64,000 nucleotides of DNA. Origin: Bacteroidota bacterium. Lineage in GTDB: Bacteria > Bacteroidota > Bacteroidia > JAFLBG01. The DNA lies in contig JAFLBG010000015.1 of assembly GCA_017303975.1 (NCBI GenBank), positions 1-64,000 of the forward strand, written 5' to 3'. A program made the translations under genes and the position numbers. This document shows positions 1 through 64,000 of this stretch, in pieces. The notes beneath the pieces were generated by a model. That model was not told the DNA's origin, made no database searches, and saw only the letters and a program-made list of their open reading frames with translations. Position 1 is the first letter of the stretch. Each line of letters starts with the position of its first letter.

Positions 1-1
1 A

Positions 2-1744
2 AACAAAAAATTAGACAAAGTAAAAATTGTGGTAAATGGTGCAGGTGCATCTGCTATATCGTGTGCTAAACTTTACATTGCTGTTGGAGCTAAAAAAGAA
101 AACATTGTAATGCTAGATAGCAAAGGTGTTATAACCACATCACGAACAGATATCGATGACAATAAAAGACACTTTGCTACTACCCTAAAAAATATTGAGA
201 CCTTGCCGCAAGCAATGATTGGTGCAGATGTTTTTGTTGGCCTTTCAAAAGGTAATATTGTAACAAAAGAAATGGTTCAATCCATGGCAGCCCGCCCAAT
301 TGTATTTGCATTGGCCAACCCAACTCCTGAGATATCCTATCAAGAAGCAATTGCCGCTCGAGAAGATATAATTATGGCTACAGGCCGCTCCGATCATCCT
401 AATCAGGTAAATAATGTACTTGGATTTCCGTTTATTTTCAGGGGTGCATTAGATGTTCGTGCTACCAAAATAAACGAAGAAATGAAGCTAGCAGCGGTTT
501 ATGCCATTGCCAACTTAGCCAAAGAACCTGTGCCCGATTCGGTAAATCTTGCATACGGATTAAAAAATATTGTTTTTGGATCAGATTATATTATTCCAAA
601 ACCTATAGACCACCGACTTATTGCCACCGTTGCACCTGCCGTTGCAAAAGCGGCTATGGAATCAGGAGTAGCTCAAAAAAGTATTACCAACTGGGAAGCC
701 TACAAAACCGAATTAAATAACCGACTAGGGTTAGATAATAAGCTAATCAGAAGCATTGCAAATAGAGCCAAACAAAACCCGAAACGTGTTGTATTTGCCG
801 AAGCCGACCATTATAAAATTTTAAAAGCGGCACAGCAAGTTAAAGACGAAGGCATTGCAAAACCTATACTTTTAGGCGACCCTGTAAAAATAAAAGAGCT
901 GATAGAAAAACACAGTCTCGATTTATCAGACATTCCAATTATAGACCCACGCAGCAAGGAAGAAGAAGAAAGACGTAATACGTTTGGCGACCTGTTTTTT
1001 AACAAACGTAAACGCAGAGGATATACCTTATTTGAAGCGCGTAAAATTATGCAAGAGCGCAACTATTTTGGCGCCATGATGGTAGAAACGGGAGATGCAG
1101 ATGCAATGATTTCCGGACTTACCCGAAAATATGCCGACCCAATACGACCTGCATTGCAAGTAATTGGGGTGCAAGAAGGCGTAAGTCGTGTAGCGGGAAT
1201 GTACATTATGGTAACTAAACAAGGTCCTTTCTTTTTTGCAGATACTACCATGAATGTAGATCCGACTGCCAAAGATTTAGTAGATATAACCGTTTTAACG
1301 GCAAGTACTGTAAAGCAATTTAACATTACTCCGCGTGTAGCCATGTTATCCTACTCTAATTTTGGATCTGCCGAAGGCGAAATACCTAACAAAGTAAGAG
1401 ATGCAGTAAACATGCTGCATAAAGATTATCCGGGATTAATTGTAGATGGAGAAATGCAAGCAAATTTTGCACTTAATAATGCGCTACTTAAGGAACAATT
1501 TCCATTTTCTGAATTATTAGATAAAAAGGTAAATACATTAATATTTCCAAATTTAGCTGCCGGGAATATTGCCTACAAACTTATGCAAGAAATGGGCAAA
1601 GCCGAAGCAATTGGACCAATACTAATAGGTTTAAAAAAACCGGTTCACATATTACAATTAGGTAGTTCTGTTCGAGAAATAGTAAACATGGTAACAATTG
1701 CCGTAGTTGATGCACAAACAAAAAAAATTCAGGCAACTTTTTAA
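2..1744 (+). CDS. maeB: NADP-dependent malic enzyme (malic enzyme-phosphotransacetylase hybrid), 5' truncated
   Basis: The frame is open to the window edge, so the N-terminal part lies outside. A GTG at 29 is internal, not a start. About 580 of the usual 750-760 residues are visible. The nucleotide-binding turn of the malic enzyme domain is seen at once (VVNGAGASAIS), followed by the rest of that domain (FALANPTPE, ATGRSDHPNQVNN). From about nt 770 a phosphotransacetylase-like domain begins (NPKRVVFAEAD) and runs to the stop. Known for the family: oxidative decarboxylation of malate to pyruvate with NADP in the cytoplasm. The PTA-like domain is not catalytic for acetyl transfer and is linked to allosteric control by acetyl-CoA. 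ruvA follows after 23 bp on the same strand. Confidence 0.95.
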   Translation, partial: NKKLDKVKIVVNGAGASAISCAKLYIAVGAKKENIVMLDSKGVITTSRTDIDDNKRHFATTLKNIETLPQAMIGADVFVGLSKGNIVTKEMVQSMAARPIVFALANPTPEISYQEAIAAREDIIMATGRSDHPNQVNNVLGFPFIFRGALDVRATKINEEMKLAAVYAIANLAKEPVPDSVNLAYGLKNIVFGSDYIIPKPIDHRLIATVAPAVAKAAMESGVAQKSITNWEAYKTELNNRLGLDNKLIRSIANRAKQNPKRVVFAEADHYKILKAAQQVKDEGIAKPILLGDPVKIKELIEKHSLDLSDIPIIDPRSKEEEERRNTFGDLFFNKRKRRGYTLFEARKIMQERNYFGAMMVETGDADAMISGLTRKYADPIRPALQVIGVQEGVSRVAGMYIMVTKQGPFFFADTTMNVDPTAKDLVDITVLTASTVKQFNITPRVAMLSYSNFGSAEGEIPNKVRDAVNMLHKDYPGLIVDGEMQANFALNNALLKEQFPFSELLDKKVNTLIFPNLAAGNIAYKLMQEMGKAEAIGPILIGLKKPVHILQLGSSVREIVNMVTIAVVDAQTKKIQATF

Positions 1745-1767
1745 TATATTCACGTCTTTTATTTAAC

Positions 1768-2358
1768 ATGTATAATCACCTTGTAGGAAATATTACCGAA
1801 AAAACCCCCACTTACGTAGTGGTAGAGTGCAATGGAATTGGATTTTTAGTGAATATTTCCCTAAATACCTATACTAAAATTGGTGAATTAAAATCTGCCA
1901 AACTATTTACCCATCTAGCCATTAGAGAGGATGCACATACACTATATGGATTTGCAGACGAACAAGAACGAGAAATGTTTAGGATGTTGATTTCGGTATC
2001 AGGGGTGGGCTCTAGTACTGCTAGAATGATTTTATCGTCCTTATCACCGGAAGAAATATCAACTGCAATTGCTACGGGAAATGTAGCCCTTCTAAAAGGC
2101 GTAAAGGGAATTGGAGAAAAGTCTGCACAGCGCATTATTGTTGACTTAAAAGGCAAAGTGGGCATCTCATCCAAAGATATGGGTGCAAATATTTTTATTA
2201 CTAATAACAATACTTTTAAAACTGAAGCGTTATCTGCTTTAAACATGTTGGGATTTGCCAAAAATATAGCAGAAAAAGGTATTGAAAAAGCATTAAAGGT
2301 TAACCCTTCTATAAACTCTGTAGAAGATCTTATTAAACAAGCATTAAAAAACATTTAG
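1768..2358 (+). CDS. ruvA: Holliday junction branch migration protein RuvA
   Basis: The protein has 196 aa, normal for RuvA. An N-terminal OB-fold region (about residues 1-62) starts with MYNHLVGNI. Two helix-hairpin-helix motifs follow (ISVSGVGSSTARMIL and GVKGIGEKSAQRIIVDLKGK, about 70-130), then a short linker and the C-terminal domain that contacts RuvB (about 148-196). RuvA tetramers bind four-way junctions and recruit the RuvB motor during recombination repair. The gene lies 13 bp upstream of sprA. The ruvA-sprA-gcvH order is one I recognise from other gliding Bacteroidota; no functional link between RuvA and secretion is implied. Confidence 0.96.
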   Translation: MYNHLVGNITEKTPTYVVVECNGIGFLVNISLNTYTKIGELKSAKLFTHLAIREDAHTLYGFADEQEREMFRMLISVSGVGSSTARMILSSLSPEEISTAIATGNVALLKGVKGIGEKSAQRIIVDLKGKVGISSKDMGANIFITNNNTFKTEALSALNMLGFAKNIAEKGIEKALKVNPSINSVEDLIKQALKNI

Positions 2359-2371
2359 TTAGCCTTTAGTT

Positions 2372-5300
2372 TTGAAGAAATACAAACAACATATAAGTTT
2401 CTTTTCTGCATGTATTGTATTCTTTTCACTTATGTGGAATTCCAGTGCTAGAGCTCGTGTAGAAAGAAAATACCGCTATAACTTTACCTCTGCCCCATCC
2501 GAACAACAATCAGAAAAGCAAACCACCACAAATTCCGGAGACACAGGTAAAGCAGAAGAACTGAAGTATAAATTTAAAGACTCGTATCAAGACCCATTAA
2601 ACTTTCCGAATACAGGAGGTCTAAAACTTAATAATCCAGGGAACATAACTACAACCATTGAATACGACCCAATAACCGGCACATACAACATTGTTCAGAA
2701 AATTGGCGACAAACTATACCGCACTCCCACCTATATGGATGCCGAGGAGTTTAGCAACTACGAACTAAACAAATTTGTAAAAGGCTATTGGAAACAAAAA
2801 AATGAAGCGGAGAATTTAACCAGCGGCAATACATCTAAAGTATTTGCACCCAAACTAAACGTAGGTGGCGAAGTATTTGATAGAATATTTGGAGGAAACA
2901 CAATCGACATCCGTCCGCAAGGGTCTGCAGAACTATCTTTTGGAGCTAATACATCTCGCAATAAAAATCCGGCACTACCCGAAAGACAGCGTAAAATAAC
3001 CACCTTCGATTTCAACGAAAATATACAGCTAAACGTGGTAGGTAAAATTGGAGATAAGCTCAAAATATCTACCAACTACAATACCCAAGCCCAATTTGAT
3101 TTTGAAAATCAAATGAAATTGGAATTTAATGGATACGAAGACGATATTATTAAAAAAATTGAAGCTGGAAATGTTAGTTTACCACTTACTGGGTCTTTAA
3201 TTCAAGGAAGCCAAAGCTTATTTGGTATAAAAACCCAAATGCAATTTGGAAAACTTACAGCTACAACTGTCTTTTCTCAACAACGCGGCAAACGCTCCGA
3301 AGTAGAAGTTACCGGGGGTGCGCAAATCAGTAAGTTTGAGATTAATGCGGATATGTATGAGGACAACAAACATTATTTCTTATCACAATACTTTAGAAAT
3401 AAATACAACGGTGCAATGGCAACGTTACCAATTGTTTCATCGGGAATAAATATTACAAAAGTAGAGGTATGGGTTACCAACCGAAATGGCTCTCAAGATA
3501 ACGTACGAAACATTCTAGCTTTAACTGACCTAGGAGATACAGCACGTCATACAACGCCAACTATTTATGCCGACTTTGCAAGTGCAACAGAAAATCCTCA
3601 AAATGGCAACAACACCTTAAATCCACAAAATTTAACAACCAACTTTCCGGGCATAAGAAATATAAATACCGCTGTTCCTATTTTACTACCACTTGGGTTA
3701 ACAGACAAACATTTTGTAAAATTGGAGCAGGCCAGAAAATTATCAGCAAGCGAATTTACCTTTAACCCTCGATTGGGTTATATTTCATTAAGCCAACGCT
3801 TGCAAGATGAAGTTTTAGCAGTTGCATTCCAATACACCTTCAATGGTCAAACTTTTCAAGTTGGAGAGTTTTCTACCGATAACATTGCAACCGATAGCTT
3901 GCTTATTGTAAAAATGCTTAAAGGCCAAATTATGAGCCCAAGAAATCAATCGGAGCTGTGGGATTTAATGATGAAAAACGTATATTCTATTGGCGCCTAC
4001 CAAGTAAACCCTCAAGATTTTAAATTAGATGCGGTTTATTCAAATCCTTCTACAGGAACAGACATCAACTTTTTACCAGCTCCTGCATCAGAAACTAATG
4101 TGAGTGGCAGAGTACTGTTACAAACATTACGAATGGATAAAATAAACGTAAATGGAGATGCGCAACCGGATGGAACGTTTGACTTTTTGGACGGATTGAC
4201 AATCACGCCAAATAATGGACGAATCTTTTTACCTACCATCGAGCCTTTTGGAAAGGACCTTCGGTCTAAATTTATCGATCAAAACGTAGCCGACCAATTC
4301 GTATTTGAACAACTATATGACTCTACACGCGTTTCTGCGCAACAGCATCCTGACAAAAATCGTTTTAAATTTAGAGGAACTTACAAATCATCTAGCAGCT
4401 CTGAAATTTCGTTAAACGCTATTAACATCCCGCAAGGCTCTGTAAATGTAACAGCCGGAGGTATGGTATTGCAAGAAAATGTTGACTATACTGTAGATTA
4501 CACATTAGGACGTGTTAAAATTATTAATCAAGGAATCTTAAATTCAGGAACGCCCATAAAGGTGTCATTAGAAAGCAATTCCTTATTTAATATTCAATCT
4601 AAATCTTTATTTGGTACTCGACTCGATTACCGAGTAAACAGAGACTTTTCTTTGGGAGGAACTATCTTACGGTTAAATGAACGACCAATAACACAAAAAG
4701 TAAATATTGGTGATGAGCCAATTAAAAATACCATTTGGGGCTTGGACGGAAACTACCGTACCGAAGCTCCTTTTATAACAAGATTTTTGGACAAACTTCC
4801 GCTCATATCTACTAAAGAGCCTTCTAATATTAATGTTGCAGGAGAGTTTGCGCATTTAATTCCCGGACATTCAAAAGCAATTGGAAAAGAAGGGAACTCC
4901 TACATTGACGATTTTGAAGGAAGTCAAAATACCATCGACTTAAGATCTCAATTTGCTTGGAGCATTGCCAGTACGCCCCAAAACCAGCCACTTCTATTTC
5001 CAGAAGGTTCGTATATAAACGACATTAGATACAATAGAAATAGAGCTAAATTAGCATGGTATCAATTAGATAATTTGTTTCAAATAGAAACCAGTAACAA
5101 AACTCCCAGCTACTATTCTACTACCGACTTTAACAACCATTTAACACGACAAGTAATTGAGCAAGAGGTTTTCCCTAACAGACAAAACCCGAACAATCAA
5201 CCACAACCTATTCAAACACTTGATTTAGCGTATTATCCGGAAGAGCGCGGTGCTTATAACTACGACACTTCAATAACAGTAAACGGAACTTTAAAAAATC

Positions 5301-8300
5301 CGGAAAGCCGCTGGGGTGGTATTATGCGTAGAATTGAAACAAACGATTTTGAAGCAGCTAATATTGGGTTTGTCCAACTTTGGATGATGGATCCGTACAA
5401 TGTGGACAACACCTTTAACAGCACTACCGGTGATTTATACTTAAACATCGGTAACGTTTCCGAAGATGTACTAAGAGATTCAAGAAGAAGTTATGAAAAC
5501 GGATTTCCAAACTCAGCGAATATTACCAACGTAGATACAACCAGCTGGGGACGAATTCCAATTATACAGCCCGTAAACAAAGCATTTGAACTTACCGGAA
5601 GAGAATTTCAGGATGTAGGACTAGACGGCTTTAACGATGACGAAGAAAGAAGTTTTTTTAATTCGTATCTACAAGATATTGCTTCAAAATATGGAACAAC
5701 TTCGCCTGCATACGACTTAGTTAGCAGCGATCCATCGGCAGATAATTATAATTATTACAGAGATGATGATTATGACAATGCGCAATTAAAAACATTAGAC
5801 CGCTACAAAAAATGGAACGGATTGGAAGGGAACTCTCCAACACAAGAACAGTCCGACAACTTGAATAGCGATAAATATCCAACCATGGCATCGGCCAACC
5901 CCAACGAGGAAGATATAAACAGAGACAACACACTAAACGAAATTGAAAACTATTTTCAATACAAAATTAGTATGCGACCGGGAGATTTAAATACCGTAGG
6001 ACAAAACTACATTACGGATATTATTACTGCTAATCCACAAGGAATAAACAAGCCTGTTAAATGGATTCAATTCAAAATCCCAATTAAAGAATTTGACAGC
6101 AAAATAGGAGAAATTGAAGATTTTAGATCTATCCGTTTTATTAGAACTTTTTTAAAAGGTTTTGACAAACCTATTGTACTTCGATTTGCTCGATTCGAAT
6201 TGGTAAGTAACCAGTGGCGTGTTTACGAAAAACCAATTTTATCTCCAGGAGAGTTTGCCGACCCAAATGACGCTACTACACTATTTACCATGTCGGGTGT
6301 AAATATTGAAGAGAACTCTAATAGAAATCCTGTAAATTATGTATTACCTCCGGGTATCGAAAGACAAAACAATATTCAATCTGTAGGACAAACCCTTTTA
6401 AATGAACAAGCTCTTTCATTGCGCCTATGCGATTTAAAAGATGGCGAAGCAAGAGCTGTATTTAAAAACACGGAATACGATGTACGCTCTTTCAAAAAAA
6501 TTGAAATGTTTGTTCATGCTGAATCATCTGCAAATGACAATTTAAAAGACAATGAACTTACTGCCTTTATTAGATTAGGAACGGACTACATAAACAACTA
6601 TTACGAATATGAAATTCCGCTTCAACTTACACCTGCTGGTACTTACACGAACAATAACCAAGATGACCAACTGCGTGTTTGGCCGGATGCGAATAGATTA
6701 GAACTCCCGTTTGAATTATTGCAAGAAGCAAAACTAAAAAGGAATTTGGCTGTGGGGCAAAATCCGAACATAAATAATCAAATGCCCTATACCATTATTG
6801 ATGAAGACAGCCCCGAAGGGAAAAACAAAATAACCATTGTAGGTAACCCTAATCTAGCGTCTGTAAAAGTAGTGATGATTGGTGTTAGAAATCCTAAAAG
6901 TGCCGATGGCCAGGCAAAATGCGGAGAAGTATGGATTAACGAATTACGATTATCTGAATTTGACAAACGTGGCGGTTGGGCTGCAAATGCGCGTGTAAAT
7001 GCAAAACTAGCCGACTTAGGTAATTTATCGTTGGCAGGAAATATGAGCACACCATTTTTTGGAAGTATCGAGAAAAAAGTAAGTGAAAGAAGCAGAGAAA
7101 CGGTTAAACAGTACGACATTTCTTCGAGCTTAGAAGTAGGTAAATTATTACCGGATAAGTTAGGCGTTAAAATACCTATGTATGTTGGTGTTGGAGAAAC
7201 CATAAAAACACCTCAGTTCAACCCACTTGACCCGGATATTGAAATGAAAAAAGTTCTCCCGGATTTGCCTAAAGCACAACGAGACTCCTTAAAGCGAATC
7301 ACAGAAGATTATACGCAACGTAGAAGTATAAACTTTACCAACGTACGTAAAGAAAAAAGCCCGGATGCCAAAAAATCTCATATTTACGATTTGTCGAATT
7401 TTTCGGCTACATACGCATTTAACGAATTGTACAAACGAAACATTAATACTGAGTATAGTTCACAACGGTCGCACCGAGTTGGGCTTACCTACAACTATTC
7501 TGCAAATCCGAAAAGTATAAAACCTTTCGCAAAAATTTCTTTTTTAAAATCTAAACATTTAGCGTTGGTTAGAGATTTTAATTTTAGTCCATACCCCAAC
7601 AAATACAGCTTTACAAGTGATATTGACAGAGCTTTTAGTGAAATAAAAAACAGAGACATTACTGCTACTGACTTTAAACTCCCAACAAACTATACCAAAA
7701 CATTTAACTGGAATAGAAATTACAATTTAAATTATGATTTGTCGAAAGGGATAAAACTTGATTACAACGCCTCCAATACAGCTCGTATAATGGAACCCGG
7801 AGGAAGAATAGACACCAAAGAAAAAAGAGATAGTGTGATGGACAATATTAAAAATTTAGGAATAAATACAAGTTTCCGACAAAATGCGAATGTAAATTAT
7901 ACCATACCTATTAACAAAATTCCACTATTTGATTTTGTAACATCGTCTGTCCGCTACTCAAGTACTTACATGTGGACAAGAGCGTCTTTTGCGGCCGACT
8001 CGCTTGGAAATACTATTCAAAACTCAAACTCTAAACAATTTAATGCACAGCTAAATATGACTACGCTGTACAACAAAGTACCTTACTTTAAAAAAGTATT
8101 ACAACAAAAAAATAAAGAAGCAGCAAAGAAGAAAGAAGTGGCAAAAAATTTCAATCTAAAAGAGCCTAAAGACTCCACTGACGCTAAAAAGAAAAAAGAA
8201 AAAAAGAAAGAAGAAGAATCCGGCAATTTTGATGCATTTAAGTATGTTACTCGCTTTATTCTTAGTATAAGAAATGTATCGGCAAACTACACACATAATT

Positions 8301-9619
8301 CCGGAACTATATTACCCGGATTTAACGACTCTACTCAAATAATTGGTATTAACCCACAAACTATGGCACCAGGATTTGGATTTGTTTTCGGTAGCCAAAA
8401 AGATATCAGACCACAAGCCGGGAAAGAAGGTTGGCTCATAAAAAATCCGTTGCTCAATTTACCTTATTCAAACACCAGCTCCAAAACACTTAATTTTAGA
8501 GCAAACATGGAACCGCTTCCAAGCTTTAGAGTTGAGCTTACTGCAAACCAGACTCGCTCTCGCAACTATAACGAATTTTATCGTTGGGATAACTTAGAAC
8601 AAGTTTATAAAGGCGAATCTCCTGTTGAAAGTGGAAATTTTTCTATGTCGTACTTAACCATTAGAACCGCATTCAAAAAAGATGAAAAAGGCACCTACGA
8701 CAACGAAGTTTTCCAAAATCTACTTAACTACCGTGCAGATGTGTCTGCTATACTTGCTCAGGAAAGAAATGAAAAAACAGGCTCCACTCTTGCAAAAGGA
8801 GGTGATGGATTTTATGATGGATACGGAGAACTTTCTCAAGACGTATTAATACCGGCCTTTATGAGCGCATATTCCGGGAAACGTCCAACCAAAGCAAATA
8901 CCAATGTATTTCCATTAATCCCTTTGCCTAATTGGAAAATTACCTACGATGGATTGCAAAAACTCGAAAAAGTAAAAAAACATTTCAAGAGCTTCACACT
9001 GTCTCATGGATACAAATCAACGTATAATGTGGGTTCGTATGGCAACAACTTATTATTTATCGAAGACGAAGGTAAAGGCTACTCATCCGTGAGAGGTTTG
9101 GTAGACAACAACTATGTACCTGAAAAAATTATTACAGCCGTTACCATTTCAGAGCAGTTTAGCCCGTTATTAAAGCTAGATGCCACCTGGAACAACAGCT
9201 TAATTAGTAACATAGAAATTAAGAGAGATAGAAATATTTCGTTGAGCACCGGTTCGCAACTTTTAACCGAAACTACCAGTCGTGAAATTGTTATTGGCAG
9301 CGGTTATCGAATACGAGACATTACCATTAAACAAATAAAAATAAAAGGAAAAGCTGTAAAAAGCGACATGAATTTAAAAGCCGATCTTTCTATTAGAAGA
9401 AACAGCACCGTTATAAGACGAATAAACGAGGAAGTAAGCCAGCCACAAGCCGGACAGCGAGTAATAAACATAAATACCACCGCAGATTACCAACTTAGCG
9501 ACAAATTAAACATCCGATTTTTTTACAATCGCGTAATTAACAACCCTATTGTATCTAACACCTTCCCTAGCCAAAATACAAATTGGGGTATTGCATTACG
9601 CTTCTCGTTAGCTCAATAA
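2372..9619 (+). CDS. sprA: SprA, outer-membrane translocon of the type IX secretion system
   Basis: The protein has 2415 aa, the size expected for SprA (about 2,400). The start is a TTG at 2372. It is preferred because it gives a basic N-terminus (KKYKQH) followed by a hydrophobic signal segment ending near SSARA, and no ATG is available nearby. The mature part is rich in aromatic, Asn and Asp residues with alternating strands, as in a very large beta-barrel. A Lys/Glu-rich stretch (about residues 1910-1950) interrupts it. The C-terminus ends in a strand with a terminal aromatic pattern ([12 protein letters not shown]). Known role: SprA is the outer-membrane channel that releases T9SS cargos and is needed for gliding in motile relatives. 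At least four cargos with sorting domains lie in this window. Confidence 0.95.
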
Positions 9620-9664
9620 ACTAAGAAGTTTCTGCTTTTTTTTGAGTAAGACCATCGACACCCA

Positions 9665-9693
9665 TTGCTACAAGAAAAAAAAGTATAATTTTG
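9665..9693 (+). promoter_or_regulatory. Bacteroidota-type promoter of gcvH
   Basis: A TTG at 9665-9667 and TAATTTTG at 9686-9693 are 18 bp apart, close to the known TTTG-N19-TAnnTTTG consensus of this phylum. Transcription would begin around 9700, shortly before the ATG at 9714. This supports 9714 as the gcvH start and separate transcription from sprA. A weak hairpin (9618-9631) followed by a T run may end sprA transcription just upstream. Confidence 0.55.
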
Positions 9694-9713
9694 TTGTACC
9701 AAAAACAAAAACT

Positions 9714-10094
9714 ATGAATTTCCCATCAAACTTAAAGTACACAAAAGATCACGAATGGATTCGCACAGAAGGCAACACTGCTTTTATTGGAATTACAGAA
9801 TTTGCGCAAAGCGAACTGGGTGATATTGTTTACGTAGAAATTGAAACCCAAGGAGAGACTTTAACTAAAGAGGAAATTTTTGGTACCGTTGAAGCCGTAA
9901 AAACAGTTTCAGATCTTTTTATGCCTGTATCGGGAAAAATTACAGAAGTGAATCCTGCCATTACAACAAATCCGGAAAAGGTAAATGCTGACCCATATGG
10001 CGATGGATGGATGATAAAAGTAGAACTTTCCAACACAAGCGAATTAAACTCTCTACTAAGTGCAGATGATTATAAAAACTTGATAGGTAAATAA
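9714..10094 (+). CDS. gcvH: Glycine cleavage system H protein
   Basis: The ATG at 9714 gives the standard 126-aa protein starting [15 protein letters not shown]. An in-frame extension to 9642 would cover the predicted promoter and adds residues foreign to the family. The lipoyl attachment lysine is K63 in [13 protein letters not shown], within the biotinyl/lipoyl fold (about 18-98). GcvH carries the aminomethyl group between the P, T and L proteins of glycine cleavage. The lipoyl cofactor depends on LipB, encoded at 35897-36616. In some organisms H protein is also an intermediate in lipoate delivery to other enzymes. Confidence 0.96.
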
Positions 10095-10125
10095 TTTTTC
10101 AAACACCTATTAATTTTTAACTTGT

Positions 10126-10142
10126 AGTGTTATAAAAACACT
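10126..10142 (+). promoter_or_regulatory. Small hairpin abutting the deoC start codon
   Basis: AGTGTT (10126-10131) and AACACT (10137-10142) form a 6-bp stem with a 5-nt loop that ends directly before the ATG at 10143. In RNA it would occupy the ribosome landing site. It could modulate deoC translation or be chance in A+T-rich DNA. Confidence 0.25.
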
Positions 10143-10955
10143 ATGACACAAACGCACGCTAAAAACATTAAAATACCAAGTAGTATTTTAACTCATCTTG
10201 TTTCTTGTATTGATTTAACATCGCTAAACAGTACAGACGACTCCAAAAACATATCCTCCTTATGCGAAAAAGGAATTACTAATGGCGTAGCAGCTATTTG
10301 TATTTACCCAATTTGGATTAAATCTTCAAAAAAAATAACAAAAAACACCTTTGTAAAAACCGCTTCAGTAGCAGGCGGCTTTCCAAGTGGGCAAGTACCG
10401 TTGCCTATCAAAACCTCTGAAGTAAAATATGCCATTGATCATGGTGCCGATGAAATTGATTATGTTTTTCCTAGATACAAGGCACTAAACAAAAAGTGGG
10501 ATGATTTATATGAGGAAATTGCGACCATAAGAGAAGTATGCGGAAAAGACATTACTCTAAAAATTATTTTGGAAACCGGAGAATTACAGTCGAAAGAAAT
10601 AATAGCTAAAACTACCGAGGTAGCCATAAAAGCAGGGGCAGACTTTATAAAAACATCAACAGGAAAAACAGCCATTGGTGCAACCAATGAAGCCATTGAA
10701 ATTATTTGTGAATGTATTTTAGCGCATTTTATTACTCATAAAAAAATGGTAGGTATAAAAGCGTCTGGAGGCATTAGCAACATTAATCAAGCACTGGATT
10801 ACTACAGCATTGTAAAAAACATTTTGGGAAACAAATGGTTGCACAAAAATTATTTCAGAATAGGAACCAGCAAATTGCTAGATAATATTATTCAATTAAA
10901 CGAAACCATTAGTAGCCTCAAACCTCCTCCACTATCCTACGTAAATCAATTATAA
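10143..10955 (+). CDS. deoC: Deoxyribose-phosphate aldolase
   Basis: The protein has 270 aa with a TIM-barrel of the DeoC/LacD family. The Schiff-base lysine is in DFIKTSTGK, and the late-barrel motif is GIKASGGIS. The IDLTSLN segment near the N-terminus replaces the common IDHTLL-type start, which is usual in the longer 'short-divergent' DeoC forms. It cleaves 2-deoxyribose-5-phosphate to acetaldehyde and glyceraldehyde-3-phosphate in nucleoside salvage. It lies 48 bp after gcvH on the same strand and may be cotranscribed with it. Confidence 0.93.
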   Translation: MTQTHAKNIKIPSSILTHLVSCIDLTSLNSTDDSKNISSLCEKGITNGVAAICIYPIWIKSSKKITKNTFVKTASVAGGFPSGQVPLPIKTSEVKYAIDHGADEIDYVFPRYKALNKKWDDLYEEIATIREVCGKDITLKIILETGELQSKEIIAKTTEVAIKAGADFIKTSTGKTAIGATNEAIEIICECILAHFITHKKMVGIKASGGISNINQALDYYSIVKNILGNKWLHKNYFRIGTSKLLDNIIQLNETISSLKPPPLSYVNQL

Positions 10956-11006
10956 GGAGATGAGTAAACCTAATTATTTTATACTATTTTTATAAAAAAA
11001 ACAAGC

Positions 11007-12095
11007 ATGTCTAAAGTAGCATTAATTACAGGAATTACAGGACAAGACGGAGCATATCTTGCAGAACTTTTGTTGAGCAAAGGATATACTGTTCATGGAT
11101 TAAAACGCAGAAGCTCTCTTTTTAATACCGACAGAATTGACCATTTATACAAGGACCAGCACGAAAAAGGAGTTAAACTTTTTTTACATTATGGCGATTT
11201 AACCGATAGCACAAATTTAATTCGAATAGTTCAAGAGGTACAACCCGATGAGATTTATAATTTGGCGGCTCAGTCCCATGTTAAAGTATCTTTTGAAACA
11301 CCGGAATATACTGCCAATGCAGATGCAATTGGTACACTGCGTTTATTAGAAGCAATTAAAATTCTAGGTCTTGAAAAGAAAACCAAATTCTACCAAGCCT
11401 CTACATCCGAGCTATACGGATTGGTGCAAGAAATACCACAAAAAGAGACAACACCATTTTACCCTCGCTCTCCATACGGAGTAGCCAAACTATACGGATT
11501 TTGGATAACCAAAAACTACCGAGAAGCATACGGAATGTTTGCATGCAATGGAATTTTGTTCAACCATGAAAGTCCAATACGCGGAGAAACATTTGTTACT
11601 CGTAAAATTACAAGAGCAGTTGCTAAAATACATTTAGGTTTGCAAGAAAAAATTTACATGGGAAACATTGACTCTGAGCGTGATTGGGGTCATGCAAAAG
11701 ATTATGTAGAAGGAATGTGGATGATGCTGCAACAAAAAGAGGCAGATGATTATGTATTAGCAACAGGCAAAAAAATATCTGTTAGACGATTTATAGACTT
11801 AGCCTTTAAAGAAGTTGGAATAGATATTGAATGGCAAGGAAAAGAAGAAAATGAAAAGGGAATAAACAAAGCCAATGGAAAAATATTAGTAGAAATTGAC
11901 AAAAAATATTACCGCCCTGCAGAAGTAGATTTGCTTGTGGGCGATGCCAGCAAAGCATATAAAAACATGGGGTGGAAACCTAAATACACCGTAGAAGATT
12001 TAATAAAAGAAATGGTTGCAAGCGATCTTAAAGTGTTTGAAAGAGATAAATATTTATTAGACGGTGGGCACGATGTGATGAATTTTAATGAATAG
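11007..12095 (+). CDS. gmd: GDP-mannose 4,6-dehydratase
   Basis: The protein has 362 aa, an extended short-chain dehydrogenase. The NADP-binding motif is [14 protein letters not shown] at the N-terminus and RRSS follows. The catalytic region contains QASTSELYG and YGVAK (Tyr and Lys of the YxxxK pair), and the substrate region has [16 protein letters not shown]. It converts GDP-D-mannose to GDP-4-keto-6-deoxy-D-mannose, a precursor of GDP-L-fucose, GDP-D-rhamnose or GDP-perosamine. The usual partner fcl (GDP-fucose synthase) is not next to it. A methyltransferase-like gene follows 55 bp downstream, so the final sugar cannot be told from this window. Confidence 0.96.
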
Positions 12096-12150
12096 GTTAA
12101 GTAAATAATTCATTTTTGTTAATTACAGCTCAACCATTGCCAAAAAATAG

Positions 12151-12855
12151 ATGAGTTTAAAGAAATATCTATACACTAAAAGGCAGCTATTTAGTAGATT
12201 TTTTGCATTAAAACTCTCTAGAGAAAGAGCATTTACCGCTTTGCAACTTATTATCAAAACATTGCAATCGAATAAATATCTTCCTGAAAAAATTATTGCA
12301 TTAGAAGTGTTTGGCTTTATTGGAACCAGCACTTCCTTAGATTATGCAGAGCTAACCGACTACCTAGAACTATGGGAAATTGACCCGTACTATGCAAAAC
12401 AGGCTCAAAAAATAAATCCAAACGCTAAAGTAATATGCGGAGATAGTGTTGAGGCTATTGCAAATGGAAAGCTATTGCGAGATGATTATAATTTTTTAGT
12501 GATAGACTCCAATATTTCTTCTGCCTTAAATGATGGCAGCTACGAAAGTTTTGGAGTCTTTGAAAATTCATTAAAATACCTAGCAAAAAAATCTGTCGTA
12601 ATTGTAACTATCTATAATAATCTAGAAGCTTTTGCCAAACTATATAACACATCTGTTAATCAATTAGACGCGAATTGGATTACAGCACGAAAAACATTTT
12701 ATGGACTAGACAATGTAATTAATGCCCGTGGCACAGACTATCTAATTTCTTTCGAAAAAATAATTGCAAAAAATAATTTTCAATTAATTCAAAGTCAGTT
12801 TATAAGTCGCAATAACTGTGTGGGGTTTGGCGTATTTGTACTGGATAAAAAATAG
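12151..12855 (+). CDS. Putative class I SAM-dependent methyltransferase-like protein
   Basis: The protein has 234 aa. I do not recognise a named family, but the order of elements fits a Rossmann-type methyltransferase. A hydrophobic strand with a Gly-rich turn (IALEVFGFIGTSTS, about 48-61) is followed by a second strand ending in an acidic residue (LELWEIDP, about 72-79), then VICGDSVEAI (about 92-101) and NFLVIDSN (about 112-119). Motif I is degenerate (GFIGTST rather than GxGxG). There is no signal peptide or membrane segment. It follows gmd on the same strand, so modification of a sugar or glycan is possible, but this is inference from position only. Confidence 0.55.
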   Translation: MSLKKYLYTKRQLFSRFFALKLSRERAFTALQLIIKTLQSNKYLPEKIIALEVFGFIGTSTSLDYAELTDYLELWEIDPYYAKQAQKINPNAKVICGDSVEAIANGKLLRDDYNFLVIDSNISSALNDGSYESFGVFENSLKYLAKKSVVIVTIYNNLEAFAKLYNTSVNQLDANWITARKTFYGLDNVINARGTDYLISFEKIIAKNNFQLIQSQFISRNNCVGFGVFVLDKK

Positions 12856-12931
12856 TTCCTTTTTAAAAAGTAGTCCCTCCTTACATAGGCGCTAAATCAA
12901 CAAAATTTTATCTGTGTTAAACTAAACTCCT

Positions 12932-12983
12932 TCTACAAATTAAATAGCGCCTTCAACTCCGTTGCATCATTAGGTTTCATTTT
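12932..12983 (+). repeat. 52-bp direct repeat, copy 1: displaced 3' end of the thioesterase gene
   Basis: It matches 14615-14666 at 51 of 52 bases, with an offset of 1683 bp. Read on the minus strand it encodes KMKPNDATELKALFNL plus the stop codon, the exact C-terminus of the thioesterase at 14616-15128. The single difference (12960 against 14643) is synonymous, ACG for ACA. This copy has no upstream gene body, so it is a detached tail. Confidence 0.93.
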
Positions 12984-13276
12984 CGAATAGTATGATTGAA
13001 GCTGTAATAAAGCAAATTAAATATCGATTTTTAAAGTTGAAAGTCTTTAAAGATAGAGGAGAGCTATTGACTGCCATAGACAATACGGTTGAACAGTATA
13101 ACAATCGCCCTAAACAAATTCACTTTGCCAATACACCGCTTGAAGTATTGGGTGGTGTAGAAATTGATTTCGCTGAAATGAGACAGAATAATGAGCAAGC
13201 GAGAAAAGACAGATTGGAGGAGAATAGAAATTTTAAATGCCTCAAGATGATTTATACAACTTTTCACAAGGAATAA
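12974..13276 (+). pseudogene. Transposase remnant (DDE integrase core, C-terminal part)
   Basis: The reading frame is open from 12974 and reads VSFSNSMIEAVIKQIKYRF, which continues through YNNRPKQIHFANTPLEVLGG. This is the end of an rve-type integrase domain as in IS3/IS481-like transposases: SNSMIEA carries the last catalytic Glu, and YNxxRPH-like NNRPKQIHFANTPLE closes the domain. The two catalytic Asp residues and everything before are missing, so it cannot be active. Translation could begin at the ATG at 12992 (94 aa), but that is only the tail. Its 5' edge merges with the thioesterase-tail repeat through the shared bases around 12976-12983, which looks like a microhomology junction. Confidence 0.8.
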
Positions 13277-13605
13277 GCAGTTTTAAATTGCAATGTAGTT
13301 TTAGCGTGAAGTTACAAACTGCATCCAGCATTTTTCATAAACTGCAAAAGTGCGCAAAAAAGCCCGTTTTTGCAGTTCAATCTTTGGAATTTTAAAGAAT
13401 TCGTGAAATTAGTTTATGGATTCTCCATTGTCAATAACGGAAGCCAAACCACACAACAAGATATTTTTGTATATTTAATATTGTAAAAAACAATGTTGGT
13501 AAAAGCACCTAATTTCAGGACACTTTAATGCAATAAAATAGGTTATTATATTCGTGATTAACACCCAACATTCTTCACTCTTTATTATAACCGTAATTAA
13601 GTTTG
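13277..13605. other. Non-coding gap with an inverted repeat
   Basis: No gene is supported here. AACTGCAAAA (13340-13349) and TTTTGCAGTT (13368-13377) form a perfect 10-bp inverted repeat around an 18-nt spacer. It could be a terminator-like hairpin or part of an insertion-sequence end. Around 13514-13527 the sequence CTAATTTCAGGACA ends in CA and resembles an IS right end, but no partner end is present in the window. Confidence 0.4.
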
Positions 13606-14460
13606 ATGAATTTTAAAAATATAAAACAAAAAGTAAAATTATTTTCTAAAGAAAAAGGGTTAAATTTTAGGTTTAATTATGAGCAGAGAAATGATTATGT
13701 ATATTATGATGATTTTGTAGTAGATATATATTGGATACAAGATGGAATAAGCTATAATATAGCAGTTTATCAAGATTACATTGACGATAAAAAAAACTCT
13801 TGGACATTATGCTGTGTAGCACATTCCACTAAAGAAGATAAAAGATTTCACACAACCAAAACCTATGTTTCGGGCAAATCAATAGAGTTTATTTCACAAA
13901 GGCTTACACCCCTGCTAAACGAAAGCTATAACTACATAACAAGCCTTAGCCCAAAAGAACTCATTACAGGAAATACAAAAGCGGAGGATTCCTATAATCA
14001 ATCTACATATATTAAAAGCTACCCACCTTGGGGAATTTATATGATACGCGAATTTATATGGTTAATACTTATTGGAGTACCCTACTTTGCTATTTCTAAA
14101 GTTGACAGTAAATACATCTTTAATTATTGGCTGATGGCTGTAGTTTTATTATTATTAATTATACTAAAGCATGCTCAGTTTTTCAGACGAATATGTGAGT
14201 TTCATTTTTACGAAAAAAAAATAACTATTAAATATATTTTTAGACTACCTAGAAAATATGAGATTGACATTAAAAACATTGAAGAAGTTTCATTTTTTGC
14301 AAATACAACTAGTTATGACTGGGGTAGTTCTTTTTATTTTATTTTTAAGAACGGAAAAAGAAAATTAGGATACATAGTTCACGATAAGCTTGAAAATTTT
14401 AGTCAATTACTTAGGTTAAACAAAATAAAAACCACAACTACCAATTATTCTCCATATTAG
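13606..14460 (+). CDS. Hypothetical membrane protein with a cytosolic C-terminal PH-like region
   Basis: The ATG at 13606 is chosen over the TTG one codon upstream, giving 284 aa. I do not recognise a family. The first 145 residues are soluble, rich in Tyr and Asp. Two membrane segments follow (FIWLILIGVPYFAI and YWLMAVVLLLLIIL, about 150-195). The tail reads CEFHFYEKKITIKYIFRLPRKYEI, then IEEVSFF and FYFIFKNGKRK, a strand pattern like bacterial PH or YdbT-type domains. It stands alone between the two thioesterase-tail repeats next to a dead transposase, so it was probably brought in or stranded by rearrangement. Its base composition is more A+T-rich than the flanking genes. Confidence 0.6.
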   Translation: MNFKNIKQKVKLFSKEKGLNFRFNYEQRNDYVYYDDFVVDIYWIQDGISYNIAVYQDYIDDKKNSWTLCCVAHSTKEDKRFHTTKTYVSGKSIEFISQRLTPLLNESYNYITSLSPKELITGNTKAEDSYNQSTYIKSYPPWGIYMIREFIWLILIGVPYFAISKVDSKYIFNYWLMAVVLLLLIILKHAQFFRRICEFHFYEKKITIKYIFRLPRKYEIDIKNIEEVSFFANTTSYDWGSSFYFIFKNGKRKLGYIVHDKLENFSQLLRLNKIKTTTTNYSPY

Positions 14461-14480
14461 CCCGACATAAATACTAATAA

Positions 14481-14500
14481 AATTACACTTTTTTGTAATT
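14481..14500 (+). terminator. Weak hairpin terminator after the orphan membrane protein
   Basis: AATTACA (14481-14487) pairs with TGTAATT (14494-14500) around a CTTTTT loop, 20 nt after the stop at 14460. The stem is A+T-rich and followed by only a short T run, so this is tentative. A second small inverted repeat (CACTTAA at 14550-14556, TTAAGTG at 14569-14575) lies further on. Confidence 0.3.
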
Positions 14501-14614
14501 GTTTCGCTTGAGAATATTTCGGTCCTTAGTTCTTGGGGTAGAGAAATCCCACTTAATGCAAAACGACTTTAAGTGTTTGCAAGGGAAACAGTATCTGTAG
14601 TAAGGCATTTTTTC

Positions 14615-14666
14615 TCTACAAATTAAATAGCGCCTTCAACTCTGTTGCATCATTAGGTTTCATTTT
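14615..14666 (+). repeat. 52-bp direct repeat, copy 2: 3' end of the intact thioesterase gene
   Basis: This copy is in place at the end of the thioesterase gene and matches 12932-12983 at 51 of 52 positions. The repeat boundary falls one base beyond the stop codon, so the duplicated unit is 16 sense codons plus the stop. Confidence 0.93.
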
Positions 14667-15128
14667 TCCTGCCAAAATTAAACTCAGTTGACGTCTGCGC
14701 AAAGCACCATCAAATCTGCTTTTCTCTTCTTCTGTTTCAGGCACAACTTGCGGAACAGGCAATGGAGAACCATTTTGATCTACCGCTACAAAAGTATATA
14801 TAGCTTCGTTACATTTTGTACGATCTCCGGTAACTGCATCTTCTACCCATACATCAATAAATATTTCCATAGAGGTATTGAAAGACCGTGAAACTTTTGC
14901 CTGAAGGGTAACAATACTCCCTAATTTGATAGCATGATTAAAAGAGACATTATTTACTGCTGCAGTAACCACCACACGCTTACACAATCTATGTGCAGCT
15001 ATAGCAGCACAAATATCCATCCAATGCAACAACCTTCCTCCGGCTAAATTCCCCAACGCATTGGTATCATTGGGCAAAACAAACTCTGTCATTATAGACA
15101 ACGTTTCTCGTATATATTTCGATTTCAT
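14616..15128 (-). CDS. Acyl-CoA thioesterase, hotdog fold
   Basis: The protein has 170 aa, start ATG at 15128. A single hotdog domain covers about residues 8-130. The motif LPNDTNALGNLAGGRLLHWMDICAAIAA contains the Asn and Asp region typical of YciA/ACOT-type acyl-CoA thioesterases, and VTAAVNNVSFNHAIKLGSIVTLQAKV follows. It hydrolyses acyl-CoA to free acid and CoA in the cytoplasm; chain-length preference cannot be read from sequence. The C-terminal 16 codons are duplicated 1.7 kb away (12932-12983). hemJ is divergent, 73 bp from the start. Confidence 0.88.
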   Translation of the reverse strand: MKSKYIRETLSIMTEFVLPNDTNALGNLAGGRLLHWMDICAAIAAHRLCKRVVVTAAVNNVSFNHAIKLGSIVTLQAKVSRSFNTSMEIFIDVWVEDAVTGDRTKCNEAIYTFVAVDQNGSPLPVPQVVPETEEEKSRFDGALRRRQLSLILAGKMKPNDATELKALFNL

Positions 15129-15201
15129 AATATAGTTTTGGTTACAGTAAAATAGGAAGATTTTTTGAGACTATCTGTTAGATAACTTGTAACTTTACAA
15201 T

Positions 15202-15729
15202 ATGTTATACATCAAGGCTCTTCATATTATTTTCATAGTAACTTGGTTTGCGGGCTTGTTCTACATTGTACGACTTTTTGTGTACCACAGAGAAGCGCAA
15301 GAAAAACCCGAACTAGAAAAAAACATACTATCCGAACAATTTAAAATTATGCAACGTAGATTATGGTATGGCATTACATGGCCATCCGCCATTTTCACGT
15401 TTATTTTTGGCCCGTGGTTAGTATATGAAAATCCAGTGTTTTTGTATCAAGCTTATTTTATTGTAAAGCTATTGTTTGTTTTTGCATTAGGAATCTATCA
15501 TGTGTATTGCCACAAAATATTTAAAGAAGCACAAAAAGATATATTCCCTCTAAGTTCCTTTAAACTCAGAATATTGAATGAGGTGGCAAGTATATTACTT
15601 GTGGCCATTGTTTTTTTAATTGTGGTGAAAAGCAACTCCGGACTGCTCTGGCTGCTCATAGGCATTGTAGCACTTGTGGCGGCAATGTATATTGCTATTC
15701 AAATTTACAAGAAAAAACGTTCGGAATAA
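15202..15729 (+). CDS. hemJ: HemJ-type protoporphyrinogen IX oxidase
   Basis: The protein has 175 aa and four to five membrane segments. The N-terminus IKALHIIFIVTWFAGLFYIVRLFVYH carries the conserved His residues of HemJ (UPF0093), and QRRLWYGITWPS is another family signature. HemJ oxidises protoporphyrinogen IX to protoporphyrin IX in the inner membrane, the next-to-last step of haem synthesis, in organisms lacking HemG and HemY. The C-terminal extra helix (SGLLWLLIGIVALVAAMYIA) makes it slightly longer than typical. It converges with yraN, with 11 bp between the stops. Confidence 0.9.
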   Translation: MLYIKALHIIFIVTWFAGLFYIVRLFVYHREAQEKPELEKNILSEQFKIMQRRLWYGITWPSAIFTFIFGPWLVYENPVFLYQAYFIVKLLFVFALGIYHVYCHKIFKEAQKDIFPLSSFKLRILNEVASILLVAIVFLIVVKSNSGLLWLLIGIVALVAAMYIAIQIYKKKRSE

Positions 15730-15740
15730 TTTTTAAAAAG

Positions 15741-16106
15741 CTACCATCTTGGCATAAATGCATTTTCGATATGTTCTACCTTTTGCCCCTGATTGTTTGA
15801 AATAACAGTAACAATATCAAACCTAAATTCTTTATCTGCATTTACAGATTGCATGTAGTAATTTGCAGCTTGTATCAAATTTCGTTGTTTTGTTTTATCC
15901 ACAAAGCTCTCCGGGGCTCCTAGCGCTGCAGTTTTTCGTGTTTTAACTTCTACAAAAACAATTTCTGTTTTTGTTTCGCAAATAATATCAACTTCGTATT
16001 GCTTTACTCTCCAGTTTTTATGGGCAACTTTATATCCTTTTCTTTCTAAAAATTCAGCAGCAATTACCTCGCCTTTATCACCAATATGTTTGGGTGTTAC
16101 TTCCAT
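15741..16106 (-). CDS. yraN: YraN family protein (UPF0102, nuclease-fold)
   Basis: The protein has 121 aa, the normal length. The PD-(D/E)XK pattern is complete: GDKGEVIAAEFLERKGY, NWRVKQYEVDIICE and FVEVKTRK. The family has a restriction-endonuclease-like fold, and its role is not settled; a link with DNA uptake or repair has been proposed. The start overlaps the end of the upstream membrane-protein gene by 10 bp, which points to cotranscription and translational coupling. Confidence 0.9.
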   Translation of the reverse strand: MEVTPKHIGDKGEVIAAEFLERKGYKVAHKNWRVKQYEVDIICETKTEIVFVEVKTRKTAALGAPESFVDKTKQRNLIQAANYYMQSVNADKEFRFDIVTVISNNQGQKVEHIENAFMPRW

Positions 16107-17233
16107 AACAAATAATATTCAAAATTAAAACTAACAAAAAAATTAACAACCAACATTGCAACAACTCCTACTAAAAAAACCTGCTCTACAGCCTTATTAT
16201 TCATTGTCTTTGCCAAATCAAACAATACCAAAGCAAACAGGATATAGTAAAACAAAGCTGTTCTATCCACTAAATATTTTACATCAAAAAAGAGAGAAGT
16301 AAGAATATTTATAAGTACTGTAGCGCCTGCTAGCAAAACAATTGCAGGAACACCTTTTTCTTTAATTGCGGAAACAACCACAAATGCACTACTAGAAAGA
16401 AAAAAAATCTTTATAACTAGTTGAACAAAATTAGGGTAAGAAGCTCCATAAAAACTTTTGAAAACAATGGAATTAATGGTATCGAACCAAAAACCAGTAT
16501 TGCCACCATAAAACAAACTACCATTGGCTTTCAGGTTAATCAAATTATATACTACGTAAATTAAAAAAGCAATACTGCTTACAAACCAAGTAAACACTAA
16601 TTTTTTTTCTGAATGGTGAAATGTAAATTTATTTCTGATTAAAATAAACACCCCCAAAACATTCATGGATACACATGTATATAACATCGATAAATTTGCC
16701 AAACAAGCCAATTGAATTAATATACTGGCAAGAAAAAAATATATAATTGTCTTTTTTCCTGTAATAAACAATAGAAAAAAATAAATACTCCATATTAACA
16801 AGGCGAAAGATATACCATAGCCTCTACACAAGCCAAAAAAATCAAGTAAAAATGGATTTACAATAAACAAACAAGACCATAAAACACTTCTATAATCTGC
16901 TATATAGAGCCGAACTATTTTATTTACACCCAAACAATAAAACAAAAATGCTATTATGTTAGGAATACGAATTACAAACGTTGAGAACCCCAATAGCTTA
17001 GCAACAAGCCAACTCAACCACACGTTGAGCAAATGAAAATTAGCCGACATTAAATCAAATTTCCTGAGCAACAAAATATCTTTTAAAAGATATTCGTTCA
17101 GCGTATAAGATTCGTCCCAGGTAATTGGAATAACAAATGCTCTAATTGCTATATACAAAAAGAAAAAGAGAGCCATTACACCAATAACGCCCTCTTCGAA
17201 AGAAAAATTTATTTTTTTTGAATGCTTAGTCAA
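16097..17233 (-). CDS. GT39-like polytopic membrane protein (putative glycosyltransferase)
   Basis: The protein has 378 aa with about ten membrane segments. The first periplasmic loop contains TWDESYTLNEY, an Asp-Glu pair placed as in GT39/ArnT-like enzymes that use lipid-linked sugars, and the following NFHLLNVWLSWLVAKLLGFSTF resembles the second conserved region. It is shorter than typical GT39 proteins (450-550 aa). The start is a TTG at 17233, inside the end of scoB (8-bp overlap), and the next gene yraN overlaps its end. Substrate is unknown. Inference rests on topology and the Asp-Glu motif. Confidence 0.6.
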   Translation of the reverse strand: MTKHSKKINFSFEEGVIGVMALFFFLYIAIRAFVIPITWDESYTLNEYLLKDILLLRKFDLMSANFHLLNVWLSWLVAKLLGFSTFVIRIPNIIAFLFYCLGVNKIVRLYIADYRSVLWSCLFIVNPFLLDFFGLCRGYGISFALLIWSIYFFLLFITGKKTIIYFFLASILIQLACLANLSMLYTCVSMNVLGVFILIRNKFTFHHSEKKLVFTWFVSSIAFLIYVVYNLINLKANGSLFYGGNTGFWFDTINSIVFKSFYGASYPNFVQLVIKIFFLSSSAFVVVSAIKEKGVPAIVLLAGATVLINILTSLFFDVKYLVDRTALFYYILFALVLFDLAKTMNNKAVEQVFLVGVVAMLVVNFFVSFNFEYYLLWK

Positions 17234-17882
17234 TTTTCATTTCAGGTATATCCCCCTCCACTACGAGCTTTCCTGCTGTTGCGTTTCTTATTTGCTCAAC
17301 CGAAACACCCGGTGCGCGCTCTATCAATTTAAACCCTTGTGATGTAACATCAATAACTGCTAATTCAGTAACAATACGTTTTACACACTTTAGGCCGGTA
17401 ATAGGCAAATCGCATTTAGGAAGTAATTTCGACTCTCCTGCTTTATTTACATGTTGCATAGCCACAATAATATTTTTTGCCGATGCCACCAAATCCATTG
17501 CGCCTCCCATTCCTTTCACCATTTTTCCGGGAATCTTCCAGTTTGCTATATCACCTTGTTCGCTTACCTCCATGGCCCCAAGTACTGTTAAATGAACTTT
17601 TCCGGATCGAATCATTCCAAAGCTCATTGCCGAATCAAAAAAAGCAGAACCTTTAATGGTAGTAATTGTTTGCTTCCCGGCATTTATCAAATCCGGATTC
17701 TCTTCTCCTTCAAAAGGAAAGGGACCAATTCCCAACAATCCATTCTCCGACTGCAACACCACATTCATTCCTTGCGGTATATAGTTTGCAACTAGTGTAG
17801 GGATACCAATACCAAGGTTTACATAGTATCCATCTTTCAGTTCCTGTGCAATTCTTTTTGCTATTCCTATTTTATCTAACAT
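17226..17882 (-). CDS. scoB: 3-oxoacid CoA-transferase subunit B
   Basis: The protein has 218 aa and matches the B subunit of succinyl-CoA:3-ketoacid CoA-transferase. The catalytic Glu lies in SENGLLGIGPFP, and the start region IAKRIAQELKDGYYVNLGIGIPTLVANYIP is typical. With subunit A it moves CoA from succinyl-CoA to acetoacetate or a related acid, which feeds ketone or butanoate metabolism. The gene follows scoA with a 68-bp gap and is followed by an overlapping membrane-protein gene. Confidence 0.95.
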   Translation of the reverse strand: MLDKIGIAKRIAQELKDGYYVNLGIGIPTLVANYIPQGMNVVLQSENGLLGIGPFPFEGEENPDLINAGKQTITTIKGSAFFDSAMSFGMIRSGKVHLTVLGAMEVSEQGDIANWKIPGKMVKGMGGAMDLVASAKNIIVAMQHVNKAGESKLLPKCDLPITGLKCVKRIVTELAVIDVTSQGFKLIERAPGVSVEQIRNATAGKLVVEGDIPEMKID

Positions 17883-17950
17883 TATAGTTGATTGTTTTTT
17901 GATTTACACTAAATCTAACAACGGCTCCAAACCTATTCAAGGAGGGCTTT

Positions 17951-18649
17951 CTAGCTTTTTTTTCTTATCGTGCGTTGTTCAATTCTTTTCTCGTAATCCA
18001 CACCTTGAAATATACGATGAACGTAAATACCTGGAGTATGAATATGATCAGGATCTAATTCTCCAACAGGAACTAATTGCTCTACCTCTGCAATAGTTAT
18101 TTTACCTGCCATTGCCATCAATGGATTAAAGTTCCTTGCCGTTTCCTTAAAAATTAAATTGCCGTGAGCATCGCCTTTCCAAGCTTTTACAATCGCAAAA
18201 TCAGCATCAAATGCATGTTCAAGTAAATAATCTTTTCCATTAAAACTTCTGACTTCCTTACCCTCTGCGACTTCTGTACCTACCCCAGCTGGAGTAAATA
18301 CAGCAGGCATTCCATAGCCGGCAGCCATACAGCGTGTAGCTAAAGTTCCTTGCGGAATTAATTCAACTTCCAATTCGCCACTTAGTAACTGTCGTTCAAA
18401 TTCTGCATTCTCGCCCACGTAAGAGGAAATCATTTTTTTTACTTGATGTCCTTTCAACATCAATCCAATTCCAAAATCATCAACACCTGCATTGTTGGAA
18501 ATACAAGTTAAATTCTTAACCCCTTTCTTTACCAATGCTGCAATGCAGTTCTCCGGTATGCCGCACAAACCAAAACCTCCAAGCATGAGCACCATCCCAT
18601 CCTGTATATCTTTTATTGCTTCTTCTGCATTTGTTACTGTTTTATTCAT
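17951..18649 (-). CDS. scoA: 3-oxoacid CoA-transferase subunit A
   Basis: The protein has 232 aa. The CoA-binding loop [11 protein letters not shown] and the [16 protein letters not shown] segment mark the A subunit of the SCOT family. [20 protein letters not shown] is also conserved. It forms the heteromer with the product of scoB, next on the same strand. The adjacent penicillin-binding protein gene ends upstream of it and is functionally unrelated. Confidence 0.95.
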
Positions 18650-18703
18650 TCCTTCAATTATTTATGTACTAAATTTTGTGATTTATATTTCTAACTAAAA
18701 GCA

Positions 18704-20950
18704 CTATTTATCAAATTCAAAAGGATCGTAATCATCACTGGTATCCATCTCTCTATCGTATTTACTGCAGTCCATTTCTATATCAAGTTTTTTCTGTGGT
18801 TTATCAAAATCACCTTGAGATACTTTTAATTTTTTATCGGCATATACTTTCTGAAAAAATTTAGCCCAAATAGGCAATGCCATACTTGCGCCCTGCCCTT
18901 GGTCGGTTGAATTAAAATGTACACTTCTATCTTCAGCTCCAACCCAACAACCTGCAACGATATCGGGAGTAAGCCCCATAAACCAACCATCGGAGTTGTT
19001 TTGGGTAGTACCAGTTTTACCGGCAATAGGAGAATTTAATTTGTATTTGTAACGCAAACGCACGCCTGTTCCATATTGTACAACACCTTTCATAAGAGAT
19101 AACATTACATACGCTTTTTCTTCGCTCATCACTTCTTCGGTATTCGGAATAAACTCTTGCAACACCCTGCCATTCTTATCTTCTATACGAGTAACGAAAA
19201 TTGGCTCTGTCCAACGTCCTTTGTTGGCAAAAGTACTATTAGCTCCAACCATCTCAAACACAGATATATCTGCTGTTCCCAAACAGATTGATGGCACGGG
19301 GTCTATTGTACTTGTAACACCCATTCGGTGCACAAAATCAACAACAGCTTTTGGCCCAAATTGCTTCATGATATAAGCTGTTACAAAATTTATGGAGCGA
19401 GCCAATGCAAATTGCAATGTTACCATTTTCCCATTGTCCTTGTCATCCGAGTTAGAAGGAGTCCATTGTTTATCATCGTACGTAATAGTTACAGGAACAT
19501 TCGGCACTCTATAACATGGAGAATATCCTTCTTGAATTGCAAGAGCATAAATAAATGGTTTAAATGTTGAACCTACCTGACGTTTGCTCTCTTTTACATG
19601 GTCGTACTTAAAATGTTTATGATTAATGCCGCCCACCCAAGCCTTGATATATCCCGTTTGTGGATCCATAGCCATAAAACCTGTTTGCAAAATACTTTTA
19701 GCGTATTTTATTGAATCCCACGGACTCATAATAGTATCCTTCTCGCCTTTCCATGTAAATATTTTCATTTTTATAGGTGCATTAAATACCAAATTGATAG
19801 AATCTTCGGGCATGCTTGCAATTTTAAGAACTCGATATCTTTCGGAGCGCTTAACAGCCATTTTCATTATTTGCTCTATTTCCTTTTTATTTACATTCCA
19901 TGCAAAAGGTGCATTTTTTTTGCGCTTACAATCTTTAAAAAACAATTCTTGAATATCTGCCATGTGCTCTGACACAGCTTCTTCGGCATATTTTTGCATA
20001 CGAGAATTGATGGTAGTATAAATTCTCAGTCCATCTCTGTACACATCGTACTCTGTCCCATCAGGTTTTTTATTTTCCTTACACCAATTTTTCAGAAACT
20101 TATCGCGCAAATGCTCTCTAAAATAAGTAGCCAACCCCTCGTTGTGTCCTTCGGGTTTAAACTCCAATCCTAGAGGTAATGCTTTTAGCGAATCGTATTG
20201 TTGTCTATTTAAATAACCATAATTGTGCATCTGAAACAACACCACATTTCTTCTTTCTTGCGTACGCTCTGGCCGTCTGATAGGATTAAACAAAGCTGGA
20301 TTTTTAGCCATACCAACCAACATTGCTGATTGCTCAATACGCAACGAATCCGGAGTTGAATTAAAATAAATCTGAGCTGCAGATTTTATACCAACTGCAT
20401 TATTAATAAAATCGAACTTATTTAAATACATGGTTAAAATTTCATCCTTCGTGTACTGCCTCTCTAGTTTTACGGCAATAACCCATTCTTTAAATTTGCG
20501 CACAGCCAAGCTCAATTTAGACGCATTCTTCTCACGCGGAAAAAGCATTTTTGCCAATTGCTGTGTTATGGTGCTTCCTCCTCCCGAACTTTGATCGCCA
20601 CCAATAACCGTTTTTACCAAAACTCTTAACAAGCCTCGTCCGTCAATGCCGGAATGACTGTAAAAACGAATGTCTTCAGTAGCAATTAAGGCATTTATCA
20701 TATTCGTATCTAAATCCTTAAACCTAATATTTACACGGTTCTCGGCATAATACTTGCCTAGCAGCTTCATGTCTGATGAATATATTTCTGAAGCTAAATT
20801 ATTCTTTGGGTTTTGAAGTTCCGAAATAGAAGGCAACGGCCCAAGCCACCCCATTGCTACAAACGTAACCAACAGAAATAGCAGCAAAATTGGGCTTATG
20901 AGAATAAGCCACGCATACTTCTTAATTTTATTTCCTTTTTTACTTGCCAA
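18704..20950 (-). CDS. mrcA: Class A penicillin-binding protein 1A (glycosyltransferase/transpeptidase)
   Basis: The protein has 748 aa. A basic start and one membrane anchor (about 11-34) precede the GT51 domain with catalytic Glu E92 (ATEDIRFYSHSGIDGRG) and GGGSTITQQLAK. The transpeptidase domain has S461-T-F-K464 (GSTFKP), an SIN triad (ARSINF) and KTGT (AGKTGTTQNNSD). The tail is acidic (YDREMDTSDDYDPFEFDK). It polymerises and cross-links peptidoglycan at the outer face of the inner membrane. The start is TTG at 20950; it is needed to keep the basic stretch in front of the anchor and no ATG is near. The symbol follows the E. coli PBP1A name by family only. Confidence 0.94.
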   Translation of the reverse strand: MASKKGNKIKKYAWLILISPILLLFLLVTFVAMGWLGPLPSISELQNPKNNLASEIYSSDMKLLGKYYAENRVNIRFKDLDTNMINALIATEDIRFYSHSGIDGRGLLRVLVKTVIGGDQSSGGGSTITQQLAKMLFPREKNASKLSLAVRKFKEWVIAVKLERQYTKDEILTMYLNKFDFINNAVGIKSAAQIYFNSTPDSLRIEQSAMLVGMAKNPALFNPIRRPERTQERRNVVLFQMHNYGYLNRQQYDSLKALPLGLEFKPEGHNEGLATYFREHLRDKFLKNWCKENKKPDGTEYDVYRDGLRIYTTINSRMQKYAEEAVSEHMADIQELFFKDCKRKKNAPFAWNVNKKEIEQIMKMAVKRSERYRVLKIASMPEDSINLVFNAPIKMKIFTWKGEKDTIMSPWDSIKYAKSILQTGFMAMDPQTGYIKAWVGGINHKHFKYDHVKESKRQVGSTFKPFIYALAIQEGYSPCYRVPNVPVTITYDDKQWTPSNSDDKDNGKMVTLQFALARSINFVTAYIMKQFGPKAVVDFVHRMGVTSTIDPVPSICLGTADISVFEMVGANSTFANKGRWTEPIFVTRIEDKNGRVLQEFIPNTEEVMSEEKAYVMLSLMKGVVQYGTGVRLRYKYKLNSPIAGKTGTTQNNSDGWFMGLTPDIVAGCWVGAEDRSVHFNSTDQGQGASMALPIWAKFFQKVYADKKLKVSQGDFDKPQKKLDIEMDCSKYDREMDTSDDYDPFEFDK

Positions 20951-21040
20951 ACTATTGTGTATAATACGCTTAAAATTAATATTATTGGGAATACAATAAT
21001 GTTATTGCAATAAAAAAATATTAGTATATTAGAAGCTCAT

Positions 21041-21931
21041 ATGAAAAGTGCCTTTTTACGTTGTTTTATTTTAGTAGCGGTGTGCTTCACTATTCTACTT
21101 TCTTCTTGTGGTGAAAACCACTCAAAAAATGAGGATACTCAAACTGTTGATTCTACAAAGGAGAGTCAACCCGAAAAAGCTAACAACATTTTTTATTCTA
21201 TTCCATCTCCAATAGAAATGGCAGGTCTATTACGAAAAGCAGGAGCTGTTTACAATTTAAAATACCTAAATGATGTAGAGAACATTGGCAAATACACTAC
21301 CTCTGCCAACCAAGCGATTAATCTAGGAGTTTATGGCACAGACATGAGCTTTGCAAGTATATTCGACCAGGCGCAAGAAACAATGCTTTACTTAAAATGT
21401 GTAAATAAACTATCTAAAGAATTGGGTATTAGCAATGCATTTGACGATGGAACAGCATCGAGAATGGAAGCTAACTCAGGGAACAGAGATTCTATACTTC
21501 AAATAATTGCCGATGCCTATTGGGTGGCAGACTCCCATTTAAAAAACGAAAACAGAGCCGGCATATCTGCATTAATTATTGCAGGAGGCTGGGTAGAAGG
21601 ATTGTACATAGCTACAAAAGTTGCCGAAACAACTAATAACAACGAAATAAAAACCCGTATCGGAGAACAAAAACTATCCTTAAACAATGTATTATCCTTG
21701 TTAGAAAGCTATCCGGCAGACGATAATTTGAATCTGGTTATTGAGGATTTAAAATCGCTGCGCACACTATTTGACGAAATAAAAATAAACCAATCTAAAC
21801 ATACCATAAAAACGGATGCAGCTAATAAAATAAGTACTATTAGTGGCGAAACAGTTGTAGAGATTAATGACGAACAATTAAAAAAAATAACAAACAAAAT
21901 AGAAACAATTAGAAATAACCTAATAAAATAA
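21041..21931 (+). CDS. Hypothetical lipoprotein
   Basis: The protein has 296 aa. A signal peptide ends in the lipobox LSSC with the lipidated Cys at residue 23. The linker (GENHSKNEDTQTVDSTKES) is polar and acidic. The rest is a helical domain with no cysteine pairs; segments such as IPSPIEMAGLLRKAGAVYNLKYLNDVENIGKYTT and AGISALIIAGGWVEGLYIATKVAE look like a conserved family of Bacteroidota lipoproteins, but I cannot name it. The stop is 2 bp from the next gene, which also encodes an exported protein, so the two are very likely cotranscribed. TATATTAG near the start may be a -7 element. Confidence 0.7.
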   Translation: MKSAFLRCFILVAVCFTILLSSCGENHSKNEDTQTVDSTKESQPEKANNIFYSIPSPIEMAGLLRKAGAVYNLKYLNDVENIGKYTTSANQAINLGVYGTDMSFASIFDQAQETMLYLKCVNKLSKELGISNAFDDGTASRMEANSGNRDSILQIIADAYWVADSHLKNENRAGISALIIAGGWVEGLYIATKVAETTNNNEIKTRIGEQKLSLNNVLSLLESYPADDNLNLVIEDLKSLRTLFDEIKINQSKHTIKTDAANKISTISGETVVEINDEQLKKITNKIETIRNNLIK

Positions 21932-21933
21932 GT

Positions 21934-22374
21934 ATGATGAATCGTTTAAATCTGTTAAAAGTAGCTGTATTAATTTTTGTTGCATCTTATGCAAACATGT
22001 CTAATGCACAATGCAAACTAATGGTAAAAGGCTGTTTGCCAAAACTTGCTCCATATACAAATAATAGTCAAATGAATAGCACAGTACTACGTGCGGGTGA
22101 GTCGGCAGAATTAGAAATGACATTTTATTCAGGTCAAGAATATAGATTATTTATTTGCTCTCAAGAAGTACTTGGCAAAATTGGATTTAAACTAATGGAC
22201 ATGAACAAAAATGTTTTGTTTGAAAACAAAAAAGATAACATAAATTATTTTGATTTTAATGTGCAAGCTACACAGCAAATGATTGTTGAAGTTTCTGCTC
22301 CTGCTGGAACAAACAAAGACATGGTAGAAGCTGGTTGCGTGTCTATACTAGTTGGATTTAAAGATCCAAAATAA
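21934..22374 (+). CDS. Hypothetical secreted protein
   Basis: The protein has 146 aa with a signal peptide (hydrophobic core about 8-20, cut after NMSNA). The mature protein has four Cys residues (QCKLMVKGCLPK, LFICSQE and EAGCVS), which may form two disulfides in the periplasm. The strand-rich pattern (SAELEMTFYSGQEYRLFICSQ, KIGFKLMD) suggests a small beta-sandwich. A second ATG at 21937 is equally possible as start. No named family is recognised. It sits 2 bp after the lipoprotein gene. Confidence 0.65.
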   Translation: MMNRLNLLKVAVLIFVASYANMSNAQCKLMVKGCLPKLAPYTNNSQMNSTVLRAGESAELEMTFYSGQEYRLFICSQEVLGKIGFKLMDMNKNVLFENKKDNINYFDFNVQATQQMIVEVSAPAGTNKDMVEAGCVSILVGFKDPK

Positions 22375-22405
22375 TTTCGGATTCCATTTTTTAACAAATT
22401 ACTTC

Positions 22406-23086
22406 ATGACGAAATATATCTGTTTTTCTTTTTTATTTTTCATGATTTTGAGTGTTGGATGTAAGAAAAAAGATACTACACTACCCGTAATTGAGCTAAT
22501 TGGAGATGCAAATGTGAGTAGCCCACTAAACGCTACTTATACCGACCAAGGTGCAAGTGCGATGGATGATGAAGACGGGGACTTAAGGTCTGTAATTGAA
22601 GTTGACAATCCTGTAAACAAAGATTCTGCCGCTACCTATACCGTTACCTATACGGTTATGGATGCTTCAGGCAATGAATCATCTGTTACTCGCAATGTTA
22701 GAATATATAATGAAGCGGAAGCATATGCTGGTAGTTATACAGTAGCTGATGAAACGCCTTTTGGCATTGGCTCCACAACAAATTATACCGAAACAATTTC
22801 TGTTTCTAAGTCAGTAAACAAACGTATGTGGGTAACCACATTTGGAAATCAAGTGAATGGGAAAGCCTATTTTGATGTTAACTTAACAACTAACTCCTTA
22901 TCTATTCCTACACAAACTGTAGTTTGCGGCAGCCCTGCGGTATCTAGAACATTTGGAAATCCTATTGGGTCATCGCTTTCTAGTTCCATAAGTACAGGAT
23001 CTGTAACTATTATAAATATGTATTTTAGCCACGTTACATTATCTACACCAAACAATGTATGCAAAGGCATTTACACCAAATTGTAA
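22406..23086 (+). CDS. Lipoprotein with DUF5011/Ig-like domain
   Basis: The ATG at 22406 gives 226 aa and a clean lipoprotein signal (FSFLFFMILSVGCKKKD, Cys19); the frame is open to 22352, but that extension overlaps the preceding gene and precedes the signal. Residues about 25-108 form a DUF5011-like bacterial Ig domain (PVIELIGDANV, YTDQGASAMDDEDGDL, YTVTYTVMDASGNES). The C-terminal half (AGSYTVADETPFG onward) is a second beta-domain seen after DUF5011 in many Bacteroidota lipoproteins. Probably at the outer membrane; function unknown. It ends just before a terminator. Confidence 0.75.
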   Translation: MTKYICFSFLFFMILSVGCKKKDTTLPVIELIGDANVSSPLNATYTDQGASAMDDEDGDLRSVIEVDNPVNKDSAATYTVTYTVMDASGNESSVTRNVRIYNEAEAYAGSYTVADETPFGIGSTTNYTETISVSKSVNKRMWVTTFGNQVNGKAYFDVNLTTNSLSIPTQTVVCGSPAVSRTFGNPIGSSLSSSISTGSVTIINMYFSHVTLSTPNNVCKGIYTKL

Positions 23087-23107
23087 TATTAAAAACTAAC
23101 ACTTACA

Positions 23108-23132
23108 AAAGGCTACCTAAAAAGTAGCCTTT
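23108..23132 (+). terminator. Intrinsic terminator after the exported-protein genes
   Basis: AAAGGCTAC (23108-23116) and GTAGCCTTT (23124-23132) form a perfect 9-bp stem with a 7-nt loop, followed by a short T-rich stretch. It lies 22 bp after the stop at 23086 and 11 bp before the ATG of the next gene. Confidence 0.7.
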
Positions 23133-23142
23133 GTTATTTAAA

Positions 23143-25029
23143 ATGGCGAGGAAGGCTTTTCATAAACTAAGTGCACTATTGCTACTCTTATTAGTAATGG
23201 TGGTGTTGTATTTTTTCTCGCGTATCGCGTTCTATACCGCCAACTCAAATTTGTTTGTTATCCAAAACAACTCCGATTTAGTAAAAATAATTATAGGAGG
23301 GTTTCGTTTTGACCTAGCTGGAATTTTTATACTAAATATTCCATTTGCTATTCTATTCGGATTTATTGCATTTAACAAAGAGCATGGTTACCTCTTTTTT
23401 TTAAAACACTTCTTTGTAATTACAAATTCAATTGCCTTATTTTCAAATTTTGTAGATGTGGTTTACTATCCCTATACACTAAAAAGATCTACAATACATG
23501 TATTTGATTTTTTTACCCAAGGAGGCGACTTATACAGGCTATTGCCCACCTTTCTACTTTACTATTGGTATATTTTTATAGCCGGTGCAATTACAGTTTA
23601 TCTACTATATAAAGTATTTACTATTATCATCAAACGATTTCTACCAAATGAAATAAGCTGGTTGGCAAATAGTATGCAGGCAATTATTTTAATTGGTATA
23701 TTTTTAATATTATGTAGAGGAGGCATTCAGTTAAGACCAATTAATAGCATTGATGCAAGTAAGTACACAAAGGCAGAAAATATTCCGCTTGTATTAAACA
23801 CTCCATTTTCAATTATTAAGAGTATTGAAAAAAATAGTATTGAACCTAAAAAATATTTTTCTGAAGAAGTAGCAAATAGCCTATATAGCCCTATTCATAA
23901 AGGGGAAAAAGAATTTAAACCACATAATGTTGTTATATTAATATTAGAAAGTTTCTCTAAAGAATATATTGGATACTTAACAGGTAAGCAAACCTACACT
24001 CCATTTTTAGATTCACTTTTGGCAAAATCTTTTTGTTTTGAAAATGGATATGCAAATGGTAAAAAATCTATAGAAGGCATTCCAGCTATACTTGCTTCTA
24101 TTCCTACACTTATGGAAGATCCATTTATTTCATCGCCTTATAGTGAGAATAGTATAGAAAGTATTGCTACCTGTTTAAAAAGAAAAAAATACCAAACAGC
24201 CTTTTTTCATGGAGGAACAAATGGAACTATGAACTTTAACTCCTTTGCGGCAGTAGCCGGATTTGATAGTTATATAGGCAGAACAGAGTATGCAAATGAC
24301 ACTGATTATGATGGCAGATGGGGCATTTGGGATGAACCTTTTTTACAATACTCGGCAAAAAAAATGAACGAAATGCGAGAACCCTTTTTATCAACTGTAT
24401 TTACGCTTAGTTCACACCACCCCTACTCTATTCCAACGCAACATAAAAACAAATTTACAGAAGGAAAATCTCCTATTCACAAATGTGTGCAATACACCGA
24501 CTACAGCTTACAGCTTTTCTTTAACAGCATTGAAAAAATGCCGTGGTATAAAAACACAGTGTTTGTGATAGTTGCAGACCATACCGGAATTTTAGCAGAC
24601 GATGATTACAATACAAAAACAGGGCAATTGGCTATACCTATTGCGTTCTATTGCCCTAACGATACATTACTTTTAGGGAAAAAAAATAAAGTTGCTCAAC
24701 AAATTGATATTATGCCTTCGCTACTTAGTTATTTAAATTATGACGAGCCTTATTTTAGTTTTGGATTTAATCTCTTCGATAACTCCAAAACTAATTTTGC
24801 ATTAAGCTACTCCGATGGAATATTCCAAGCGATAGATAGTACAGCTGCTATTTATTTTGACGGCAAAAAAACATTGTCTATTTCAGATTTTAAGAATCAG
24901 GAAAATGAAGCTGCAAACACGTCAAAAAGCTTATTAATAAAAGAAAAAAGCTTAAAGGCATTTTTGCAAACGTATGATGAGTGCATGGTAAATAACAGAA
25001 TGACAATAAAAAGATTTACTAAAAAATAA
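23143..25029 (+). CDS. LTA synthase family protein (membrane sulfatase-fold transferase)
   Basis: The ATG at 23143 gives 628 aa; a TTG at 23131 lies inside the terminator stem and is rejected. Five membrane segments fill about residues 1-200. The extracytoplasmic sulfatase-fold domain starts at [16 protein letters not shown] (acidic metal ligand), with the probable nucleophile Ser in [22 protein letters not shown], and VIVADHTG carrying the Asp-His metal pair. The family includes lipoteichoic acid synthases, OpgB/MdoB and phosphoethanolamine transferases; Bacteroidota have no LTA, so the substrate is likely another phospholipid-derived or glycan group. The SUI1-like gene follows after 4 bp. 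A relative is encoded at 57686-59557. Confidence 0.85.
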
Positions 25030-25033
25030 CAGC

Positions 25034-25375
25034 ATGTCAAACAAAAATAAAAACAGGGTAAATATTGTTTACTCGACCAATAAGGATTTTTCTTATCAAG
25101 AAGATGAATCCTCTGAACAAGAAACATTACCTCCGCAACAACAAAACCTAAAACTCTTTTTAGATAGAAAAGGTGGTGGCAAAGTTATTACCCGAATTGC
25201 TGATTTTATAGGAAATTCAACCGATTTGGAAAACCTAGGAAAACAGCTAAAACAAAAATTCGGTGTAGGCGGCACAGCTAAAAACAATGAAATACTAATA
25301 CAAGGCGACCACCGAGATAAAATACTAAAGCTCTTGCTAGATAATGGCTACAAAGCTAAAAAAGCCGGAGGGTAA
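25034..25375 (+). CDS. SUI1/eIF1-like translation factor (YciH family)
   Basis: The protein has 113 aa. A charged N-terminal tail (about 1-40) leads to a SUI1 domain: [70 protein letters not shown]. The GVGGT loop and the final KKAGG are diagnostic. Bacterial YciH proteins resemble eukaryotic eIF1 and may affect start-codon choice and stress translation. This genome uses many TTG and GTG starts, which makes such a factor of interest, though no link is shown. It is 4 bp after the sulfatase-fold gene. Confidence 0.92.
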
Positions 25376-25379
25376 AAAC

Positions 25380-25432
25380 ATAAACCTTAGATTACAAAAT
25401 ACGCTTTGCGCAGCTTATAGTCTAAGGCTTAT
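25380..25432. terminator. Shared terminator hairpin between convergent genes
   Basis: ATAAACCTTAGA (25380-25391) pairs with TCTAAGGCTTAT (25421-25432) with one mismatch, enclosing a 29-nt loop. It lies between the stops of the SUI1-like gene (25375) and the convergent lipoprotein gene (25447), and could act in both directions. Confidence 0.45.
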
Positions 25433-25446
25433 GTATATTGGTAATT

Positions 25447-26247
25447 TTATTGTGCAAAAATATCGCCTACTTGTGTAGTAGCATTAGGATTAAGTACGAT
25501 GCTAGCTGCATTGAAATTAATAATCACATTTGCTCCTGATGTATTTTGCTTAACTACATCTTCCATCCAATACTTTGCGGTCAAACCTGTTCCCATACAT
25601 GGAATGGATGAAAAAGTAAAATTGCCGGCAACATTACTATTTACAGTGTATGCAGCAGTATCCAATGTTACATTAGTCAACATTCCGTTTCCGCTACCCA
25701 TTGGATAACCTGATAGACTATAACTCATCCACATTTTTACTTGCTGAAAATTTGCAGCTTGAGATATGGTAGTATTGCCATCCAAGTTATAATCTGCATA
25801 TACTCTACCTTCTGCTCCACTATTCTTTTTATACACGTAGATTGTAGATGTACCATAAGATGTGTGATTAGCATCGGTATTTGTATTCAACTCTAACACC
25901 TGTGCAGAAAAATTAATACTGGTATATCCAGAGGCACTTACAAATCCACTTATTATACCAGGATAAACATTACTAAATACTGCTATTCCAGATGCATCTA
26001 CGGTAGCAGTAGATACGCTACCATTATGTTGAATTTTAACTGTTGCGCCCATCAACCCACTTGTTTTGCCAGTTTCGCCAACTGCAATTACTTGAACTGC
26101 ATAGTTAACAGTAGTTGTTCCATTAGGAATATTATTTTCATTCGTATTTGCAATAGGAGTTGCAGGCTCTACAACAACTTCCTTATCACAACTTGTAAGA
26201 ATTAAAGTTCCAATTAATAAATTAAAAAATAGACTTTTTGTTTTCAT
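25447..26247 (-). CDS. Hypothetical lipoprotein with Ig-like domain
   Basis: The protein has 266 aa and a lipoprotein signal peptide (LLIGTLILTSC, Cys20) followed by DKEVVVEP; acidic residues right after the Cys resemble the surface-export signal described for Bacteroidota lipoproteins. The body is beta-rich: VNYAVQVIAVGETGKTSGLMGATVKIQHNGSV looks like a carboxypeptidase-regulatory or Ig-like fold, and EGRVYADYNLDGNTTISQAANFQQVKMWMSYSL is a second domain. There is no T9SS sorting domain. It lies 21 bp after the YbjN-like gene on the same strand. Function unknown. Confidence 0.65.
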   Translation of the reverse strand: MKTKSLFFNLLIGTLILTSCDKEVVVEPATPIANTNENNIPNGTTTVNYAVQVIAVGETGKTSGLMGATVKIQHNGSVSTATVDASGIAVFSNVYPGIISGFVSASGYTSINFSAQVLELNTNTDANHTSYGTSTIYVYKKNSGAEGRVYADYNLDGNTTISQAANFQQVKMWMSYSLSGYPMGSGNGMLTNVTLDTAAYTVNSNVAGNFTFSSIPCMGTGLTAKYWMEDVVKQNTSGANVIINFNAASIVLNPNATTQVGDIFAQ

Positions 26248-26268
26248 AATATAGTATTGATTTTAGTT

Positions 26269-26724
26269 TTAATTGTACGAAAAAGGGCGTTCGGAGCGTA
26301 TTACACCATACTGTTTTTTCAAAACATCGTCATAATAGTCAGTATAGTTTCCAATTCTATCAAATGTAGCCAACACCTCTTCTAAATCAAGCCCTCTAAC
26401 TTCCCTTATATATCCAAGGTATACAAAATCATTCAAAATCGAAAAAGCTATACCTCCGTGAAGTAGAGCATTTATTTGCAAAAGCTCTTTAAATAATCTT
26501 TCGCTGGGTTGAATCGCATATAAATCAACAACAGGAGATGAGCACGCAAAATAACAACCTACTGTTCCATCTTGCTCGGCTAAAGGAAGAATATTTACAT
26601 ATACAGTAGCAGAACCCTTCCTTAGATTCCAACTTCCTTGTTGCTCACCTCTACAATCTGCAGGGTTTAAGCCTAGTTCATAAATTGCCTGCTCGACAAG
26701 TTGATAATAAGGCGTAAGTTCCAT
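26269..26724 (-). CDS. YbjN-domain protein (CesT-like fold)
   Basis: The protein has 151 aa with no signal peptide. Residues about 5-130 fit the YbjN/type III chaperone-like fold: YYQLVEQAIYELGLNPADC, GSWNLRKGSATVYVNILP, YFACSSPVVDLYAI, LFKELLQINALLHGGIAFSILNDFVYLGYIREVRGLD. Proteins of this fold bind partner proteins or act as stress-response regulators; the role here is unknown. It probably starts an operon with the lipoprotein downstream and has its own promoter (26794-26822). Confidence 0.7.
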   Translation of the reverse strand: MELTPYYQLVEQAIYELGLNPADCRGEQQGSWNLRKGSATVYVNILPLAEQDGTVGCYFACSSPVVDLYAIQPSERLFKELLQINALLHGGIAFSILNDFVYLGYIREVRGLDLEEVLATFDRIGNYTDYYDDVLKKQYGVIRSERPFSYN

Positions 26725-26793
26725 AAATCTGTTTTAAAAATTAACTAAAAAAGGGCTGATTCCCAAACTAAGAAAAAAAAGCAAAATAAAAAT

Positions 26794-26822
26794 CAAAATT
26801 AAGGATGTGTCAAATTTACCAA
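26794..26822 (-). promoter_or_regulatory. Promoter of the YbjN-like gene
   Basis: On the minus strand a TTG (26822-26820) is followed after 18 bp by TAATTTTG (26801-26794), matching the Bacteroidota consensus. The ATG at 26724 would have a leader of about 60 nt. A second -7-like box (TAAATTTG) overlaps the spacer, so the exact start is open. Confidence 0.45.
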
Positions 26823-26848
26823 CCTTTTGGTTCTGCTATTATATTTCT

Positions 26849-28966
26849 CTATCTCACCAAACTAATATTGCCGTATTTTTTAACGTTCTTTCCGTTTACA
26901 AAATCGGCAACAAGTGTGTACATAAAAACACCCGTATCCTGTAATTCGTTTTTATACGTTCCATCCCAGCAATCTTTAGGGTTTGAGGTCTCAAAAACTT
27001 TTTCTCCCCATCTGTTGTAGATTACAAATTCGACATTTTTTATGCATTTTTCATAGATACAAAGCTTATCATTTTGATTATCTGCATTTGGCGAAAAAGC
27101 ATTTGGCACAAATACTTCTCCACACACATATTCAACAAAGACAGTTACAGTATCTATTGCTGAACAACCATTAGCATTGTAAGTAGAAACAAAATAAGTT
27201 GTTGTAACGGTTGGAGATGCAACAGTAGAAAAACAGGTGTCACAATCTAACGATTCGGAAGGGAACCAACTGCAAGTAGTAGCACCTACACTAGACACAG
27301 ATAGCGTAGTACTACTACCATAATCAATAGTTACATCTGCACTAACGTTTATCGAATTACTTAGCAAATTGACTGATTTTACAGCAGTACTTTTAATTCC
27401 AAAACAACCTTCAACAGATAACGAAACGTTGTAGACTCCTGAAGTAGCAAATAAATGATTCGGATTAGCAACAGAAGATGTATCATTTAACATTGAGCCA
27501 GAATCGTCAAAAGACCACGCATACGAACGTATTTCGTTACAACCTTGCAAACTGCTATCTGAAAAATTAATTAGGATTGGTGCACATCCACTTGTTATAG
27601 ATGTGGTATAAGCAGCAATTACGGTATCAGGCATAAATTTCCATAAATCATTAATACCTCCATTAAATCCTGCATTCCAATCCTCTCCACCAAAAAACCA
27701 CAATCCATCCTTATTTTTCCAGGCACTACTTCTATATCTTGCACCCGGATTATTAGATGCAGAGGGCACTCCTTGCGTATTATAAACAGCATTTGCTTGA
27801 GGAAGCGAGTCCCCACTTATCCAAGTCCATTCGTTGTTTTGAATACTGTATCTCCACAAATCATTTCTTGGGCCAAATTGCGTCCATCCTCCAAACAACC
27901 ATAAATTATCGCAATCATCCGTCCATTCTGAATTACAATACCTTCGTTCTCCAACCGAATTTTGCGCGGAAGAAATACATTTTGAATTGTGCACCGTGCC
28001 GTATGTTGCAAGTGAATCGCCCCAAACCCACGTCCATTGATTACTTCCAACATCATACTTCCATAAATCATTATTCAATCCGTTTGGACCATAACCACCA
28101 AACAACCACAAATTTCCTTGACTATCTTTCCAATTGGTGTACACTTGACGAGCAGAAGGAACATTTGAAGGGCTTGGCACACCTTTAGTTCCATAATGCC
28201 CATAATCATTTACGGCATTGCTACCACTCATCCAAGTCCATTGATTAGTAGCTACACTATATCTCCACAAATCATTTCCATCTCCGGCTGTAGGATAGAT
28301 GCGACCACCAAACAACCATAAATCGCCATTATTATCCGTCCACGCACACGAAGTTTCATCTCGTGCAGGAGGTTCGTTAAATGCAGAAGAAACACCTTTT
28401 ACTCCATAAGATCCCACAGAACTCGCATTAGGTGTACCCTTCATCCATGTCCACCAACCGGTTGACAAATCATACTTCCATAAATCATTGAGCATCGACC
28501 AGCCGCCACTCATTGAATTTCCGCCAAACAACCAAAAATTTCCAACAGCATCAATCCAAGTAAGAAAGCCTGCTGTTCTATTGGAAGGCCAATTGGTAGA
28601 AGCGGAAACGCCTTGAGTTCCTTTACTTCCGGGTGTATTTATGCTGCTGTCTCCTCCAACCCACATCCATTGATTTAGAGATGGGCTATATTTCCACAAA
28701 TCATTTCTTGATTCATTTAGATTGAGTCGCCCTCCAGCAAACAACCAAAAATCTCCAATATTATCAACCCATTGTCCTGCGTAGCTTCTAGCGGGAGGTA
28801 AATTACCGGGAGCAAAAAAGCCCTTAGTTCCATAATTACCTGATGTATTAAAAACAGTATCCCCCTTCATCCAAACCCATTGATTATACTGCGCTTGAAC
28901 ACATATAGAACTGAAGAAAAAAACAGAGAATATAACTAAAGAAAATCCTTTATATCCAATTTTCAT
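26849..28966 (-). CDS. Kelch-repeat T9SS cargo with PKD and type B C-terminal sorting domain
   Basis: The protein has 705 aa. A signal peptide ends near CVQA (residue 25). Six repeats of about 70 residues fill about 27-455; each has QWTWMxGD, G-YGTKGV, an R-containing turn, GNLWLFGG and NDLWKY, a kelch-type propeller of six blades. A PKD domain (about 457-535, YAWSFDDSG) and an Ig-like region follow. The end (about 615-705) is the gliding-associated type B sorting domain: VFVPNAFSPNADNQND, YNRWGEKVFE, WDGTYKN, GNISLVR. It is exported through SprA and probably anchored or released at the surface. The gene follows the EnvC-like gene by 6 bp. Confidence 0.9.
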   Translation of the reverse strand: MKIGYKGFSLVIFSVFFFSSICVQAQYNQWVWMKGDTVFNTSGNYGTKGFFAPGNLPPARSYAGQWVDNIGDFWLFAGGRLNLNESRNDLWKYSPSLNQWMWVGGDSSINTPGSKGTQGVSASTNWPSNRTAGFLTWIDAVGNFWLFGGNSMSGGWSMLNDLWKYDLSTGWWTWMKGTPNASSVGSYGVKGVSSAFNEPPARDETSCAWTDNNGDLWLFGGRIYPTAGDGNDLWRYSVATNQWTWMSGSNAVNDYGHYGTKGVPSPSNVPSARQVYTNWKDSQGNLWLFGGYGPNGLNNDLWKYDVGSNQWTWVWGDSLATYGTVHNSKCISSAQNSVGERRYCNSEWTDDCDNLWLFGGWTQFGPRNDLWRYSIQNNEWTWISGDSLPQANAVYNTQGVPSASNNPGARYRSSAWKNKDGLWFFGGEDWNAGFNGGINDLWKFMPDTVIAAYTTSITSGCAPILINFSDSSLQGCNEIRSYAWSFDDSGSMLNDTSSVANPNHLFATSGVYNVSLSVEGCFGIKSTAVKSVNLLSNSINVSADVTIDYGSSTTLSVSSVGATTCSWFPSESLDCDTCFSTVASPTVTTTYFVSTYNANGCSAIDTVTVFVEYVCGEVFVPNAFSPNADNQNDKLCIYEKCIKNVEFVIYNRWGEKVFETSNPKDCWDGTYKNELQDTGVFMYTLVADFVNGKNVKKYGNISLVR

Positions 28967-28972
28967 TATTGC

Positions 28973-30220
28973 CTAATTAATCTTTACAAGCCACTGCTCT
29001 GGATCTAATTTAGTTTGACCTTTCCATATTTCTATATGCAACTCTGTAGCAGATTGATCTTCGTTGAAGTTAATATTTCCAATACTTTCTTTCGTTTTTA
29101 TTTTATCTCCAGCTTTCACAAAAACCTTATTCAAATTAGAATACACACTTAAAAATTCTCCATGTCTAATTATTACAACGTTTCCAATGCCAGGAACAGA
29201 AGTAACTCCGGTAACCTCTCCTTCAAACACAGCCCGCGCTAATGCTCCCTTGGTAGTAGAAATATCCAATCCATTATTTGACACTTCAATATCGGGCATA
29301 AGCGGATGTGGATGTATACCAAATCGCTCGGTTATAATTCCTTTAATAACAGGCCAAGGCAACTTACCTTTGTTATTAGAAAAAGTATTAGAAAGTTGCT
29401 GCGACTCCGGTGTTAACACAAGCGACTTTGACTCGGGTCGCTTTTCTTCTTTTGCCTTTTCGCGTGCTTTTTTTATTTCTTCTTCTATTATACGCTGAAT
29501 AGCGGCTTGCAGTTTCTCAGCATCTTTCTTCTTTTTCTCTAACTCTTTCTTCAGTTGTTTTTCCTTGTCTTGCAACTGAACCAACACCTCTTCTTTTTCT
29601 TTCTTTTCTGTATCTAAATTTATTTTTTCTTGCTGCTCAGAACTTAGCAAACTTGTCTTCTCAGTTTTTCGCTGCTCTAACTGGGCTATTTGAACATTCA
29701 AATCCACTTGTGTCTGCGAAATAATAGCTGCCTGCTTTTTGCGATAATCGCTATACTGCTGAAAATATTTAAGCCGCAAATAGGCTTGATTAAAATCTTT
29801 TGAAGCAAACACAAACATCAATTTTCCATATGAATCTCTGTTTCTATAGGCAAAATAGATCATTTTTGCATATTCTTCCTTTAGCTTTTTTAAATCGGCT
29901 TCTAGTGCTGCAATTGATTTATTATTCTCCGAAATCTGCTTGTTTATAATTTTTATTTCGCTGTTAATAGTATAAATCAATTCCTGCCGAATATTTATTT
30001 TTTTATTAAGGGTTACTAATTGATTTAACGAAAGTTTTTTATTCTTTTTGGTTTCTTTCAGCAGTTCGTTTGTGTATTTTATTTCGTCTTGAAGCGCTTT
30101 TTTCTTTCCTTCCAAATCTTTTTTGTTTTGAGCAGATACAATAGAATCCACACTGCTAATAACTAGCAGAAAACATACAAACAAATATCCAAGAATACTA
30201 TTTGTCCTTTTTCTGTTCAT
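28973..30220 (-). CDS. EnvC-like murein hydrolase activator (degenerate M23/LytM domain)
   Basis: The protein has 415 aa: a signal peptide to about residue 31, a long coiled coil (about 32-260, rich in Lys, Glu and Gln), and a C-terminal LytM fold (about 285-415). The zinc site is degraded: the HxxxD motif reads NNGLDI (Asn for His, about 315-320) and the HxH motif reads ELHIEIW (Glu for the first His). Together with the coiled coil and the QWLVKIN end, this matches EnvC, which activates amidases that split septal peptidoglycan, rather than an active endopeptidase. Its start overlaps the DUF4292 gene by 23 bp. Confidence 0.87.
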   Translation of the reverse strand: MNRKRTNSILGYLFVCFLLVISSVDSIVSAQNKKDLEGKKKALQDEIKYTNELLKETKKNKKLSLNQLVTLNKKINIRQELIYTINSEIKIINKQISENNKSIAALEADLKKLKEEYAKMIYFAYRNRDSYGKLMFVFASKDFNQAYLRLKYFQQYSDYRKKQAAIISQTQVDLNVQIAQLEQRKTEKTSLLSSEQQEKINLDTEKKEKEEVLVQLQDKEKQLKKELEKKKKDAEKLQAAIQRIIEEEIKKAREKAKEEKRPESKSLVLTPESQQLSNTFSNNKGKLPWPVIKGIITERFGIHPHPLMPDIEVSNNGLDISTTKGALARAVFEGEVTGVTSVPGIGNVVIIRHGEFLSVYSNLNKVFVKAGDKIKTKESIGNINFNEDQSATELHIEIWKGQTKLDPEQWLVKIN

Positions 30221-31043
30221 AATTTATTCTATCGTATTTTTCCGGAATGGTAAATTGAAAAGAGAGCTCTTTATTAAGTTGAATTTTGCTGTAATCAATA
30301 TCTATAGCTATTTGCTTTTCTGCTTTAATTACATATTTTATCTTAGACGGAAATATAGTAGAATCAACCATTTGAAATTTAGAAAAATCGGCATTAAAAG
30401 ACCTATCGGTAGAAAATTCGTTAAATAAAATTCTAGATATTTTATAAGTAGTTGGCTGCAACCAAATACTTTGCATCGGGTCTTTATACTCTTTATTCTT
30501 TTCAAGCACTTTACGCAATTTTCTTTTTCGTGTAGTAGTAAGCAAGTGCAATGTGCCGTCTGTAGCTGAACGCAGCTTGTCATCGTCTTCATAAAACTCT
30601 ACACTATTTCCTACCAATAACGACTGAAGCAACTCATAATCCAAATCAGCATTCAATAGTTTGCTTATGTATTGAAAATCGCCAATAAAAAAAGAGGAGT
30701 TGAGTCTATTTAAAAACTTAACACTATCCTTGGTAATCAACACCCGTGCAACTTCAATGCCCAAGGCGGGAGAAATAGACATCCAGATTAAACTGTCTTT
30801 AAAAATTCGCAGATTCACATTAAACGAATTTTTTGAAGAATCGATAACAGCTTCACATTCAAATTTTCCAGATACAGTTGTAAACTGAACTTCGTTTTTT
30901 TTCAAATTCTGCAACAAAACTTGTTTGTTCTTATACTCTGCGTTATTAGCGGTTGTTTGCTGACTTTGATTAATAATTTTTCGCTTACTCTTACAGGAGG
31001 TCAGAATTAGAAGAAAGCAAGCGGTTGCGTAGATATATTTCAT
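30198..31043 (-). CDS. DUF4292 lipoprotein, LolB-like
   Basis: The chosen ATG at 31043 gives 281 aa and a perfect lipoprotein signal (MKYIYATACFLLILTSC, Cys17); the frame reaches 31073 but that would run into the TPR gene. The pattern SGKFECEAVID, RIFKDSLIWMSISPALGIEVARVLITKDSVKFLNR, ISKLLNADLDYELLQSLLVGN resembles LolB: a first strand with Gly, a hydrophobic strand with an exposed loop, then a helix ending in LxGN or LxGxP. LolB inserts lipoproteins into the outer membrane. DUF4292 is the family I recognise; the LolB-like role is inference. It overlaps the EnvC-like gene downstream. Confidence 0.8.
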   Translation of the reverse strand: MKYIYATACFLLILTSCKSKRKIINQSQQTTANNAEYKNKQVLLQNLKKNEVQFTTVSGKFECEAVIDSSKNSFNVNLRIFKDSLIWMSISPALGIEVARVLITKDSVKFLNRLNSSFFIGDFQYISKLLNADLDYELLQSLLVGNSVEFYEDDDKLRSATDGTLHLLTTTRKRKLRKVLEKNKEYKDPMQSIWLQPTTYKISRILFNEFSTDRSFNADFSKFQMVDSTIFPSKIKYVIKAEKQIAIDIDYSKIQLNKELSFQFTIPEKYDRINYEQKKDK

Positions 31044-31050
31044 CAAAAAA

Positions 31051-32823
31051 TTATTCATATAATTTTTGATCAACTACTTTCTTATTCAAAAAATCAGAAC
31101 CTTGTCCTTTATCTTTTGCCATTTTCCAGTATTTCAACGCCTCGTCTTTTTTCCCAAGCTGGTATAATATATCTCCGTAATGTTCTAAAATAACACTATT
31201 GTTTGCACCTCCATTTTGAATAGCCTTTTCTATCCATATTTGAGCATCGCTATACTTTTTCATCTGATACAAAATCCATCCGTACGTGTCTAAATACGAA
31301 TCATTGTTAGGAGCTAACTCATTCGAACGTTTCGACATTTGTTCTGCTCTTTCTAAATCTTGATTGCGAAGTGATAAATAATATGCATAGTTATTTAACA
31401 CGAAAACATTATTCGAATCAACAGAAAGTGCCTTTTCATAAGCCTCATCAGACAATTTATGATCAGGCACTTTATTATATGCATCGCCCAAGGAGGAGTA
31501 AAACTGACCCAACATTGGCTTATTATCTACAACATAAGTAACACCTTGCTTAAGAACATCAACGGCTTCTTGACTTTTACCCAACTGCATGGCAGCAATT
31601 CCTTTAAGTAAATATGGCAATGGCTGATTAGGAAAAAGCTCCATAGCTTCTGTACTCTCTTTGTACATTGCATCAAAATCATTTAGCTCTGAATTTAGTA
31701 TAAGCAGCTGACTCCAAAGCACAAATTTTTCCTTATCCAATTCAACAGCCTTTCTATAAGCATTTCTGGCATCTTTGGATTGCTTATACTTATTTAAAAA
31801 ATCTCCATTTACCGAATGCGCCTTTGCATCTTTTGGATATAACTCGGTAAGAATCTTGCATAACTCTAAATTTTTTGTGCGCTCTACAGAATCGGTATCT
31901 TTTGAAGTATAATAAAAACGAAGAAGTAATTGTATTTTATTATCGATATCTATGTACTCGCTTTTAAATGCAAGTTTCAATTCATCAAAAGATTTTTGCT
32001 CGTCTTTAATCGTTTTATAATAATCAGAAAGTGATAAATGCACCAAACCATACGTTGAATCTAACTTTAAAACTTGCAAATACGACTCCAACGCTTTTTC
32101 CTTCATCCCCTTTTCCATATAGGTTTCGCCCAACATTCCCAAATACTTAGGCTCATTAGGAAATGTAGCAATCAATTTATTTAGCTCTTCTATTATTTTG
32201 TCGTTCTGTTTAAGTTGTTTGTATAAATTGAGCTTTTGCATAGAAATGCTTTCGTTTACACCCAGCATCAACTCCAACTTCTCATACGTTTTCATCGCAT
32301 CATCTACCTTACCAGACAACAGCTGTAGGCTTGCCAAGCTTTCGTAAAAATCTAATCTTTCGGGATACGACTTAAGCAAGGTTAGATAAACTTTTATGGC
32401 ATCTGAATATTTTCGTTCCTTTGTATAACACTCTGCTAGCAACAATCCATACCATTCATTTTTAGAATCTAGTTTAAATGCCTCTCGTGCTAAAACAGTT
32501 GCATTACGAACATCTCTTTTAAAATTATAAATACCTGCCAACTCATATAGCGCTGCAGCATTTGTGGGATCGGCCTTTATACATTGTGCATACAAAATTG
32601 CTGCTTTATCAATATTTCCAAGCATTTTTTCTTTGCTTGCATTGATATAATTCTGCGCTATTTCAATTTGTTGCTTTTCGCTAAGCTTCGAAGTTTTAAC
32701 AGAAGTTGTGGTGTTGGAATTTGCAGAAGATGGAGACACAGCACCTTTCTTGCTTTTGCAAGAAAATTGCGCAACGGCAATAAGTAGTAAAAAGAGGTAA
32801 TATGTAACTGATTTATTTATCAT
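31051..32823 (-). CDS. Tetratricopeptide-repeat protein, probable lipoprotein
   Basis: The protein has 590 aa. The N-terminus has a hydrophobic segment and a Cys at residue 22 (AVAQFSCKSKKG); the lipobox is loose, so lipidation is likely but not sure. A Ser/Thr-rich linker leads to about a dozen TPR repeats over residues 50-590 (for example AALYELAGIYNFKRDVRNATVLAREA, SVNSNNVFVLNNYAYYLSLR-like units, NNSVILEHYGDILYQLGKKDEALKYW). It is probably a protein-protein scaffold in the periplasm. The TPR, DUF4292 and M23 genes are contiguous, as I recall from other Bacteroidota genomes. Confidence 0.88.
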   Translation of the reverse strand: MINKSVTYYLFLLLIAVAQFSCKSKKGAVSPSSANSNTTTSVKTSKLSEKQQIEIAQNYINASKEKMLGNIDKAAILYAQCIKADPTNAAALYELAGIYNFKRDVRNATVLAREAFKLDSKNEWYGLLLAECYTKERKYSDAIKVYLTLLKSYPERLDFYESLASLQLLSGKVDDAMKTYEKLELMLGVNESISMQKLNLYKQLKQNDKIIEELNKLIATFPNEPKYLGMLGETYMEKGMKEKALESYLQVLKLDSTYGLVHLSLSDYYKTIKDEQKSFDELKLAFKSEYIDIDNKIQLLLRFYYTSKDTDSVERTKNLELCKILTELYPKDAKAHSVNGDFLNKYKQSKDARNAYRKAVELDKEKFVLWSQLLILNSELNDFDAMYKESTEAMELFPNQPLPYLLKGIAAMQLGKSQEAVDVLKQGVTYVVDNKPMLGQFYSSLGDAYNKVPDHKLSDEAYEKALSVDSNNVFVLNNYAYYLSLRNQDLERAEQMSKRSNELAPNNDSYLDTYGWILYQMKKYSDAQIWIEKAIQNGGANNSVILEHYGDILYQLGKKDEALKYWKMAKDKGQGSDFLNKKVVDQKLYE

Positions 32824-32824
32824 A

Positions 32825-33835
32825 CTAACTTATAAACACATTGTAATCGCCAACACTTACCTCATCTGCTTTACCTTTATATTCAACATAACTTCCCAAC
32901 ATAGAGTTTCTCAAGAGGCTATTTTTTATAACGCTATTGTTCTGAACAATACTATTACAGATAACGCTACCTTCTACCTTGGTATTGCCTCCTAACGAAA
33001 CATGAGGACCAACAATGGAGTTTTCAATCTTAACATTATCTCCTATGTAACAAGGTTCAATAACGGTAGAATTAATAAATTGTGCTGATGCAGAAACTAA
33101 CTTCTCCTCTTTTCGCACAAACTCCAATACGCGTTGATTAGTATATACGGTTGCGTCTTTATTTCCACAATCCAACCATTCTACAACCTTACCGGGCACA
33201 AATTTAGTGCCTTTGTTTTTCATGTTTTCCAATGCATTGGTAAGCTGGTATTCTCCTTTGTCTTTAATATCATTATCTAATAAATAACGAAGTTCCTTCT
33301 TTAAATACTCGCCATCCTTAAAATAATAAATACCTATAATGGCTAAATCAGAAACAAATGTTTGTGGTTTTTCAACAAAGTCTGTAATCACATTCTCTGT
33401 ATTAAGCTTTACTACACCAAATGCGCGTGGATCTTCTATTTTGTGTACCCAAATAATTCCATCTTGTTCATCGTCCAATTTAAAATCCGCTTTAAAAAGT
33501 GTATCGGCAAAAGCAACCAAGGTTTTTCCTTTTAAAGATTGTTCTGCACACAATATTGCATGAGCTGTCCCCAATGCTTCATTTTGATAGCAAATAGTGC
33601 CCTTTGCACCTAATTTTTCGGCTATTGCAATTAGGTTAGCTTCCACATCTTTACCAAAAGCAGAGCTAATAATAAAAGCCACTTCTTCTACTTTGCTTTT
33701 GGATACTTTTGCTAAGTCTTCTACAAGTCTTTGCACAATAGGTTTTCCTGCTATTGGCAATAGTGGTTTAGGAACCGTAAGTGTATGCGGACGCATACGT
33801 TTTCCCATTCCTGCCATTGGTATAATAATTCGCAT
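32825..33835 (-). CDS. Sugar-phosphate nucleotidyltransferase with left-handed beta-helix tail
   Basis: The protein has 336 aa. The nucleotidyltransferase domain (about 1-235) starts IIPMAGMGKRMRPHTLTVPKPLLPIAGKPI with the GxGxRxxPxTxxxPK signature; the metal Asp is in AFADTLF, and FVEKP and EWLDCGN follow. The tail (about 250-336) has hexapeptide repeats (IEPCYIGDNVKIENSIVGPHVSLGGNTKVEGSVI), as in GlmU and RmlA-like enzymes. It couples a sugar-1-phosphate to a nucleotide; the sugar cannot be told. It lies 1 bp before the TPR gene in the envelope operon. Confidence 0.88.
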   Translation of the reverse strand: MRIIIPMAGMGKRMRPHTLTVPKPLLPIAGKPIVQRLVEDLAKVSKSKVEEVAFIISSAFGKDVEANLIAIAEKLGAKGTICYQNEALGTAHAILCAEQSLKGKTLVAFADTLFKADFKLDDEQDGIIWVHKIEDPRAFGVVKLNTENVITDFVEKPQTFVSDLAIIGIYYFKDGEYLKKELRYLLDNDIKDKGEYQLTNALENMKNKGTKFVPGKVVEWLDCGNKDATVYTNQRVLEFVRKEEKLVSASAQFINSTVIEPCYIGDNVKIENSIVGPHVSLGGNTKVEGSVICNSIVQNNSVIKNSLLRNSMLGSYVEYKGKADEVSVGDYNVFIS

Positions 33836-33881
33836 ATTTTTGTATCGTATTTAGGTGTTAAAATAAGATATTTTTGGGAGT

Positions 33882-33934
33882 AATTTAGATTAATAAACGA
33901 TTTTTGAATATCTAAATTCTACAACAAATAGAAT
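33882..33934. repeat. Two inverted repeats in the dut-nucleotidyltransferase gap
   Basis: AATTTAGAT (33882-33890) pairs with ATCTAAATT (33910-33918) around 19 nt, and ATTCTA (33916-33921) pairs with TAGAAT (33929-33934). The second lies just past the dut stop and could terminate transcription from upstream. The first overlaps it and is mutually exclusive with it, as in alternative hairpins. Confidence 0.35.
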
Positions 33935-33936
33935 TG

Positions 33937-34374
33937 CTATTTCTTACCTGTATGACCGAATCCACCCGCCCCTCTATCCGTTTCAGCCAAAACTTCTGTT
34001 AATGACCATTCTGCTTGCTCATGAGAAGCAATAACCATTTGCGCAATGCGTTCTCCGGCATTAATTGTAAACTGTTCATTAGATAAATTAATGAGTAATA
34101 CTTTTATTTCGCCTCTGTAATCGGCATCAATTGTGCCGGGAGAGTTTAAAACTGTTACTCCATTTTTAAATGCCAACCCACTGCGAGGTCTAATCTGCGC
34201 TTCGTAGCCTACTGGCAATTCTATATACAATCCAGTAGGAACCAATGCGCGCTCCAGTGGCTTAAGAACAATAGGCTCCAATATATTAGCTCTCAAATCC
34301 ATGCCCGCAGAGGCAATAGTTGCATAACTTGGCAACTCATGCTCCGATTTATTTACAACTTTAATCTGTATCAT
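33937..34374 (-). CDS. dut: dUTP diphosphatase
   Basis: The ATG at 34374 gives 145 aa beginning [19 protein letters not shown]; a TTG two codons upstream lies in the flippase stop and is less likely. All five trimeric dUTPase motifs are present: [32 protein letters not shown] and [10 protein letters not shown]. It hydrolyses dUTP to dUMP and keeps uracil out of DNA. Its start is 2 bp from the flippase stop, so the genes are cotranscribed. This flippase-dut-nucleotidyltransferase order is known to me from other Bacteroidota. Confidence 0.96.
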
Positions 34375-34376
34375 AC

Positions 34377-35861
34377 TCAATTAATTTTTAGCGAAATCTT
34401 ACTTAACAAATTCTCTTTTTTAAAAATGTAAAATGTATAAACCAATAAAAACAAGGTATTGATAATTAATTTAACTGGAATTGTAATGGTTTCGGTAGGA
34501 ATCAACGTGGAGATGAAATAAAAAAACATTGCTACTAAAAAATAAACCGACAGCTTTTTAACAGGGTAGTTTATGTTATGTTTTCGCTGTCCAACAAAAT
34601 AAGAAACAGCCATCATACTGGTATAACAAGCAAATGTAGCCCAGGCAGCCCCCGTATAGCCAATTCTAGGTATCAACAAAAAGTTTATTATCAATGTAAT
34701 TGCAGCTCCAATTAGCGATATGTATGCACCATAATAAGTTTGACCACTTAATTTATACCAAATAGAAAGATTATAATAAATACCTAAAAACATATTTGCT
34801 AATAGAAGTATTGGCACTACATGTAAGCCAATACGAAAATCTTTTCCTATAAAAAATTTAATAATATCTATATACATCATTGTTCCTAAAAAAATAAACA
34901 AACATGCGATAACAAAATAGCGCATCACATTTGCATAAATTTCGTCTGCATTTTTTTCTTTAGAGTGCGAAAAGAAAAAAGGCTCTGCGGCAAACTTAAA
35001 TGTTTGAATAAAAATGGTCATCAATATTGATATTTTGTAACAGGCTCCGTAAATACCAACTTGCGTCATTGCAACATGATGATCGGGTATTAAATATTTT
35101 ATTAAAATTCTATCCAAGGTTTCGTTTATAATTCCGGCCAAACCAGCAAATAGCAAGGGATATGTATATACTAACATTTTTTTTAAAATGCCATAATCAT
35201 AATCATATCGCTCCTTAATAATAGTAGGTAATAAAAGAAGAAACGTAAATGCACTGGCATATACATTCGATAAAAATATATATCCAACACCAACTTCTTT
35301 TGCATAAACCATATTTACACAATCAACAGCAATATTGTTCTTGAGAAGATATGGGCACAACACTATAAAAAATAGATTTAGCAATATATTCAAGAGTATA
35401 TTCAACGACTTTATAAATGCAAATTTCTTGGCTTTGTTTTCTTGCCTAAGCTTTGCAAATGGAACGCTACACAACGCATCAAATCCTAAGATGAGCGCAA
35501 ACCATTTTACATACTCTTGATTTTCGGGATAACGAATAAGCGATGCTAACTGAGGCGTAAATAAAAATGAAAACACTACAAACAAAACAGATGTGGTAAC
35601 GATGGCAATAAGGCTTGTTGTATAAACTTTATTTTTATCGTAATCCATTTGCGAAAAACGAAACAAGGTTGTTTCCATTCCATATGTAAGAACAATCAAT
35701 AAAAAAGAGGAATAGGCATACATTTCAGTAACAACCCCATACTCTTCCGGATTAAATTTATAGGTATAAAGCGGCACCAAAAGGTAATTCAATAGCCGCC
35801 CAACAATGGTTGGAATTCCATAGATGGCAGTTTCTCCGGCTAATTTTTTAAACGAGGCCAA
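34377..35861 (-). CDS. Polysaccharide flippase (Wzx/MATE-like)
   Basis: The protein has 494 aa and about 12-14 membrane segments. It starts [30 protein letters not shown], the classic start of the oligosaccharide flippase family, followed by [15 protein letters not shown]. It would move lipid-linked glycan units across the inner membrane. The start is a TTG at 35861, preceded by AAGGAG without a spacer; no ATG lies near. The 3' end meets dut. It may work with the nucleotidyltransferase encoded downstream in the same block. Confidence 0.9.
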
Positions 35862-35896
35862 CTCCTTATTATTTGATTTGAATAAAAATAAGCAAT

Positions 35897-36616
35897 TTAT
35901 TCAGCAGTACCCGAATCTTTTAACACACAATCGAATCGCTTTGCAAATTTTTCTTTTAGAATAGTTTTTACCTGAGTAGCGTCCACCTTTTGTTGAAGCT
36001 CGAGATGCATAGATGTTACGGCCTTATCAGTAATACCACACGGAACGATATTATTAAAATAACTTATATCGGTATTTACATTTAGCGCAAACCCGTGCAT
36101 AGTAACCCATCTGCTTGTGCGCACACCCATTGCACAAATTTTTCTAGCCACAGATGGATTTTCATAATCAACCCAAACACCCGTTAATCCGGCAATTCTA
36201 CCCGCTTTAATAGTAAACTCAGCCAAGGTGTCTATAATTACTTCTTCTAAATACCGTAAGTATTTATGTATATCTGTAAAAAAATTATCTAAATCTAAAA
36301 TCGGATAACCTACTATTTGTCCTGGCCCATGGTAGGTGATATCACCACCTCTATTAATCTTATAAAAAGTGGCCTCATGCGCAGTAAGCTGTTGCGAGTT
36401 AATTAATAAATTATTTTCCGAACCACTTTTCCCTAAAGTGTATACATGTGGGTGTTCGCAAAACAACAAATGACTTTGGGTTTGAATCTGCTCATTTTCT
36501 TGAGCATTTCGATTACTTATTTTATTTGCAATTGTTGCATTAAAAAGTTTTTCCTGATAATCCCAAGCTTCCTTGTAATCAATTACAGCTAAATCTTGGA
36601 ACAAAACTTTTTGCAT
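35897..36616 (-). CDS. lipB: Lipoyl(octanoyl) transferase LipB
   Basis: The protein has 239 aa. RGGDITYHGPGQIVGYPI is the signature region, and VPCGITDKAVTSM contains the catalytic Cys and Lys pair. WVTMHGFALNVNTD is also conserved. It moves octanoyl from acyl carrier protein to the lipoyl domain of target proteins, which LipA then turns into lipoate; GcvH at 9714 is a likely target. It lies 1 bp from the isomerase gene upstream and 35 bp before the flippase. Confidence 0.96.
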   Translation of the reverse strand: MQKVLFQDLAVIDYKEAWDYQEKLFNATIANKISNRNAQENEQIQTQSHLLFCEHPHVYTLGKSGSENNLLINSQQLTAHEATFYKINRGGDITYHGPGQIVGYPILDLDNFFTDIHKYLRYLEEVIIDTLAEFTIKAGRIAGLTGVWVDYENPSVARKICAMGVRTSRWVTMHGFALNVNTDISYFNNIVPCGITDKAVTSMHLELQQKVDATQVKTILKEKFAKRFDCVLKDSGTAE

Positions 36617-36617
36617 G

Positions 36618-37601
36618 TTATATTTTTGCCAATTCTGATTTTAGGAAGTCAATTACTTTTACCTCTACAATATCAACCTGCCTAAGCTCAGCTAAATAAA
36701 AAGAAATCCAATCGCCCAAATGAATAAAGTAAATAGCCTTTTCTAGCTGAGACTCGCCCTTACAATACACTTCCATAATATTTGAGGTGTATTGTTTTAT
36801 AATTTCTTTATTAATCTCTATTCTTTTTTGGTTGCGCTGGTAGTCTTCCTTATCTCTAAAAATAATCACGGCTAAATCTTCGTGCTTGTTTTTCCAACCT
36901 ACCAACTCATTATGATTCATTTCGGGCACAACATTATGCCAGCAAAGCATTTTCGCATTTTCGTTAATCTGTTGTCGAAAGCGAATTGCAACGCCTTCAA
37001 ACAAATTGGTAGAATATATAACCGGAATTTTGTTATTCAAATATGCCGCTACTTCTTTTGCTTCTGTATGAATAGCTGCAGATTCTGAATTTAATAGGGC
37101 TACGGCTTTTTTCAGTTGTCCTAAAAAATCAAAATTAATTACACCAAATGCTTTTAATATAAAAAACAATTGAGTGAGTGAATAGCCTGCACACGACCGA
37201 GGAGGCATTCCTCCGGGAATAAGAACACAATCTAGATTATTCTGTTTGGCTATTTCGGCTACTTTACCTCCGGATGTAACACAAACAACCTTGCATTTTT
37301 TAGCAATAGCCACAGACAAGGTTTCTAATGTTTCTTCGGTATTTCCGGAATAAGAAGAAGCAATAAACAACGTATGTTCGTTTATAAATGCAGGAGTGTC
37401 GTACCCCTTAATAACAGTTATTGGCAACTTTGCATTCCTAAAAACCAACTCACTTACAATACTGCCTCCAATCCCAGAACCACCTAACCCGGCAATAACA
37501 ATATTAGTAAGAGCTGTTGTAGGTTGCGTAAATTGGGCTTTTTCTCCTATAGAAATTGCCTGTGTAAGTTGTTTACCAAAATCTTCAATTAATTTCTTCA
37601 C
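36618..37601 (-). CDS. SIS-domain phosphoglucose/phosphomannose isomerase
   Basis: The protein has 327 aa with a GTG start at 37601. Two SIS folds cover the length: IAGLGGSGIGGSIVSEL, GYDTPAFINEHTLFIASSYSGNTEETLE, PPRSCAGYSLTQLF, then IPVIYSTNLFEGVAIRFRQQINENAKMLCWHNVVPEMNHNELVGW. This is the bifunctional PGI/PMI form, which interconverts fructose-6-phosphate with glucose- or mannose-6-phosphate. Mannose-6-phosphate made here could supply GDP-mannose for Gmd (11007-12095), an inferred link. It begins the minus-strand block that ends at 26849. Confidence 0.9.
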   Translation of the reverse strand: MKKLIEDFGKQLTQAISIGEKAQFTQPTTALTNIVIAGLGGSGIGGSIVSELVFRNAKLPITVIKGYDTPAFINEHTLFIASSYSGNTEETLETLSVAIAKKCKVVCVTSGGKVAEIAKQNNLDCVLIPGGMPPRSCAGYSLTQLFFILKAFGVINFDFLGQLKKAVALLNSESAAIHTEAKEVAAYLNNKIPVIYSTNLFEGVAIRFRQQINENAKMLCWHNVVPEMNHNELVGWKNKHEDLAVIIFRDKEDYQRNQKRIEINKEIIKQYTSNIMEVYCKGESQLEKAIYFIHLGDWISFYLAELRQVDIVEVKVIDFLKSELAKI

Positions 37602-37691
37602 AAAAGTTTACGTATGGTTTAAACCAAAAATAGATTTTTTTTTCAAATATCTCGCTGAAAAAAGCAAGTAAGGGATTAATTTTGATTCGGG

Positions 37692-38918
37692 TTACTTGAT
37701 AACAAATCGCTCCACCAAAACGGTGTTTGCAATAGTTACTTTTGCAAAATACATACCGGAAGTAAGATTTACCCCATAATCACTCAACTTTAAAAATCCG
37801 GATTGTGATACATTTATAGTTAAATCGGATGGCAATACATTCGCACCACGAACATCTACAATAGAAATAGCTACAACACCGGAATAATCTGTTGCGGTGA
37901 TAGCAAACTCAATTTCATTTTTATCTCCAGGATTTGGATATATACGTACTCCTTGATTTTTAGAAACTGTTGCATAAACAACTTTGGAATATGAAAAATT
38001 TCCATCAAAATCTGTTTGCTTTAATCTATAATAATTATCGCCATTTACCGGATTTTTATCTGCTGCAATATAAGTGATGATATTAGTGCTGTTGCCCGCT
38101 CCTTTCATTTCTAACACAGGAAGAAACTCAACGCCATCAGCACTTCTCTCGATGGTAAAATAATTATTGTTTTGCTCAGTAGCTGTTGCCCAATTAAAAT
38201 TTACTGTAGTACCTAAAGCCTCCGCCTTAAAATAAATCAATTCTATTGGCAATCCACCTATATTACCACCCTGCGCTAAACAAGGGCCCACAAAGCAATC
38301 GTCCTCTGACCCAAACACTGTTCCTTTGTGATCTGTAATTAACGACCCTGTGGTAGTCATTAATCCTGTACCATCCATAGCCGATTTATTTCCACCTTCG
38401 TATTTGCCATTTACATGAACCTTACCGTTTACAGTTATGCCTGAGCTGTTATTATTGTTTGTTAAATCTCCATTTACAACCACAACAGCGCTTCCTTGCA
38501 CCAGCACAAAAGAATTGTTGGCAAACTCCAAATTTCCTGTAACAAGAGTATCTCCGGGATAAACTATTAAAAAACCTCCTGCATCAATTTTTACATTTCC
38601 ATTCATCTGAGTTTTACCATCTACTAGCAAAAAACCTCCACTAGAAACTTCTGCATCATACTCTGTACCACCGGTTTGATCGATCAGGTTACCATACACG
38701 GTAACAGCAGCAGAAATTTTATCGCCTCCGGTTAAATTTTTATTGAGTGCTACTTTGTGAATGCTTTGTACGGTAACATTATCTGAACTTACCGGTACAG
38801 CCGCAGGATTCCATGTAGAGGGACTATTCCATGCCCCGGAGTTGATCGAAACTTTCTGACTAAAGCCTATAAAATTTAAGGTTATAAAAAGGAAAGTAAG
38901 TGTAAAAAATTGCTTCAT
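37692..38918 (-). CDS. T9SS cargo with G8-like beta-helix and type A sorting domain
   Basis: The protein has 408 aa. A signal peptide ends near GFSQ (residue 20). Residues about 22-205 form a parallel strand array (GAWNSPSTWNPAAVPVSSDNVTV, then NGKVHVNGKYEGGN), like a G8 or autotransporter-type helix. Residues about 230-320 make an Ig/FN3-like module (NFNWATATEQNNNYFTIERSADG). The end (about 325-408) is the T9SS type A domain: RIYPNPGDKN, VDVRGANV, LTSGMYFAKV, ERFVIK. The cargo leaves through SprA. It is divergent from the 2040-aa cargo gene, and both have predicted promoters in the 196-bp gap. Confidence 0.88.
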   Translation of the reverse strand: MKQFFTLTFLFITLNFIGFSQKVSINSGAWNSPSTWNPAAVPVSSDNVTVQSIHKVALNKNLTGGDKISAAVTVYGNLIDQTGGTEYDAEVSSGGFLLVDGKTQMNGNVKIDAGGFLIVYPGDTLVTGNLEFANNSFVLVQGSAVVVVNGDLTNNNNSSGITVNGKVHVNGKYEGGNKSAMDGTGLMTTTGSLITDHKGTVFGSEDDCFVGPCLAQGGNIGGLPIELIYFKAEALGTTVNFNWATATEQNNNYFTIERSADGVEFLPVLEMKGAGNSTNIITYIAADKNPVNGDNYYRLKQTDFDGNFSYSKVVYATVSKNQGVRIYPNPGDKNEIEFAITATDYSGVVAISIVDVRGANVLPSDLTINVSQSGFLKLSDYGVNLTSGMYFAKVTIANTVLVERFVIK

Positions 38919-38936
38919 GGCAGTTGTTTAAGGATG

Positions 38937-38967
38937 CGAATTTACCACTATTTAAACCGATTGTCAA
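38937..38967 (-). promoter_or_regulatory. Promoter of the 408-aa T9SS cargo
   Basis: On the minus strand a TTG (38967-38965) is followed after 20 bp by TAAATTCG (38944-38937), one base from TAnnTTTG. The ATG is at 38918, 18 bp on. Confidence 0.4.
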
Positions 38968-39064
38968 TACATAAACTACATTAAATTTTCAACTGAACCT
39001 ACTTTACTGAAAATGAACTCATTTCAACAACACAACAGCTTAAAAAACAACCTGTTTTAAGATA

Positions 39065-39094
39065 TTGTATCCATCATTTTTTAGAGTATATTTG
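39065..39094 (+). promoter_or_regulatory. Promoter of the 2040-aa T9SS cargo
   Basis: TTG (39065-39067), a 19-bp spacer and TATATTTG (39087-39094) match the Bacteroidota consensus exactly. The ATG at 39115 lies 20 bp on, so the leader is short. It is the best promoter match in the window. Confidence 0.65.
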
Positions 39095-39114
39095 CCGCTA
39101 TTAATTTTTGAAAA

Positions 39115-42100
39115 ATGAGCTACAAAAAAATTGCATTACTTGCCACCTTAATTATCGGGATAACTAACCTGTCTTATTCTCAAGAACCAACAACTGCTGC
39201 ATCAAATATTACCGCAACCTCTATTTCATCTAGTGGAGCTACTATTTCTTGGACAAATGGAAGTGGAGCCTATAGATTAACAACATTAGCACAGGGGACA
39301 TCCAACTCAAATGTTCCTACTGATTTTGTTGGCTATTCTGCAAGCACAGCTTTTGGCTCAGGCACTGCCATAGGTGGATCATATGTTTTATATAAAAACT
39401 CTGCATCATCAGTCCCTGTAACAAATCTATCGCCTAGTTTGCCTTATACTGTAGCGGTTTTTGAATACAACGGAGTAGCCTTGCCAAACTATAAAACAAA
39501 TACCTATCCTACTTATACCTTCTACACCCAACCTTCGACAAAAGCTAAAAATTTGAATTTTACAAATGTAAAGCATAATCAAATGACACTAAGCTGGAGT
39601 AATGGCAATGGCACAAGAAGAATTGTATTGGCAGAAAAAAATTCTTCTGTATCTGCTTTGCCTGCATATGGCATGACCTACACCGCAAGTGCAGTTTTTG
39701 GAAATGGAACACAATTGGGAAGTAATACCTATGTAATTTACGATGGCATTGGGACATCTACAACCGTTTCAAACCTTTCATCAGGCACTCAATACAGCTT
39801 TGCGGTTATTGAATATGCAGGATCAGGATCTGTTACAAATTATCTTACTTCCTCTTACTTAACTAGCAGCCAAACCACACTCAATCAAGCAGAACCAACC
39901 ATAGCTTCATCAAACCTTAGTTTTTCTGGGGTTTCGACCAACTCGCTAGTAGTAAACTGGACAAATGGAAATGGAGCTGGTAAATTTTTAGCAGTAAAGC
40001 CTAGCCGCATGCGCACTGCACTTGCTTTTGATGGCGTAAACGACTCGGTTGTAATTCCTCATCATTATACACAAAACAGCCTTCCATTAACTGTTTCTTG
40101 TTGGGTTAAAACGACTCAAAATTCAAATGCCGTAAGCAGTATCATCAATAAATATGTAGTTAATTCTTATAATGGCTATCAACTTTATGTTTACCAAGGG
40201 AATATAATAGGCTGGTATTTTGGCAATACTACTAATTATATCTGGCCAGGAAACGGAGGAACACCAGGAGGAACAAACGGTGGCTTTATTGCGGATGGAG
40301 ATTGGCATCATATTGCATTTGTTGTAAACTCAGGAGGTGCTGATTTATATGTGGATGGAGCCAAAAGATGCTCAAACGACTGGGTTGGAACTGCAACAGC
40401 AGCAAGCAATACAAGAAACATTCGTCTAGGAAGTTATCCTGGGATATCTCAATTTCAAGGGCAAATTGATGAAGTAAGTATTTGGAATACCGACTTAAGT
40501 GCATACGAGATTCAAACCTATATGAACTCATCCTTATTAGGGAATGAACTCAACATGACTGGCTACTGGCCAATAGACGATGGGTACACAACTGCTAGCA
40601 GTATTAAATCAAAAGCTATTTCAAATCCTACTCTAAACGGAACATTATACAATATGCCTACTACGGCTGCAAGTAATTTTACAAGTTCAAGCGGATGGGT
40701 TTATTCCGGATCAGGAGTTGATGCTCCATTAGATGGATACAATTACATACAAAAAAGCACTTTTGCGCAAGGTAGTGAAATAGGAAATGGCTATTATGCA
40801 ATGTATGGCTCAATGTTAGGCGCTACTTCAGCAACAGTTACAGGACTTTCGCCCGGCACAACATACCATTTTGCCTTGTACGACTTTAATGGTGTAATTG
40901 CTACAGGTAACGCTAATTATTTAACTTCTGCGTATGCTACAGCCGAACAACAAACATCTGTTGGCTCAGCACCTGTAATTAGCTCATTTAGCCCTACATC
41001 AGGGGCTCCCGGCACTGTAATTACGATTACTGGAACTGGCTTTAGCACCACATTTACCGACAACAAAGTTTTTATAGGTGGTCTTAAAGCCACCGTAGTA
41101 AGCGCTACAGCCACACAACTAAAAGTAACACTTCCTTTTGGTGTTGCTCATGCTCCTATTCAAGTAACTGTAAATAATTTAACAGGGTATTCTTCTAAAG
41201 CATTTATTGTAAATAAATCTTGCTCTTCAAGTGGAATTGCAGCAGGATCATTCGTGTTAACTAATACAACAGCTGTTGCATCTTATGGATATGACAATGT
41301 ATTTGCTGATATAGATGGAGATGGTCGCCCGGATTTATTAAGTGCAGGATGGTCTGCCAACAAACTAAGTATTATGCGAAACACCTCCACTAACAATAAT
41401 ATTAGTTTTGCAACTAAATATGATTTGACTTGCAACGTTGGTCCGGTAGGTGTTGTAGTAGATGATTTTGATGGAGACGGAAAGCTAGATATTGCAACAG
41501 CAAACTACAATTACCCTTACAGCGTTTCTATTTTCCACAATGTAAGCACCAGCAATTCTATCAATATAGATTATCGTAAAGATTTTTCGCTACCATCTTA
41601 TCCTGGACAACTAAAATCGGCTGACATAGACTTGGACGGACGACCGGAGTTAATTGTTGGGTACTTTAGCGGAAATGTTATTTCTGTGCTAAAAAACAAA
41701 AGCTCTGTTACCAATGTTGATTTTGATGCGTATGTAAACTATACTGTTGGCACAAGCGCAAATGGCAGAAGACTTTCTGTAGGCGATCTTGATTTAGACG
41801 GGAAATACGATATAGCTATTGCTCAAACAAATGCAAAAAAAGTATCTATTCTAAAAAACTCAAGTACTGTTGGCTCTATCTCCCTATCTGCAGCTATTGA
41901 TTACACGCTTAATGCAAATGCCATGGATGTAGCCATTGGCGACTTAAACTTTGATGGAAAACCTGAAATGACCGTAGCTACAGCTACCAACACCATTGCA
42001 GTTTTCAGAAACGCTACTACCGTAGGAACTATAAACACAAACTCTTTTCCTCGTGCTGACATAACTCTAAGCTCCGGCACTGCAGATGTTATCTCTCTGG

Positions 42101-45100
42101 CTAACTTAGACGGAGATGCAGCAAAAATGGATATTGTTGTAGGGTATGCAAGTGGAACAAAACACACAGTATTAGCAAATACAACCGCTAGCTTGGGAGG
42201 AGTTCCTTCTTTTGCAGCAGGTATTGATTATAGCTATGGAGCATATTCCGGATTCTATTATGGAGGAATCACCTCCGGAGATATTGATGCAGATGGACAT
42301 CCCGATATTGTGGTAAATACAAACTCCAACACCTTGCTTGTTTATGAAAATAAAATTGACCCTATCGCATCGGAACCTACTACTCCATCCAACAACACTT
42401 CTGTTACTGGCACTACTACAAATGCCGCTACAGTTAACTGGACTGCAGGAAATGGAATAAATCGTGTGGTAGTGGTTAGAGAGTTTGGAACTTCTACCCC
42501 TTACCTAGCACCTTTTGATGGTACTAGTTATTCTGCAAATGCAGCATTTGGAAGTGGGTCGGATTTAGGTGGCGGAAACTACGTTGTTTACAATGGCTCT
42601 AGCAACAGTGTGAACATAACAGGATTAAAATCTAACACCTATTACCACTATGCAATTTATGAATACAACGGTTCAGTAGGATGCGAATTAAATTACCTTA
42701 CTTCTACCTTCTCTAGTGGATATATTTACACACTAAACGTAACACCTACACTTAACAGTATTTCAAATCCTGCTGCTGTATGCCAAAGCTCGGGAGCACA
42801 AACAATTAATTTAAGTGGTATTTCTTCCGGAACAGTAACCGAAACCCAAACACTTACTGTTAGTGCGGTATCAAGCAACACCACGTTGATTCCGGCTATA
42901 GCAATTACATATACCAGCCCGGCTACAACAGCTATTTTATCCTACACTCCTGCATCATCAGGCACAGCGGTAATTACAGTAACTGTTGACGATGGAGCAG
43001 CAAACAACAACACCATCGTTAGAACTTTTACAGTAACCGTAGATGCTACTCCAACAACTGCCAATGCAGGCACAAGACTTGAAGTGTGCGGAATTCAAAC
43101 CAACTTAGCAGCAAACGCTCCAAGTGTAGGCACCGGCTCTCTAAGCATTATCAATACAACCAACGGTAGCATAACACTTTTAAACCCAACAAGCCCAACA
43201 TCGGCTATTACAGGGTTTAATGTAAATGATTCGGTAACGGTTCGTTGGACAATATCAAACGGAGCCTGCGCACCAAGTACTAGCAACGTAAATGTGAAAC
43301 GTAAAGTGTGTCCATTAACAGCAGATTTTACAACAGCTAGCAATAAAACACAATGTTTATCCGGAAACACGTTTGTGTTTAACGATGCTACCAGCAGCAG
43401 CGGAACAACTATAATTGGATGGGCTTGGAATTTTGGAGCAGGCGCAAATCCTTCTACCGCTAGCGGTCAAGGACCACATGTTGTTACCTATACTACCACC
43501 GGAACCAAAGACGTGCAATTGACGGTAGTTGATAATTTGGCTGCTTTTGATCAAGAACAAAAAGTTGGTTTTGTTACCATTTTAGACAAACCTAGTACTC
43601 CCGGAGCCATTACTTCTTCAAACAATGTTGTTTGCCAAGGAAGTACCGGTAATCAATATTTGATATCTGCATTGCAAGACGCACCTAGTTACATTTGGAC
43701 ATTACCATCGGGTGCAAGTATAAACAGTGGCAGTGGTACCAATACTATTTTTGTTGACTATAATAACTCTGCTATCTCCGGAAATATTACAGTAGCAGGG
43801 GTTAATACCTGCGGCACAGGATCATCCTCTCCAGCATTTAGTGTTACGGTTAATCCTTTGCCAAGCGCAGCATCTAGCATTACAGGCTCATTAACTGTGT
43901 GCGAGGCAGGAACAGGCACATACAGCATTAACACATCAACCAGTGCTACAGGATATGAGTGGAGTTTGCCCGCCAACGCAACTATACAATCAGGTACAAA
44001 CACCAACAGCATAACTGTCGACTATCCTGCTGGCAGCATTTCCGGGCAAGTAGTAGTAACTCCTACCAATAGTTGTGGAAGTGGTACAAGCAGCATGGCA
44101 ACAGTTACAGTAAATCCGTTACCATTGGCAGCAAGCGCTATATCTGGAAGTGCAATAATACATACCTGCCCATTAGATTTAGGAATTACCTATTCGGTAC
44201 CTGCCATTACAAATGCAACTTCGTATGTATGGAGTGTGCCGACCGGAGCAACCATTACAGGAACAACCACCGGTAGCTCTATTACAGTAGATTATTCTTT
44301 AGCATCCGTTGCAGGAAACATTACCGTATACGGCTTAAATGCTTGTGGTAGCGGAGCTAGCTCAAATCTAGCGGTAAGCGTAACTACACCGCCTCCTGTT
44401 GAAATATGTATGGTAACGGTAGATTCAACCTCTACCCATAATATTGTAGTTTGGGAAAAACCATTTGTACATGATATTGATAGTTTTAGAGTGTATCGTT
44501 TGCAGGGTTCTTTTTACAAACACATAGCCTCTGTACCATTTGACTCGTTGAGCTTGTATTCAGACACCTCTGCTGCTGCAAATCCTAACAACCAACAGCA
44601 TTTTTATAAAATATCATCTATCGATACATGTGGAAATGAGTGGAACTTAAGTCAACCACATGCACCTGCATTTTTACAAATAAACGTGGGAACCAGCGGT
44701 GAAGCTAATTTATCTTGGCTGCCTTATGTAGGTGCCAATTTTGGCTCTTACGCTGTAGGCAGAGATAGCACAGGAAACCTAAACATTTGGGACAGCTTAG
44801 GTGTAGTGCCGTTTAATAGCCTTGTGTTTACCGACCTAGATTACGTTGCGATATATACTAAAACGAATGTAAGCTATAAAGTAAAAGCTATAAACAATGT
44901 GTTTTGTACAGCTACAAAAGGTAAGGCATTTGGCTCTTCCGCATCCAACGTAAAAAAGCCAAGCAGTATTGTTATCAATAGTATAGAGGAGTTGGGAAAT
45001 GCGATATCGATGTACCCTAATCCAACCGAAGGATTGGTGTACATTAGTTCAGCTATTGCCGCCAAACTTACTGTCCGATTAGTAAATAGTATTGGGCAAG

Positions 45101-45237
45101 AACTAAAAGTCGCAACACTCAATAATAATGCTTCTAAGAGCGCTAACATAGATACTAGTTCACTCGCAAAAGGAGTTTATACACTAGAATTCATTTCTGA
45201 AGGGATAAAAGTGCAGAAAAAATTAATTGTGCAATAA
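39115..45237 (+). CDS. Giant multidomain T9SS surface protein (FN3/LamG/TIG/FG-GAP/PKD)
   Basis: The protein has 2040 aa. A signal peptide ends near SYSQ (residue 22). FN3-like modules (about 23-245, 1086-1210) alternate with a LamG/concanavalin domain (about 299-455, TALAFDGVNDSVVIPHHY), a TIG domain (about 618-700, FSPTSGAPGTVITITGTGF), and a run of FG-GAP/VCBS repeats with DxDxDG calcium loops (about 722-1082, ADIDGDGRPDLL and similar). Cadherin-like and PKD domains follow (about 1210-1760), then FN3-like modules. The end (about 1962-2040, SMYPNPTEGLVYIS, LAKGVYTLEF) is a type A sorting domain. It is likely a surface adhesin or sugar-binding protein. A strong terminator follows. Confidence 0.9.
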   Translation: MSYKKIALLATLIIGITNLSYSQEPTTAASNITATSISSSGATISWTNGSGAYRLTTLAQGTSNSNVPTDFVGYSASTAFGSGTAIGGSYVLYKNSASSVPVTNLSPSLPYTVAVFEYNGVALPNYKTNTYPTYTFYTQPSTKAKNLNFTNVKHNQMTLSWSNGNGTRRIVLAEKNSSVSALPAYGMTYTASAVFGNGTQLGSNTYVIYDGIGTSTTVSNLSSGTQYSFAVIEYAGSGSVTNYLTSSYLTSSQTTLNQAEPTIASSNLSFSGVSTNSLVVNWTNGNGAGKFLAVKPSRMRTALAFDGVNDSVVIPHHYTQNSLPLTVSCWVKTTQNSNAVSSIINKYVVNSYNGYQLYVYQGNIIGWYFGNTTNYIWPGNGGTPGGTNGGFIADGDWHHIAFVVNSGGADLYVDGAKRCSNDWVGTATAASNTRNIRLGSYPGISQFQGQIDEVSIWNTDLSAYEIQTYMNSSLLGNELNMTGYWPIDDGYTTASSIKSKAISNPTLNGTLYNMPTTAASNFTSSSGWVYSGSGVDAPLDGYNYIQKSTFAQGSEIGNGYYAMYGSMLGATSATVTGLSPGTTYHFALYDFNGVIATGNANYLTSAYATAEQQTSVGSAPVISSFSPTSGAPGTVITITGTGFSTTFTDNKVFIGGLKATVVSATATQLKVTLPFGVAHAPIQVTVNNLTGYSSKAFIVNKSCSSSGIAAGSFVLTNTTAVASYGYDNVFADIDGDGRPDLLSAGWSANKLSIMRNTSTNNNISFATKYDLTCNVGPVGVVVDDFDGDGKLDIATANYNYPYSVSIFHNVSTSNSINIDYRKDFSLPSYPGQLKSADIDLDGRPELIVGYFSGNVISVLKNKSSVTNVDFDAYVNYTVGTSANGRRLSVGDLDLDGKYDIAIAQTNAKKVSILKNSSTVGSISLSAAIDYTLNANAMDVAIGDLNFDGKPEMTVATATNTIAVFRNATTVGTINTNSFPRADITLSSGTADVISLANLDGDAAKMDIVVGYASGTKHTVLANTTASLGGVPSFAAGIDYSYGAYSGFYYGGITSGDIDADGHPDIVVNTNSNTLLVYENKIDPIASEPTTPSNNTSVTGTTTNAATVNWTAGNGINRVVVVREFGTSTPYLAPFDGTSYSANAAFGSGSDLGGGNYVVYNGSSNSVNITGLKSNTYYHYAIYEYNGSVGCELNYLTSTFSSGYIYTLNVTPTLNSISNPAAVCQSSGAQTINLSGISSGTVTETQTLTVSAVSSNTTLIPAIAITYTSPATTAILSYTPASSGTAVITVTVDDGAANNNTIVRTFTVTVDATPTTANAGTRLEVCGIQTNLAANAPSVGTGSLSIINTTNGSITLLNPTSPTSAITGFNVNDSVTVRWTISNGACAPSTSNVNVKRKVCPLTADFTTASNKTQCLSGNTFVFNDATSSSGTTIIGWAWNFGAGANPSTASGQGPHVVTYTTTGTKDVQLTVVDNLAAFDQEQKVGFVTILDKPSTPGAITSSNNVVCQGSTGNQYLISALQDAPSYIWTLPSGASINSGSGTNTIFVDYNNSAISGNITVAGVNTCGTGSSSPAFSVTVNPLPSAASSITGSLTVCEAGTGTYSINTSTSATGYEWSLPANATIQSGTNTNSITVDYPAGSISGQVVVTPTNSCGSGTSSMATVTVNPLPLAASAISGSAIIHTCPLDLGITYSVPAITNATSYVWSVPTGATITGTTTGSSITVDYSLASVAGNITVYGLNACGSGASSNLAVSVTTPPPVEICMVTVDSTSTHNIVVWEKPFVHDIDSFRVYRLQGSFYKHIASVPFDSLSLYSDTSAAANPNNQQHFYKISSIDTCGNEWNLSQPHAPAFLQINVGTSGEANLSWLPYVGANFGSYAVGRDSTGNLNIWDSLGVVPFNSLVFTDLDYVAIYTKTNVSYKVKAINNVFCTATKGKAFGSSASNVKKPSSIVINSIEELGNAISMYPNPTEGLVYISSAIAAKLTVRLVNSIGQELKVATLNNNASKSANIDTSSLAKGVYTLEFISEGIKVQKKLIVQ

Positions 45238-45249
45238 AAATTAAATTAG

Positions 45250-45289
45250 AAAACTAAAATAGCTACCCATGGGTAGCTATTTTAGTTTT
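45250..45289. terminator. Strong bidirectional terminator
   Basis: A 40-bp perfect inverted repeat centred on 45269/45270 (ACCCATGGGT core) lies 12 bp after the 2040-aa cargo gene. The A-rich left flank and T run on the right are terminator-like on both strands. It separates the cargo gene from the sensor gene at 45324. Confidence 0.85.
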
Positions 45290-45323
45290 TAGCAATCCCT
45301 CATTTATTTGTATTTTTATTGGC

Positions 45324-48300
45324 GTGTTAAATTTCAACAGATATATCCATTTCTTTCCATTAAAAAAAACTCTATTATTCATAGTGTTTTTGCTTGGGCT
45401 TAAGACTATTGTGGCTCAACAATATTCAACAAAAAAATACTCGACAAATGAACATATTAACAGTATTCAAGTATATAGTCTATTTCAAGACTCCAAAGGA
45501 TTTCAATGGATCGGTAGTGAAAATGGGTTGAATAAATTTGACGGAAAAAAATTCATTGATTTTTCAAAAAAATTCGATTCCGAATCAAAGAATATTGAAT
45601 CTATTATTCAAGACAAAAACAATACCATCTGGTTTGGTTCGAATAAAGACGGCATTCTCTCATATCAAAACAACCAGATTAAGCAGTTTAATCTTGGCAA
45701 TGAGGAAAACAACAAAATAAATTCTTTGTTCGAAGATTCCCAAGGTAATATCCTAGCGGCATCAAAAGGTGCCGGAATTTTGAAGTTTAATGGAAAGGGA
45801 TTTGATGCGTTGCAATTACCCGTTACATCTTATTATTCCATAGAAGAAGATCCAAATGGAATTTTATTTTTCGGTTCGGTAGATAGTGGGATATTTATTT
45901 ATGCAAACAACAAACTACGAAAACGACTGCTACTACCTACTGATGCTGCAAATTCAGTCTATTGCATGAAGCACGACAAGGCTTCGACCTTATACATAGG
46001 AACCGCGGGAAATGGGGTATATAATTATAAAGAAGGTGTGCTAACACAAATGAATATACCTGAAATAAGTAGGGATGTTATTTATGAAATAATCATTGAT
46101 GTCGACAAAAATTTATGGATCGCCACAGGCAACTCAGGTGTAGTTCACTATTATACAAAAACAAACACCTACGATATTATTACACGAAACAATGGATTGA
46201 GCTCCAACTCCATCACCTCGCTTATGCAAGACAATGAGCAAAATATTTGGATTGGCACACTGAACAGCGGTGTGTGTGTGCTTAACATCAATGGATTTTT
46301 ATCCTATACGAAAGAATCAGGTATTGATTATCCGGAAATAAGCAACATAAACACAATAGGAAGCAACTACTACCTTTCTACACTAAATGATGGTTTGTAC
46401 TTGCTGCAAAACAAGTCCATGACGCATTTGGCTAAATACGAGGATTTCAACAACTCCAGTATTGTTACCACATTAGCCGACAATCAAAAACTATGGATTG
46501 GCACAACCAGTGGAGCTTTTATTTTTGAAAACGGCAAAATAACACAACCTCCTTTTCTTAAAAAGCTAGAGAATATGGCTGTTGTAAGTATTTTAAAGGA
46601 CAAAAAAGGTACCATTTGGATTTCTACCTATGGCTCAGGGTTATTTAAACTCACCACTAACGGACTCGAAAACATTACTACAAAACAAGGGTTACCAACC
46701 AATAATATTTACACCGCTTTTTTTGATAGCAATGGAATGCTTTGGCTAGGTACATTTCAGTATGGCATTGTGAAATACAATGGAGAAACATTTACTCAAT
46801 TTACACAAGAAAAAAATAATTTACCCGAAAACACCATTCTTTCTATTTGTGAAGACAAAATAGGCAACATGTATTTTGGAACAGAAGACGGAGGGCTTAC
46901 CTGCTACGATGGTCGCACTTTTTCAAACATAACAGAAAAAGACGGACTGAGTTCCGACAATGTATATGCCATTGCAGTTGACCAAAAAGGAATACTTTGG
47001 GCAGGTACCGATGCAGGTGTAAACAAAATTGAACTTACCGCAAGCTTCAAAGCTAAATCGATAAAACACTACTCGATAAAAGACGGGATGTGTGGCAATG
47101 ATATTTTGCAAAATGGGTTTTACCTATCTAACGATGGCATGATTTGGATGGCATCTACCTCGGGAGTCTCTGTTTACAATACCTTGAAAGAAAGAGAAAA
47201 CACAACACTTCCTAAATTATGGATATCAGAAATTTTATTAGACAACCAACCTGTAGATTGGACTACCTTTGCAGACAGCATAGACAGCAGAACACAGCTG
47301 CCTGTTGGATTAAAACTTAAACACAATCAAAATCAATTATATTTCAAATTTCAAGCGTTGTCTATTCAATCTGTTAAGTTTTCATGGATTTTGGAGGGTC
47401 TAAAAAAAAGCAGCTGGAATCAGCCATCAGAAAACACCGAATTCAATACTGGGCCATTAGACCCAGGCAACTACACGTTTAAACTAAAAGCCCAAAACAA
47501 CGATGGATATTGGACAAAAGAATCATACGAATTTTCATTTACCATTTTAGAGAATCCATTTAAAACATCGTTGGCGTATGCTTCTTACGCCACGGCTGCA
47601 CTGCTACTAATTATAGGCATTTTTAGATACCAAACCAGTAGGTTAGAAAAGCGTAACAAATTATTGGAATACAAAGTAAACGAACGTACCCAAGAGTTAA
47701 GTGTGGCGCACAACAAACTTAGCTATGCCTACACCGACATTAAAGACAGTATTGAATATGCCAAACAAATACAAGACGCACTGCTACCTGTACAGGAAGA
47801 TTTAAATAAATTAATTCCGTCATCCTTTATTTTATACAAACCAAGAGATGTGGTAAGTGGCGATTTTTATTGGTTTACAAGTGCACACAACAAAACATAC
47901 ATTGCCGCTGTAGATTGCACAGGACATGGTGTTCCGGGAGCATTTATGAGTATGATTGGAAATACATTGCTAAATGAAATTATTGCAGAGGGTGTGGCAC
48001 AAGAACCCGCAGCTATTTTAAATCAACTAAATACAGATGTAAAAAAATCTTTGAAGCAAGATAGAGAAGGCGTAGATAGTAAAGATGGAATGGACTTAGC
48101 GTTGATTGCACTATCTAAAAAAGAAGATGCTACCACATACACAATAGAGTATTCGGGAGCAAAACGACCGTTGTATATGGTTAGAAAAAACAACGATGGA
48201 GTTTTTGAACTAACAGAAATAAAACCCGACAAATTGAGCATTGGAGGCAGCAACTGGAGCACGCAAACGCTTTTTACAAACAACATACTTGAAGTTTCTA

Positions 48301-48518
48301 AAGGCGACCAACTATACATTTTTACCGATGGGTATGCTGATCAATTTGGTGGAGAAAAAAGCAAAAAAATTACAAGTAAACGTTTGCAACAATTAATCTT
48401 GTCGAACGCTCATTTGCCTATGCGCAAACAAAAAGATATTCTATTTACTTACTTTACCGAGTGGAAAGGCAATACAGAACAAATTGATGATGTATTGATT
48501 ATTGGTATTACTATTTAA
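45324..48518 (+). CDS. Propeller sensor with SpoIIE/PP2C phosphatase output
   Basis: The protein has 1064 aa with a GTG start (45324) before a signal anchor (KKTLLFIVFLLGLKTIVAQ). About 13-14 Reg_prop repeats (NTIWFGSNKDGILSY, NIWIGTLNSGVCVL, LWLGTFQYGIVKYNG and others) make two seven-bladed periplasmic propellers over residues about 30-625. A Y_Y_Y module (about 660-745) precedes one membrane helix (about 746-768), a coiled coil and a SpoIIE-type phosphatase (about 805-1064; DVVSGDFYW and AAVDCTGHGVPGAFM carry metal-binding Asp residues, the end is DDVLIIGITI). It likely senses a surface or envelope ligand and dephosphorylates a cytoplasmic partner-switch protein; no target gene lies next to it. 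Confidence 0.9.
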   Translation: MLNFNRYIHFFPLKKTLLFIVFLLGLKTIVAQQYSTKKYSTNEHINSIQVYSLFQDSKGFQWIGSENGLNKFDGKKFIDFSKKFDSESKNIESIIQDKNNTIWFGSNKDGILSYQNNQIKQFNLGNEENNKINSLFEDSQGNILAASKGAGILKFNGKGFDALQLPVTSYYSIEEDPNGILFFGSVDSGIFIYANNKLRKRLLLPTDAANSVYCMKHDKASTLYIGTAGNGVYNYKEGVLTQMNIPEISRDVIYEIIIDVDKNLWIATGNSGVVHYYTKTNTYDIITRNNGLSSNSITSLMQDNEQNIWIGTLNSGVCVLNINGFLSYTKESGIDYPEISNINTIGSNYYLSTLNDGLYLLQNKSMTHLAKYEDFNNSSIVTTLADNQKLWIGTTSGAFIFENGKITQPPFLKKLENMAVVSILKDKKGTIWISTYGSGLFKLTTNGLENITTKQGLPTNNIYTAFFDSNGMLWLGTFQYGIVKYNGETFTQFTQEKNNLPENTILSICEDKIGNMYFGTEDGGLTCYDGRTFSNITEKDGLSSDNVYAIAVDQKGILWAGTDAGVNKIELTASFKAKSIKHYSIKDGMCGNDILQNGFYLSNDGMIWMASTSGVSVYNTLKERENTTLPKLWISEILLDNQPVDWTTFADSIDSRTQLPVGLKLKHNQNQLYFKFQALSIQSVKFSWILEGLKKSSWNQPSENTEFNTGPLDPGNYTFKLKAQNNDGYWTKESYEFSFTILENPFKTSLAYASYATAALLLIIGIFRYQTSRLEKRNKLLEYKVNERTQELSVAHNKLSYAYTDIKDSIEYAKQIQDALLPVQEDLNKLIPSSFILYKPRDVVSGDFYWFTSAHNKTYIAAVDCTGHGVPGAFMSMIGNTLLNEIIAEGVAQEPAAILNQLNTDVKKSLKQDREGVDSKDGMDLALIALSKKEDATTYTIEYSGAKRPLYMVRKNNDGVFELTEIKPDKLSIGGSNWSTQTLFTNNILEVSKGDQLYIFTDGYADQFGGEKSKKITSKRLQQLILSNAHLPMRKQKDILFTYFTEWKGNTEQIDDVLIIGITI

Positions 48519-48554
48519 CCCTAAACAGCTCTATTCACTAGGCATTCTAAACTC

Positions 48555-48665
48555 TCCCCTCTCGAGAGGGGATTAAAGGGGTGTGTAATTTTCCAGACGT
48601 TGTTGGTATTCCAGCCGTTGTTGGTATTATCACTATGTATGTTCGGAATACCTTTAGTGATAATA
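48555..48665. repeat. Composite repeat region: palindrome, tandem 18-mers, inverted repeat
   Basis: An 18-bp palindrome (TCCCCTCTCGAGAGGGGA, 48555-48572) is followed by two tandem copies of an 18-bp unit (48593-48610 and 48611-48628, one mismatch). Then TATTATCACTA (48625-48635) pairs with TAGTGATAATA (48655-48665), with GGTATTCC (48605-48612) and GGAATACC (48645-48652) as a second pair. The region lies between convergent genes and may form a large bidirectional terminator. CTCTCCCCTC/GAGAGGGG with a following GGGGTGTGT resembles dispersed repeats I know from Bacteroidota genomes. Confidence 0.75.
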
Positions 48666-48684
48666 ATAATAGGGGCTGAAGATA

Positions 48685-48975
48685 TTATTTGGTATATGTT
48701 AAAACATACATTTTATCCCCTTTTTTAGAAACCTCAACTTTACCTTCCAAAATTTCAAAAAAGTGTTGCTTTTTATATCCTAACACTCTTAAATTATTTT
48801 GAATAATAAATTCAGGAATTGGATCTATGTGTGTTTGAAATATAATAGGTCTTAACAAATCTGACCTAGTCCATTTTTCATGCCCACCTGAAGTTTTCAC
48901 ATATTTACAATGGACTAACTCTAAAAAAGATTGAAACTTAGAAATGCTTATATTTTTAAGTTGTTTTGAAGACAT
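48685..48975 (-). CDS. hicA: HicA-type toxin (mRNA interferase)
   Basis: The protein has 96 aa. It has the HicA/YcfA double-stranded-RNA-binding-like pattern: KNISISKFQSFLELVHCKYVKTSGGHEKWTRSDLLRPIIFQTH. The GGHEKW segment holds the His and the PIIFQTH strand matches the family core, followed by PEFIIQNNLRVLGY. HicA cuts mRNA when released from HicB. Its ATG overlaps the HicB stop (TAATG), which couples translation. It is longer than classic HicA (60-80 aa). Its 3' end contains the 48697-48715 repeat. Confidence 0.82.
   Translation of the reverse strand: MSSKQLKNISISKFQSFLELVHCKYVKTSGGHEKWTRSDLLRPIIFQTHIDPIPEFIIQNNLRVLGYKKQHFFEILEGKVEVSKKGDKMYVLTYTK
48697..48715 (+). repeat. 19-bp direct repeat, copy 1 (3' end of hicA)
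   Basis: TGTTAAAACATACATTTTA occurs here and again at 49440-49458. This copy encodes KMYVLT near the HicA C-terminus on the minus strand. Confidence 0.9.
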
Positions 48976-49352
48976 TAAACAGGAATGGCAATAGGCTGAT
49001 TGTAGTGCTTAATATTCTTCTTGTTGGATAACTTCCTAAATACTTCATTATCTTGGAGAAGCTCTTCTTTTGTAGGAGCATTTACTCTTTTCTTTTTACG
49101 ATTTACAGTCCAACCTAATCGTTCTAGCTCCTCAAAAATAGTTTTTTTGTTGTGTGTATACTTTATAAATTCTCCTAGTGTAATTTTAAAGCTTTGATCA
49201 GCTTCTTTTTTTGAAGTTCCGTAACCAGTTAAATCTAATGCAGGGGAGTACATATATAATATTCCATTTTCTTCCCAAGAATAGACTGTTAGAGTAATCT
49301 CTATTCGTTTGTTATTATTTATATAAGTTGCTTTTACATTACCTGTAGCCAT
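48975..49352 (-). CDS. hicB: HicB-type antitoxin
   Basis: The protein has 125 aa. The core (about 12-60) has the HicB partial RNase H-like fold: KRIEITLTVYSWEENGILYMYSPALDLTGYGTSKKEADQSFKITLGEF, where SPALDLTGYG and EADQSF replace the canonical VPDLPGC and EAL-N. No helix-turn-helix or ribbon-helix-helix DNA-binding part is evident in the Lys-rich tail (about 85-125). It should neutralise HicA. On its strand TATCTTTG (49365-49358) lies six bases before the ATG, so a promoter that close would give a nearly leaderless transcript. Confidence 0.75.
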   Translation of the reverse strand: MATGNVKATYINNNKRIEITLTVYSWEENGILYMYSPALDLTGYGTSKKEADQSFKITLGEFIKYTHNKKTIFEELERLGWTVNRKKKRVNAPTKEELLQDNEVFRKLSNKKNIKHYNQPIAIPV

Positions 49353-49439
49353 ATTCCCAAAGATATATTAAAATCAATATAAAGCACAACGTAAATTGTT
49401 AAAATTATTTTGTTTTAATCTAAATTAGCTTAAAATAAC

Positions 49440-49458
49440 TGTTAAAACATACATTTTA
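49440..49458 (+). repeat. 19-bp direct repeat, copy 2 (upstream of hicB)
   Basis: This is identical to 48697-48715 and lies 88 bp upstream of the HicB start. The two copies bracket the hicBA pair 743 bp apart. Flanking bases differ at once on both sides. The rest of the 49353-49552 gap is A+T-rich with no gene seen. Confidence 0.9.
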
Positions 49459-49552
49459 CACCTTAACTTTTGAATTAAATCTTCTAACTATGGTCATTTT
49501 CGGTCTTACTCATATATAGTTAACTGATAAAACCAACATGGGCTAAAAACCA

Positions 49553-51886
49553 CTATCGTATAAGACTAACGTGTCCGTTGTAGTTGTGTTTTTTGCCAAA
49601 CACATCGGTAATTTGAACCTTCCAAATATACACATCAATTTGAGCTAAATCACTTCCCCCATTTGCTTTACCATTCCAGGGTGTTGCAACATCAGAGGAA
49701 GCAACCTTTCCGGTAGTGTATATTTGCACTCCCCATCTATCATAAATCCATAATTGATACTCATTGCATCCAATAGCCAATCCATTAAAAAAATCGTTAA
49801 TCCCATCTCCGTTAGGCGAAAAGCTATTTGGGATATAGAAAATAAAATCTGGTCCAATGATAATATCATGCGCTACTGTATCGTAGCAGCCATAAGAATT
49901 CTGAACAATTAAAGACGCTGTATATGTGCTTGTTTGTTCCGTTGGGTATGTGTGCTGCACATTCGGAATACTTGGCACTAGCGAATCTCCATCTCCAAAA
50001 TAATACGCCCAATAATTTACATCGGACGATGATTGATTTGTAAAACCAACCAACGAATTTAGAATTGTTGCCGGATTAGGAGATGCGCCAAACTCGGCTG
50101 TTGGCTTGGGAAACACTTCTATCATTTGATTTACGGTAGATGTAGCCGAACATCCATTATTAGAAGTTGCTGTTAACGCTACATCATAAAAACCCGACTG
50201 GGTGTAACAGTGATTAGGGTTGGGAATGGTTTCAACGGAGCCATCTCCAAAATCCCAATTCCAAGTTGTGATACTGCTGCCATCTCCTGCAATAACTGTA
50301 AAATCGGTAAAATTTACACAATGCAAAGGACAGCCGCTTGTAACATCAGCATTAAAATTCACAACAGGATTTGGATAAAAAGAATAGGTGATATCATCAG
50401 AAACTGCACCACAAGGGCCAACTGGGTCGTCTGTTGTTAATGTAAGTGTTACAGAACCTGCTAAATACTCAGCGGAGCTCGGAGTGTAAATTGCATTTAA
50501 AGCGCTGCTACTAGGAACATACGTACCTGTACCACCGCTCCAACTGCCGGTTGTAGCCGAACCACCAACAGATCCCGCCAACTGAATAGAAGTATAAGGG
50601 CATACAAACGTATTTACACCTGCATTGGCAGAAGCTAACGCATTGACATTAATAGCATAAACAGCCGGAGTTCCAACACAACCAGCCACTTCAGGAATTA
50701 CTGTTATAGCAGAAGTCACAGAACTAGAACCTCCATTAACAGCAGCAAAAGAGGTTATATCACCCGAACCGCTTGCTGCTAAGCCAATAGATACATTCGA
50801 ATTTGTCCAAGTAAAAGTACCGCCAGCAGGTATACTTGTAAAATTAGTTGCTGAAATATTGTCTCCATCACACACTAATATATTAGAAGGCACATTTACA
50901 GTTGGAGTAGGATTAACCGTAATATTATAGGTAGCGGGTGGGCCAGTACATCCATCAAAAACAGATGTTACTGACACAACAGAAACAATTGGAGCAGAGG
51001 TAGTATTGACGGCTGTAAACGAAGGTATATTCCCTGTACCGGAGGCTCCTAAACCGATTGCGGTATTATCATTTGTCCAAGAAAAGGTACCACCTGCAGG
51101 CGCACTTACAAAATTAGTTGCAGGAATATTATCGTTGTTACACACTTCTATATCGGCAGGAACAGTAACAATGGGCGAAGGTTTAACTGTTAAATTAAAT
51201 GTAGTATCGAAACAGCCAAATGTCACAGTAACCGTTGAAACAGCTGTAGCTGGGACATTGGAAGCTACAAAGCCGGGGATATCACCGGTACCACTTGCAC
51301 CTAAACCGATAGAGGTATTATCATTTGCCCAATTATATGTTATACCTGTTCCAACAGGAAAGTTAGTAGCAGCGAAAGAGCTACCACCACAAACTGTTTG
51401 GCTTGCCAAAGATAAAGTTGGTGGTGCAGTTGCACAAGATTTTGTGAAATTTACGGTAGCTGGATACATCCCGCAACCATCCTCCGTAAAGGCAGTATTT
51501 CCTGAAATTATCTTAAAAGACAAGGGAACTCCGCAAGGAACATTTGGGAAATCATAAATCACCCAATCGTTATAGGTATTTGCATCATTGCAGTTAGCAA
51601 AAACTGTTAGTGGTGTAGAACATGCTGGCAAATCAGCAAAAGCAACATCAATCAAACTTCCTGCTGGAGATCCGGTTATATTGGTAGTATTTCCATTTAC
51701 TGTAAGTTCTAATGTCATAGTTGTAGAAGATGGATCTTCTGCGTTATGCCAATGCTCTACGTATAAGCGCAAATCTCCGGTACAGCTTATACAATAACCT
51801 ACTTGCACAGAATGGGCACGAACATTGCTCTTAATAAGAACAAAAAGTGCAACTACTAAAATTACTATCTTAAACCCTCGATACAT
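49553..51886 (-). CDS. T9SS cargo with PKD domains and type B sorting domain
   Basis: The protein has 777 aa. A signal peptide ends near VRA (residue 24). Residues about 27-150 form a Cys-rich beta-domain (GYCISCTGDLRLYVEHWHN, NCNDANTYNDWVIYDFPNVPCG). Three near-repeats of about 85 residues follow (ICNNDNIPATNF-type starts, GGTFSWTNDNTAIGLGASGTGNIPSF; about 155-410), then another Ig-like region and PKD domains (WNWDFGDGS and YYFGDGDSL, about 510-685). The end (about 690-777; FYIPNSFSPNGDGINDFF, IYDRWGVQIYTT, WNGKANGG, GHVSLIR) is the type B sorting domain. Probably exported through SprA to the surface or released. Confidence 0.88.
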   Translation of the reverse strand: MYRGFKIVILVVALFVLIKSNVRAHSVQVGYCISCTGDLRLYVEHWHNAEDPSSTTMTLELTVNGNTTNITGSPAGSLIDVAFADLPACSTPLTVFANCNDANTYNDWVIYDFPNVPCGVPLSFKIISGNTAFTEDGCGMYPATVNFTKSCATAPPTLSLASQTVCGGSSFAATNFPVGTGITYNWANDNTSIGLGASGTGDIPGFVASNVPATAVSTVTVTFGCFDTTFNLTVKPSPIVTVPADIEVCNNDNIPATNFVSAPAGGTFSWTNDNTAIGLGASGTGNIPSFTAVNTTSAPIVSVVSVTSVFDGCTGPPATYNITVNPTPTVNVPSNILVCDGDNISATNFTSIPAGGTFTWTNSNVSIGLAASGSGDITSFAAVNGGSSSVTSAITVIPEVAGCVGTPAVYAINVNALASANAGVNTFVCPYTSIQLAGSVGGSATTGSWSGGTGTYVPSSSALNAIYTPSSAEYLAGSVTLTLTTDDPVGPCGAVSDDITYSFYPNPVVNFNADVTSGCPLHCVNFTDFTVIAGDGSSITTWNWDFGDGSVETIPNPNHCYTQSGFYDVALTATSNNGCSATSTVNQMIEVFPKPTAEFGASPNPATILNSLVGFTNQSSSDVNYWAYYFGDGDSLVPSIPNVQHTYPTEQTSTYTASLIVQNSYGCYDTVAHDIIIGPDFIFYIPNSFSPNGDGINDFFNGLAIGCNEYQLWIYDRWGVQIYTTGKVASSDVATPWNGKANGGSDLAQIDVYIWKVQITDVFGKKHNYNGHVSLIR

Positions 51887-52036
51887 AAATTAAACAACTT
51901 AAACCAATTCCAATGGCAATACAAATAGACAAAAATATGCCACTAGTCAATTTACGAAAAACAAATATCAAAATCCAGATACTTTTGCCATTTATTCAAC
52001 ACTATAAGTTGAATAGTTTATTGTAACCCACAACTA

Positions 52037-55000
52037 TTAAGAATTAGGAGCTGCGCTTTTTACAACCACCCATCTTCCGGGCTTTGTATTGCTTATAGAT
52101 TTATCATACATAGCCTCGGCATTGGTATTAGGCAAATAAAACTTACCCGTATAAGCCGCATTTAAAACAACTCTAAATGTTTTGGTTTCATTCTTGTTCA
52201 ACTCAAAATAAGTATATACTCTATCATCCCGAATATCCTGATAAGTAGGGATAGCAGATTTTACTGTTGTTGGTAAATCAAAAGCTCGCGTATTGAGTAT
52301 CTCCCAACCGGAAGGGAATACTTGATTAAGAGCTAAGTTTCTGTATGCCTCTTTTAGTCCGGGATTTGTTACGGATACTTCTGCAATAAAATCTGTACCC
52401 TGCTCTAAGCTAGACACATCAATTGATTTACCATCCATAGAGGTATATTTGATTGTCATGTTCAAGTTGTTGTTTACATCAATTGCTTTTCCAACATTTG
52501 GAATACCTGTATTTATAAGCTTTACAAACAATACTGCGGATGTAGTATTTTTAAATTGAAGTTTTTGATTAGCAGACTCTCTTATAACTAATTTATCTTG
52601 GTAAATACTTTTTATAGTTGTAGCACTTCTTGTTGCCCCCCCATTCAAACTATAACTACATGTCAGATTACCCTTACTTAAAGCTTCTCCAAGATAGTAC
52701 TTAGAAATAGCATACAAGCCAAATGCGGTAGTTTGTGTACTATACCATTCCTTGCTATTCAACGAACCCGAAATCCTTTTAACTACATCCGCTGCCTTTA
52801 CTTTTTGACCTGTTAACAACAAAGCTTCTACAATTATAGATTCATCGCGCAATGCAGAGCCATATGTATAATCGGCATATGCGTAAGGAGCCACACTGGT
52901 AGTTAATTGAGTTATCAATTTGCTAGCTGTTTCTCTTTGTCCAATCAGAGCATAAGCAGCAGCTAAAGTCCATTTGGCAGATATGCTCAAATTCATTTTT
53001 TCCTTTAATCTGTTCATAGCACTCAACTCGGGACTTTGTGCCAAAGCCAACGTATATAAACGATATGCTTGAGCCAAATCTGTATTATGGTAGTAATAGT
53101 CAGAAGTTGCTCTATCCGACCAATTTAGAGCTGTTTGCTGTTGAAATTTTTTCCAATTCTCTAACATGTGTTTTGATACCGTATATCCTTTTGATTTGGC
53201 TTCCAATAAATAATGACCGGCATAGCTTGTACCCCAATCATCAGAAAGAGTTTCTCCCGGCCAATAAGCAAAACCTCCGGCACTTGTTTGAAACAATTTA
53301 ATTCGCTCAATAGATGCAGCAATATTTCTATCAATCTGATTCTTTAAATTATCTGTAAGCTCTACTAAACCACTCAGGTATAACTGAGGAAAAGCCGAAG
53401 AAGTTGTCTGCTCAATACATCCATGAGGATAGCTCACCAAATAACTTAATCGTTCTTGCAAATTAATGGGCGGTATTGACGAAACCTCCAGCATAGAACT
53501 ATTGGTACCAGGCATTCCAACTAACTGAAAATCTTTTGTCCACGATTTCTGCGGTTCAATAATTGCTTCTATTATTTCGGAAGTAGGTTGATTCGGATTC
53601 CGAATATCAATCTCAATTTCTTGCTTTGCAATCTCGGTGCCACTTTGTGCTACAACAGCTACCTTTCCAACGCCAATACCAGGTTTTACTTTCAATTTAA
53701 AATTAATAACCTTATCCCCTACTTCATTAAATACAATTGCTTTAGAAACATTATCAACAGCAGAAAATTCTTTACTTAGTGTAATCTTAACACTAACATT
53801 TTTCACCTTTTTATCCATTGCAAAAATGGTAACCGGCAAATCTACTTCCTCTTCAGGACCAAGCACTCTGGGCAGTGTAGCCAATAACATCAACGGTTTA
53901 CGAACAGGAACGGTTTTCTCGGCATTGCCGTAGGCACCGTCTTTTCCGGCAATTGCCATGATACGAACAGAGCCTACATAAGGAGGCAACATAAATTCAT
54001 GTTTCCTTTTTTCGCCTTTCTTTAAATAAAAAGGACCAATGTATTTTACCATTGGCTTAAATCGATTTGCCTTCGAACTACCTTTTTTGTTTATGGCATC
54101 ATCTCCACCAATAGCCAATAGCCTTTCAACAGCAGCACCATACGAACCGATTACCATATCATATAAATCCCAAGTTTTAACACCCAATGCTTCTCGTGCA
54201 TAAAAATAATTCCACGGATCAGGAGTTTTAAAACGAGTTAAATCGAGCAATCCCTCGTCCACTACGGCTAGCGTATAAGCCATATCTTTCCCGTCTTTTT
54301 CACTAATAGTAATGGAGGTTTTTGCTTCAGGTGTCCAAACATCTATTGTTTCGAGCAAAGGGCTCAAATGCGTTTCGGGGTTGTGAACTTCTATAGGCAA
54401 TACCCCATACATTCTAATTGGCAAATCGTTATTGAGTTGTGCATGTGGCTGTACCAATGAAACAAATGCGTATATATTGGGAGCCATTTCTTCAGTTGCC
54501 TTAAACGTATAACGTGTAGTGCCTTTGGTTGTTTGTATCCATTCTTGCTTAATAATTTTCGAGCCAGTTTCGATAGATAGCAACGCTCTTCCTTTTTCTG
54601 TTGAAGGAATATTTAATGTAACATCATCATTTACATTATACTTTTCCTTGTCGCTTGTAAAAGCAAGCATTGTAGCACCTTCTGTGCCTTTGTCTGTTCG
54701 ACCATACCACGATGGCCAATCAAAATATATTATTTTCCCGCTTACATGACCGCTCTTTTCGTCCTGTACCAATAAAAGATATCTACCCCAATCATTCTTT
54801 GGAATATTTACAGTTAATGTAGATTTTCCATTTGGGGTTGTTGTAATTTTTTTACTTAAATACAACTGGTTGTACGTTTTATCTGCAAAATTTGCCAACT
54901 CGCCTTCATAGCTATTCCACCACCAACGCCAGTTTAACTTATACATACTAATACTTAAGTCTCTTGAAATTGGAATTTTATTTTCTGAAACAGAAACAAT

Positions 55001-57637
55001 ATCAATTACGTGATTGGTATCTGTAACCAGTGTTTGAGAATAATTAGTTGTTTGCGGAATTTTAACACCCACATAATGTGTATAAGGCGAAAAAGGTGCT
55101 GTAAATTTATCAATACTGAATGCGCCTCCTTCTTCAAAAACACGAACTGTAAAATGACTATTCAAAATACCGGGTGCACTTGTATTAGCAGAAAAATCAG
55201 GCATTACAATAGCCTCTCCATCGGCATCTGTCTTTCCTTCATAAACCAACTCGCTCTCTGAATAAAAATTAGATGTTGGATTAGTAAACGCAAATCCTTT
55301 GTAGGTATCTGAAAAATAATTCTCGTTTGGCGAATAGTACGCATCAATTTTAGTAGTCAAATTTTTTGCAGGAGCACCGTGCAGCCAATTCACTTTCAGG
55401 TGCGCATCGTTTTCTTTACTCGCGGAGATTAATTCTTTTTCAAATTTAACATTGATTTTAAGCCTATTGGGCATTATCGTTTCTACTTTTAGCGACTTTG
55501 TAAAAACAGCTTTCCCGGCTGCAATGTTAGCCGTATAATTACCTGTTGGCGCATCTTTAGAGGTAGAAAATGCAAATTTATAAAATCCATTTACAGGCTC
55601 GGAATTTACCAATCGTTTAATCTGTTGACCGCGAGGATTTATCAACTCCAATGTTACCGGATAATTAGAAGGAAGTTCATTTACTTTATTTTCTAAAACA
55701 AAACCCAAAAATATGCTATCGCCAGGTCGCCAAATTCCTCGTTCCGTATACACAAATCCTTTCATGCCTCTATCTACTTGCTCTCCAGACACATCGAACA
55801 TACTCATAGACAAAGATGCACCATCTTCTAATTTTAAATAACCTCGTTGTGTTCCATTCTTTGCAACAACTGCAAATGGCTTTTTTGTAGAAAATATAGT
55901 TGCAAAGCCTTGTTCGTTAGTAACAGCCTTGCCTATAAGCTGTTGCTGAAAATCATATAATTCAATTGCGCAACCAATCAATGGGTCGATAGTTTTCAAA
56001 TCAGTAAGCGCTACGTTTATCGAACCATCTTCTGATTTTTTTGCAATTATCCCTATATCGGAAGCTAAAATACTTCTACTTACTGCTGATTTAAAGCGGT
56101 AGTACTCTTTGCTACAAGGGTCTCCTCGCAAGCTATAATCGTACTCTTCATCGTACTCATAATACCCTTCATCTCCATAATCGCTGTAATAGGTATACTC
56201 AGCCTCCTCGTCTTCAATATCATCCTCAACTGTTTTAAGCGATAAATCTTCTACGGTGGTATTGTTTACAGAACCGCAATTGTAAAGGGAATACTCTTTC
56301 TTAAAATCGAGGTACACTTTATAAATTGCTCCCGGCTCTATCTTTATCAAGCTTGTTAAATCTAAGTGATAGAGCTGCCATTGCTTTAAATCCTTTGCAG
56401 ACTTATACGAAAGAGGAATCGTCTTTTTTAGAATCGTCTTTCCAACTCTATACAATTCATTGTTTCCGTCCAACGTATTAACTTGAAGAAACTGAAGAAT
56501 GTTGTTTTCATAAATTTTAATAACCTTTACATCTACCGCCTTCAGGTTTACAGCATTAAATGGCATGTACATTCCATTGGTAGTGGGCAAAATAGTCCCT
56601 TTTCCAACAAAACTTACTTGAGGTTTAATATCTTCGAATACTACCGAATATGTATATTGCTTTAAAAGCTTAAGGCCACCTACACTTGCAATACCAACAT
56701 TTAGCTGCAACGTTTGCTCACCAATAAGCGGTGCAGAAGGAAAAACTTTTACTTCATTATTATCAACACTAAATTTCAAATTAGTAGCATTTGTGAGTGT
56801 TACCAACCCACTTAACTCTTGGTCTGGCAATATTGCTTTAGAAAATTGCAGAGAAATATATTGTTCAGGTTCGTTGACAACCTTCAAATTCATTAACTCC
56901 AAGCAAGAAAAGCAAGGAATTGTTATTTCTTTTGTACCACTACCATCAATATTATAATCAGCACCAGTCCAACTAATAACTAATTGTTTTGCAACATCAG
57001 CAGGCTTAATATCTTTTACAATAAACTGAAACTCCTTAGTTCCTTTTCGTAAAAAATATATTGGCATATTCACTTCATCTAACTTTGCAGTTAAAATTCT
57101 CTCTACCAAACCACTATCTACCACATCAGCAAAATCAAGCGCTCCGGACACTTCGTACGAAAGATCACCTTCGCGCTCAACAGATGTAACATTCTGAACA
57201 TCTACCGAAAAAGATTGTTTCAATGTATTGAAAGTAAAATCAAATCTTTCGTACTCGCTAGGCACATCAAGCACTTTAGAAAGATAAAAGGAAGCTCGAT
57301 ATAATTTATCCGGTTCTAATTTATACTTGGGTTTAAACTCAATAGTTTTAGAATCTAACCAAACGGCCTCTCCTTCAATGGATGGCGCAAACTCAAACAA
57401 CCGTTCTTTAACAGGCACTCCAATCTCCACCTCTGCTTGGGTAGGATTCGCCAATACAATTCTAATAGTTGATTCTACAGAAATATGAGACCATGTGTAG
57501 GCTAGTATATAACTACTAAAATTTTGTTTTTGCTGTGATGAACCAGCACCATTAGAGGATTGGTATTTAGAAAAAAACAATCCTCCAACAATAACTAGTA
57601 GGGCTAAGGGGAGGGCAATTAAAATTTTTTTTGTCAT
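52037..57637 (-). CDS. Alpha-2-macroglobulin family protein with intact thioester
   Basis: The protein has 1866 aa. It starts with an uncleaved-looking signal anchor (ILIALPLALLVIVGGLFF), with no lipobox Cys. The order of macroglobulin domains, FVYTERGIWRPGDSIFLGF, EVHNPETHLSP-type A2M segment, and YPHGCIEQTTS fits bacterial alpha-2-macroglobulins. Cys1407 and Gln1410 form the CxEQ thioester that traps proteases covalently. The C-terminal thioester and MG10-like regions follow. Residues about 465-505 form an acidic, Tyr-rich loop (YSDYGDEGYYEYDEEYDYS). It probably guards the periplasm against host or bacterial proteases. The usual PBP1C partner gene is not adjacent. The gene is 48 bp after the sulfatase-fold gene. 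Confidence 0.93.
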   Translation of the reverse strand: MTKKILIALPLALLVIVGGLFFSKYQSSNGAGSSQQKQNFSSYILAYTWSHISVESTIRIVLANPTQAEVEIGVPVKERLFEFAPSIEGEAVWLDSKTIEFKPKYKLEPDKLYRASFYLSKVLDVPSEYERFDFTFNTLKQSFSVDVQNVTSVEREGDLSYEVSGALDFADVVDSGLVERILTAKLDEVNMPIYFLRKGTKEFQFIVKDIKPADVAKQLVISWTGADYNIDGSGTKEITIPCFSCLELMNLKVVNEPEQYISLQFSKAILPDQELSGLVTLTNATNLKFSVDNNEVKVFPSAPLIGEQTLQLNVGIASVGGLKLLKQYTYSVVFEDIKPQVSFVGKGTILPTTNGMYMPFNAVNLKAVDVKVIKIYENNILQFLQVNTLDGNNELYRVGKTILKKTIPLSYKSAKDLKQWQLYHLDLTSLIKIEPGAIYKVYLDFKKEYSLYNCGSVNNTTVEDLSLKTVEDDIEDEEAEYTYYSDYGDEGYYEYDEEYDYSLRGDPCSKEYYRFKSAVSRSILASDIGIIAKKSEDGSINVALTDLKTIDPLIGCAIELYDFQQQLIGKAVTNEQGFATIFSTKKPFAVVAKNGTQRGYLKLEDGASLSMSMFDVSGEQVDRGMKGFVYTERGIWRPGDSIFLGFVLENKVNELPSNYPVTLELINPRGQQIKRLVNSEPVNGFYKFAFSTSKDAPTGNYTANIAAGKAVFTKSLKVETIMPNRLKINVKFEKELISASKENDAHLKVNWLHGAPAKNLTTKIDAYYSPNENYFSDTYKGFAFTNPTSNFYSESELVYEGKTDADGEAIVMPDFSANTSAPGILNSHFTVRVFEEGGAFSIDKFTAPFSPYTHYVGVKIPQTTNYSQTLVTDTNHVIDIVSVSENKIPISRDLSISMYKLNWRWWWNSYEGELANFADKTYNQLYLSKKITTTPNGKSTLTVNIPKNDWGRYLLLVQDEKSGHVSGKIIYFDWPSWYGRTDKGTEGATMLAFTSDKEKYNVNDDVTLNIPSTEKGRALLSIETGSKIIKQEWIQTTKGTTRYTFKATEEMAPNIYAFVSLVQPHAQLNNDLPIRMYGVLPIEVHNPETHLSPLLETIDVWTPEAKTSITISEKDGKDMAYTLAVVDEGLLDLTRFKTPDPWNYFYAREALGVKTWDLYDMVIGSYGAAVERLLAIGGDDAINKKGSSKANRFKPMVKYIGPFYLKKGEKRKHEFMLPPYVGSVRIMAIAGKDGAYGNAEKTVPVRKPLMLLATLPRVLGPEEEVDLPVTIFAMDKKVKNVSVKITLSKEFSAVDNVSKAIVFNEVGDKVINFKLKVKPGIGVGKVAVVAQSGTEIAKQEIEIDIRNPNQPTSEIIEAIIEPQKSWTKDFQLVGMPGTNSSMLEVSSIPPINLQERLSYLVSYPHGCIEQTTSSAFPQLYLSGLVELTDNLKNQIDRNIAASIERIKLFQTSAGGFAYWPGETLSDDWGTSYAGHYLLEAKSKGYTVSKHMLENWKKFQQQTALNWSDRATSDYYYHNTDLAQAYRLYTLALAQSPELSAMNRLKEKMNLSISAKWTLAAAYALIGQRETASKLITQLTTSVAPYAYADYTYGSALRDESIIVEALLLTGQKVKAADVVKRISGSLNSKEWYSTQTTAFGLYAISKYYLGEALSKGNLTCSYSLNGGATRSATTIKSIYQDKLVIRESANQKLQFKNTTSAVLFVKLINTGIPNVGKAIDVNNNLNMTIKYTSMDGKSIDVSSLEQGTDFIAEVSVTNPGLKEAYRNLALNQVFPSGWEILNTRAFDLPTTVKSAIPTYQDIRDDRVYTYFELNKNETKTFRVVLNAAYTGKFYLPNTNAEAMYDKSISNTKPGRWVVVKSAAPNS

Positions 57638-57685
57638 AATTCAAGTATTAACAATACACTCACTATTTTTTAAAATAAATATCGT

Positions 57686-59557
57686 TTAAAAATTTAAAAA
57701 TTCTTCGAATACAAGTTGCATGTATGATTTGCCTTCTTTCTCTATGATTTTCTTTTGTTCCTCCGATAAAAATTTAAGATACTCCTCTCTATTTTGAGAA
57801 TGCACCAATACATAAGAGTGATTGGGTCTTAACCAACCAAAACCATCGGTTGCTTCATAATAGGCAAACTCCGGACTATATGGATTAAACAAATTTTTGC
57901 TCCACTTGTCGTATGGGCTAGTGTTAAAATCTAGCTGTTTAAGCAACGTAACAGGCAAATCAATTTGAGAAGCGAGCTTAGTGTACTTTGTACCCCTATG
58001 TTCTGGCTTCAACACCTCTCCATAAAATAACATAGGGATTTTTCTATACTCGGGCTGGTTAAACGCATATTTATGTGGTGTGATATGACTATGGTCGGAA
58101 ATAAACACAAACAACGTATTGGAATACCAAGGTTGTTTTTTTGCCTCTTGAATAAACTTATACATCTGCTTATCTGCATAAAAAGCCGAATTCAAATATT
58201 CTCGTTCATCACCACCCCAGGTAATACTATCTCCCATTGGTATATCGTATGGAGAGTGTGTGCTGCCTGTAAATAGTGTTGCAAAAAAAGGCTGCGCTGT
58301 GTTTTTCAACTCATTCAATTGCTTCGCATATAAGTATTCATCGTGTATTCCTAATCTTGCTCTTGGAACAGCAGCATCAAAATAGGCTTCATCTTGTACC
58401 TTATCAATTCCCTGATAATAAAGAAAAGCCTTTATGTTGGCGTAATCTAAATCACCGCCAAATAAAAAAGATGTTTGGTAATTGGCTTTTTTAAATTCTT
58501 TGATGATTGTTGGTACCGAAGCATATTTTGCAGGTTGTGCAACAACAGAATTATTGGGTTGTGCAGGAAATCCGGTAAATATACAACCTATGCCTTGGTC
58601 GGATAAAGACGCACTCGCATATAAATTATTGAACAGAATTCCTTCGGAAATTAATTTTTCGAAATTAGGAGTTACACCTTCGTAGCCACCAGTGCTTTTA
58701 ACCAAATCGGCCGACCAACCCTCTAAAATACAAAGCACAATATTAGGCTTTACACTATCAATAATTTTTATGGTCGTGTCTTTCTCGACATAGTTTATTC
58801 GTGCAACTTCTTTCTTTGCATCCTCCAAATCATAATAATGGTAAGGATTTCCTTCTATTGCCCCGGTATTTTCCCATACACTTTGAAACAAATTCCACGT
58901 ACTATTTACGGCAGCCAAATTCAAGATATTCTTATTAGAAAAATAAGCATCGCTTTGTTGTATCGGAATTTGCTGCACTCCTCCTCTAATTCCAAGTACC
59001 AGCAAAATGGGGGTGATGAGAATAAAAAGTATATTTTCAAAAAGATTATTTTTTGTGATGCCATTTTGCGCAGCAACGAATTTTAAATAAACATACTTGT
59101 ACAAGCAAAAAGTAAGCACAGCTATTACCGATAATCCTCCCCAAAAGAATACAGGTCGAGTGGTTTCAAAAATCTGCTTAGGGTCATTCAAGAATTTGAA
59201 CGCTTTGATATTCATTTTCATCCCCCACTCGTTGTATATTTCAAGCTCGGCAACAGAGATAATTACCACCAAACTAATCAACACCAATGTGAAAATATTC
59301 TTGACCCGTAAGACTTTGACACTTGGTATAAAACCAACAAATAAGTAGCACAAAAATGGAATTGCAATAAAATAAGATGCCATGGAAACGTCCAATCCCA
59401 AGCCATGGTAAAAAGCAAGTATCAATTGAGTAGCTGGAACATCTTGCAATTCACTTAAATTATATACTAAAAATACTGCTCTAAAGAATGAAAAGAGAAA
59501 AATCCAGAACAGGAAGTCGAGAATAAATAAGGTGTAGTTTTTTCTTGTATTTATCAT
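57686..59557 (-). CDS. LTA synthase family protein (membrane sulfatase-fold transferase)
   Basis: The protein has 623 aa: five membrane segments (about 1-195) and an extracytoplasmic sulfatase fold. NIVLCILEGWSADLVKSTGGYEGVTPNFEKL begins the domain; ASASLSDQGIGCIFTGFPAQP holds the probable nucleophile Ser, and GSTHSPYDIP and VFISDHSHITPHKY carry metal ligands. It differs in the active-site loop from the relative at 23143 (SDQGIG against KKSIEGIP), so the two probably act on different substrates. It is upstream of the macroglobulin gene on the same strand and may share its transcript. Confidence 0.85.
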   Translation of the reverse strand: MINTRKNYTLFILDFLFWIFLFSFFRAVFLVYNLSELQDVPATQLILAFYHGLGLDVSMASYFIAIPFLCYLFVGFIPSVKVLRVKNIFTLVLISLVVIISVAELEIYNEWGMKMNIKAFKFLNDPKQIFETTRPVFFWGGLSVIAVLTFCLYKYVYLKFVAAQNGITKNNLFENILFILITPILLVLGIRGGVQQIPIQQSDAYFSNKNILNLAAVNSTWNLFQSVWENTGAIEGNPYHYYDLEDAKKEVARINYVEKDTTIKIIDSVKPNIVLCILEGWSADLVKSTGGYEGVTPNFEKLISEGILFNNLYASASLSDQGIGCIFTGFPAQPNNSVVAQPAKYASVPTIIKEFKKANYQTSFLFGGDLDYANIKAFLYYQGIDKVQDEAYFDAAVPRARLGIHDEYLYAKQLNELKNTAQPFFATLFTGSTHSPYDIPMGDSITWGGDEREYLNSAFYADKQMYKFIQEAKKQPWYSNTLFVFISDHSHITPHKYAFNQPEYRKIPMLFYGEVLKPEHRGTKYTKLASQIDLPVTLLKQLDFNTSPYDKWSKNLFNPYSPEFAYYEATDGFGWLRPNHSYVLVHSQNREEYLKFLSEEQKKIIEKEGKSYMQLVFEEFLNF

Positions 59558-59728
59558 TATTGCACTGAACCTTACTTCCTAAAACATGTAGGAATAACTT
59601 TATTAATTTAAGTGTTACTTCCAAAAAATGGTCTTCCATAAAACTATAAAAATTCAGCCAAATAACACTTATCTAATTTGCATATACTTTTCCACTATAC
59701 AAGCAAAATAACTACCTTTATATGTGCT

Positions 59729-60733
59729 ATGAAAATATCTGCGTCTGTCTATTCCAACAAAACCAAAAACCTACTTGAACTGGTTCGTGAACTAGATACT
59801 CACAAGGTTGATTATTTTCATATTGACTGCAACGATTCTCCCTTAGTTTTTGATGACATAAAAAAAATAAAAGAGGCTAGTACTACACCAATTGACTTGC
59901 ATATAATCTCCAATAATCCGGAGCAGTACTTCGAAAAAGTAAAGCAATTGAAGGTCGAATTACTGACAATTCAATACGAGAACCTGCCCAAACACATTGA
60001 TTTATCAGGATTCGAGAGCACAAAACTGGGATTAGCAATTACATCCAACACCTCTATAACAGCTTTTGATGAATACGCATCATTTTGCGATTTTATACTT
60101 TTTATGACTACCACTCCCGGGCAAAGTGGTGGCGAATTTAATCGAGAAAATTTCAAAAAAATACGCGAGTTCAAATTAAAATATCCTGACAAAAAAATAC
60201 ATGTAGATGGGGGTGTTAATGCAGATATTTCCTTCATACTTCGTAACATGGGCGTGTATTCAAGTGTTTCGGGCTCTTACTTGGTAAATGCCGATGTAAT
60301 AGGCGGTGCGCTGCACAATATGAGAAATTCTAACTATATCCCAAACACACTGCACGTAAGCGATATGATGATGCCCATTAGCGAATTGCCTGTACTGAAC
60401 ATTACAGATGCTTCGTTTGTTAATATTCTAAAAAGTATTGATAAGTACAATTTAGGCTTTACACTTATTGTAGGCGAAAATAAATTTGAAGGATTAATAA
60501 GCAATGCAGATGTTAGAAAGGCATTGATAAAAAAAATAAATAACGTAAATTCAATTGATGTAAATGACCTACTAAACAAAAATCCTATAAAGGTGTATGA
60601 TGATTTTAGTATTTCTGATATGATTGAATTTATAAAAAACACAAAAAATAATATTTTGTACTTGCCTGTAGTTGACAGGAAAGAAAGGCTGTCCGGAGCA
60701 ATTACATTTACGAATTTAATTAAAGGAGAATAA
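59729..60733 (+). CDS. Ribulose-phosphate 3-epimerase-like protein fused to a CBS pair
   Basis: The ATG at 59729 gives 334 aa; an extension to 59678 is rejected. Residues 1-200 are the epimerase barrel with its catalytic set: Ser6 (ISASVYS), His31 and Asp33 (HIDCND), His58 (DLHIISNNP), Met126 with TTTPGQSGG, and Asp160 (HVDGGV). Residues about 205-334 are two CBS motifs (VLNITDASFVNILKSIDKYNLGFTLIV, FEGLISNADVRKAL; then LPVVDRKERLSGAITFTNLI), which bind adenine nucleotides in other proteins. The free-standing epimerase has about 215-220 aa, so this is a fusion. A DAHP synthase follows. Likely role: sugar-phosphate epimerisation under nucleotide control. Confidence 0.85.
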   Translation: MKISASVYSNKTKNLLELVRELDTHKVDYFHIDCNDSPLVFDDIKKIKEASTTPIDLHIISNNPEQYFEKVKQLKVELLTIQYENLPKHIDLSGFESTKLGLAITSNTSITAFDEYASFCDFILFMTTTPGQSGGEFNRENFKKIREFKLKYPDKKIHVDGGVNADISFILRNMGVYSSVSGSYLVNADVIGGALHNMRNSNYIPNTLHVSDMMMPISELPVLNITDASFVNILKSIDKYNLGFTLIVGENKFEGLISNADVRKALIKKINNVNSIDVNDLLNKNPIKVYDDFSISDMIEFIKNTKNNILYLPVVDRKERLSGAITFTNLIKGE

Positions 60734-60734
60734 G

Positions 60735-60775
60735 CCGAGCTTCGCTCGGAATTATGAATTAAAAATGCAGAATTA
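60735..60775 (+). repeat. Stem-loop and A+T-rich direct repeat between the epimerase and DAHP synthase genes
   Basis: CCGAGC (60735-60740) and GCTCGG (60744-60749) make a 6-bp G+C-rich hairpin with a TTC loop starting 1 base after the stop. An A+T-rich stretch with imperfect direct repeats (GAATTATGAATT, then GAATTAAGAATT) follows. The hairpin resembles a terminator without a T run, and the A+T part looks like dispersed repeat DNA. Confidence 0.5.
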
Positions 60776-60820
60776 AGAATTTTAAAATTATTCGACACAA
60801 GAAACTCGAAACTTATTTAT

Positions 60821-61825
60821 ATGATAATTAAACTAAAAAATACTGTTACTGATCAAAAAGCAACAGAAATTGCAAAAGAGCTAAGTGCCTTTATTGTTAA
60901 GAATGGCAGCACCAATAACGTTTTGGTAACCCCATCTAAACTAAAAGTTGTTGACGAAAAAATAGCTGATTTAGTAGATGCATCATGGGCTTTTAATGAT
61001 GATATTCAACTGGCTAGCAGAAGCTACATTCAGGAAACAAGAGAAATAAAAATTTCGGAAAATATAGCAATTGGCGGAAAAACAAATAACACGCTGGTTA
61101 TAACAGGACCGTGCTCTGTGGAATCGGAAGAGCAAATAGAACAAGCAGCTCAACTATGTGTTAAAATGGGAGTGAAAGTATTGCGTGCAGGCTGCTTTAA
61201 ACCGCGCACTTCACCTTACACTTTTCAGGGGCTTGGACTAGAAGGCTTGAAACTGCTTGACAAAATGCGTAGCAAGTATGGATTAAAAATTATTAGTGAA
61301 ATAAAAGACTCAACACATACAAGCGAGATTCTTGAATATGCTGATATCATTCAGGTCGGAGCCAAGGCGATGTATGATCACGGAATTCTACGTGCATGTT
61401 CTAAAACTAACAAAACAGTACTTATCAAACGAGGCTTTGGCTCAACACTTCAAGAGTTTGTGCAAGCAGCTGAGTTTGTGCTTTCCGGAGGAAATAACAA
61501 TGTAATACTGTGCGAAAGAGGAATTCGCACCTTCGAAACCAAAACACGTTTTACCCTTGACTTATGCGGTGTTGCCTACTTAAAAGAGTACGTAAATCTT
61601 CCAATTGTAGTTGACCCAAGTCATGCTATTGGCTATGCGTATGGTGTTGCAGATTTATCAAGAGCTGCAGTAGCAATGGGTGTAGATGGATTGCTAATAG
61701 AAACGCATCCCAATCCGGCTGTTGCAAAATCGGATGCTTCTCAACAATTAAACTTTGATGAATTTACAGCGATGTACAACACATTTGCGCCTATTGCAAA
61801 AGCTGTAGGTAGAAATATTATTTAG
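60821..61825 (+). CDS. aroF: DAHP synthase, class I-beta, divergent
   Basis: The protein has 334 aa: an N-terminal ferredoxin-like regulatory domain (about 1-70), then the barrel. Metal ligands are Cys98 (GPCSVES), His268 (DPSH), Glu294 (IETHPNP) and Asp305 (KSDASQ). KPRTS (127-131) marks erythrose-4-phosphate binding and separates it from KDO8P synthase. Unusual for the family, GARNMQN is GAKAMYD (Lys182 for Arg), and the EKxTRNTLDL and GTGRRDLV regions read ETKTRFTLDL and AIGYAYGV. It joins PEP and erythrose-4-phosphate, the first step to aromatic amino acids. Its end overlaps the convergent regulator gene by 8 bp. Confidence 0.85.
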   Translation: MIIKLKNTVTDQKATEIAKELSAFIVKNGSTNNVLVTPSKLKVVDEKIADLVDASWAFNDDIQLASRSYIQETREIKISENIAIGGKTNNTLVITGPCSVESEEQIEQAAQLCVKMGVKVLRAGCFKPRTSPYTFQGLGLEGLKLLDKMRSKYGLKIISEIKDSTHTSEILEYADIIQVGAKAMYDHGILRACSKTNKTVLIKRGFGSTLQEFVQAAEFVLSGGNNNVILCERGIRTFETKTRFTLDLCGVAYLKEYVNLPIVVDPSHAIGYAYGVADLSRAAVAMGVDGLLIETHPNPAVAKSDASQQLNFDEFTAMYNTFAPIAKAVGRNII

Positions 61826-62510
61826 CACTTCCCGTATTTAGCTTATAGCCTATACCTTTGATGGTTGTGATACAATTATCACCTAGGCGTTTTCTCAATT
61901 TTCTGATGTGAACATCAATTGTTCTATCACCAACAAATATTTCTCCTCCCCATACTACATCCAGTATCGTTTCGCGGTAAAAAACTTTTCCGGGCTTTGA
62001 TAACAATAGAGACAATAACGCAAACTCCTTTTTAGGAAGAAATACTTCTTTACCATTTTGAATGGCAACAAATCTCTCTTTATCTATTTGAATTAAATTC
62101 TTTTCGTCAGAAGAAGGAAGATTATTGTTGTAAACATGCCTATTGAGTAGCGACTTTATTTTATAAACCAACAACAATTCATTTACAGGTACATTGGTGT
62201 AATCGTCTGCACCGGCAGCATATGCCTCCATTTGAACATCTTCCTCCAACGTATTTCCTACCAATAGTATTGGAATACTTACATTCACTTTTTTTAATTG
62301 AATACACCACTCAAAACCTTTATTGTTATTATTAATATTAGATACAACAACTACTCCAATGGATTTATTTTCCATAATAAAAGTTACTGCGCTTGCAATT
62401 TTTTTTGATTGCAGCAAACTTATTTCCTCTGCAACAAGATGTCTGCTGATCATTTGATACAAACTATCTCCTTCTTCTAGAAGTATAATTTTGGTTTGAG
62501 AATTATCCAT
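61818..62510 (-). CDS. OmpR/PhoB-type regulator with degenerate receiver
   Basis: The protein has 230 aa. The winged-helix output domain (about 137-226) is complete: FLPKKEFALLSLLLSKPGKVFYRETILDVVW, RTIDVHIRKLRKRLG, IKGIGYKL. The receiver (about 5-122) keeps the fold and the GADDY end, but the phospho-acceptor Asp after strand 3 is Ser57/Asn58 (VVVVSNINNNNKG), the Thr/Ser of strand 4 is replaced (LLVGNT) and the conserved Lys before Pro108 is Val107. It is thus a pseudo-receiver and cannot be phosphorylated in the usual way. It is 83 bp from the phosphate transporter gene on the same strand; control of phosphate genes is inferred. Confidence 0.9.
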   Translation of the reverse strand: MDNSQTKIILLEEGDSLYQMISRHLVAEEISLLQSKKIASAVTFIMENKSIGVVVVSNINNNNKGFEWCIQLKKVNVSIPILLVGNTLEEDVQMEAYAAGADDYTNVPVNELLLVYKIKSLLNRHVYNNNLPSSDEKNLIQIDKERFVAIQNGKEVFLPKKEFALLSLLLSKPGKVFYRETILDVVWGGEIFVGDRTIDVHIRKLRKRLGDNCITTIKGIGYKLNTGSAK

Positions 62511-62593
62511 TTAAATTGGAGTGTAGCACGTAGATTTCTAAATTACAGAAAGTATTTAGAAATAGGAATACAATAACGAACCTAGTATGATTT

Positions 62594-63586
62594 TTATTTT
62601 GCGAATTGATTTACTATAAAAAACATAATAGCCGCAAGTCCCGCAGAAACAGGTATTGTAAGCACCCATGCCCAAATAAGGCTAATTGTAACACCCCATC
62701 TTACAGCAGATATTCGCTTTGTAACACCCACCCCTACTATAGATCCTGTAATTGTATGCGTAGTACTAACGGGAATTTTGAAATGTTGTGTTGCAAATAA
62801 CGTTAATGCACCTGCGGTTTCTGCACTAAATCCTTCGAACGGAGTAAGCTTTGTAACTTTTTGCCCCATTGTTTTTACGATTCGCCAACCACCAAACATT
62901 GTACCCATTGCAATAGATGTATAACAAACAAAAGGCACCCAACTTGGAATATGCTTAATATCTTCTATTTGTCCGGCTGCTACAAGTGCCGCTGCAATAA
63001 TTCCAATTACTTTTTGTGCATCGTTGCCTCCATGTCCCAAACTGTATGCAGCAGAAGAAGCAAGCTGCAATCTTCTAAAAATGGAATCTACTTTAGACGG
63101 ATTTGCTCTTCTGCAAATATTCATAGTTATCATGTGGACAATAATAGACATGAGCATTCCAATGATTGGTGCTAGTACAATAAAGTAAACGGTAGGCATA
63201 ACTTTGGCCCAATGAATTGCTTCAAACCCACCGGCATTAGCTATTCCGGCACCTGCAAACCCACCAATAAGTGTATGAGAAGAACTAGACGGGATGCCCT
63301 TCCACCAGGTAAATAAATTCCAAATAATGGCCGCAATTAATCCGGCACAAACAACCGGAAGTGTAACAAACTCGGCAAATACAGTCTTTGAAACAGTATC
63401 CGCAACTTTTAACTCAAAAATCCAGTAGGCTATAAAATTAAATGAAGCTGCCCAAATTACTGCGACAAGAGGTGTTAACACTTTTGTTGATACAACAGTG
63501 GCAATTGAGTTTGCCGCATCGTGAAACCCATTTATAAAGTCAAAAATTATGGCTAGAATAATTACAATTATCAAAAGTGTTGTCAT
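62594..63586 (-). CDS. pit: Inorganic phosphate transporter, Pit family
   Basis: The protein has 330 aa and about ten membrane segments. The two PHO4-type half-repeats are clear: DFINGFHDAANSIATVVSTKVLTP near the N-terminus and SLGHGGNDAQKVIGIIAAAL in the middle, with HTITGSIVGVGVTKR and SSSSHTLIGGFAG as further matching loops. It imports phosphate, as metal phosphate, driven by the proton or sodium gradient. The DUF47 gene precedes it by 44 bp, the standard pairing. Confidence 0.94.
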   Translation of the reverse strand: MTTLLIIVIILAIIFDFINGFHDAANSIATVVSTKVLTPLVAVIWAASFNFIAYWIFELKVADTVSKTVFAEFVTLPVVCAGLIAAIIWNLFTWWKGIPSSSSHTLIGGFAGAGIANAGGFEAIHWAKVMPTVYFIVLAPIIGMLMSIIVHMITMNICRRANPSKVDSIFRRLQLASSAAYSLGHGGNDAQKVIGIIAAALVAAGQIEDIKHIPSWVPFVCYTSIAMGTMFGGWRIVKTMGQKVTKLTPFEGFSAETAGALTLFATQHFKIPVSTTHTITGSIVGVGVTKRISAVRWGVTISLIWAWVLTIPVSAGLAAIMFFIVNQFAK

Positions 63587-63630
63587 AAACGTTAACTACC
63601 GCTTGAGTGAATTTTATTAAAACTAAACTA

Positions 63631-64000
63631 TTATGCGTGCTTTACAATAATTGATTCTAAAACATTTGCCGCGTCCTCGCACTTATCGGTCGCTGTTTCT
63701 AGCGCAGACAGTATTTCTTTTAATTTAATTATAAGTACAGCATCCTTTTCTGTTTCGAATAAATTAGCTATTGCCATATTAAATACATCATCTGCGTGAT
63801 TCTCAATACTATTTATACGCACACAAGCTTCTTTAATTTTATGCACATTTTTCTTGTGTTTTAACTCAGACAACGCATTATGTAACTCATGCGCAGATTT
63901 ATCAATAAGTTCTGCCAGTTTCACAACTGAATCAGGTATCTGTTCGATTTTATACAAATCAATTCTTTTCGCAGAACCATGAATAAAATCTAAAATATCA
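63631..64000 (-). CDS. DUF47 (PhoU-like) protein, 5' truncated by window end
   Basis: The frame stays open to the edge; the TTG at 63957 is internal because DILDFIHGSAKRID precedes it in frame. About 123 of some 210-220 residues are visible. The helical pattern (SVVKLAELIDKSAHELHNALSEL, VRINSIENHADDVFNMAIANLFE, LKEILSALETATDKCEDAANVLESI) is that of DUF47, a PhoU-like family that regulates Pit transporters. It is cotranscribed with pit. Confidence 0.9.
   Translation of the reverse strand, partial: DILDFIHGSAKRIDLYKIEQIPDSVVKLAELIDKSAHELHNALSELKHKKNVHKIKEACVRINSIENHADDVFNMAIANLFETEKDAVLIIKLKEILSALETATDKCEDAANVLESIIVKHA

Follow-up and report, generated by a model that had tools for sequence, protein, structure and literature searches.

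Kdo, a sugar of the Gram-negative outer membrane, is the conserved link between lipid A and the remainder of LPS. The entry enzymes of its synthesis are usually held to be KdsD and KdsA. The first step belongs to proteins of the KdsD/KpsF/GutQ type, which couple a SIS catalytic domain to a C-terminal CBS pair, and KdsA is marked by the motif KANRS. We know of no RPE-fold enzyme that forms arabinose-5-phosphate, and our search of the literature found no paper linking RPE, CBS and DAHP synthase with one another and none describing KdsA/KdsD displacement in Bacteroidetes. The locus described here lies on the plus strand of the window, the whole 64,000-nucleotide stretch of Bacteroidota DNA that was analysed, and has the following features:

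59729-60733, plus strand: RPE-CBS fusion open reading frame, intact, 334 aa
59729-60328, plus strand: RPE-like TIM barrel, putative arabinose-5-phosphate-forming domain (fusion residues 1-200; PF00834, AF2/Foldseek, conserved residues)
60347-60730, plus strand: CBS pair of KdsD/KpsF type, putative feedback switch (fusion residues 207-334; kpsF and 4o9k matches)
60821-61825, plus strand: type I-beta DAHP-synthase-like protein from a clade of its own, putative Kdo-8-phosphate synthase, 334 aa

An earlier note on this DNA had read the first gene as an epimerase fused to a CBS pair with its catalytic residues kept, and both the domain searches and the fold bear this out; the coordinates and residues that it gave are correct. 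Pfam Ribul_P_3_epim (PF00834) matches fusion residues 2-185 (E 4.6e-23), the only other domain recovered by the Pfam search is CBS, with the SIS catalytic domain absent, and the AlphaFold2 model of the fusion (mean pLDDT 88.7), used as a Foldseek query, aligns its barrel to RPE structures with E values down to 6e-15. The barrel shares with Rpe not only this fold but also the metal-binding and catalytic residues S6, H31, D33, H58 and D160, which are invariant in all 38 distinct homologues compared. It departs from Rpe in the extra CBS pair, in the pocket, where C34, I60 and Q82 replace the RPE residues and are themselves invariant across the 38 homologues, and in the signature loop following the metal-binding His-x-Asp, which is about six residues shorter than in the canonical rpe of the same genome. 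That canonical, stand-alone rpe, which the earlier note had suggested looking for, was found at another place in the genome (G000:C52, E 1.6e-78), and the fused barrel is only 27% identical to it. On the NCBIfam rpe equivalog the fusion scores 75.6 bits, below the cut-off of 212.6 bits. The fused barrel is unlikely to be the housekeeping epimerase; it looks like an active enzyme with an altered substrate. A pseudo-enzyme is disfavoured, given that all 38 sequences keep the catalytic residues unchanged. No relatives were found in viral contigs, and the plasmid matches listed were ordinary rpe.

The C-terminal part of the fusion resembles the CBS pair of KdsD. Pfam CBS matches residues 278-332 (E 1.6e-10), and the first copy was detected by profile and fold, with the CBS pair of PDB entry 4o9k, from a putative arabinose-5-phosphate isomerase, aligning to residues 208-333 as the best PDB match to the pair by either method. 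NCBIfam kpsF matches the CBS region in 12 of 13 fusion family members, and a family profile of the pair gives its top scores against KdsD-type pairs, although with the single window sequence alone other CBS proteins rank first. The fusion shares with KdsD/KpsF/GutQ the type of its C-terminal CBS pair and, in the role that we propose for it, the first Kdo step, whereas the catalytic domain is SIS in one and an RPE-type TIM barrel in the other, and the two almost never share a genome. The adenine nucleotides that the earlier note had in view as the gating signal are not supported. Entry 4o9k was presumably solved with CMP-Kdo, which makes CMP-Kdo a putative ligand of the fusion, as a lead only. 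In eight genomes of family f3 (G002, G048, G085, G118, G149, G179, G207 and G260), the barrel and the linked synthase are kept and the profile match stops near residue 204-231 of a frame of about 320-330 aa; the C-terminal part of these fusions seems to be either diverged or unlike the CBS pair.

The neighbouring gene encodes an enzyme that profiles place among DAHP synthases. It matches DAHP_synth_1 (E 8.6e-67), scores 309 bits on TIGR01361 for DAHP synthase, above the 267.75 cut-off, and 126.5 bits on TIGR01362 for KdsA, below the cut-off of 314. The barrel, the passing TIGR01361 score and the retained KPRTS motif of DAHP synthases are all features of the type I-beta class, but the active-site loop reads GAKxMYD where true I-beta DAHP synthases have GARNxQN. 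Within the linked clade all 31 sequences have K for R (K182) and D for N (D186), and 30 have Y for Q, while all 12 unlinked I-beta enzymes have R and N at those loop positions. The first residues of the GARNxQN-type loop touch PEP in DAHP synthases (PMC6362186). In all, 21 positions are diagnostic for the clade, and in a tree that also holds two archaeal DAHP synthases and unlinked I-beta enzymes from the same class, the linked synthases form their own branch (support 100/100, length 1.92). E. coli KdsA, included as an outgroup, lies too far away to root this tree. A further difference from type I-beta DAHP synthases is the setting, as the linked enzyme adjoins the fusion and KdsC and not aromatic genes. 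KdsA belongs to the same superfamily, with KANRS in place of KPRTS and a cut-off that the linked synthase misses; the presence of the two is mutually exclusive, which suggests that they probably have the same role. A Kdo-8-phosphate synthase could plausibly have descended from a type I-beta enzyme, because the I-beta enzyme of Pyrococcus reportedly shows substrate ambiguity, going by the title of Schofield et al. 2005.

To place the locus among its relatives, we surveyed 395 Bacteroidia genomes and detected the fusion in 81, about one fifth. The synthase follows 3' on the same strand in 80 of the 81, and the lone exception ends at a contig end. Each of the 12 relatives taken from genome contigs shows the same order, with the synthase immediately after the fusion, and in most of them the two genes overlap or almost touch, though at least two of these loci belong to genomes among the 81 and the counts are not additive. 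Pairwise identities of the fusion and the synthase co-vary (r = 0.89 over 13 loci). Chance does not account for the arrangement; the fusion is widespread, and the linkage to DAHP synthase that the earlier note had proposed to count across relatives is nearly universal. The usual third gene of the operon is the KdsC phosphatase. Of 46 fusion genomes, 45 have KdsC, and in 40 of these it lies immediately 3' of the synthase on the same strand. The window's own genome is arranged somewhat differently, with KdsC outside the fusion operon and a gap of 87 bp between fusion and synthase, wider than in most relatives. Between the two genes, at window 60746-60790, there is a short AT-rich repetitive stretch (aattatgaattaaaaatgcagaattaagaatt) that looks like an insertion, as the gap in relatives is small or absent.

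The distribution of the Kdo genes carries most of the argument. KdsA, called with TIGR01362 at E <= 1e-55, was detected in 288 of the 395 genomes, 26 had neither KdsA nor the fusion, and none of the 81 fusion genomes had KdsA, an exclusion for which any p-value would be inflated by the relatedness of the genomes. Both states occur within 11 families and even within four genera (g16, g21, g24 and g45). A KdsA hidden below the threshold was considered and rejected: among the family matches listed for fusion genomes there was no frame with the size and score of KdsA, and all those listed above 200 bits were frames of at least 332 aa. We then compared the remaining genes in 46 fusion genomes and 34 KdsA genomes. 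KdsD, called with TIGR00393 at E <= 1e-30, was found in one fusion genome (the SIS part only) versus 30 KdsA genomes, while KdsB was kept in 44 and 33, respectively, with equal score distributions, and at least two KdsC-like genes occurred in 28 fusion genomes versus 4 KdsA genomes. Since fusion genomes are without KdsD and KdsA and keep the later enzymes, the operon of barrel-CBS fusion, synthase and KdsC would stand in their place. We therefore regard it as probable, from gene content and sequence, that the fusion and synthase form a displaced entry to Kdo synthesis that replaces KdsD and KdsA.

From the genomes we infer substrates, products and a CBS ligand for the pair. The RPE-fold barrel would produce D-arabinose-5-phosphate, either by C2-epimerisation of ribose-5-phosphate or by isomerisation of ribulose-5-phosphate; the former would be the two-base proton transfer of the RPE family shifted by one carbon, which the conserved two-aspartate set would fit. 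The linked synthase would then condense arabinose-5-phosphate with PEP to give Kdo-8-phosphate, after which KdsC would strip the phosphate, KdsB would form CMP-Kdo and WaaA would add Kdo onto lipid A. The KdsD-like CBS pair may act as a feedback switch on this route, plausibly by sensing CMP-Kdo. We lean, with rather less assurance than for the displacement as such, toward a second, unrecognised Kdo route in about one fifth of the sampled Bacteroidia, in which a CBS-regulated arabinose-5-phosphate enzyme of a new fold, possibly working by direct C2-epimerisation of ribose-5-phosphate, and a Kdo-8-phosphate enzyme derived from DAHP synthase have displaced KdsD and KdsA. If this is true, profile annotation in about one fifth of the sampled Bacteroidia assigns two Kdo genes wrongly to the pentose-phosphate and shikimate pathways, the apparent lack of Kdo entry genes in fusion genomes is explained, and the fusion is a natural case of a catalytic domain swap in which the regulatory CBS pair was retained.

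Several points count against the Kdo reading: RPE-fold enzymes are not known to form arabinose-5-phosphate, the linked synthase keeps KPRTS and passes the DAHP-synthase but not the KDO8P-synthase cut-off, KdsC lies outside the operon in the window's own genome, and that genome, although it carries aroB, aroA and aroC, has the linked enzyme as its sole candidate DAHP synthase, so the enzyme may also make DAHP. A bifunctional synthase would make both DAHP and Kdo-8-phosphate, at least in genomes that, like this one, are without another family member, with the fusion still providing arabinose-5-phosphate. In the window's own genome we detected, along with the three shikimate genes, kdsB, two kdsC, waaA (a match to an N-terminal query at E 4e-15, sought in this genome only), lpxB and lpxK, and we found no type II DAHP synthase and no gene of the DAHP/KDO8P-synthase family (PF00793) besides the linked synthase, in an assembly of 70 contigs that is 99.78% complete and of which the sequence covered was 2.76 of 3.43 Mb. 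One explanation is a gap in the assembly that hides a gene, the other a linked synthase that serves both pathways. The substrate ambiguity claimed in the Pyrococcus title, along with KPRTS, would also suit a bifunctional enzyme. However, a further DAHP-synthase-family gene, usually a frame of about 370 aa, is present in 70 of 80 fusion genomes, the remaining 10 include several incomplete assemblies, and an own assembly in 70 contigs may miss a gene, so that we judge a bifunctional synthase unlikely. A fusion of DAHP synthase with chorismate mutase has been described in Porphyromonas gingivalis (PMC12202928), and the type of about 370 aa, which also occurs beside KdsA in KdsA genomes, is putatively this enzyme. 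The aromatic pathway would then have an enzyme of its own in most fusion genomes.

The further DAHP-synthase-family gene also weighs against the model with which the earlier note began, in which a nucleotide-gated pentose-phosphate epimerase boosts the erythrose-4-phosphate on which the adjacent DAHP synthase, and with it aromatic synthesis, would draw. The synthase does pass the DAHP-synthase model with KPRTS intact, and in its own genome it is the sole family member alongside shikimate genes, but most fusion genomes possess this additional gene, the active-site loop of the linked synthase is altered, the window's own genome already has its normal rpe, and KdsC as the usual third gene of the operon is left unexplained. 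We dropped erythrose-4-phosphate supply as the main reading, and now hold it to be quite improbable, because it does not account for the exclusion of KdsA and the near-absence of KdsD in genomes that keep KdsB and KdsC. What survives of it is the idea of a gated supply of a precursor to the adjacent synthase, still the best model of the pair, with erythrose-4-phosphate, the aromatic pathway and the adenine-nucleotide gate given up. Synthesis of another 3-deoxy-ulosonate that replaces Kdo in LPS, such as a seven-carbon analogue from erythrose-4-phosphate, would suit the kept KPRTS motif and the commoner second KdsC of fusion genomes (28/46 versus 4/34), but has the slightest chance of all, since KdsB scores alike in the two groups and single genera contain both states, findings that favour an identical end product.

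Alongside the proposed Kdo entry route, we noted several features of the KdsC genes and of the neighbours of the locus. One KdsC-like phosphatase of the window's own genome (225 aa, G000:C9:61990-62667, or L092:1990-2667, minus strand) lies away from the fusion operon, beside a glutamine-amidotransferase gene, and has an N-terminal extension; in two relatives (L006 and L010), the N-terminal extension of the operon KdsC contains an HTH domain. The second KdsC-like HAD gene (167 aa, G000:C17:31889-32392, or L114:11889-12392) lies beside UbiA-like and Maf-like genes. Convergent with the synthase, on the minus strand at window 61818-62510, is a gene for a PhoB-like response regulator next to Pit and DUF47 genes; its receiver domain scores 22.2 bits against a Pfam cut-off of 30.2 and is possibly degenerate. 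On the other side, divergent from the fusion, the minus strand at window 57686-59557 encodes an LtaS/sulfatase-family membrane protein, possibly an envelope-related neighbour, homologues of which also lie near the fusion in L003, L005 and L006.
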